The position numbers were made by a program, and so were the translations under genes. A stretch of 33,211 nt of DNA from Balneolia bacterium (GTDB lineage Bacteria; Bacteroidota; Rhodothermia; Balneolales; Cyclonatronaceae). Within the stretch, counting starts at the first letter, position 1, and each line of letters opens with the position of its first letter. Positions 1 through 33,211 of this stretch are shown piece by piece. The notes under the pieces are model-generated. The model was not told the DNA's origin and made no database searches. It saw only the letters and a program-made list of their open reading frames with translations. The stretch covers positions 1-33,211 of the forward strand of contig JAIUMA010000036.1 of NCBI GenBank assembly GCA_022565795.1, written 5' to 3'.

Positions 1-79
1 GGTCTTCGGAGATGAAGCAGGGTTTGTTTTTGTTTTCACCATAAAAAATGCTTCCCAATTCAATTAAGTCCAATTTCAT
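1..79 (-). CDS. Possible partial CDS, N-terminus of unknown protein
   Basis: A minus-strand reading frame starts with ATG at 79 and stays open to the window edge, giving 26 residues beginning MKLDLIELGSIFYGEN. An in-frame stop lies 4 codons upstream (89-91), so ATG 79 would be the true start if the gene is real. No family can be recognised from so short a fragment and no clear ribosome binding site is visible. It follows purB in the same direction. It may be a chance frame; the sequence to the left of the window would settle it. Confidence 0.35.
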   Translation of the reverse strand, partial: MKLDLIELGSIFYGENKNKPCFISED

Positions 80-161
80 GAGGATAATTCAACTTCCCAG
101 GACAACAGTGATCCGGTAATCACAATTAATTGACGTAAATGCACCAACTCCGGCTTTCTAA

Positions 162-191
162 GCACACCCTTCGACTCCGCTCAGGGTGCGC
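162..191. repeat. REP-like stem-loop
   Basis: The arms 162-170 (GCACACCCT) and 183-191 (AGGGTGCGC) pair over 9 bp with one mismatch, around the loop TCGACTCCGCTC. From memory, the core CTTCGACTCCGCTCAG resembles a short interspersed palindrome found in many Bacteroidota and other genomes. The related core CTCCGCTCA recurs in the hairpin at 17008-17055. Confidence 0.5.
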
Positions 192-294
192 TTCGAGGTA
201 TAATAAATTTCTTAACATTGAACACTGGTTGAGATGTGGGTTTACTCCGACAACAGGCTGAAGTCGAAACCAGCATCGCCGAAGCATCCCGAAA

Positions 295-313
295 CCCCTG
301 AGGGGGGCAGGGG
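295..313 (-). terminator. Weak terminator-like hairpin after purB
   Basis: CCCCTG (295-300) and CAGGGG (308-313) form a 6-bp G/C stem 4 bases past the purB stop codon. On the minus strand only TTTC follows, so the U-tract is poor. It may act as an mRNA 3' end stabiliser rather than an efficient terminator. Confidence 0.35.
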
Positions 314-316
314 CTT

Positions 317-1609
317 TTACAATCCTGCGCGCCTGAAAATCCGGTCGACCTGCGCCGTGTGGTGGGCGAGATCGAAGGCGGTATCAATCTCTTTTTGGCC
401 GAGATGTTTTCGTACGGCCTCGCTCTGCTCAACAAGCGGCTTGAGGTGGGTTTGACTTTCCCATGCCTGCATGGCCAATGGCTGAACGGTATCGTAGGCT
501 TTTTCGCGGCTTAGGCCTTTGTCGATCAGCATCAGCATCACCCTTTGGGAGAACACCAGGCCGTGGGTAAGGTCGATGTTCGATTTCATACGGTCTTCGA
601 ATACAACCAGATCATCCATAACCCTGGCAAAGCGGTGCAGCATATAGTCGAGCAGAATGGTGGCATCGGGCAGAATGATGCGCTCGGCAGAGGAGTGGGA
701 AATATCCCGTTCGTGCCATAACGGCACATTTTCGTAGGCTGTAAGCATGTAGCCACGAATCACCCGGGCGCATCCGGTAATATTTTCCGAGCTGATGGGA
801 TTACGTTTGTGCGGCATGGCTGAGGAGCCTTTCTGCCCGGTAGCAAAACGTTCTTCCACTTCACGGGTTTCGCTTTTCTGAAGATGGCGAACCTCCACAG
901 CCATTTTCTCCAGCGTTGATGCGATTACCGCAAGCGTGGCCATGTAGTAGGCATGGCGGTCCCGCTGAAGCGTTTGGGTGGAAACCGGTGCAGATTCCAG
1001 GCCCAGAATACGACAGGTAATTTCCTCCACTTCCGGCGGAATATTTGCGAACGTACCCACCGCGCCGGATAGCTTTCCTACCTCAACATCGGCTGCGGCC
1101 ATCTCGAAGCGCTTCAGATTTCGGTTCATTTCGGCAAACCAGAGCGCGCACTTCAGGCCAAATGTGGTTGGCTCAGCGTGGATTCCGTGAGTCCGGCCCA
1201 TCATTACAGTATGCTTGTGCTTGTGCGCTTTTGCTGCAAGCACCTCAATCATTCGCTCGATGCCGGATTTAAGCAGCTTATTGGCCTGCTTAAGACGAAC
1301 GCCCCAGGCGGTATCCACCACATCGGTGGAGGTAAGTCCGTAGTGAACCCACTTCTTTTCATCTCCCAGCGTTTCGGATACGGCACGCGTAAATGCCACC
1401 ACGTCATGTCGGGTAACAGCTTCGATTTCTTTAATCCGGTCGATGCTGAACGTGGCGTTTTTGTAGAGCGCATCTACGTCTTCCGACGGGATGTGCCCAA
1501 GTTCGCTCCATGCCCGGCAGGCGGCCAGCTCCACATCCAGCCATGCCTGAAACTGGTTCTGTTCGGTCCAGATTTCGCTCATTTCGGGTCTGGAATAGCG
1601 TTCAATCAT
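317..1609 (-). CDS. purB: Adenylosuccinate lyase
   Basis: PurB is a cytosolic homotetrameric lyase of purine synthesis. It releases fumarate from SAICAR and from adenylosuccinate. The 430-aa product shows the fumarase/aspartase superfamily blocks in order: TSTDVVDT at 93-100, [10 protein letters not shown] at 138-147 with the catalytic-type His141, and the signature loop [11 protein letters not shown] at 261-271. The length matches the short Bacillus-type PurB (about 430 aa). The frame is open for another 97 codons upstream, but that part is low-complexity S/T/R-rich, overlaps the end of the preceding gene and has no family match. The start [10 protein letters not shown] at 1609 fits the family exactly. 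It lies 46 bp behind the GldE-like gene on the same strand, so co-transcription is likely. Confidence 0.96.
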
Positions 1610-1655
1610 CTTTTTAAAACGTTTATGGGGTGATGGGTTTTGGGTTCGGAAAAAA

Positions 1656-3044
1656 TCAGTCGCTGTCGCCGGGCAGCTGCTCAACCGGCGGCGGAGTGAT
1701 GCGGATTTTGCGAAGGCGGTTGTTTTCAACTTCCTCGACGGTGAGCTCAAGATCGTTGAAGAAAACGACCTCACCCTGTTCCGGAATGCGCTCGGTAATA
1801 TGATAGATGAGACCGGCCAGCGTCTCGTACTCGTCGTCGTCGGATGTAAGCTCCATATCAAGCACTTTGGCGACATCATCGAGATCAACCCGACCGTCAA
1901 AAATGTAGTCGCCGCTTTCTGTCATGGTAAAAAGCTCTTCGTTTCCGCTCTGCTCATCATGGATTTCACCGATGATTTCCTCAAGAATATCGTCGAGCGT
2001 TACCAGGCCCTCGGTGCCGCCGTACTCATCGACCACAATAGCCACGTGGGTTTTATCGCGCTGGAAATCCTTGAGCAGGTCATCAATCTTTTTTGTGGTC
2101 GGCACAAACAGTGCTTTGCGGGCGTTCGTCTGCCAGTTGATGGCCGATACGTCCTGCTGCTGCAGCAGAAACGGAAGAATGTCTTTGGCGTGGATAACGC
2201 CGGTAATATTATCGAGATCGTTTTCATACAGCGGATAGCGGGAAATGCCCTTTTCACGCACAAGTGAGAGCACGTCCTCAAGCGTGGCATCATTCGAAAT
2301 TGCAATGATGTTTACACGCGAGGTCATAATTTCCTTCACGGTCGTATTCCCGAACTCGATCACGTTCTCAATGATTTCGCGCTCATCGCCCCGGAGCGTA
2401 CCCTGCAGCTCGCCAACTTCAGCAATCGCTTTGAGGTCTTCAGAGGTGATGTGATCGTGTCCTTTCGGAATTCTGGCCTCAATCTGAGCGGTGGAATTGG
2501 CAATTAATCGCGCGAAAGGCGAGAGAATGATAAAGAAGAAGTGCAGCAGCCCGCTGAGCTTCCGTGAGATATCGTAGGTGTTTTTAAGGGCCAGAATTTT
2601 GGGCGTTATTTCCGTAAGCACGACGATGGTGAACGTAAGCACCAGCACCTCAGCGGTGAAAACAATCCATGCCGCCACGTTAATAAACTCCAGCAGCTTG
2701 CCGGTTACTACCGCAGCAAAAACGGCCGTAATGATGTTTGCAAACGTATTCCCAATGAGGATAGTCGCCAGCAAACGGCGCGGTGAGTCCAGCATTTTCT
2801 GAACCCGCAGCTCGGCCGCATCCAGTTTTTTATCCTTATCGTTGAAACGCGTGGCGTTCTGCTGGGAAAAATAGGCGACTTCAGATCCCGAAAAGAAAGC
2901 AGAAAGGATAAGCCCGACGATAATGACAGCTATCTGAAGCGAGATTTCGACCGGATCGGGCGAGTTGATGCCATCCGTAAGAGCGGACGGTGATTCTAAA
3001 AGCGATATACCCAGATTTATCAGGCTATTCGACGGAGGTTCCAA
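1656..3044 (-). CDS. CNNM/CorC-family membrane protein, GldE-like (hemolysin-related)
   Basis: The 462-aa integral membrane protein has the full CNNM/CorC layout. A DUF21 membrane domain spans about residues 33-190, with the first segment near [20 protein letters not shown] and the conserved FFSGSEVA and TEITPK blocks. A tandem CBS pair follows at about 215-345 (VMTSR-like EIMTSRVNI, and [17 protein letters not shown] at 338-353). The CorC_HlyC transporter-associated domain lies at about 370-450. Family members are linked to Mg/Co homeostasis. In Bacteroidota the version encoded beside ssb is called GldE and supports gliding lipoprotein GldD. Here ssb is directly upstream, which supports a GldE-type identity, but purB rather than gldD follows. 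The 5' region carries a TAnnTTTG element. The transport substrate cannot be read from sequence. Confidence 0.88.
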
Positions 3045-3141
3045 GTACGTACAATTTGTATGCGAAGGAAGTATGATGGCTTACGGAGCGAGCTGCCGGC
3101 AGTTGGATTAAGCAGGCGCACGTCTTAGTAACTGTAAATGG

Positions 3142-3149
3142 CAAATATA
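3142..3149 (-). promoter_or_regulatory. Bacteroidota-type -7 element upstream of GldE-like gene
   Basis: TATATTTG on the minus strand is a perfect match to TAnnTTTG. It lies about 100 bp upstream of ATG 3044 and downstream of the ssb terminator, so it is well placed to give the GldE-purB unit its own transcript. No clear TTTG -33 box is seen at normal spacing. Confidence 0.45.
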
Positions 3150-3180
3150 CAAATTTATGCATCTGCGGGCATCATAAATA

Positions 3181-3214
3181 AAAAACCCGCACATCACAAA
3201 AGTGAGGTGCGGGT
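3181..3214 (-). terminator. Rho-independent terminator of ssb
   Basis: ACCCGCAC (3185-3192) pairs with GTGCGGGT (3207-3214). The stem continues through TCAC/GTGA after one A-G mismatch, around an AAAA loop. On the minus strand it is followed by TTTTTATTTATG, a good U-tract. It lies about 50 bp past the ssb stop codon. Confidence 0.85.
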
Positions 3215-3261
3215 CTGTTCATCAGCTTATGCACTGAGACGATTGGTTTGGATCGGTGCGA

Positions 3262-3714
3262 TCAAAAAGGAAGGTCATCGTCGATGTTATCCATATCGCT
3301 GTCGTTAAACGAGCTGGCTGATGCGGCAGCGCCGGAGCCTTTTGCAGCTGCCGGAGCGGGTGCTCCGCCGCCCATGCCATCCGGCTTGGTGTCTAGCATT
3401 ACCATATTCAGCGCCTTAATCTCGGTCGTGTAGCGCTTCTGACCGTCTTTATCTTCCCACGAGCGGGTCTGAATCGGCCCTTCGAAGTACACCTTGTTAC
3501 CTTTTTTGAGGTAGTTCTGGCAGATCTCGGCAAGCTTGCCCCATGCCACCACGCGGTGCCATTCGGTGCGCTCCTGCATTTCGCCGTTTCCGTCTTTATA
3601 GCGCTCGCTTGTGGCTACGCTAAGTGTGGCAACGGCCGTGTTGCTTTGCGTGTAACGAACCTCCGGATCTGCGCCGAGGTTACCAATCAACATTGCTTTA
3701 TTTAAACTGGACAT
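3262..3714 (-). CDS. ssb: Single-stranded DNA-binding protein
   Basis: The 150-aa protein binds ssDNA as a tetramer in replication, repair and recombination. The N-terminal OB fold spans about residues 1-108: [19 protein letters not shown], then [22 protein letters not shown] and [17 protein letters not shown] flexible G/A/P/S-rich linker follows (about 113-137). The acidic C-terminal tip ends in DDDLPF, the docking peptide for partner proteins. The length is typical of bacterial SSB. The gene has its own terminator at 3185-3214. It is divergent from the ArsR gene across a 430-bp region and sits upstream of the GldE-like gene, an arrangement known from Bacteroidota gld loci. Confidence 0.97.
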
Positions 3715-3934
3715 AATCGTTCTCCGTTTGGTAGTGTTTTGTTTGTTGTTTTGTAGTAATGACTAAAATCTTCGGAAATCCTTACACATTTTTTTTCAAT
3801 GCCCGAAAAACAAATCCAATAAGCATTTGAAAATTAATGATTTCGGAATTAAATATTTTTTTGATACCCGGAGCAGTATTCAGTTCATCATGCCAGCAAG
3901 ATACCAAAAAATGATGGGACGAGTTACTAACTTC

Positions 3935-3990
3935 TGAAGGGTTTCAGCCCCATCAGGTATAAAAACGGCAGGGCTTTTAAAAACCCTTCA
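3935..3990. repeat. Long imperfect hairpin element
   Basis: TGAAGGGTTT (3935-3944) is perfectly complementary to AAACCCTTCA (3981-3990). The inner segments AGCCC (3946-3950) and GGGCT (3971-3975) extend the stem around a loop of about 20 nt. The right arm is itself the start of the direct repeat at 3980-4039. It looks like an interspersed Bacteroidota-type repeat rather than a terminator, because no U-tract follows on either side. Confidence 0.6.
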
Positions 3991-4039
3991 CAAGTTCCCG
4001 ATGCATTACAAAACCCTTCGCAGGTACGCGAAATGCATT
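3980..4039. repeat. Imperfect tandem direct repeat, two ~29-bp units
   Basis: Unit 1 (3980-4007) and unit 2 (4010-4039) both begin AAAACCCTTC and both end ATGCATT. The middle CACAAGTTCCCG differs from GCAGGTACGCGAA at several positions. The first unit overlaps the right arm of the hairpin at 3935-3990. Whether this element is dispersed elsewhere in the genome cannot be told from this window. Confidence 0.6.
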
Positions 4040-4080
4040 TTACCAAACTTTCCTCCTTAGTTATACAGTTGATGATTTTG

Positions 4081-4088
4081 TATTTTTG
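4081..4088 (+). promoter_or_regulatory. Bacteroidota-type -7 element upstream of ArsR gene
   Basis: TATTTTTG is a perfect TAnnTTTG match 57 bp before the ATG at 4145. This would give a leader of about 50 nt. No TTTG box is seen at the usual spacing upstream. Confidence 0.45.
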
Positions 4089-4144
4089 CACGTGCCTGAA
4101 GGCGCATCATTCTTTTAATCACGTCCTTAACCTCAAATTAAGAT

Positions 4145-4477
4145 ATGGGAAAGCTTAATGAACATACGCTGGAGCACGTTGCTCACCGCTTCAAAATTTT
4201 GGGTGAGCCAATGCGGCTGAAGCTTCTCAACTGCCTGCAGGAGGGTGAACTGTGCGTACAGGATCTCGTTGAGCAGACAGGTGCGGGCCAGGCGAATATC
4301 TCCAAACACCTTTCCATGCTTAGCTCCCACGGAATTCTGGGCAGGCGAAAAGAAGGGCTGTACGTCTACTATTTTATTAAGGATGAAACCGTCTACGAGC
4401 TTTGCGACCTGGTCTGCAACAGCCTTGAGCAGAATGTGGCAGGTATGCAGCAGGCGCTGAACGCTTCAGACGCGTAA
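4145..4477 (+). CDS. ArsR/SmtB-family winged-helix regulator
   Basis: The 110-aa protein is a small dimeric DNA-binding repressor of the ArsR/SmtB type. The fold is visible in order: helix RFKILGEPMRLKLLNCL (15-31), ELCVQDLVEQTGAGQANISKHLSMLSSHGIL as the helix-turn-helix (36-65), and the wing RRKEGLYVYYFIKD (67-80). Cysteines are at 30, 37, 87 and 91. Cys37 sits where metal- and thiol-sensing members have the CxC motif, but the second Cys is Gln39 here. A classic arsenic site is therefore absent. The Cys37 plus C-terminal Cys87/Cys91 arrangement would allow a dithiol or persulfide sensor. A peroxiredoxin gene follows 99 bp downstream on the same strand. The inducing signal is inference. Confidence 0.9.
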   Translation: MGKLNEHTLEHVAHRFKILGEPMRLKLLNCLQEGELCVQDLVEQTGAGQANISKHLSMLSSHGILGRRKEGLYVYYFIKDETVYELCDLVCNSLEQNVAGMQQALNASDA

Positions 4478-4576
4478 CGCCAATCCGGCTTCCGCTTTTT
4501 TTGAGGAACGCTTCGTTGCTTCACCTCATTTTGTACACTACATTAACAAACCCTGAAACTATTTAATCGTGATGTT

Positions 4577-5050
4577 ATGGTAAAACAAGGTGATAAAATC
4601 AGTACAGACTTCACCCTTAAAGTGGTAAAAAACGGTGAAGAGCAGGAAGTTGCATTCAGCGAGCTTTTGGACCGACCGACCGTTGTTTCCGTATATATGA
4701 AGAACAACACCGGAAGCTGTGACAAGCAGAACCGCAGCCTGGCTGAGCATGCAAATGGCTTCGACTCCAGAGGCTACAACCTCGTAGCTATTTCGAAAGA
4801 CGGATGCACATCACACAAAAATTATGCGGATAAGCTTGGCATCAACTATATTCTTGCCTCCGACCCCGATTACAACTTTGCCCGCGCAACCGATTCGGTG
4901 GTCGAGAAAAAAATGTATGGGAAAGTGTTTGAAGGCCCATCGCGTTCGGCGTACATTATAGGAACAGACGGCACTGTACTTGGCGTGATTGAAAAAATCA
5001 AACCGGCAGAACACGCCGACGAGCTTTTTGAGCTGATCGACTCCCTGTAG
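4577..5050 (+). CDS. Peroxiredoxin, Bcp/PrxQ-like
   Basis: This 157-aa thioredoxin-fold protein is probably a thiol peroxidase that reduces peroxides in the cytosol. The Bcp/PrxQ pattern is present. VVSVYMKNNTGSCDKQ at about 36-51 carries the peroxidatic Cys48 in the TxxC setting, although the usual TPGC is TGSC. ISKDGCTSHKNYADKLG lies at about 73-89 and the conserved Arg occurs in GPSRSAYIIGTDG. PrxQ proteins often have the resolving Cys five residues after the first; here that position is Arg53. A different cysteine (Cys78, in DGCTSH) is the only other one, so resolution may use Cys78 or an external thiol. The gene follows the ArsR gene by 99 bp. A near-match -7 element (TCATTTTG, 4530-4537) may give it a separate promoter. 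Confidence 0.85.
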   Translation: MVKQGDKISTDFTLKVVKNGEEQEVAFSELLDRPTVVSVYMKNNTGSCDKQNRSLAEHANGFDSRGYNLVAISKDGCTSHKNYADKLGINYILASDPDYNFARATDSVVEKKMYGKVFEGPSRSAYIIGTDGTVLGVIEKIKPAEHADELFELIDSL

Positions 5051-5098
5051 TTTCAGCTCATGTAATTATTTTTTCTTTTTTGTTTTTAAATACGATTT

Positions 5099-7711
5099 AT
5101 GAAATCATTAGTAATTGTTGAGTCGCCTACAAAGGCAAAAACCATCAAGAAGTATCTTCCCAAGGGATATGTGGTGGATTCATCCAATGGCCACATCAGA
5201 GACCTTCCCGCATCGGCCAAGGAAATTCCGGCCAAACTCAAAAAAGAGAAGTGGGCCTCACTGGGGATCAATACCGACGATGGCTACGAACCGCTTTACG
5301 TGATTTCTACCCCTAAAAAGAAAGTTGTTAAGCGCCTGAAGGATCTCATTAAAGAGGCCGACGAGCTCATACTCGCAACTGACGAGGACCGGGAAGGTGA
5401 AGGCATCTCCTGGCATCTCAAAGAAGTGCTTAAGCCAAAAATCCCGGTGAAACGCATGGTTTTCCATGAAATCACCAAAGAGGCCATTCAAAGCGCGCTT
5501 GGGGATTTCCGCGATATCGACATGAATCTTGTGGATGCCCAGGAAACCCGGCGCGTAATCGACCGCCTTGCAGGCTACACCATTTCACCGCTTCTCTGGA
5601 AAAAAATCGCGCCGGGCCTTTCTGCCGGACGCGTGCAATCGGTTGCGGTTAAGCTGATCGTTGATCGCGAGCGGGAGCGTATGAGATTCCGCAGCGGTAC
5701 CTACTGCGACCTGAAAGCCACCCTTGCCCCGGAAGGCAGGAAAACGACGTTCGAAGCCGATATGTCGGCCCTGAACGGCAAGCGACTGGCCAGCGGCAAG
5801 GACTTCGACGAGCAGACAGGAAAGTTAAAAAAGCCCGATGCCGTTGAGCTACTGAATCTCGACGCAGCTGAGTCTCTTAAGGACTTGCTTACCGAAAGCG
5901 CCAAATGGAGCGTGCAAAGCATCGAGAAGAAGCAGCAGAAGCGCTCGCCCGCGCCTCCGTTTACCACGTCTACGCTTCAGCAGGAAGCCAACCGCAAGTT
6001 CGGTTTCTCAGCCGGTGACACCATGCGCGTTGCCCAGCGTCTGTACGAAGAAGGTTACATCACCTATATGCGTACAGATTCGACCTTCTTGTCGAATCAG
6101 GCGATTTCAGCCGCGCGTAACGGCGTGGAAGAGCTCTACGGAACAGAGTACCTGAGTGAAAAAGAGCGCCGCTATGCCACCAAGTCGAAATCGGCTCAGG
6201 AAGCACATGAGGCCATTCGTCCGGCGGGATCACAGTTTAAAACGCCTAAAGACACGCCGCTTTCGGGCCGCGAGATGAAGCTGTATGATCTGATTTGGAA
6301 GCGCACGGTTGCCACCCAAATGGCTGAAGCACAAATCGAATTCACCAATCTGGTGATTCAGGCCAACGTGGCCCACTCCGATGTAAAGGGTGAAGAAGCC
6401 CTGATCTCCAAACTTGGCAAAGGTAAAGACCTGCAGGCCACGTTCAAGGCATCAGGGAAGAAGATTCTGTTCCCGGGCTACTTCCGCGCCTACGTGGAAG
6501 GAAGCGATGATCCCGAAGCGCAGTTAGAAGATCAGGATAAGCCGCTGCCGAAGATGAGTGAAAACGACGCGCTCGACTGCAGCAAGCTGGATGCCCTCAC
6601 CCACGAAACCAAGCCTCCAGCCCGCTTCACGGAAGCTACGCTCATCAAGTTTCTGGAAAAGGAAGGCGTTGGTCGCCCCAGTACGTACGCCTCTATTATC
6701 GGCACTATTCAGGACCGAAAATATGCCCAGAAAGACGGATCTGCGCTTGTCCCTACATTCACCGCTTTTGCCGTAACCGAGCTTCTTGAGACTCATTTCC
6801 CAGACGTAGTGGATACCCACTTCACCTCGGAAATGGAAAATCAGCTTGATGAAATTGCCAATGGGAACCACGACCGCCTCTCTTACATCAAATCTTATTT
6901 TGAGGGCGAAAAAGGTCTCAAGGAAAACGTCGATAAGCAGGAGTCGCAGATTGAGCCGGCCAAAGCGCGCCGAATCAACCTGCCGCTCGAAGGCTTGAAG
7001 GATATCGAGCTGTTTGTTGGCCGTTTTGGTCCTTACGTTCAAATGAAAAAGGATGATGAAACCATCTCTGCCTCCATTCCGGCCGATATGGATCCGTCTG
7101 ACCTCACCGCAGAAAAAATCCGTGACCTGATTGAAAAATCTGAAGAAGGTCCGGAAACGCTCGGAAAACACCCCGACACGGGAGAGGATATCTTCCTGCT
7201 TACCGGCCGCTACGGTCCGTACGTGCAGCTTGGTGAAGTTACCGAAGAGAATAAAAAGCCCAAGCGCGGATCCCTGCTTAAGGGTATGAAACCAGAAGAT
7301 GTTGATCTGGAAACCGCGCTCAAGCTTCTATCCCTGCCCCGCACGCTGGGTGAACACCCGGAAACAGGCAAAGAGGTAAAAGCAGGCGTCGGCCGCTATG
7401 GTCCATTCATTCTGCACGACGGCAAGTTTAAGTCGCTCGGAAAAGACGATAACGTCCTTGAAGTTGGCCTCGAGCGTGCACTGGAAGTACTCAAGCAGGA
7501 AAAAGGAGCCCGGGGCGGATCACGCGGGTCTTCTGTTCTTAAAGAGCTTGGCAAGCATCCGGAAAGCGGCGATGCCATCAACGTGCTAACCGGTCGCTAC
7601 GGACCATATATCAAATACGGAAAGAAGAATATCAGCCTGCCCAAAGATGCCGAGGTGGAGTCTTTCGACATGGCACAGGCCGTAGAGCTGATTAACAAAA
7701 AGATGAAGTAA
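5099..7711 (+). CDS. topA: DNA topoisomerase I (type IA)
   Basis: The 870-aa enzyme relaxes negative supercoils by single-strand passage. The Toprim domain is at the N-terminus: VIVESPTKAKTIKKYL with Glu8, then the acidic motif ATDEDREGEGISWH with Asp95 and Asp97. The usual sequence is DxDREGEAI, so Gly replaces Ala. The catalytic Tyr323 lies in GYITYMRTDS. The strand-passage core continues with GVGRPSTYASIIGTIQDRKY. The C-terminus (from about 635) has four GR(F/Y)GP(Y/F) repeats of the Toprim-associated type and no Cys4 zinc fingers; only two Cys occur in the whole protein. It starts 48 bp after the peroxiredoxin gene, with an A/T-rich leader and no Shine-Dalgarno sequence. Confidence 0.97.
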   Translation: MKSLVIVESPTKAKTIKKYLPKGYVVDSSNGHIRDLPASAKEIPAKLKKEKWASLGINTDDGYEPLYVISTPKKKVVKRLKDLIKEADELILATDEDREGEGISWHLKEVLKPKIPVKRMVFHEITKEAIQSALGDFRDIDMNLVDAQETRRVIDRLAGYTISPLLWKKIAPGLSAGRVQSVAVKLIVDRERERMRFRSGTYCDLKATLAPEGRKTTFEADMSALNGKRLASGKDFDEQTGKLKKPDAVELLNLDAAESLKDLLTESAKWSVQSIEKKQQKRSPAPPFTTSTLQQEANRKFGFSAGDTMRVAQRLYEEGYITYMRTDSTFLSNQAISAARNGVEELYGTEYLSEKERRYATKSKSAQEAHEAIRPAGSQFKTPKDTPLSGREMKLYDLIWKRTVATQMAEAQIEFTNLVIQANVAHSDVKGEEALISKLGKGKDLQATFKASGKKILFPGYFRAYVEGSDDPEAQLEDQDKPLPKMSENDALDCSKLDALTHETKPPARFTEATLIKFLEKEGVGRPSTYASIIGTIQDRKYAQKDGSALVPTFTAFAVTELLETHFPDVVDTHFTSEMENQLDEIANGNHDRLSYIKSYFEGEKGLKENVDKQESQIEPAKARRINLPLEGLKDIELFVGRFGPYVQMKKDDETISASIPADMDPSDLTAEKIRDLIEKSEEGPETLGKHPDTGEDIFLLTGRYGPYVQLGEVTEENKKPKRGSLLKGMKPEDVDLETALKLLSLPRTLGEHPETGKEVKAGVGRYGPFILHDGKFKSLGKDDNVLEVGLERALEVLKQEKGARGGSRGSSVLKELGKHPESGDAINVLTGRYGPYIKYGKKNISLPKDAEVESFDMAQAVELINKKMK

Positions 7712-7729
7712 TTTCTCACCATGGATTAA

Positions 7730-7759
7730 CGGAGCGGTCAATTTTCCAGGGCCGCTCCG
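7730..7759 (+). terminator. Hairpin after topA (no U-tract)
   Basis: CGGAGCGG (7730-7737) pairs with CCGCTCCG (7752-7759) over 8 bp. No T-run follows on the plus strand. It may be a 3'-end stabilising or rho-dependent element rather than an intrinsic terminator. Confidence 0.35.
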
Positions 7760-7805
7760 GGCAACCTTACCGTACCTTATTCAGAAGCCGACAGGCAGCC
7801 CAACG

Positions 7806-8321
7806 ATGAAATCTGAACAAAACTGCTTTCAGTATCCTCCGAACATTCGCACGCTCGATCTGGCGAGCCTGGTTTCCGTATACCGCTCCCGAGGCGAGCC
7901 CTACACGGTCCCGGCCACAGAGGTTGTGGCATGCTGCGTAACCCGTCGCCTGCTGAAGCACTCCAAGCGCTGGTTCGGATTGCATTATTCACAAAAAGCA
8001 TGGGATGCCCTGCTCACCACAGGCTCTGAAGGCTACCCGCTAACGGAAGTAGAGTTTAACGTGATGGGACTGGTGAAGGCACCGCCTCAGCCGAGAATCA
8101 GCCGGGAGTTTATTGAACAAAACTGCGGAATTGTTTCCCAGCTCGGGTTCTTGATTTTCAACGATTTGCGGCAGTTTGGCTTTATTGATGAGCCAGAAGA
8201 GCATATCTTTGAGCTGTCGCAGCGGGGCGAAATCGCCCTGGACGGCCTGAGCCGCCGCCTGTACGACACCGGCTTCAAGCCGGATTTGCTATGGATCCAC
8301 AACAACAAACTGAGCAGCTAA
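7806..8321 (+). CDS. Hypothetical protein, 171 aa
   Basis: I do not recognise a family. The product is 171 aa, soluble-looking, with no signal peptide or membrane segment. Notable parts are the Cys pair in VVACCVTRRLLKHSKRWFG (about 40-58) and a C-terminal half of alternating acidic and hydrophobic residues (FNDLRQFGFIDEPEEHIFELSQRGEIALDGLSRRLYDTGF). That part could form a helical or winged-helix-like domain (inference only). Codon use resembles the neighbours. It lies 94 bp after topA and 89 bp before the membrane protein gene, all on the plus strand, so the three could be co-transcribed. It may be a lineage-restricted protein. Confidence 0.7.
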   Translation: MKSEQNCFQYPPNIRTLDLASLVSVYRSRGEPYTVPATEVVACCVTRRLLKHSKRWFGLHYSQKAWDALLTTGSEGYPLTEVEFNVMGLVKAPPQPRISREFIEQNCGIVSQLGFLIFNDLRQFGFIDEPEEHIFELSQRGEIALDGLSRRLYDTGFKPDLLWIHNNKLSS

Positions 8322-8410
8322 AAAGGGATTGAAGTACCGGTTACTATCCGGATAGCCTGCGCATCACCCTTTAAGCAGCACAGCAACTATAGCCGCGGGA
8401 GAGCCGTGAT

Positions 8411-9004
8411 ATGCAGGACAAGCTCCTCAACTATCTTAAAACCTGGTGGTGTACCGTCATCATTCTGCCGTTTGTGCTGTTTTCGGTTCATCAGGTTTAC
8501 CTGTCGCTGGGTACGCACATTTTGTGGGTTAACAACTATTCGTACGTGTTTCCCTATAACATCATCTATTTCCTGCTTTTTCATTTCGACCTGCTGGTAC
8601 ACGAGGCGGGTCACGGCTTTTTTTCCATCACCGGCAACCGGTTTTGGACCATTCTGGGAGGCTCGTTATATCAGGTGTTTTTCCCGGCTTTGCTTCTGGG
8701 TTTCTGCTGGTACAACCGCTACCGAATCGGGATTCAGCTTTCGCTGGTATATATGGGATTCAGCTGGATGTCGGTTGCCATTTATGCCGGCGACGCAGCG
8801 GGCAGACAGCTACCACTCATAGGTAATCTGGGCAAAGAAGCTCACGACTGGCACAACATTTTCATGCATCTGAACATACTTGACCACTATGCGCTGATTT
8901 CCGGCATTTTTGCCGTTATTGGCGGTCTTTGCTACCTCGGAGCTATTGTTGCGCCGATTTTTCACCGGGAATATGAAAGCCACAGCATCGACCTTAAGAT
9001 GTAG
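8411..9004 (+). CDS. Small integral membrane protein with HEAGH motif, putative M50-like metalloprotease
   Basis: The 197-aa protein has about five hydrophobic segments: near 13-33, 48-64, 80-98, 108-126 and 160-182. The second runs straight into LLVHEAGHGFF, where HEAGH (64-68) matches the HExxH zinc site of gluzincin and M50-type peptidases. After it come TGNRFWTILGGSLYQ and later GKEAHDWHNIFMHLNILDH (141-159). His145, Asp146 and His148 could supply the third zinc ligand, as the NPDG or HD-type motif does in M50 families (inference). It is shorter than typical RseP/SpoIVFB and has no PDZ domain. It is the last plus-strand gene before a convergent GNAT gene 23 bp away. Substrate and activity are unknown. 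Confidence 0.75.
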   Translation: MQDKLLNYLKTWWCTVIILPFVLFSVHQVYLSLGTHILWVNNYSYVFPYNIIYFLLFHFDLLVHEAGHGFFSITGNRFWTILGGSLYQVFFPALLLGFCWYNRYRIGIQLSLVYMGFSWMSVAIYAGDAAGRQLPLIGNLGKEAHDWHNIFMHLNILDHYALISGIFAVIGGLCYLGAIVAPIFHREYESHSIDLKM

Positions 9005-9027
9005 ACTGAGGTTACATCAAGAGCGTC

Positions 9028-9483
9028 TTACTTCTTGTCCTTGCGGATATAGACCATCTTCTGATGTGGAATTCCAACCTCATCATAGACGCGTCCTACC
9101 GTTGTAAATCCGTACTTGCTGTAGAAGGGGATTGCATGGGTTTGCGCGCTCATTTCAATGATAGTTCGTCCTTCATTCAGAGCTTTTTTCATGAAGTGGC
9201 GCATCATCATGTCGCCGATTCCGTTTCCGCGATGCTCTTTAAGGACGGCCATTCTCCCAATTTGTCCTTCCGGATTCAGGCGTCCGGTACCGACTGGTTT
9301 ATCGTTTTCATCGGTGATTAACACATGGTACGATACGGGATCAAACTCATCGATTTCGTCTTTTACCGGAACCATTTGCTCTTCAATAAATACGCTGGTG
9401 CGCACTTCCATCAGCTCTTTCCGATCGGCTTTCCACGTAGCCTCACGCAATTTATATCCTGGTTTAGAATTTGATTCCATCAC
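9028..9483 (-). CDS. GNAT-family N-acetyltransferase, ElaA/YjcF-like
   Basis: The 151-aa protein has the acetyl-CoA binding signature QIGRMAVLKEHRGNGIGDMMMRHFMKKA. The pyrophosphate loop HRGNGIG is at about 84-90 (R/QxxGxG/A). An N-terminal segment REATWKADRKELMEVRTSVFIEEQMVP is typical of the ElaA/YjcF branch, and FYSKYGFTTVGRVYDEVGIPHQKM is the usual C-terminal motif-B region. Substrate is unknown. ATG at 9483 or 9480 (MMES) could be the start. It converges on the membrane protein gene and is separated from the upstream hydrolase gene by 326 bp. Confidence 0.9.
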   Translation of the reverse strand: MMESNSKPGYKLREATWKADRKELMEVRTSVFIEEQMVPVKDEIDEFDPVSYHVLITDENDKPVGTGRLNPEGQIGRMAVLKEHRGNGIGDMMMRHFMKKALNEGRTIIEMSAQTHAIPFYSKYGFTTVGRVYDEVGIPHQKMVYIRKDKK

Positions 9484-9809
9484 TCATTAGCCTTTAGTTT
9501 TCTGCAGCTGCCCAGGCCGCATTTCATTGATTATCAGAGTCTTTTATGTTTGTTTAGCCAACAGAAGTATAATACTAAATATCAGCACATATCAATCGTT
9601 CAGGATGCATAAATAATGAATTTTAACTTATTGGCGTGCGTCATAGTCGTCTAACCGCTTTAGCTTCAGGTTCTATCTGTTGGTAAACACTTAGAAAAGT
9701 AATCATTAAAAGACAGGAAGGTTAAAAATGGCGTTATCGAACGCGACGGAGAACATAGCGAACCAGACCCCCAGCTGCGCTAAACTGGCTCTTAGCAGTT
9801 TTCCGCAAA
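9484..9809. other. 326-bp intergenic region between GNAT and hydrolase genes
   Basis: A/T-rich in its middle part (about 9540-9720), where the GNAT promoter should lie. No perfect TAnnTTTG on the minus strand was found. No tRNA, repeat or terminator-like hairpin with a U-tract is seen. A 35-codon plus-strand frame at 9728-9835 runs into the end of the hydrolase gene and is not accepted as a gene. Confidence 0.5.
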
Positions 9810-10628
9810 TCACGCTTCCAGGTACGCCTTCATGATTGCTTTAAAACGGGCCGGCTGGTCGAGGAAGGCGTAGTGGCCAGCTGACGCTATAGTTACAAGC
9901 GCCGCGTTTTTCATGCCTTTTTCCATTCGCTGCGCCTGATAGAGCGGAGCGGCATCATCCTGTTCACCCCAGAGCAACAGCACATCGTGGGTTATGTTTG
10001 GCAGCGTATCATCCAGGTATTCACGTACGGTTTTGACGAAAACCTCGCGCATCACGCCGTCCAGCTGCGCATAGTCGGATGAGCCAAGGGATCTCCAAAC
10101 GGCAGTTTTTCGAAGCGATGCCAGTCCGCGTTCCCGCATACCTGCTGGGAGTAAAGCAAAAGGTGCCTTCAGAATTTTGGCCAGCGTAACGCGGTAGTAG
10201 TATTTCCAGCTTCGCTTAGGCTTCATACCGGCGCCGCCCGTTATCAGCACCTTGCGAAATGTTGAGGCCGTCTGTTTGTCGCTCAGAAGCTTGAGCATCA
10301 CCCTGCCGCCAAACGAGTGTGCCACTACCGAAACCGGCTCTTCAGGAGAGAGGTGATGAATAAGCTGCATCGTGAAATGAGCGTAGTCGCCCACATCCCA
10401 TGCTTTGGGCGGAGCAGCTGTTTTACCGAAGCCGGGAAAGTCGAAAAAATAGCAGGCGTGTTCAGCTTCAGCGGTGGTAGCCAGTGAAAGCATCGTTTCG
10501 GCGCTGCAGCCCCATCCGTGCAAAAAAAACAACGGTTTCCCTTCTCCCTTTTTTATGACCCGGACCTCTAAATCGCCAATCTTTACGCTTGATGTACCCT
10601 GTGGAAGTCCGGTTGTGTTTTCTTGCAT
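9810..10628 (-). CDS. Alpha/beta-fold hydrolase
   Basis: The 272-aa cytosolic hydrolase has the full catalytic set. The oxyanion-hole motif LHGWG is at 36-40, the nucleophile elbow AHSFGG at 103-108 gives Ser105, the acid is in LLLWGEQDDAAPL (Asp224 or Asp225), and the His is in SAGHYAFLDQP (His252). A variable cap lies at about 135-210. The frame is open 14 codons further (to 10670), but MQENTTGLPQG at 10628 is preferred because the extra residues are unlike the family. The -7 element at 10692-10699 is compatible with either start. The substrate (ester, lactone, haloalkane or other) cannot be read from sequence. A dyad lies just upstream of its probable promoter. Confidence 0.88.
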   Translation of the reverse strand: MQENTTGLPQGTSSVKIGDLEVRVIKKGEGKPLFFLHGWGCSAETMLSLATTAEAEHACYFFDFPGFGKTAAPPKAWDVGDYAHFTMQLIHHLSPEEPVSVVAHSFGGRVMLKLLSDKQTASTFRKVLITGGAGMKPKRSWKYYYRVTLAKILKAPFALLPAGMRERGLASLRKTAVWRSLGSSDYAQLDGVMREVFVKTVREYLDDTLPNITHDVLLLWGEQDDAAPLYQAQRMEKGMKNAALVTIASAGHYAFLDQPARFKAIMKAYLEA

Positions 10629-10691
10629 TTTCCAGTGTAAGAAGTGTAGAAAGTGATTGCACGTGACCAAAATTTAACGTGCTTTTGTGAA

Positions 10692-10699
10692 CAAATTTA
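10692..10699 (-). promoter_or_regulatory. Bacteroidota-type -7 element of the hydrolase gene
   Basis: TAAATTTG on the minus strand is a perfect TAnnTTTG match, 64 bp before ATG 10628. The palindrome at 10710-10724 starts 10 bp upstream, where the -33 contact region would lie, so a bound protein there could block or recruit polymerase. Confidence 0.45.
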
Positions 10700-10708
10700 A
10701 GTAAATAG

Positions 10709-10755
10709 TGTAAGGAATCCTTACGGCATGACTCTTAGTATAAGAGTCCCTTACA
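10709..10755. promoter_or_regulatory. Cluster of dyad repeats between divergent hydrolase and comEA-type genes
   Basis: Three nested symmetries are visible: the 15-bp palindrome GTAAGGAATCCTTAC (10710-10724), the inverted repeat ACTCTTAGTATAAGAGT (10731-10747), and an outer pair TGTAAGG (10709-10715) with CCTTACA (10749-10755). No U-tract follows on either strand. The cluster lies 45 bp before the ComEA start and just upstream of the hydrolase -7 element, so it is a strong candidate operator or a folded 5' leader. Confidence 0.55.
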
Positions 10756-10799
10756 TAGCGGCAAAAGACCGTTTTTTCACATAACTGAACAGCAAGAAT

Positions 10800-11369
10800 A
10801 TGAAACGAGCCATCTACTTTTTTACAGACAGGCTGCAAATCACATCAGCCGAACGTTTTTCAATCCTGGTTGTGGGAGCGCTTTTCCTGTTAATAAGCGG
10901 TATCCAGCAGTTTAACGGACAAACCGTTGCTTATGCAGAAGATTCTTACTCGGCTGTTTTTGCTCAATTTACCCAGCTCAGCACGCTCCCGGCAGAGGAA
11001 AGCAGTGCTATACTGAGCCAGTACTATCCGCAGGAAAATCCGGAACGGCCTGCTGCTGCTGAGGCCGAAATAGAAAAGAAAGTGCAAGAGCCAGAAACGA
11101 TTACGGCTCCGGAGCCCGTTATGGAAGAAGCTACTGCCGTTGTTTCTGAAAGCTCCGGTGAGGCCCAGAGCGGAAAAGTAAACATTAATTCTGCCGATGC
11201 GGCCTCTCTGGCAACACTACCGGGCGTCGGTCCAGCTATTGCAGCGCGGATAATCGAATACAGAAATGAGAACGGGCCGTTCCGCCAGATTGAGGATATC
11301 AAAAATGTGCGCGGTATCGGAGAAGCCCGTTTTGAAGCTATTAAAGATCTTATCACGGTAGGCGACTAA
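10800..11369 (+). CDS. ComEA-like helix-hairpin-helix DNA-binding protein
   Basis: The 189-aa protein has a cytoplasmic N-terminus, one membrane segment at about 20-38 (FSILVVGALFLLISGIQQF), and an A/E/P-rich linker (about 80-120). The C-terminal ComEA domain is GKVNINSADAASLATLPGVGPAIAARII at 125-152, followed by the second hairpin VRGIGEARFEAIKDLI at 170-185. ComEA proteins hold double-stranded DNA at the cell surface or in the periplasm during natural transformation. Bacteroidota also have many ComEA-type proteins of unproven role. No ComEC or pilus gene is in the window. PorX follows 35 bp downstream on the same strand, so the two are probably co-transcribed. Confidence 0.9.
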   Translation: MKRAIYFFTDRLQITSAERFSILVVGALFLLISGIQQFNGQTVAYAEDSYSAVFAQFTQLSTLPAEESSAILSQYYPQENPERPAAAEAEIEKKVQEPETITAPEPVMEEATAVVSESSGEAQSGKVNINSADAASLATLPGVGPAIAARIIEYRNENGPFRQIEDIKNVRGIGEARFEAIKDLITVGD

Positions 11370-11404
11370 CAAAAAGAATCATTTTACCGACTACAACAGA
11401 CTGA

Positions 11405-12955
11405 ATGAGTGCAAAAATTTTATGGGCTGATGACGAAATTGAACGCCTTAAACCACATATTTTATTTCTCGAGAACAAAGGTTTTACCCTAAAACCGGTT
11501 ACCAACGGCGAAGATGCCATCACCCTTGTGGAAAAGGAGGCCTTCGACCTTATTTTTCTCGATGAGCAGATGCCGGGCATGGACGGGCTTACCACATTGG
11601 GCAAAATCAAACAGCTGAATCCTCAGATTCCCGTGGTGATGATCACCAAAAGTGAAGAAGAGATGATTATGGAAGACGCAATCGGGTTTAAGATTGCGGA
11701 TTATCTCATCAAACCAGTAAATCCGAACCAGATTCTGCTTACGATTAAGCGAATTCTGGATCAGAAGCGCCTTACCAACGAGAAGTCGGCCCAAAGCTAT
11801 CTGCAGAGTTTCCAAAGCATCAGCGCGCAGATTGACAGCCGCCCTGACTGGTCGGAGTGGATTTCTATCTACACGCAGCTTACCAGCTGGGAGCTCGAGC
11901 TCGAAAACGGCGATGAAGGATTACTCCAAATTCTGAACGACCAGCTGCAACAGGCCAATACCGAGTTCGGAAAGTTCATCGACAGCGAATATCAGTACTG
12001 GCTGGACAAAGATTTGAACGAGCGTCCGCTGCTTTCTCCGGATATCGTTAAGGAATACGTCCATCCCCATCTCGATGAAGCTGACAGCACGTTCCTGTTC
12101 ATTATTGACTGTATGCGCTATGATCAGTGGCTGGTTTTTGAAAAACTGCTGTCCGATTACTACACCATCGAAACCGATTTTTACTACTCCATTCTTCCGA
12201 CGGCCACGCCCTATTCCAGAAATTCGATTTTTGCGGGACTCTATCCGCTGGATATCGAAAAGCACTATCCACAATTCTGGAAAAACGCGGAAGGTGATGA
12301 GTCTTCCCTCAATCAGGACGAGCCGGAATTGCTTGCTGAGCAGATGAGACGTTTGGGCCATGACTTCAGCCCGAAGTATGAGAAAGTCCTTCACAAGGAT
12401 GAAGGAAAGCGGATTTCAGACCGCATCAACAACTACATGCAGTCGCCGTTTAATGCGTTTGTCTTCAACTTTGTGGATACATTGGTTCACTCGCGGTCAG
12501 ACTCGGATGTACTCAAAGAGATTGCTCCGGACGTTCCGGCATTCCGTTCGCTGGCCAGAACATGGTTTCAGCACTCCAATCTGCTTCAGATTTTCAAAGA
12601 GCTATCGAGCAAGAATGTGCGCATAGTGGTAACGACCGATCACGGCTCTGTACGCGCGCTCAGAGACACAAAAGTACTTGGAGACCGGAATACCTCAACC
12701 AGCCTTCGCTACAAATTTGGGCGCCACCTCAAGGCCGACAAAAACGCAGCCATCATCGTAGACAACCCGTCTGATTACAAGCTTCCGAAGCTGAACTCCA
12801 GCACGAACTATATTTTCGCAAAGGAAGACTACTACTTTGTCTACCCGACCAACTACCACAAGTTCCAGAATAAGTATAAAGACACGTTTCAGCACGGCGG
12901 TGCGTCTATGGAAGAGATGATTCTTCCCGTATCGGTGCTGAAGCCCAAAAAATAA
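11405..12955 (+). CDS. porX: PorX-type response regulator with PglZ domain
   Basis: The 516-aa two-domain protein joins a receiver domain (1-120) to a PglZ alkaline-phosphatase-fold domain (about 215-515). The receiver has the acidic pair Asp9/Asp10, phospho-acceptor Asp53 in [11 protein letters not shown], Thr81 and Lys103. In the PglZ part, [10 protein letters not shown] (233-242), [10 protein letters not shown] (265-274), VDTLVH (357-362), TTDHGS (410-415) and HGGASMEEM (497-505) supply the expected zinc ligands and the nucleophilic Thr. In Porphyromonas, PorX works with the histidine kinase PorY to control type IX secretion and acts on oligonucleotide signals. No kinase or T9SS structural gene lies nearby. 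It follows the ComEA gene by 35 bp. Confidence 0.93.
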
Positions 12956-12978
12956 TCCACTTTTGTCAATAATCGGAA

Positions 12979-13008
12979 TTGGTGAATGGACGCTTTATTC
13001 ATTATAAT
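12979..13008 (+). promoter_or_regulatory. Possible sigma70-like promoter before methyltransferase gene
   Basis: TTGGTG (12979-12984) and TATAAT (13003-13008) are separated by 18 bp and lie 54 bp before the TTG start at 13062. The match to the E. coli consensus may be chance, since Bacteroidota promoters usually use TAnnTTTG. Confidence 0.25.
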
Positions 13009-13061
13009 GCGAACTTGAACAGCTAAGTGCATAGTAAACCAACAGCAACAAAAGGTCAGTT

Positions 13062-13727
13062 TTGAATCCGATCCTTTATTTCCTTCGTGATATCCGGAAA
13101 ACCGGTGCCGTGGCGCCCAGCTCGAAGTATCTGGCCAGCGACATGGTTCGGTTTCTGAGCGAAAAAACAGAGGCAACCGGAAAACCGCTCCGCATCCTGG
13201 AGCTCGGTCCGGGAACAGGCACGTTATCCAAGGCCATCATCAACGTGTTGCGACCGCAGGATAAAATCGACATGGTGGAAATAAATCCCCATTTTTGCCG
13301 CATGCTGCGAAGAAAATTCAGCCATCCGGGCATGAATGTACACTACGCCGACCTGCTGGAATTCAGGCCTGAAGAAACCTACGACTACATTTTTTCCAGC
13401 ATTCCGTATGAAAGCATCCCGAAGAACATCACCCGGTTAATGTGGGACAAAAAGCTTGAGCTGTGCAAACCCAACGGACTGATTTCGTATTACAAGTATG
13501 TGAACTTCAACTATTTCCGCTGCAAGTACGAAAAGGATTTGGTGAAGAAGTACTGTATCGACAAGACGCTGGTTTTTAGAAATCTGCCGCCTGCTCAGCT
13601 GTTCACGCTGCGCGTCAGCAAGCCGGAAAGCACTCTCAAGCACATTCCTACGCGTAAAAACCTAGCATCTCCAATTCGCATTGCGCAGAATAAGCCTGAA
13701 AAAGTTGTGGTAACCGCAACCGCCTGA
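13062..13727 (+). CDS. SAM-dependent methyltransferase, phospholipid/rRNA-adenine type
   Basis: The 221-aa class I methyltransferase shows motif I LELGPGTGTLSKAI (46-59), the acidic residue Glu73 in MVEINPHFCRMLRRKF, and motif IV IFSSIPYESIP (110-120). The N-terminal FLRDIRKTGAVAPSSKYLASDMVRF closely resembles bacterial phosphatidylethanolamine N-methyltransferases (PmtA type) and KsgA-related proteins, so a phospholipid methyltransferase is the best guess. The start is TTG at 13062; no ATG fits before motif I except Met28, which would remove conserved residues. It lies 106 bp after porX and converges on the metallopeptidase gene 45 bp away. Confidence 0.82.
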   Translation: MNPILYFLRDIRKTGAVAPSSKYLASDMVRFLSEKTEATGKPLRILELGPGTGTLSKAIINVLRPQDKIDMVEINPHFCRMLRRKFSHPGMNVHYADLLEFRPEETYDYIFSSIPYESIPKNITRLMWDKKLELCKPNGLISYYKYVNFNYFRCKYEKDLVKKYCIDKTLVFRNLPPAQLFTLRVSKPESTLKHIPTRKNLASPIRIAQNKPEKVVVTATA

Positions 13728-13772
13728 CGGCCTTTGAGTCGCCTCAAAACTGCAATTGCCTGATTAGTCTGT

Positions 13773-14477
13773 CTAAGGATTCTGAAACGCAACCGGTCCG
13801 TGTTCTTTCAACCACTTTTCGGCCCGCTCTCTGCCCGGATAGTGCTGGTCAACCAGCGCCCAGTACGATGCGCTGTGGTTAAGGTGTTTGAGATGACACA
13901 TTTCATGCACGAAAATATAGTCCTGTACAAAGCGCGGGCACTTAATCAACCGCCAGTTCAGGTTGATGTTCCCCTTGCCTGAACAGCTTCCCCACTTGGA
14001 TTTCTGGTTCCGGATTACCACGTTCCCGTGGGTAAATCCTTTCACGATTGCCAGCTCTCTGAACCGCTGCTCAAGCCTGGATTTCGACCAGTTGTAGTAG
14101 AGCCGGGCAACCTCATATGCTTCATTCCCTTCGGTACCGGCAGCCAGCTTTGCTTGAAACCCAAAGCCCGTTTCGGTAAACGATGAGCGCCCGTTTGAGT
14201 CGGAGAGTTCAACAGGTACCCATTCGCCTTCATAAAGCAGAAATCCTTCATCAAAGCGGTTAAGCTGTACGATTCGCGACTTTTTCTCATTCAGCTTTTT
14301 GAGGTTCGCGTCTATCCACTCGCGCTTCTCCTGCACAAACCGCTCCATCTCGGAACCAGGCGTACCAAACGGAGCCGAAACCAGGACCTCATCGGCCTTC
14401 ACCCTGATTCTGATGTAGCGCTGTCTTCTGCGCTTCACAAAGCGAATGGGACAATCAAACAGATTTTGTGCCGACAT
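13773..14477 (-). CDS. YgjP/SprT-like zinc metallopeptidase (DUF45)
   Basis: The 234-aa protein belongs to the M48-related DUF45/YgjP family. The defining zinc site HEMCHLKHLNHSASYW lies at 191-206, with His191, Glu192 and His195 as the HExxH set and the later His as further ligand. Upstream blocks RYIRIRVKADEVLVSAPFG, KWGSCSGKGNINLNWRLIKCP and YIFVHE are all characteristic. The physiological substrate of these proteins is poorly known. The gene starts 47 bp after the gltX stop codon, so it is probably the distal gene of a gltX transcript. It converges on the methyltransferase gene. No signal peptide is visible. Confidence 0.9.
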   Translation of the reverse strand: MSAQNLFDCPIRFVKRRRQRYIRIRVKADEVLVSAPFGTPGSEMERFVQEKREWIDANLKKLNEKKSRIVQLNRFDEGFLLYEGEWVPVELSDSNGRSSFTETGFGFQAKLAAGTEGNEAYEVARLYYNWSKSRLEQRFRELAIVKGFTHGNVVIRNQKSKWGSCSGKGNINLNWRLIKCPRFVQDYIFVHEMCHLKHLNHSASYWALVDQHYPGRERAEKWLKEHGPVAFQNP

Positions 14478-14524
14478 ATCCGGATTGGCTTTGTTGGTTC
14501 AGGTTAAAGGTGAAGTATGACGAA

Positions 14525-16018
14525 TCAGCTCAGGCGCTCAATAGCGATGCTTATTCTGCTTTGGGTTTCCGATTTCCCAAGGATTTCCATGGTGAGGAAA
14601 AGATCCGGTCCGGATCCGCTTCCGGTAACAGCCACGCGAAGGGGGAGCATCAGCTTGCCGAAGCCTACACCCGCTTCTGCGATGACAGCCTCGAGCGTTT
14701 CCTTAAGCGCTGCGGCCTTAAAGGACGCTTCATCAAGCTCACTGATCCTGTTGAGGTAGTTTGTCACCAGCGACAGCGTTTCCTCTTTCCATGCTTTTTT
14801 CAACGACTTTTCGTCGTACTCAGCAGGTGCTTCAAAAAAGAAACGACCCTGATCTGCAAACTCGGAAACCAGCGAGACGCGCTCCACCAAAAGCGGGATG
14901 ATTTGGGCCAAATGCGCATCATCCTTTACCTCTATATCCGCTTTTTCCAATGCTGCTTTCACGTCCGGAAGCAGGGATTCCACGCTTCTCTCGCGCATGT
15001 ACTGCTCGTTGTACCAGCTCAGTTTTTTGGTGTTGAAAACCGCACCGGCTTTGCTCACACGCTCCATCTCAAACTCTTTGCAAAGCTGATCAAGCGACAT
15101 GATTTCGCGATCATCCCCGGGACTCCAGCCGAGGTAGGCCAGGAAGTTGACCAGCGCCTCAGGCTCGTAGCCGGCCTGCATATAATCACGAACGTTTACC
15201 ATAATTCCCTGCTCTTCGGCTTTGCGTTTTGAAAGCTTTCCTCCGGCCGGTGACATGATGAGCGGCAGATGCGCCATAACTGGCGGCTCCCAGCCGAGAT
15301 AGTTGTAAAGCAGCACATGCTTTGGAGCACTGCTGAGCCATTCTTCGCCGCGAATCACGTGCGATATCTGCATCTCATGATCATCAACTACGTTGGCCAG
15401 ATGGTAGGTGGGAAGTCCGTCTGATTTGAGCAGAACCTGATCGTCGAGTCCTTCGCTTTCAAACTTTACGTGACCCCGTACCATGTCATCGAGATGAATG
15501 GTTTCATTGGCCGGCACCTTCAGGCGCACAACGTAGTCATCACCGCGTTTCAGGCGTTCGTTAACCTCATCCTCAGAAAGGGTGAGGCTGTTTGTCATGC
15601 CCATCCGGGTGATGGCGTCGTATTTCGGGTTCGAGTTCCCTGCCTTTTGCAAACGCTCGCGCATCTCCTCAATTTCTTCCGAGGTATCGAAAGCATAATA
15701 GGCGTGACCACCTTCTATGAGCTGCTTTGCGTATTTGGCGTACATTTCGGAGCGCTCACTCTGCCGGTACGGACCGAAAGGACCCTGCTTGGCCGGACCT
15801 TCATCATACTCCATGCCGGCCCATTTCATGCTGTTTATGATGTCAGCTTCGGCGCCTTCAACGTAGCGCTTCTGATCGGTATCCTCGATGCGAAGCACAA
15901 AATCACCGCCGTGGTGACGGGCAAAAAGGTAGTTGTACAGAGCGGTTCTGAGGCCGCCAATATGAAGCCAGCCGGTTGGAGATGGTGCGAAACGAACGCG
16001 TACTTTGTTTGAACTCAT
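14525..16018 (-). CDS. gltX: Glutamyl-tRNA synthetase
   Basis: The 497-aa class I aminoacyl-tRNA synthetase charges tRNA-Glu. RFAPSPTGWLHIGGLRTALYNYL (9-31) holds the HIGH motif as HIGG (19-22). FVLRIEDTDQKRY and VIRGEEWLSSAPKHVLLY are family blocks, and the KMSKS loop appears as KLSKR (261-265). The C-terminal anticodon-binding region has LPLRVAVTGSGSGPDLFLTMEILGK, the usual GluRS ending. Length is in the normal 470-500 range. ATG 16018 gives the expected N-terminus MSSNKVRVRFAPSP. A 114-bp gap separates it from xth, so it may have its own promoter. Confidence 0.97.
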   Translation of the reverse strand: MSSNKVRVRFAPSPTGWLHIGGLRTALYNYLFARHHGGDFVLRIEDTDQKRYVEGAEADIINSMKWAGMEYDEGPAKQGPFGPYRQSERSEMYAKYAKQLIEGGHAYYAFDTSEEIEEMRERLQKAGNSNPKYDAITRMGMTNSLTLSEDEVNERLKRGDDYVVRLKVPANETIHLDDMVRGHVKFESEGLDDQVLLKSDGLPTYHLANVVDDHEMQISHVIRGEEWLSSAPKHVLLYNYLGWEPPVMAHLPLIMSPAGGKLSKRKAEEQGIMVNVRDYMQAGYEPEALVNFLAYLGWSPGDDREIMSLDQLCKEFEMERVSKAGAVFNTKKLSWYNEQYMRERSVESLLPDVKAALEKADIEVKDDAHLAQIIPLLVERVSLVSEFADQGRFFFEAPAEYDEKSLKKAWKEETLSLVTNYLNRISELDEASFKAAALKETLEAVIAEAGVGFGKLMLPLRVAVTGSGSGPDLFLTMEILGKSETQSRISIAIERLS

Positions 16019-16132
16019 GGTAATTTCTTTTCCTGGTGATGTCGCAATTAGCTAATAATCTGGTTTTGTAAGATAACAGAATAACGAATCAATGCAGAAC
16101 CGCCGGACCAGACTGCATGGCGGGAGACGTTA

Positions 16133-16906
16133 TCAGAAGCGGTAGATAACCGAAACCGGTGCGTGATCACTCATGTCGTAATCGCGCTCGATTTCTGCCT
16201 CTATGGCTTTTTCACTCATATTTTTACTGGCAAGCTGATAGTCCAAACGCCAGCCTTTGTTTCTGCTCTTCGATGCGGCACGGTAACTCCACCAGCTGTA
16301 GGTATCAGTCAGATCAGGATGCTTCATGCGAAACACATCGTCGAATCCGAGCCCCAGAAACTGCGTGAACCACTCGCGCTCCTCGGGGAGAAAGCCGGAC
16401 GTATTCTTATTCCGTTCCGGATCATGAATATCGATTTCGGTGTGGGCGATGTTATAATCTCCGCAAAGCACTACAGGCTTGCCGTCTTCGAGCATTTTTC
16501 CGGCGAAGTCGTTGAAAGCTTCCAAAAACTTCATCTTGATATCCTGACGAACGCTTCCCGTTGTGCCGCTTGGCAGGTAGAGGGAATAGACCTTGAACTC
16601 ATCATATTCGTGCATCAAAACGCGGCCTTCGCTGTCAACCCAGTCGAGCCCCATGCCTTCGGTTACCGAAATTGGCTTCATCTTCGAAAGGATGGCCACG
16701 CCGGCATATCCTTTTTTCTCGGCTGAATGCCATGTTGCGTGGTAGCCCAGATCCAGCACCTCCTGAGGCACCTGATCTTCCACCGCCTTGATTTCCTGAA
16801 GACAGATGACGTCCGGCTGAGATGTCTTCACCCAGTCCGAAAACCCTTTGCGCTCGGCTGCTCTAATTCCGTTTACGTTGTACGTGCTGATTTTTATATC
16901 AGGCAT
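16133..16906 (-). CDS. xth: Exodeoxyribonuclease III / AP endonuclease
   Basis: The 257-aa enzyme of the exonuclease-endonuclease-phosphatase fold acts in base-excision repair. It cuts at abasic sites and removes 3' blocks. Visible catalytic blocks are ISTYNVNGIRAAERKGF with Asn10, DVICLQEIKA with the metal-binding Glu, LCGDYNIAHTEIDIHDP with the catalytic Asp/Asn, and GWRLDYQLASKNM followed by DYDMSDHAPVSV with the terminal Asp-His. The length is typical of Xth (about 255-270 aa). It follows the long hairpin that ends the tyrS transcript, so it probably has its own promoter in the gap 16907-17103. Whether it is closer to XthA or ExoA cannot be settled by eye. Confidence 0.95.
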   Translation of the reverse strand: MPDIKISTYNVNGIRAAERKGFSDWVKTSQPDVICLQEIKAVEDQVPQEVLDLGYHATWHSAEKKGYAGVAILSKMKPISVTEGMGLDWVDSEGRVLMHEYDEFKVYSLYLPSGTTGSVRQDIKMKFLEAFNDFAGKMLEDGKPVVLCGDYNIAHTEIDIHDPERNKNTSGFLPEEREWFTQFLGLGFDDVFRMKHPDLTDTYSWWSYRAASKSRNKGWRLDYQLASKNMSEKAIEAEIERDYDMSDHAPVSVIYRF

Positions 16907-17007
16907 GAAGTATGATGTTTTGGCTTAGAAATTGTGATTTACTGGCGAGTCGCTTCCGCCGGTAGTCGGGCAGGTCGCACCCAGTTTTAAATGTTGAATT
17001 GTGAATA

Positions 17008-17055
17008 GAGCGGAGTGGAGCTTTAACCCCATTACGGGTCATTCTCACTCCGCTC
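17008..17055 (-). terminator. Long stem hairpin between tyrS and xth (terminator or REP-like)
   Basis: GAGCGGAGTG (17008-17017) is perfectly complementary to CACTCCGCTC (17046-17055). Inside, ACCC (about 17027-17030) and GGGT (17036-17039) can form a second stem. On the minus strand only TATTC follows, so it is not a classic intrinsic terminator. The core CACTCCGCTCA resembles the stem-loop at 162-191 (CGACTCCGCTCA), which points to a shared interspersed repeat. Confidence 0.45.
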
Positions 17056-17103
17056 ACCTAACTTCCGCAGTCTCACTAAAGCAACGTTCTGCCGTTGACG
17101 GGT

Positions 17104-18318
17104 TTATGTCGTTTTGATGCGGCCAAATTTGCGTTTACCAACTTTTAGAACCATTTCGGTGTCGTTAGAGAACGTTATTTCGTGGTTGACGTCTTCAACC
17201 GTTTCTCCGTCGATGGACACACCGCCCTGTTGAATCAGTCGTCTGGCTTCTCCGTTGCTGGGAGCAAAGTTCACGGTTTTGATGATGTGAATGAGCTTGT
17301 GCGAGCTGCCGTTTTCAAAGCTGAACTCGGGTATATCATCCGGGATTTCCTTGTTGATTACCGTCTTCTCGAAATGCTCCCGCGCAGCGTTTGCGGCAGC
17401 TTCGTCGTAGTACATGCGCGTGACCGTCCAGGCGAGATCGTGCTTACTGTTGCGTGGATCCTGATCCGCGCGCTCTTTGATGGCTGGGAGCGCCGCTACA
17501 GGCGTATCTGTAATGAGCTCGAAGTAGGTGTAGATCAGCTCATCGGGAACGGATAGGGTTTTGCCATACATATCGTTCGGCTCCTCGTCCAGCCCAATGT
17601 AGTTGTCGTATGATTTCGACATTTTCTGCACGCCGTCTGTACCAACGAGCAGCGGCATCATCAGGCAAACCTGCTGGGGAAGCCCGGCCTCTTTCTGCAT
17701 ATGACGCCCAACAAGCAGATTGAACTTCTGATCCGTACCGCCCAGCTCTACGTCGGACTTCAGGTGCACGGAATCCTGACCCTGAGCCAACGGATACAGA
17801 AACTCATGAAGCGAAATTGGCTCGTTGTTGTTATAGCGCTTGCTGAAATCATCACGCTCGATCATGCGGGCTACGGTCATTTGTGAGCTGAGGCGAATTA
17901 CGTCCTCAAAGCCCATGGTGCCAAGCCATTCGGAGTTGTACACAATCTCTGTTTTCTCACCATCCAAAATCTTTGAAGCCTGATCCAGATAGGTTTTCGC
18001 ATTGTCCAGAATTTCCTCACGGGTGAGGGCAGGGCGGGTTTTGTTCTGACCCGTCGGGTCGCCAATCAAAGCCGTAAAGTCACCGATAATCAAAATAGCA
18101 TGATGCCCCAGGTCCTGAAACTGCCTCATTTTCCGCAGAATAACGGAATGACCTAAATGCAGGTCCGGGCGCGTTGGGTCGCAGCCCAGCTTAATGCGCA
18201 GGGGAGTGTTGGCTTTGCGGGATTCTTCAAGCTTTTCTTTCAGCTCGTTTTCCGGAACAATTTCAGTTGTTCCACGGCGAATAATTTCAAGCTGCTGTTC
18301 TACAGGTAAAAATGACAT
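17104..18318 (-). CDS. tyrS: Tyrosyl-tRNA synthetase
   Basis: The 404-aa class I synthetase charges tRNA-Tyr. The signature HLGH lies at 54-57 in DLHLGHSVILRKMRQFQDLG. IIGDFTALIGDPTG (77-90), GGTDQKFNLLVGR (193-205) and KMSKS (232-236) in VQKMSKSYDNYIGL follow in the usual order. The C-terminus has an S4-type RNA-binding domain at about 345-400 (NGEARRLIQQGGVSIDGETV, then LKVGKRKFGRI). This is the subtype with HLGH and KMSKS (sometimes called TyrZ). It begins 35 bp after cvpA and is the last gene of the probable M20-lysC-dapB-yqeY-cvpA-tyrS operon. Confidence 0.97.
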   Translation of the reverse strand: MSFLPVEQQLEIIRRGTTEIVPENELKEKLEESRKANTPLRIKLGCDPTRPDLHLGHSVILRKMRQFQDLGHHAILIIGDFTALIGDPTGQNKTRPALTREEILDNAKTYLDQASKILDGEKTEIVYNSEWLGTMGFEDVIRLSSQMTVARMIERDDFSKRYNNNEPISLHEFLYPLAQGQDSVHLKSDVELGGTDQKFNLLVGRHMQKEAGLPQQVCLMMPLLVGTDGVQKMSKSYDNYIGLDEEPNDMYGKTLSVPDELIYTYFELITDTPVAALPAIKERADQDPRNSKHDLAWTVTRMYYDEAAANAAREHFEKTVINKEIPDDIPEFSFENGSSHKLIHIIKTVNFAPSNGEARRLIQQGGVSIDGETVEDVNHEITFSNDTEMVLKVGKRKFGRIKTT

Positions 18319-18353
18319 GATTCAGGTTTAGAAATAATATGTTTTATCTAATG

Positions 18354-18884
18354 CTAAAAATCGAAGTCCTCGATGGCACGGCGGATGGTTTCAGAAAACT
18401 CTTCAGATCCCGGATAAATCGCGCCGATAACATTGTAGGCACCGGGAGCCACCGTCATGATATAAGGATAGAGCAGAGACTCGTTGCGGGTTTCCTCGCC
18501 CGGCTGACCAAGCCCAAGCAGCAGGATAAAAAGTACGCTCACAAACAAGCTGCTCTTTAAAAGACCAAAAAGCAGGCCGAATATACGGTTTGGCACGCTC
18601 AGAAACGCCATTTTCAAAACGGCTTCCAGGCTGTAAATAATAAGCTGAATCCCGATGAGCACCCCGCCAAAAATGAGCACAAACGCGAGAACGGTCATCC
18701 ATAATTCGGTCACTCCGGCTATGTGGGAGATCAGGTAGCCAAGATCGCCCATGTAGCGAAAGCCCAGAAAGAGGGCCAGAAGCACGCCGCCAAGCCCTAA
18801 AACTTCGCGCAGGAAGCCATTGCGGAATCCCTGAAACGCAAAATAGGCCAGTGGCGCAAGTATGATGCCGTCGAGGACGTTCAT
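18354..18884 (-). CDS. CvpA family membrane protein
   Basis: The 176-aa protein has four hydrophobic segments at about 4-20, 25-45, 58-85 and 105-125. It carries the CvpA pattern NVLDGIILAPLAYFAFQGFRNGFLREV (short helix, Gly-rich turn, RxG(F)xxE). CvpA was first linked to colicin V production; its basic role in the inner membrane is not settled. A hydrophilic C-terminal tail ends in RRAIEDFDF. The start codon overlaps the yqeY stop by one base (TGATG at 18882-18886), which indicates translational coupling. It is followed by tyrS after 35 bp. Confidence 0.9.
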   Translation of the reverse strand: MNVLDGIILAPLAYFAFQGFRNGFLREVLGLGGVLLALFLGFRYMGDLGYLISHIAGVTELWMTVLAFVLIFGGVLIGIQLIIYSLEAVLKMAFLSVPNRIFGLLFGLLKSSLFVSVLFILLLGLGQPGEETRNESLLYPYIMTVAPGAYNVIGAIYPGSEEFSETIRRAIEDFDF

Positions 18885-19345
18885 CAGCCGTTCAGGCGCT
18901 CTTTTACGACAGCGTTAACCAGCTTCCCGTCGGCTTTGCCCTTAACCTGCGGCATAACCACGCCCATAACTTTGCCCATGTCGGCCATAGAAGCGGCACC
19001 GGTCTTGGTGATGGCACCGTCTACGATAGCTTCGATTTCGGCTTTTTCGAGCTGCTTTGGCAGGTATTCCTCAATAATTTTGAGTTCTGCTTCCTCCACC
19101 TCAGCCAGATCTTCCCGGTTTGCACCACGGTACTGCTCGATGGAATCACGGCGCTGCTTGGCCGACTTGGTGATGACCTCAACGGCAATTTCGTCGGTTA
19201 TCTCTGAGCGCTCACCGCCCTTACGCTGGGTGATTTCCTTTTCGAGCATGGCTGATTTAAGCGAGCGAAGCACCAGCGTACGGCGCTCTTCGCGGGCTTT
19301 CATCGAATCCTTCAGGTCTGCTAAAATTTTATCGTATAAAGACAT
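18884..19345 (-). CDS. GatB/YqeY domain protein
   Basis: The 153-aa protein matches stand-alone YqeY proteins, which resemble the tRNA-binding tail of GatB. The pattern is clear: LADLKDSMKAREERRTLVLRSLKSAM, then SAKQRRDSIEQYRGANREDLAEVEEAELKIIEEYLP, and the ending MADMGKVMGVVMPQVKGKADGKLVNAVVKERL with the conserved MGxVM and KGKADG motifs. The function is not well defined, but a role in amidotransferase-like tRNA binding has been suggested. It sits between dapB (50 bp upstream) and cvpA (one-base overlap). Confidence 0.93.
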   Translation of the reverse strand: MSLYDKILADLKDSMKAREERRTLVLRSLKSAMLEKEITQRKGGERSEITDEIAVEVITKSAKQRRDSIEQYRGANREDLAEVEEAELKIIEEYLPKQLEKAEIEAIVDGAITKTGAASMADMGKVMGVVMPQVKGKADGKLVNAVVKERLNG

Positions 19346-19395
19346 TTGCTGTATTCCTGTTGGTTAGCTGTTTTCTAAAAATCATTATCGGCTTG

Positions 19396-20172
19396 TCAGC
19401 TTCCGCTGCTCAGCACTTCTTCCACGACGTTCTCTATCAGGTAGAAGCCCGGCTCTTGGTTGGTGAGCCAGGCCGCGGTCTTCAGCGCACCGGCTGCAAA
19501 TCCGTCTCTGGAGAGCGCTTTGTGAGAAAGGGTGATGTCGTCCCATTCGGACTGAATGCGAAGCTCATGCTCGCCAAATACGTCGCCCAGCCGCTGTGAG
19601 CTGATTCTGAACGACTCCGTATCGGGCAGTCCGCGCTCGGGCACGCCGTAGCTGGTTTGACGCTTTTTCCCGGCACCGGCCAGAAACTGCTCAGCCGTCG
19701 TGATGGCCGTACCGCTGGGCGCATCCGCCTTACCAGTGTGATGCACCTCGTGCAGGCTGGCATCGAAGCCGGGCGCATTACCCAAAAGCCGGCCGGCTTC
19801 GCGGGCGAGCTTCATAAACAGCTGAACGCCCAGACTGAAGTTCGATCCGTAAACCAGGCGGCCATCATACGTTTCAATCAGCTGCTCGACCGTTTCACGG
19901 TTCGCTTCGGTGAGCCAGCCGGTAGTTCCCACAACCAGAGGCGTACCGGTTTCGAGCACGCGGCGGATGTGTGTCATGGCCGCGTTGGGATGGGTGAAAT
20001 CGATGGCCGCATCCACTTCGGAAAACGATGACGCGGTGATGCCATCACCCTTTACATTGTTGTGTTCGCCCAGAACAAGGCTTGTTTCGAACCCGTGCTG
20101 AGACGCGAGTCCCGTAATCCGGGTGCCCATCCGTCCGTTTCCGATCATTGCCAGCTTCATGAGCGTGCTCAT
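19396..20172 (-). CDS. dapB: 4-hydroxy-tetrahydrodipicolinate reductase
   Basis: The enzyme reduces the DapA product with NAD(P)H on the way to diaminopimelate and lysine. The 258-aa product has the Rossmann loop GNGRMG (11-16), VVGTTGW (80-86), and the substrate-binding block HEVHHTGKADAPSGTA (141-156) with His144/His145 and Lys148. Overall length fits DapB. The frame runs further upstream, but that part overlaps lysC. ATG at 20172 lies one base after the lysC stop codon (20174-20176) and is preferred. An internal ATG at 20160 (MKLAMIGNG) is the alternative. The tight link to lysC indicates one aspartate-pathway transcript. Confidence 0.95.
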   Translation of the reverse strand: MSTLMKLAMIGNGRMGTRITGLASQHGFETSLVLGEHNNVKGDGITASSFSEVDAAIDFTHPNAAMTHIRRVLETGTPLVVGTTGWLTEANRETVEQLIETYDGRLVYGSNFSLGVQLFMKLAREAGRLLGNAPGFDASLHEVHHTGKADAPSGTAITTAEQFLAGAGKKRQTSYGVPERGLPDTESFRISSQRLGDVFGEHELRIQSEWDDITLSHKALSRDGFAAGALKTAAWLTNQEPGFYLIENVVEEVLSSGS

Positions 20173-20173
20173 T

Positions 20174-21556
20174 TTATGGATTCTCCGGTGTATTTCGGTT
20201 TGGGAAGAAGGTGTCGTGAAGCGCCTGAACCGCCTCAACGGCGTGCTCGTTTTCAACTACGACCGAAAGATTGATGTCTGAGCTTCCCTGCGATATCATA
20301 CGAATCGGGAATTCAGAGAGCGCCTCGAACGCGCTTGCGGCTACGCCTTTCGACTTCATCATGTTTTTGCCAACCAGCGAAATGAGCGCCTGATTGTAGT
20401 ACACCTTCACAGTTGCAATATCTTCCAGATCTTTGCGAATGGCATCGAGACGCGCCTTCTTATCGACCGTCATGCTAATTGAAACCTCAGAGGTAGATAC
20501 CAGATCGACCGACACCTGATGCTTCTCAAAAATCGCGAACACTTTGGCCAGAAATCCCCAGGCCAACAGCATGCGCGAGGAAATCACAGTAATTACGGTG
20601 ATGTCTTTCTTGAAAGCAATAGCGCGAACGGGAGACTCGGCATCGGCATCAGAAAAGATACGCGTACCGGGATGATCCGGCTCGAAAGTGTTTTTAACAT
20701 AAACCGGAATGTCCTTTTCCACCGCCGGCTGTATGGTCGCTGGATGAAGCACCTTTGCCCCGAAATAGGCAAGTTCCGCCGCCTCATTGAAGCTCAGCTC
20801 TTTAATACTGAAGGCGTGCTGTACGAAGCGCGGATCGCTGGTGTACATACCGCTTACGTCGGTCCAGATTTCAATGGCCTCCGCATCGGCAACCAGGCCA
20901 ATAATGCTGGCAGAAAAGTCTGATCCGCCGCGACCTAGCGTGGTTAGAATGCCGTTTTCATCGCTGCCGTAGAAGCCGCCCATTATCGGGAAGCGGCCGT
21001 TTTCGACGTGATGCACAATTTGCCTGCCGCGCTCGTGTATGGCCTGCATATCCGGAGTAGCCTTGCCGTGGTCGGAATCGGTTTTCATGATTTCGGCCGC
21101 GTCTATCCAGGTCGCATTCATGCCGATACCTTTTGCGCACTCGGCAAGCAGGAATGAGCTCAGGCGTTCGCCAATGCTCGAAACGGCATCCATTGACTTC
21201 GGACTCAACTCGCCCAGGGTCTGAATACCAAGTAAATAGTTATCCAGAGCGCCGATGATTTTGTTGATGTGATTTACGCACACATCCACCCCACCGCTGT
21301 TTTCGGCCTCAGGCAAATCGAAAAACTCGTTAATCAGCTTGATGTGCCTATCGCTAATCTCTGCGCTTATTGCCCTGGCGTCATCAAGGGATCCGTTTCT
21401 TGCGGTCTCTGCTGCAAGAATAAGGCTGTTGGTTGTACCGGACGTGGCAGACACCACGGTTGTCGTTCCGGGACCGGCAGCCTTCACAATATCAAGCACT
21501 CTTTTCCAGGCCTGCGCGTCTGCCATAGACGTGCCGCCAAACTTTAAAACCTTCAC
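20174..21556 (-). CDS. lysC: Aspartate kinase (monofunctional)
   Basis: The 460-aa kinase phosphorylates L-aspartate, the first committed step to lysine, threonine and methionine. KFGGTSMADAQAW (5-17) is the kinase signature. GRGGSDFSASIIGLVADAEAIEIWTDVSGMYTSDPRFV and ELAYFGAKVLHPATIQPAVEKDIPVYVKNTF are the typical catalytic blocks. Two ACT domains follow from about 310: VITVISSRMLLAWGFLAKVF, then LISLVGKNMMKSKGVAASAF. These bind feedback inhibitors in the family. There is no homoserine dehydrogenase fusion. It starts 4 bp after the M20 stop codon and is followed one base later by dapB, so all three are co-transcribed. Confidence 0.96.
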   Translation of the reverse strand: MKVLKFGGTSMADAQAWKRVLDIVKAAGPGTTTVVSATSGTTNSLILAAETARNGSLDDARAISAEISDRHIKLINEFFDLPEAENSGGVDVCVNHINKIIGALDNYLLGIQTLGELSPKSMDAVSSIGERLSSFLLAECAKGIGMNATWIDAAEIMKTDSDHGKATPDMQAIHERGRQIVHHVENGRFPIMGGFYGSDENGILTTLGRGGSDFSASIIGLVADAEAIEIWTDVSGMYTSDPRFVQHAFSIKELSFNEAAELAYFGAKVLHPATIQPAVEKDIPVYVKNTFEPDHPGTRIFSDADAESPVRAIAFKKDITVITVISSRMLLAWGFLAKVFAIFEKHQVSVDLVSTSEVSISMTVDKKARLDAIRKDLEDIATVKVYYNQALISLVGKNMMKSKGVAASAFEALSEFPIRMISQGSSDINLSVVVENEHAVEAVQALHDTFFPNRNTPENP

Positions 21557-21560
21557 TATG

Positions 21561-22814
21561 CTATAGCTTTAAATCGGTTATGGTATGTTGTACAAGCAAA
21601 TGAGCGATGAATGAAGCCGTTGGGCCAAGCACCGACTCATCAATATCAAATAGCGAGCTGTGCAGCGGGTGGGCCGTGTCGGGACCGTTGCAGGTGCCCA
21701 CACGTACAAACAAACCCGGCCGCTCGCTAGTGTAAAAAGCAAAATCTTCGGCGCCCATGCTCTGCTCACGCCCTTCAAAGCGATCGGCTCCGAACAGTTT
21801 AATAACTTCGTTTTTTGCGAATTCGTACAGCTTGGGATGATTAACCACGGCCGGAGCACCAAGGCCGAAATCAGACGTGATTTTCACATTGTGAAGCGCA
21901 GCCAGACTACCCGCAAGCTGATGCAGGTACGACTTCATCTTTTCGCGGTTTTCTTCATTAACGGTTCGAATAGTGCCGCCAATGTACACTTTTCTGGGAA
22001 TGACGTTCAGCGCGTTTCCTGCGTTGAATTTGCAGACCGACACTACGGTTGGCTCCAGCGCATTAACCATGCGACCGGCAAACTGATAGATATTCTGCAC
22101 CAGCTGATGCCCAACCCACATAGCGTCCGGGCCTTTGTGCGGGCGGGCGGAGTGATTCGTCGAGCCGCTGTCGACCTCAAACTGAAACGCATCAAATGCG
22201 GCTGTTTCAGGTCCGGGGCGCAGGCTTATTTTGCCACTTTCCACGTGCGGGTCGCAGTGCATTCCGTAAACGGCCTCAATGCCGTCGAGCACGCCGTCAC
22301 GAATCATATCGGGTGAGCCGCTTGGCTGCTGCTCCTCTGCAGGCTGCCAGAATACGCGAATCTTGCCCTTTATTTCATCCCTGCGCTCAATAAGCTCTTT
22401 CACCACGCCAAAAGCTACGGAAGTATGCACATCATGACCACACATGTGCGCCACGCCCGGCACGGTGGATGCGTACGAGACGGTCTTTTCATCGTCGATT
22501 GGCAGGGCGTCCATATCAGCTCGCCATGCAATGTGAGGACCGGGACGTCCGCTGTCGATATCAACGTAAAAGCCGGTTTGCGCCAGACCGGAGGTAACTT
22601 CAAGGCCGAGGTCTCGTAATTTTTCTGTGATGAGCCGGGACGTATTGTACTCTCCCCAGCTCAGCTCCGGGTTTTTGTGAAGATGACGCCTGAGCTCAAG
22701 AAGCTCTTCCTGAAGCCCGTCGGCCGTTTTAATATGTGGTTCGGTTTGTGTTGTGCTCAATAGTTTAACCGTTTTCGCAGAAGCATTTGAGGCTTCCGGC
22801 ATGCATGAATGCAA
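21561..22814 (-). CDS. M20D-family amidohydrolase (N-acyl amino acid or N-acyl-diaminopimelate deacylase type)
   Basis: The zinc aminoacylase-like enzyme removes acyl groups from N-acyl amino acids. Blocks (417-aa numbering) are LQEELLELRRHLHKNPELSWGEY (34-56), RADMDALPI (98-106), HMCGHDVHT (123-131), QPAEEQQPSG (157-166), GMHCDP (184-189), and near the end GAEDFAFYTSERPGLFVRVGT. A dimerisation domain lies in between. It is followed 4 bp later by lysC and then dapB, which suggests N-acetyl- or N-succinyl-diaminopimelate deacetylase activity, but the family also includes amidohydrolases with other substrates. The start is uncertain. ATG 22814 lies only 13 bp past a terminator, while ATG 22802 (MPEAS) and TTG 22760 (STTQTEP, 399 aa) are plausible. 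Confidence 0.88.
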   Translation of the reverse strand: MHSCMPEASNASAKTVKLLSTTQTEPHIKTADGLQEELLELRRHLHKNPELSWGEYNTSRLITEKLRDLGLEVTSGLAQTGFYVDIDSGRPGPHIAWRADMDALPIDDEKTVSYASTVPGVAHMCGHDVHTSVAFGVVKELIERRDEIKGKIRVFWQPAEEQQPSGSPDMIRDGVLDGIEAVYGMHCDPHVESGKISLRPGPETAAFDAFQFEVDSGSTNHSARPHKGPDAMWVGHQLVQNIYQFAGRMVNALEPTVVSVCKFNAGNALNVIPRKVYIGGTIRTVNEENREKMKSYLHQLAGSLAALHNVKITSDFGLGAPAVVNHPKLYEFAKNEVIKLFGADRFEGREQSMGAEDFAFYTSERPGLFVRVGTCNGPDTAHPLHSSLFDIDESVLGPTASFIAHLLVQHTITDLKL

Positions 22815-22826
22815 GTTTGTAAAATA

Positions 22827-22852
22827 CGAAAAAAGCCCGGATTTCCGGGCTT
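22827..22852 (-). terminator. Rho-independent terminator of the Fe-S carrier gene
   Basis: AAGCCCGG (22833-22840) pairs with CCGGGCTT (22845-22852) around the loop ATTT. On the minus strand TTTTTTCG follows, a good U-tract. It lies 76 bp past the stop codon of the A-type carrier gene and just upstream of the M20 gene, so it separates two transcripts. Confidence 0.88.
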
Positions 22853-22928
22853 CATAAGTCCAACTCGTTAAAACCTGAATTCCGTGCCGTTCATTCGGCC
22901 GAAAAACAAAAAGAGGTATGCGATCAGG

Positions 22929-23273
22929 CTAAGCGCTGAAAGAAGCGCCGCATCCGCAGGTGCTGCTGGCCTGAGGGTTCTCAAAAACAAATCCGCGGGC
23001 ATCCAGCCCGTCTTTAAAATCCAGTACAGTTCCGTACAGATAGAGCGCCTGCCGCTTATCTACAATGATGGAGAAGCCATCGAGCTCAACAAACTGATCC
23101 ATATCGTTCTTATCGTCGAATTCCATCAGATAGCTGAGTCCGGAACAGCCACCGCCCTTTACGCCCACGCGCAGAAATCGTCCATCAGGCAAATTCTCCT
23201 GATCAATCAGCTTCTTAATCTGCTTTGCTGCGCGATCGGTAATCGAAATAACTTCTTTTTCTGCTGTTGCCAT
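22929..23273 (-). CDS. A-type iron-sulfur carrier (IscA/SufA/ErpA family)
   Basis: The 114-aa protein carries or assembles Fe-S clusters. The three conserved cysteines are Cys43 in GGGCSGLSY and Cys106/Cys108 in STCGCGASF at the C-terminus. Also typical are ITDRAAKQIKKLI, FLRVGVKGGGCSG and DGLDARGFVFENPQAS. The length (about 107-120) is normal. No other isc or suf gene is next to it. It stands as a single gene with the terminator at 22827-22852 behind it. Lipoyl synthase (lipA, at 26241) needs Fe-S clusters and could be a client, but there is no operon link. Confidence 0.94.
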   Translation of the reverse strand: MATAEKEVISITDRAAKQIKKLIDQENLPDGRFLRVGVKGGGCSGLSYLMEFDDKNDMDQFVELDGFSIIVDKRQALYLYGTVLDFKDGLDARGFVFENPQASSTCGCGASFSA

Positions 23274-23366
23274 GGTTAGTGCTTCTTATCAGATGCGTGT
23301 AGGTTTACAGTATAATAAAATACCCTTGTTATATGAAGACAATGCAAAGCGCAGTTCAGCTTACTC

Positions 23367-24038
23367 TTAAAATGCTTCATGGGATAGCGTGAAATACTCT
23401 GTATCGTTCTTATTAAACAGATTTAGAACGCCCAGGCTCACCAAATTAACGAGTATGCGGGAGGACTTATACTTATTGAGATTTACGAGCCGGGAATATT
23501 CATTAACCGTAATCTTATCATATTCTCCAAGATAGCGAAACAGCTGCTGCTCATTCGGACCGTACTCAAAGGTGATGCCCTTGTCGCGCGATTCGGTTCT
23601 CAGAAGTGCGGCCCGCTCTTTGGTAGCACGAACGCTTTTATCTTTTTCACGGACGAAAACATGGCTTTTCTTGCCAAGCTTCGCGTAGACCGGTTTCTGC
23701 TCGGATTCCATCACCTTAACAACTACAATGTCTTTGTCTCCGAGCTCAACGATTTCGACCTCGTAGTCGACAGGAGGGTTGCAAACGATGTTAAGGGCTT
23801 CATACAGCAGATAACTCTCCTCGTAAAAACTGCGAACACCAACGAGGGTTCTGTCATCATTTACGCCTATCAGGAGGGTTCCGCCCCGCGTGTTGGCAAA
23901 AGCGCAGACTTCGCGGGCAATTTTTTCCGGGGAGGAAATAGTGCGCTTGAATTCGAGAAAGGTACCTTCACCTGTTTTTATAAGTCGCTTCAAATCTCCA
24001 AGCGACATATTGCTCGTTGCGGGCATTTGGCTAAACAT
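23367..24038 (-). CDS. AlbA_2 (divergent AAA_4/Schlafen-type) domain protein
   Basis: The 223-aa protein has an AlbA_2 domain at about 12-135: EGTFLEFKRTISSPEKIAREVCAFANTRGGTLLIGVNDDRTLVGV, then VDYEVEIVELGDKDIVVVKV and KPVYAKLGKKSHVFVREKDKSVRAT. The C-terminal part (about 155-223) looks like a winged-helix domain (YGPNEQQLFRYLGEYDKITVNEYSRLVNLNKYKSSRILVNLVSLGVL). Many relatives are annotated as ATP-binding or transcriptional regulators, with little experimental support. The start is uncertain: ATG 24038, or inner ATGs at 24023 (MPATSN) and 24008 (MSLGDL). It stands alone between the Fe-S carrier and gpsA genes. Confidence 0.85.
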   Translation of the reverse strand: MFSQMPATSNMSLGDLKRLIKTGEGTFLEFKRTISSPEKIAREVCAFANTRGGTLLIGVNDDRTLVGVRSFYEESYLLYEALNIVCNPPVDYEVEIVELGDKDIVVVKVMESEQKPVYAKLGKKSHVFVREKDKSVRATKERAALLRTESRDKGITFEYGPNEQQLFRYLGEYDKITVNEYSRLVNLNKYKSSRILVNLVSLGVLNLFNKNDTEYFTLSHEAF

Positions 24039-24184
24039 AGCGGAATAAAGTAAGAGCTGAGGGTGTTCGTTTCCTGATGGTACTTTCTTGCAGCGTGGTT
24101 GCGCTACGGATTTTTAACGCACGCTTGTGCGACAGATTATGAATTAAGTTATGCTAACGTTTCGATTACACTCCCAATAAAATA

Positions 24185-24198
24185 ATCGTTCACACGAT
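24185..24198 (-). terminator. Weak terminator-like hairpin after gpsA
   Basis: ATCGT (24185-24189) and ACGAT (24194-24198) form a 5-bp stem with loop TCAC. On the minus strand TATTTTATT follows. The stem is short, so strength is doubtful, but position (about 10 bp past the gpsA stop) fits. Confidence 0.3.
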
Positions 24199-24207
24199 AG
24201 GAAACTG

Positions 24208-25215
24208 TTAAAAAAGTACTTCTTCTTTTTGTTCTCTGGTCATTAGGCTGTAGACGCCTTCCCTGGGGTCGAGACCTTCGAACAAAACCTTGTAAACTGC
24301 TTCTGTGATAGGCATTTCCACGTTAAGGCTTTGCGCCCAGAAATAGACACTGCGCGTGGTTTTAACGCCTTCAGCAACCTGATTCATGTGGGCAACGATT
24401 TTTTCAAGCGACTCTCCGCGGCCAATTCGTTCGCCTACATAACGGTTCCGGCTGTGCTCGGATGTACAGGTTACCACCAAATCACCAATTCCGGCCAGAC
24501 CGGCAAATGTATCCTGTGAAGCGCCAAGACGCATGCCCAATCGCTTCATTTCCTGCAGTCCGCGGGTTACCAATGCAGCAATAGCGTTATCACCAAAGCC
24601 TGCGCCAACGGCAACACCGGCCGCAATAGCCATAATATTTTTGATAGAGCCGGAAACTTCAACCCCAATTACGTCGCGGTTCATGTACACGCGGAACATA
24701 GGACTGGTGAAAAGCCCCTGAATGGATTTAGCCGTAGAGTTTGAATAGGCCGCAACCACAACGGCGGTGGGCTTGCGCATGGCGACCTCTTCAGCATGGC
24801 TTGGTCCGTAGAGGGTTCCGATGTGATCTTCCGGAATAACCCCGCCAAGCACGTCTTTGAGCACCTGAGTCATGGTTAGAAAGGTCTCATTCTCGATTCC
24901 TTTCACCACGCTGATGGCAACCTGATTCTTATTCACATAGGGCAAAACCAGTTTGGCTATACTTCTGAGCACATGAGATGGCGTTGCAAACAGAATGAAG
25001 TCGGCTGACTCCAATGCTTCAGCCAGATCGTTGTAGCAGCTCACTTTTTCCGGAAGGACGATATCCGAAAGATAGCTCGGGTTCCGGTGATGCTCGTTGA
25101 TATGGCTGGCAACTTCGGTTTCACGCGCCCACATCCGGACCGAGTGGCCGGAATCGGCTAATACCAGCGACAGGGCCGTACCCCAGCTTCCGGCACCAAT
25201 TATAGCAATATTCAC
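24208..25215 (-). CDS. gpsA: Glycerol-3-phosphate dehydrogenase [NAD(P)+]
   Basis: The 335-aa enzyme reduces dihydroxyacetone phosphate to sn-glycerol-3-phosphate for phospholipid synthesis. The dinucleotide-binding loop is IIGAGSWGTALSLVLADSGH at 4-23. GPSHAEEVAMRKPTAVVVA and SGSIKNIMAIAAGVAVGAGFGDNAIAALVTRGLQEM follow, with the conserved Lys in SIKN. GDLVVTCTSEHSRNRYVGERIGRG is the last signature. The start is GTG at 25215, which overlaps the plsY stop codon by 4 bp (GTGA, 25212-25215). The enzyme's product is the substrate of PlsY, the gene directly upstream, so coupling makes biochemical sense. Confidence 0.97.
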   Translation of the reverse strand: MNIAIIGAGSWGTALSLVLADSGHSVRMWARETEVASHINEHHRNPSYLSDIVLPEKVSCYNDLAEALESADFILFATPSHVLRSIAKLVLPYVNKNQVAISVVKGIENETFLTMTQVLKDVLGGVIPEDHIGTLYGPSHAEEVAMRKPTAVVVAAYSNSTAKSIQGLFTSPMFRVYMNRDVIGVEVSGSIKNIMAIAAGVAVGAGFGDNAIAALVTRGLQEMKRLGMRLGASQDTFAGLAGIGDLVVTCTSEHSRNRYVGERIGRGESLEKIVAHMNQVAEGVKTTRSVYFWAQSLNVEMPITEAVYKVLFEGLDPREGVYSLMTREQKEEVLF

Positions 25216-25895
25216 CCGGCCTGCTCCTCGTTTATACGTCCTTTAGCAGGACTGAATGATCGGATTCGGTTTTCATTTCCTTCCAGCAGTCTTTTGATGT
25301 TGCTTCTGTGCTTCACCACAATAGTGATGGCCAATAAAGCGGTAATAACCATCAGGCTGCCGTCTATGGTAAAGTTGAAGCCATAGCGTAGCATCAGCAG
25401 GAAAATCGGGTAGAGCAAGGATGCGATGATGGACGCCATAGAAACGTAGCGGGTAGTAATAAGGACCGTAAGGAATACCAGCAGGGCAAGTGATATTGAA
25501 ATCGGCTCAATCGCATACAGCATTCCGCAGGCAGTAAGCACGCCCTTGCCGCCTTTAAACTTTGCAAAAACCGAGTACATATGGCCAATTACGGCAATAA
25601 GTCCGGCAAAAATCTGAACAAAGTAGGACGTCTCCCATCCGTGATACACGCTTGGAACGGCATCAATTGCAATAGCAGAAATCCAGAACGCAGCGGTAAA
25701 ACCTTTCATGAAATCAATCAGCGAAACGACTACGCCCGCTTTCCAGCCCAGAATCCGGAAGGTGTTTGTTGCGCCAAGATTGCCGCTGCCGTGCTCTCTC
25801 AGATCTATTTTCTTATATACTTTACCCACCCAAAGCGACGACGGAATGGCGCCTATCAAATAGCTAAGAATGGCAATGATAACTAATGTACCCAC
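25212..25895 (-). CDS. plsY: Acyl-phosphate:glycerol-3-phosphate acyltransferase
   Basis: The 227-aa integral inner-membrane enzyme makes lysophosphatidate from acyl phosphate and glycerol-3-phosphate. The first motif is LIGAIPSSLWVGKVYKKIDLREHGSGNLGATNTFRILGWKAG (SGNxGATN-type, residues about 36-46). The second is FAKFKGGKGVLTACGML (GGKGV, about 113-118). Six or so hydrophobic segments are seen. The tail is charged (RLLEGNENRIRSFSPAKGRINEEQAG). The gene overlaps gpsA by 4 bp. A 345-bp leader region with a -7 element (26109-26116) precedes it. It is slightly longer than the usual PlsY of about 200 aa. Confidence 0.96.
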   Translation of the reverse strand: MGTLVIIAILSYLIGAIPSSLWVGKVYKKIDLREHGSGNLGATNTFRILGWKAGVVVSLIDFMKGFTAAFWISAIAIDAVPSVYHGWETSYFVQIFAGLIAVIGHMYSVFAKFKGGKGVLTACGMLYAIEPISISLALLVFLTVLITTRYVSMASIIASLLYPIFLLMLRYGFNFTIDGSLMVITALLAITIVVKHRSNIKRLLEGNENRIRSFSPAKGRINEEQAG

Positions 25896-26240
25896 GGTTG
25901 GACTCCTGTATATCTCAATTGGTTGTTAGCTGGCCGGAATTTGGCGCATATTTTATAACGCTCCGGCATTATTTATAATGTGAGAGGGCTGTAACAAGCC
26001 TTCTATCAAAGTATCGCAACGTTCAGCAGAGCCGGTACCTTCAGTCTGTCGCTATAGAAAACGTCAGGCTGAAGAAAACGCATCTCTGTTTTGCCGTTTG
26101 TTTGACCACAAAATTAAAATAATAAAAATACGGCCGGATTCCACGGGTCAGGCTAAAAGCGCTTTTACAAAGGGTGATCGTATTTCGAAAGTCATTTAAA
26201 CCCTGATAATTACTCTGTACAAAAGCCCGATTTTTTTGCC
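25896..26240. other. 345-bp intergenic region before plsY
   Basis: A/T-rich in parts. It holds a perfect TAnnTTTG element on the minus strand (26109-26116), a possible 25-codon leader frame on the same strand (26006-26083), and a small inverted repeat GGCT/AGCC near 25986-26000 on the route to plsY. No terminator with a good U-tract was found after lipA. Confidence 0.55.
26109..26116 (-). promoter_or_regulatory. Bacteroidota-type -7 element upstream of plsY-gpsA
   Basis: TAATTTTG on the minus strand is a perfect TAnnTTTG match. It would start a transcript near 26102 with a leader of about 200 nt before plsY. A TTTG -33 box is not evident, so the match may be partly chance in A/T-rich DNA. 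Confidence 0.4.
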
Positions 26241-27134
26241 CTAAATGTGTCTTTCGGCATGGTAGGATGATCGCACAAGCGGTCCGCTTTCCACATGCTC
26301 GATGCCCTTTGCTTCACCAATTTCCTTGTAGAGCTCAAAGGTGTCCGGATGAACCCACTCCTGAACCTCAAGGTGCATCTTGGTCGGCTGCATGTATTGA
26401 CCGATGGTAAGCACATTTACCCCGGCAGCAGCCACGTCATCCATAAGTTCGAAGACTTCGGCAGGCGTCTCGCCCAGGCCGACCATTATTCCGGTTTTGG
26501 TTCTCAGGCCCTTATCGTGGCAGATTTTCAGCAATTCAAGAGAACGATCGTATCTGGCCTGCGGACGCACCCATTTGTACAAGCGCGGCACGGACTCCAG
26601 GTTGTGATTCATCACTTCCGGTTTTGCGTCAATTACAATATCGAGGGCTTCCCAGACACCGCGGAAGTCGGGAATCAGGATTTCGATAGTAACGCCCGGG
26701 ATCTCTTCTCTGAGGCGGCGCATGGTCTCGGCAAAAATTGGTGCTCCGCCGTCTTTACGCTCATCACGGTTTACCGAGGTGATGCAAACGTGCTTCAGGC
26801 CCATCAGTTTTGCTGCTTCGGCAACGCGGTTCGGCTCTTCCCAGTCCAGTCCCTGATCCGGACGTCCCGTCTTAATGGCGCAGAATCCGCAGGATCGGGT
26901 ACAGGTGTCGCCTAAAATCATGAAGGTCGCCGTGCCGGCACCCCAGCACTCACCCATATTCGGGCACCGTGCTTCGGCACAAACGGTGTTGAGCGAATGC
27001 GTACGGATGGTCTGGCTGATCTCTTTAAACTTCTCTCCGGTGGGAAGTTTTACCTTCAGCCACTCCGGGCGACGTCCGGCTTTTGAATCGATGGAGGGTG
27101 TGGGTGTTTGCTTTACATTTGTGGCACAGCTCAT
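26241..27134 (-). CDS. lipA: Lipoyl synthase
   Basis: The 297-aa radical-SAM enzyme inserts two sulfur atoms into octanoyl groups on lipoyl domains. The auxiliary cluster motif CAEARCPNMGEC gives Cys52, Cys57 and Cys63. The radical-SAM cluster motif CTRSCGFC gives Cys78, Cys82 and Cys85. The conserved Ser ligand lies in VRSSYHAE near the C-terminus. VGLGETPAEVFELMDDVAAAGVNVLTIGQYMQPT is a further LipA block. Length is normal. It follows lipB by 62 bp on the same strand, so octanoyl transfer and sulfur insertion are encoded together. Confidence 0.97.
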   Translation of the reverse strand: MSCATNVKQTPTPSIDSKAGRRPEWLKVKLPTGEKFKEISQTIRTHSLNTVCAEARCPNMGECWGAGTATFMILGDTCTRSCGFCAIKTGRPDQGLDWEEPNRVAEAAKLMGLKHVCITSVNRDERKDGGAPIFAETMRRLREEIPGVTIEILIPDFRGVWEALDIVIDAKPEVMNHNLESVPRLYKWVRPQARYDRSLELLKICHDKGLRTKTGIMVGLGETPAEVFELMDDVAAAGVNVLTIGQYMQPTKMHLEVQEWVHPDTFELYKEIGEAKGIEHVESGPLVRSSYHAERHI

Positions 27135-27196
27135 GATATCAGTCGTGTTGCTAAAGTGGATAGAAAGTGTTGATAATAGCGCTCAAAGCTCAGTAA

Positions 27197-27916
27197 TCAT
27201 AGGTTTTGAGTCACTTTTATTTTGGGTATTTCCGGCATTATATGAAGCTCACAGCCAAAGACAGACGCGAAGTGATCCCTTACTTTTCCTTTTACTTCAA
27301 GGGGCTCAACAGCTTTGCCAAGCAGCTTTTCGATGCTGGTAACGTTTCGGTTAGTAAGCCCGCAGGGAACAATATGGTCGAAATAGTTCAGGTTTGTATT
27401 CACGTTCAGGGCAAATCCGTGCATGGTAACCCAGCGCGAACACTTCACGCCCATGGCGCAGATTTTGGCACCATCAACCCATACGCCCGGGAAGCCCTCC
27501 GAACGGCCTGAGTCAATTCCATAGTCCGAGAGCACGCGAATAATCACCTCTTCAAGCTTGTTGAGGTAGTTTCCTATATCGGTCCCGAATTCGTCCAGAT
27601 CCAGAATGGGATAGCCCACCAGCTGACCCGGCCCGTGATAGGTGATGTCGCCACCGCGGTCGGTTTGCACAAACGTGGCCTTATTTCGCTTTAGTCCGTC
27701 GGCGTTTAGCAGCAAATGACGCTCTGACCCGTTTTTCCCAAGCGTATAGACGTGCGGATGCTCAGTAAACAGCAAGAAGCCATCACCGGAATGTCCGGCA
27801 GATTTCCGGCTTATAATCTGCTTCTGCAGCTCCTGCTGGAACTGCCAGGCAGACTCGTACCCGCTTAGGCCAAGGTCGGCAAATTGAACACGTTTTTTTG
27901 TAAGTTGACTGGGCAT
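27197..27916 (-). CDS. lipB: Octanoyl-ACP:protein N-octanoyltransferase
   Basis: The enzyme moves octanoyl from acyl carrier protein to the lipoyl-domain lysine. The key blocks are TDRGGDITYHGPGQLVGYPI (around 86-104), GAKICAMGVKCSRWVTMHGFALNVN with the catalytic Lys151, and VPCGLTNRNVTSIEKLLG with the nucleophilic Cys185. The product is 239 aa from ATG 27916. A GTG two codons earlier (27922) is an alternative. It is the first gene of the lipB-lipA pair and is divergent from the dehydrogenase-like gene. A 15-bp palindrome (27983-27997) lies in the gap between them. Confidence 0.96.
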   Translation of the reverse strand: MPSQLTKKRVQFADLGLSGYESAWQFQQELQKQIISRKSAGHSGDGFLLFTEHPHVYTLGKNGSERHLLLNADGLKRNKATFVQTDRGGDITYHGPGQLVGYPILDLDEFGTDIGNYLNKLEEVIIRVLSDYGIDSGRSEGFPGVWVDGAKICAMGVKCSRWVTMHGFALNVNTNLNYFDHIVPCGLTNRNVTSIEKLLGKAVEPLEVKGKVRDHFASVFGCELHIMPEIPKIKVTQNL

Positions 27917-27982
27917 GAACACTGAACAGAACGAGCGCTTAATTCGTTACCTTTTGGTACGCTTAGAGATAGCTTTTCGAGC

Positions 27983-27997
27983 GGTTTTAATAAAACC
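27983..27997. promoter_or_regulatory. Perfect 15-bp palindrome in lipB / dehydrogenase divergent region
   Basis: GGTTTTAATAAAACC has 7-bp arms around a central A. A second inverted repeat, CGTTAA (28003-28008) with TTAACG (28021-28026), follows closely. Neither has a U-tract. Position between two divergent genes is typical for an operator, but no regulator is encoded beside it. Confidence 0.45.
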
Positions 27998-28101
27998 AGA
28001 TTCGTTAAAAACAGGCACGATTAACGGTTTTTCTACCCTTTTATTCGTCCAACTTATCATTTTTTTTCACGCCTCAAAACGGCAAAATCTTCTTCCTGAT
28101 T

Positions 28102-29517
28102 ATGAGCATATCACCCTTCTATAAAACCATCGGTCTTGCCCGCGAAAACGAGTCACCAGAGAACCCCGGAGCGCTCGAAAAACGCGTTGCCCTCATACCT
28201 GATGATGTGCAGCAGCTTACCAAAGCCGGGTGTGAGGTTTATGTTGAGGTCGGTGCAGGAACCGGGGTTGGGTTCAGCGACGAGGAGTATATCGCGGCCG
28301 GCGCGCAGATGCAGCAAACCGAAGAGGTTTACAAAGACAAAGATTTTGTTATCAAGTTTAAGGGGCCGGCTATGGAGCATATTCCTCTCATGAAACCCGG
28401 CTGTACGCTTTTCTGCATGGCGCACTTTCACTCTTTTCCCGACAGAGCGAAACTGTTGGAAGAGCACCGTATTACCGTAATCGCCATGGAAAACATCGTT
28501 GAGACGCCCCAAAAGCGAACCGACGACGATATTATCGGCCGCGTTGCGGCTGATGCAGCCCTTGAGCCGTGGATACAACGCAATGCCCAAAACTACCTCA
28601 CCATCCACATGATGGGATATCATGACCGCCACCGTGAGTTGATACGCCGGCTGGCCAATCACAGTCCGGAGCGCTTTTCGGTTCTTCAGGCCGATGCGGA
28701 TCCTGCGGATATTGTGGGCGAGGTGAGTCAGCGGCTGTTCGTCTATGATTCTGAGCTGTTTCCCGGCTCTGAGGCCATCACCCGAACCCTCGAAAAACAA
28801 GGTGCCTACACCTTTGATGCAGCCCGCTTCAGAAATGATTTCGGTGATGACGCCATCAGGCTTTACAGAAGCATGCACAAACCCTGGGACACCGGGTTAA
28901 GACGCATTCAGTGTCTGCACGAAACCGGCATGGCCGGAGCAAGATACGGATTCACGCTGCTATCCGGCGAGAGCGCTTTAAAGCTTCAGGGAGAACGGGT
29001 GAAGGCAACGGTGCTCGGATTCGGCAACGTGGGCATGGGCGCCATTGATGAGTGCTACCGGCAGGGCGTGAAACAGACGCACGTGCTGGGCAGGCCGCAC
29101 ACCACCAAAGAACGCATTACGGGCTGGCTATCGGCCTCTGACCTGGTCGTAAATGGTGCTGAGCAGCCCCCTGCGCTTCGGGGCAAGAATTTCCTTATCA
29201 GTAATCAGCATTTGAAAACCGTAATGAAAGACGGCTCGGTTGTGATCGACCTTATTGGCGGCAGCGCTACAAACCGCAGCCCCGTTGAGCCGCTTGTTGA
29301 ATGCACCTATCTGACCGATCCTCATTTCGTGCAGGATGATGTCTTTGTCTCCGGCCTCTGGGGCTGGCCGATGATGGGCATGATGAAGGAGACGGCCGTG
29401 AAATACAGCGGTCAAATAGCTGAAGTGCTTCTTGGAGACGATGAGCACCTTATCGGCGGCTTGGGTGAGAATATTCATCCCGGACTGAAGCCTGCGGTCG
29501 TCTGCGGGCCATTTTGA
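28102..29517 (+). CDS. Alanine dehydrogenase / transhydrogenase-like NAD(P)-dependent enzyme with internal insertion
   Basis: The 471-aa protein belongs to the AlaDH/PNT superfamily, which also holds lysine- and saccharopine-type dehydrogenases. The N-terminal domain has RENESPENPGALEKRVALIPDDV (14-36), FVIKFKGP (82-89) with the Lys of the substrate site, and FCMAHFHSF (104-112) with the catalytic-type His. The C-terminal Rossmann part has VLGFGNVGMGAIDE (304-317) and VVIDLIGG (380-387), with Asp383. Between about 155 and 275 lies a segment absent from AlaDH (about 370 aa), with charged and aromatic residues (YHDRHRELIRRLANHSPERF; FRNDFGDDAIRLYRSMHKPW). The specific substrate is not assigned. 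The gene is divergent from lipB and convergent with susD. Confidence 0.8.
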   Translation: MSISPFYKTIGLARENESPENPGALEKRVALIPDDVQQLTKAGCEVYVEVGAGTGVGFSDEEYIAAGAQMQQTEEVYKDKDFVIKFKGPAMEHIPLMKPGCTLFCMAHFHSFPDRAKLLEEHRITVIAMENIVETPQKRTDDDIIGRVAADAALEPWIQRNAQNYLTIHMMGYHDRHRELIRRLANHSPERFSVLQADADPADIVGEVSQRLFVYDSELFPGSEAITRTLEKQGAYTFDAARFRNDFGDDAIRLYRSMHKPWDTGLRRIQCLHETGMAGARYGFTLLSGESALKLQGERVKATVLGFGNVGMGAIDECYRQGVKQTHVLGRPHTTKERITGWLSASDLVVNGAEQPPALRGKNFLISNQHLKTVMKDGSVVIDLIGGSATNRSPVEPLVECTYLTDPHFVQDDVFVSGLWGWPMMGMMKETAVKYSGQIAEVLLGDDEHLIGGLGENIHPGLKPAVVCGPF

Positions 29518-29637
29518 TCAGTATGTCAGGGCTACAGTGTGACATTATTCAGGATTCATTTTACAGCGACAGAGAGGGTTATTAATTAACAATAAGGAAT
29601 AAGTAATAAACAATGGTTTCGTTTGCTATGGCCCTGC

Positions 29638-29674
29638 AATCCTGAAAGGATTGAACGTGCGTAGCCCCGGGGCT
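29638..29674. repeat. Twin palindrome repeat element
   Basis: AATCCTGAAAGGATT (29638-29652) has 6-bp arms around GAA. AGCCCCGGGGCT (29663-29674) is a perfect 12-bp palindrome. The spacer is TGAACGTGCGT-like. From memory, this CCTGAAAGG...GTAGCCCCGGGG arrangement resembles a repeat scattered through several Bacteroidota and related genomes. The hairpin at 3935-3990 may be a distant relative. Confidence 0.5.
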
Positions 29675-29806
29675 TTGGATTCACATTATCATGCGGGTCT
29701 GGCAGGCAGGGTCTTATGCGAACAGGCATGTAGCTCTAATCATCATTACCGGACAATAGTATAAATTATTTGTCAACCTCAGCGACGTGTTTTTTCCTGA
29801 AAAAAG

Positions 29807-29840
29807 AAAAAGCCGGACACCTTGCGGATGTCCGGCTTTT
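29807..29840 (-). terminator. Rho-independent terminator of susD (possibly bidirectional)
   Basis: AAAAGCCGGACA (29808-29819) pairs with TGTCCGGCTTTT (29829-29840), a 12-bp stem with loop CCTTGCGGA. On the minus strand TTTTTCTTTTTTC follows. On the plus strand TTTTCTAT follows, so it may also end the convergent dehydrogenase transcript. Confidence 0.9.
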
Positions 29841-29893
29841 CTATAGTTAACTGTCAGGGGGTCAATCAGCCCGGACGGTTACCAGATTTGCTG

Positions 29894-31237
29894 TTAACAA
29901 GCACCCGGATCAGCGATACACGGGTTATCATTACGCTCATCGTTAGGAATTGGAATACCTCTCCATGGTCCTACCGGGTTTCCGGCAATAGAGCCGTCAA
30001 CGCCTGGAGTTCCAAGAACTTCTGCATTCCAGATACCGAAACGTAGCATGTCGAACATGCGAACGCCCTGAAGGAAAAGCTCCTTGTCGCGTTCTTCGAT
30101 GATTACCTGCTCATCTACCGGGCCTGGAAGAGCGCCAATGCCGTGAGAGTCACGAACAGCGTTTACCAGCGCAAGCGGATCACCAGACTGACCGCGCAGA
30201 GCAGCAAGCTCGGCAAGAATCAGGTGGTTTTCCTGCCAGGTGAGGAAATCCATTGGCGAAGCCTGTACAGGATACATATCCTGCTGGAAACGCGGCTCAT
30301 CTATGTTAACCAGATTTGCCGGAGCCTGCTTCAGACGAACACGGTTTGCTTCTTCCGGATTGTCTTCCACATACTGAGCGAAACGGTAGTCAGGAATTAC
30401 CTGAATACGGCCATCGCCGGCAGCAAAGAAGTACTCGTTAGCCGCCTGCACGCTATGAAGGCTCTGGAAAGGAGCATCGCCAGGCTGCATACCATTCTGG
30501 GCAGCAGCGAAAGACTCGCCATAGTTGCCCAGGAACAGATGCATTCTTGCGCGAAGCGTATTAATGACACGTACCTGCTCCGCAGTAGCAAACTGCTCTG
30601 CAGCTGCAAGAAGCGGCAATACTTCATTAACAGCCATGTTTCCGGCACGGATCACGGGGCTGGCGTTAAGCGGGCCACCGAAATCATCGATACAGTTCTG
30701 TGCTGGTGCGCCAACACCTGCATCGGCACCGCAGGCAAAATCTTCGAGGTAAAAGCCAATCATGTAGCGGGCAAGCGCTCCATAAAAGTTACCTGCGAAG
30801 TTTGCTCTCTGCGCAACATCAGGGTCGAGACCATCCAGACCGTCTACACGCTCTACCAGATCATCGGCAAGCAGTCTCCAGCCCATTAACGGTGTGTATG
30901 CGCCACGAACGGTGTTATTGGTAAACACGGTGTTGTTGCCTACACCACTGTAGTTACTACCGATTTCACGGTAGGTTGGGAAAGTGGCCAGGTCCATCAC
31001 CTCGTCGAAGATGAGCTGATCGGCCGTAAGGTCGGCAATAAGCCCGAGACGAGTCCATGTGAAGGCGAAACGCGCTTCCACACCGGTAATCAGAAACTCA
31101 ATCTGTTCCGGATCATTGAGGAGGTCGTCCTCAATCACATCGATTTGGGGATCGGTATTCTGCACCCAGTTATCGCAGGCCACAAATGTGAAGCTTGCAA
31201 TAAGCAGGAGGATACCTAATTGGGTTAATTTTCTCAT
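29894..31237 (-). CDS. RagB/SusD-family nutrient-uptake outer-membrane lipoprotein
   Basis: The 447-aa protein is the surface lid of a SusCD transporter. The signal peptide ends in a lipobox, ASFTFVACDN, with lipidated Cys21. The rest has the TPR-rich SusD pattern: NNTVFTNNTVRGAYTPLMGWRLLADDLVERVDG at the N-terminal end, NTLRARMHLFLGNYGESFAAAQNG in the middle, and FLTWQENHLILAELAALRG and EERDKELFLQGVRMFDMLRFGIWN near the end. It is shorter than many SusD proteins (about 500-600 aa). The gene follows susC by 19 bp and is closed by a strong terminator. The ligand cannot be predicted; no glycosidase or peptidase gene is adjacent. Confidence 0.94.
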   Translation of the reverse strand: MRKLTQLGILLLIASFTFVACDNWVQNTDPQIDVIEDDLLNDPEQIEFLITGVEARFAFTWTRLGLIADLTADQLIFDEVMDLATFPTYREIGSNYSGVGNNTVFTNNTVRGAYTPLMGWRLLADDLVERVDGLDGLDPDVAQRANFAGNFYGALARYMIGFYLEDFACGADAGVGAPAQNCIDDFGGPLNASPVIRAGNMAVNEVLPLLAAAEQFATAEQVRVINTLRARMHLFLGNYGESFAAAQNGMQPGDAPFQSLHSVQAANEYFFAAGDGRIQVIPDYRFAQYVEDNPEEANRVRLKQAPANLVNIDEPRFQQDMYPVQASPMDFLTWQENHLILAELAALRGQSGDPLALVNAVRDSHGIGALPGPVDEQVIIEERDKELFLQGVRMFDMLRFGIWNAEVLGTPGVDGSIAGNPVGPWRGIPIPNDERNDNPCIADPGAC

Positions 31238-31256
31238 AATTCAGTTGCTCCTAAAA

Positions 31257-33211
31257 TTAAAATCCAAGTGATACAGTGAAGTAGAACTGACGAGAAGGCG
31301 GCATTGTCAGGAAGTCCTGACCACGGATCAGGCTTCTCGCACCATCAAAGTTCACTTCCGGATCGATACCGCTGTACAAGCTTGATGTAAGCAGGTTACG
31401 GCCACCAATTGCAACAGACATGCTGTTGATATAGTTACCGGCGTCTGTTCTGTTAATCAGCTCAGTAAGGCTGTACGAAACCGTTACTTCGCGCAGCTTA
31501 ATCCAGTCTGCACGCTCTACCTGATTTGATGGGAAAGCTGTGCTTAGTTTAGCAAAGCGGTTAGCAGCATCGATGTATTCCTGTGTACCAGGGGTGAGCT
31601 GTTCAACGCCATCAACGAAAGGTGAGCCAAAGCCAAGCTGCTCGCGGAGGATTTCGTTCTCACGGTCATTTCTGAAAATGATAGCAAATTCGCGCGTATT
31701 ATTGTAGATATACAGATCAGCTGCCCAGTCTACGAGCGCATACACATTCAGGTTTCTGAATGCACGGAAGTTCATCGCGAACGAACCCTGATGGTTCGGG
31801 AACGGAGATCCGATTTCAGACGGGTCTTCTTCTGCATCAACACCGGCATAAACACCGTTTTCATCGAATAATGCACCGTTTACGCGAGGCAGGAAGAATG
31901 CAGAGCGCTCAACACCTTCCTTAAGTACCTGAACGCTGAAACCGTCGAAGATTGGCTGTGCGCCGCCCAGATCAGTTACTTCAGAACGCTGGTATGCGTA
32001 AGAGATGTCGAAGTCAAGAGCAAAGTCGCGTGATTCATACGCATTGATACTCAGTGTACTTTCAAATCCATAACCTTCCACTCCACCAACGTTAAACGGG
32101 ATTAAGTTAGTTACACCCGTTGATGGCGCCTGACGGAAGCTGATGATTGAATCTTCAGCCCATAGTCTGTAGTAGGTCATATCCAGACCAAAGCGGCCCA
32201 GGAAGTCTGCTTCAAGACCGACTTCAAGCTCGCGGATACGCTCCGGCTTGATATCAGGATTACCAACAAAGGTAATCAGACCACCGGTTCCGTAAGCAGA
32301 GTTGGTAGCACCCCAGAGGCGGGCAGCACCGTCGTTGAAGCCCGGAAGCTGACCGGTTTCACCGTAGGCCAGACGGAACTTCAAGAAGTCAATCTGCGAA
32401 GGAAGGTCGAAAATATTATCGAAACGTACAGCTAAGCTAGCCTTCGGGTAGAAAATATTCGGCGCTTCGTCACCAATTGCAGAAGCAAAATCCTGACGAC
32501 CACCAACGCTGAAGATATACTGGTTATTGAAGTTGAATTCCTGGTCAAAGAAAACACCCGCTTCACGGTTGTTCAGGAAGCCTTCACCTGAACCAATGAA
32601 TTCTTCACCGGCACCAATGTTACTGATAAGCGGAGTTGCAAAACCACGCTGGCGCAGGTTAGAGGTTCTGAGCGTACGGTCGAACAGCTGAGCACCTACA
32701 ATCGTAGAAGCAGCAAGGTCGCTGGTGATGTCGTAGCTGTAGCGAGCGCTAAGGTCGTAGGTGTACTGCTCGTTAATTCTGGTTAGAATAAAGCGGTCAC
32801 CACGATCACCAGGACCGGTTACAAAGAATCCCGGAGGGACAGTTTCATCGCGACGGATATTACCGCCATCGTAACCTACAGAAGCGTTAAGCTCCAGGTT
32901 TCTTATAGGACGATACTGAAGACTTACAGAGCCCAGGAAACGGGTCTGTCTGGAAACGTCTTCGATTGCATTGATGGCATCTTCAGCGGTGAAACCAAAA
33001 GTACCGTCATCACCGCCCTGTGCAAGAATCACGTTACCAAGATAACCACGAACGTTGTTATCGTTATCCGGCAGCGCGATTTCGTTAAGGGTATAGCCTG
33101 CGCTTACGCTAAGGGTAAGATCTTCGCGCGGGAAGGCATCGAAGTTGGCACGGAAACTCTGACGATCCATGTAGTTACGCGGCAGAATACCTTCTTCCAG
33201 ACGCTGATCGT
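31257..33211 (-). CDS. SusC/RagA-family TonB-dependent outer-membrane transporter, 3' part
   Basis: The C-terminal 650 residues or so of a SusC-type barrel are present. The frame is open to the window edge, so the N-terminus, signal peptide, plug and TonB box lie outside (full members are about 1000 aa). The visible part is beta-barrel-like throughout: DQRLEEGILPRNYMDRQSFRANFD, GYDGGNIRRDETVPPGFF, YETGQLPG-type block RLAYGETGQLPGFN, KPERIRELEVGLEADFLGRFGLDMTYY, and DWIKLREVTVSYSL. It ends with PPSRQFYFTVSLGF, an aromatic terminal residue as in outer-membrane barrels. It is followed by susD after 19 bp. Confidence 0.94.
   Translation of the reverse strand, partial: DQRLEEGILPRNYMDRQSFRANFDAFPREDLTLSVSAGYTLNEIALPDNDNNVRGYLGNVILAQGGDDGTFGFTAEDAINAIEDVSRQTRFLGSVSLQYRPIRNLELNASVGYDGGNIRRDETVPPGFFVTGPGDRGDRFILTRINEQYTYDLSARYSYDITSDLAASTIVGAQLFDRTLRTSNLRQRGFATPLISNIGAGEEFIGSGEGFLNNREAGVFFDQEFNFNNQYIFSVGGRQDFASAIGDEAPNIFYPKASLAVRFDNIFDLPSQIDFLKFRLAYGETGQLPGFNDGAARLWGATNSAYGTGGLITFVGNPDIKPERIRELEVGLEADFLGRFGLDMTYYRLWAEDSIISFRQAPSTGVTNLIPFNVGGVEGYGFESTLSINAYESRDFALDFDISYAYQRSEVTDLGGAQPIFDGFSVQVLKEGVERSAFFLPRVNGALFDENGVYAGVDAEEDPSEIGSPFPNHQGSFAMNFRAFRNLNVYALVDWAADLYIYNNTREFAIIFRNDRENEILREQLGFGSPFVDGVEQLTPGTQEYIDAANRFAKLSTAFPSNQVERADWIKLREVTVSYSLTELINRTDAGNYINSMSVAIGGRNLLTSSLYSGIDPEVNFDGARSLIRGQDFLTMPPSRQFYFTVSLGF

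Follow-up and report, generated by a model that had tools for sequence, protein, structure and literature searches.

The known kinds of intramembrane proteases are few, and the site-2 proteases (S2P) are the metallo kind (PMC10202637). As the core of S2P is described there, it comprises three transmembrane segments, with the motifs HExxH and LDG on separate ones, and for mjS2P and RseP a membrane-reentrant β-loop near the cytoplasmic surface has been described (PMC4597795). HExxH is also found in DUF3267 (PF11667), putative membrane zincins which are small and multi-pass, and in VIRESCENT3 of Arabidopsis plastids, a putative membrane metalloprotease whose motif reads HEAGH and is located C-terminally and exposed to the stroma according to the account consulted (PMC9166295).

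Here we analyzed a stretch of 33,211 nucleotides from a Balneolia bacterium (contig JAIUMA010000036.1; hereafter the window), in which an open reading frame (ORF) at positions 8411 to 9004 of the plus strand, with an ATG start, encodes a protein of 197 amino acids that we regard as a putative membrane-embedded metallo-hydrolase. An earlier note on this DNA, made from the sequence alone, had drawn attention to a HEAGH motif at residues 64 to 68 and an HDWHNI motif at residues 145 to 150, both of which are present in the ORF, and had suggested an intramembrane metalloprotease resembling the S2P.

A family of small membrane proteins with conserved HExxH, YxxD, and HD motifs

The ORF is genuine and not a chance reading frame, as a search of 394 genomes of the phylum with the single sequence gave matches at E ≤ 0.01 in 95, with a few of these matches being weak. 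Its third-position GC content was 0.624, compared to 0.598 in an 870-residue topoisomerase-like ORF of the same window, which we take to be topA. A single-sequence scan of contigs yielded a sole match, locus L031 from a MAG of a Balneolia bacterium, with 82% identity to the window protein. Searches of the window protein gave nothing above the cutoff in Pfam (best match DUF3719, E = 0.11), no match above the cutoff in NCBIfam, PHROGs, and PADLOC, and noise only against the PDB sequences (best E = 0.36). When 74 family members were searched one by one, Pfam returned no coherent family, the commonest being Neurensin in 7 of 74 members (best E = 0.008), and NCBIfam returned the peptidyl-dipeptidase Dcp in 6 of 74 (best E = 0.0014). 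Dcp, which is also an HExxH enzyme, was matched by the family profile in the PDB sequences as well (E = 0.11), with the aligned region lying around HExxH. Judged by these searches, the 197-residue protein is a member of a large family without a Pfam or NCBIfam model, and our literature searches of open-licence PMC papers found no description of this family.

For an alignment, 285 rows from all loci in hand were reduced to 208 distinct sequences, none of which was excluded for shortness. Although the members reach down to 23% identity with the window protein, nine residues were invariant in all 208: H64, E65, G67, H68, G84, P92, Y125, D128, and D146. The HExxH motif (positions 8600 to 8614, plus strand) contains the putative metal ligands H64 and H68 and the putative base E65, and occurred as HEAGH in 126 members, HEGGH in 72, HETGH in 5, HEPGH in 4, and HESGH in 1. 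Homologues without HExxH were looked for, and none was present among the 208, which were gathered with motif-containing profiles by which motif-less relatives are harder to find. The HDWHN motif highlighted in the earlier note held in its first half: H145 (207/208) and D146 are followed at position 147 by an aromatic residue (W in 182, F in 22, and Y in 4 members), whereas the next residue is His in only 45 of 208 members. The conserved part, H145-D146-W147 (positions 8843 to 8851, plus strand), supplies a candidate third ligand or substrate-binding residues. This conservation in 208 members indicates that HExxH and HD are true motifs.

Beyond the two motifs of the earlier note, a third invariant one was found, Y125xxD128 (positions 8783 to 8794, plus strand), which lies at the predicted end of membrane helix 4 and contains another candidate third ligand, D128. 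G84 and P92, also absent from that note, belong to a conserved stretch from G83-G84 to P92 (positions 8657 to 8686, plus strand; G83 in 204/208) at the predicted start of membrane helix 3. Less strictly conserved are L136 (203/208) and Q88 (189/208, with Glu in 17), and at position 57, where the window protein has Phe, Asp occurs in 158 of 208 members. One member alone carries H145N (locus L223, positions 3417 to 4058, plus strand), which tips the balance slightly towards Asp128 or Asp146, rather than His145, as the putative essential ligand.

Covariation and predicted membrane topology

An AlphaFold prediction from two sequences, the window protein and its L031 relative, gave an unusable model (pLDDT 58.6, pTM 0.51), and a Foldseek search of this model against the PDB returned noise (best E = 0.89); both were discarded as uninformative. 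Helix packing was instead approached by direct-coupling analysis (DCA) of the 208 sequences over 155 columns, with an effective number of 166 sequences, and the analysis was repeated with pseudolikelihood. As controls, sets of 20 and 100 alignments were simulated site-independently along the family tree. The strongest couplings were concordant between the two methods, and about ten of them exceeded the highest control value of equal rank (among the ranks listed, at 1 to 5, 7, and 10), which was no longer the case at rank 15. With motif blocks that were chosen after the couplings had been seen (residues 57 to 72, 81 to 92, 114 to 132, and 143 to 151), 13 of the 50 top couplings connected different blocks (11 with pseudolikelihood), whereas in the 100 controls such couplings numbered 4.7 on average and 10 at most. 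The link between HExxH and HD proposed in the earlier note is thus borne out by more cross-block couplings than in any of the 100 controls.

A blind count of antiparallel bands among the top 45 couplings was not above the controls (5 versus 4 to 7 in 20 controls). Named helices were therefore tested in its place. This test was not fully blind, since the helices were taken from hydropathy and their boundaries chosen after the couplings had been seen, and it ran without a positive control on a family of known structure. In this test, the best antiparallel bands for TM4/TM5 (21.4 versus 9.5 ± 2.1), TM3/TM4 (20.0 versus 8.0 ± 2.2), and TM1/TM5 (16.4 versus 7.8 ± 2.0) were each above 100 of 100 controls, with the parallel band for TM3/TM4 likewise exceeding all 100. 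The total coupling of the HExxH helix was above all 100 controls with TM4 and above 96 of 100 with TM3, whereas TM3/TM5 and HExxH-helix/TM5 couplings were below the controls. As the couplings between the HExxH helix and TM4 fell into both antiparallel and parallel registers, covariation is compatible with more than one register and depth of this helix.

Assuming an antiparallel arrangement of TM5 with both TM1 and TM4, and of TM3 with TM4, the end of TM1 and the start of TM3 lie on the same side of the membrane, and the HExxH segment between them must run without net crossing. Read in this way, the covariation points to four helices that span the membrane and to an HExxH segment that begins and ends on the same side. 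This bears on the earlier proposal that HExxH is located at the end of a transmembrane segment: the motif is there, but its segment is only moderately hydrophobic, and both the covariation and the charge bias described below suggest no net crossing, so that this placement is uncertain.

Lys and Arg reached a density of 0.249 when the two termini and the 101-107 loop were taken together, compared to 0.087 in the remaining loops, and this excess on the side of the N-terminus was seen in 204 of the 208 members. According to the positive-inside rule, segments rich in Lys and Arg are taken as cytoplasmic. On this basis both termini would be cytoplasmic, and HExxH, YxxD, and HD would face the periplasm. 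A location of the motifs on opposite membrane faces, which the earlier note had named as evidence against its proposal, was not what we found, as the charge bias in these 204 members places them on one side.

Proposed function and competing interpretations

We consider it reasonably probable that the proteins form an undescribed Bacteroidota family of small membrane-embedded, metal-dependent hydrolases, with zinc as the probable metal and proteolysis as the most likely activity. The alignment shows the conservation, the covariation, and the charge bias, from which we infer that a metal is bound, that the reaction is hydrolytic, how the protein is oriented, and which residues may act as third ligand. 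In the proposed mechanism, the N- and C-termini would be located in the cytoplasm and four helices would span the membrane (approximately residues 12 to 30, 84 to 101, 107 to 129, and 160 to 184), while the HExxH helix, placed between the first two of these, would dip into the membrane from the periplasm. On the model of other HExxH enzymes, the metal would be bound by His64 and His68, and a water molecule activated by Glu65 would cleave the substrate. The metal site would be completed by Asp128 or by His145/Asp146.

The described proteins to which this family comes nearest are the M50 site-2 proteases (RseP, SpoIVFB, and mjS2P; PF02163 and PF13398), and a divergent S2P, in which one membrane helix would carry HExxH and Asp128 would stand in for the aspartate of LDG, would explain the similar order of elements, namely a membrane HExxH, then GG, and, on a helix further along, a conserved Asp. 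In profile comparisons with sets from the same phylum, whose names were assigned by length and the presence of LDGG, the HExxH regions aligned with probabilities of 52% for M50B-like and 56% for RseP-like proteins. Both values are below confidence, and the RseP-like alignment extends over just 19 columns at the motif; PF13398, an M50B-like model, was touched by 2 of the 74 members searched in Pfam, with a best E value of 0.1. Several features set the family apart from S2P. LDG was present at residues 127 to 129 in none of the 208 members and anywhere in the sequence in 3, so that the invariant D128 sits without LDG; a PDZ domain is lacking; and YxxD and HD are additional invariant motifs, the latter without a counterpart among the S2P features compared here. 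Covariation favours an HExxH segment without net membrane crossing and the predicted site is periplasmic, on the opposite side to that of S2P, whereas HExxH and LDG of S2P occupy separate transmembrane segments in the published description (PMC10202637). RseP-like and M50B-like proteins are also encoded at other loci in genomes of the same order. We regard a divergent S2P as quite unlikely. What stands of the likeness drawn in the earlier note is the HExxH motif; membership in the S2P is not supported by an LDG motif or a significant profile match, although the two families may work in a similar manner.

Other HExxH proteins were also compared. DUF3267 proteins share the small size, the multiple membrane passes, and HExxH, but the hhalign comparison reached 34% over 27 columns around the motif only. 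DUF3267 was absent from the Pfam matches of the window protein and, for the 74 members, from the 25 of 31 families listed, and genome G014 carries both a DUF3267 protein and a member of the present family at separate loci. The likeness to VIRESCENT3, a plant plastid protein, is one of motif letters, its HEAGH being identical to that of the window protein.

A membrane enzyme other than a protease, either a hydrolase of lipids or isoprenoids or a non-hydrolytic enzyme with HExxH and HD as ligands, would also fit a polar site embedded in the membrane for which partner and substrate evidence is lacking. In one family of the window's order (f2), a family 2 glycosyltransferase gene is located directly upstream, in 27 of the 85 loci analyzed, which is consistent with such envelope or lipid chemistry, but the association is restricted to a single lineage, and in a different one that place is taken by an asparaginase gene. 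In zinc peptidases, the Glu of HExxH classically serves as the base, and its invariance also speaks against this interpretation, which we consider unlikely. That the protein is not an enzyme at all but a structural or metal-binding membrane protein, e.g., a metal sensor or carrier, appears highly improbable: His, Asp, and Tyr can make a transport or sensing site, but an HExxH motif with invariant Glu, as found in 208 of 208 members, is uncommon where a site serves for binding only.

If the preferred assignment as a metal-dependent hydrolase is correct, the HExxH/YxxD/HD family would represent a minimal system for the study of metal catalysis in the membrane and a yet unassigned step of Bacteroidota envelope biology. 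A more far-reaching version, which we put forward tentatively and hold to be rather doubtful, is that of a second, independent architecture of intramembrane metalloproteases, widespread in Bacteroidota, in which a HExxH helix re-entrant from the periplasm would combine with the terminal Asp of helix 4 and the subsequent HD motif to cut substrates at the inner membrane's outer leaflet, opposite to the side used by S2P.

Distribution and gene neighbours

Of the 127 genomes searched in the window's order, 55 had relatives detected by the family profile, as did 165 of 391 in the class of G062, which is another class of the phylum, and 76 of 194 in the class of G030, the genome samples for these counts overlapping. 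The latter two classes thus have the family in about 40% of their sampled genomes. In lineages near the window the distribution is patchy: within the window's own taxonomic family 3 of 11 genomes carry the gene, all of them from one genus, and three further genomes of that genus are without it. A mobile origin of the gene was considered and is unsupported, as the window protein had no match in plasmids and phages, two other family members had none in plasmids, and viral contigs gave no match either. Genome G215 harbors a tandem pair of copies (locus L068, positions 6403 to 6978 and 6971 to 7534), the only locus with two distinct members, and in genome G100 (locus L020) the copy contains an internal TAG, with the open frame starting only past this stop, possibly a decaying gene in one species.

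Upstream of the gene lies an ORF for a 171-residue protein (positions 7806 to 8321, plus strand) without a match in Pfam, NCBIfam, PHROGs, or PADLOC, which the earlier note had suggested as a partner. This idea was not upheld. The 171-residue protein is an unnamed, near-universal protein of the order, being present in 112 of 116 genomes. Among 52 other genomes with both genes, as tallied by eye (the 55 genomes with the membrane protein minus two outside the search for the 171-residue protein and one without a match), the genes were adjacent in 1 (G394), more than 1 Mb apart on the same contig in 3, and on different contigs in 48. Further adjacent cases are the window itself and L031.

A conserved operon partner was ruled out, as the neighbours vary with lineage. 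In the 85 loci mentioned above, which are the 92 given minus 7 whose member the profile failed to recognise, the family 2 glycosyltransferase occurred within 8 genes upstream in 34, and an asparaginase gene was located directly upstream in 17; both identities are based on Pfam matches of one representative each. In a larger set of 174 loci (191 given), in which a few places were counted twice, each of the two was directly upstream in 27. No functional partner follows from these associations because they belong to different lineages, and the lineage specificity of the neighbours argues for a stand-alone enzyme rather than a component of a fixed system.

In most of the loci having the asparaginase association, which include L066 and L051 and stem from one family of the phylum, the L-asparaginase gene is located no more than about 10 bases upstream of the membrane protein gene. 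Farther downstream in the window, positions 11405 to 12955 (plus strand) encode a response regulator fused to a PglZ domain according to Pfam, a product similar to PorX, which belongs to the type IX secretion system.
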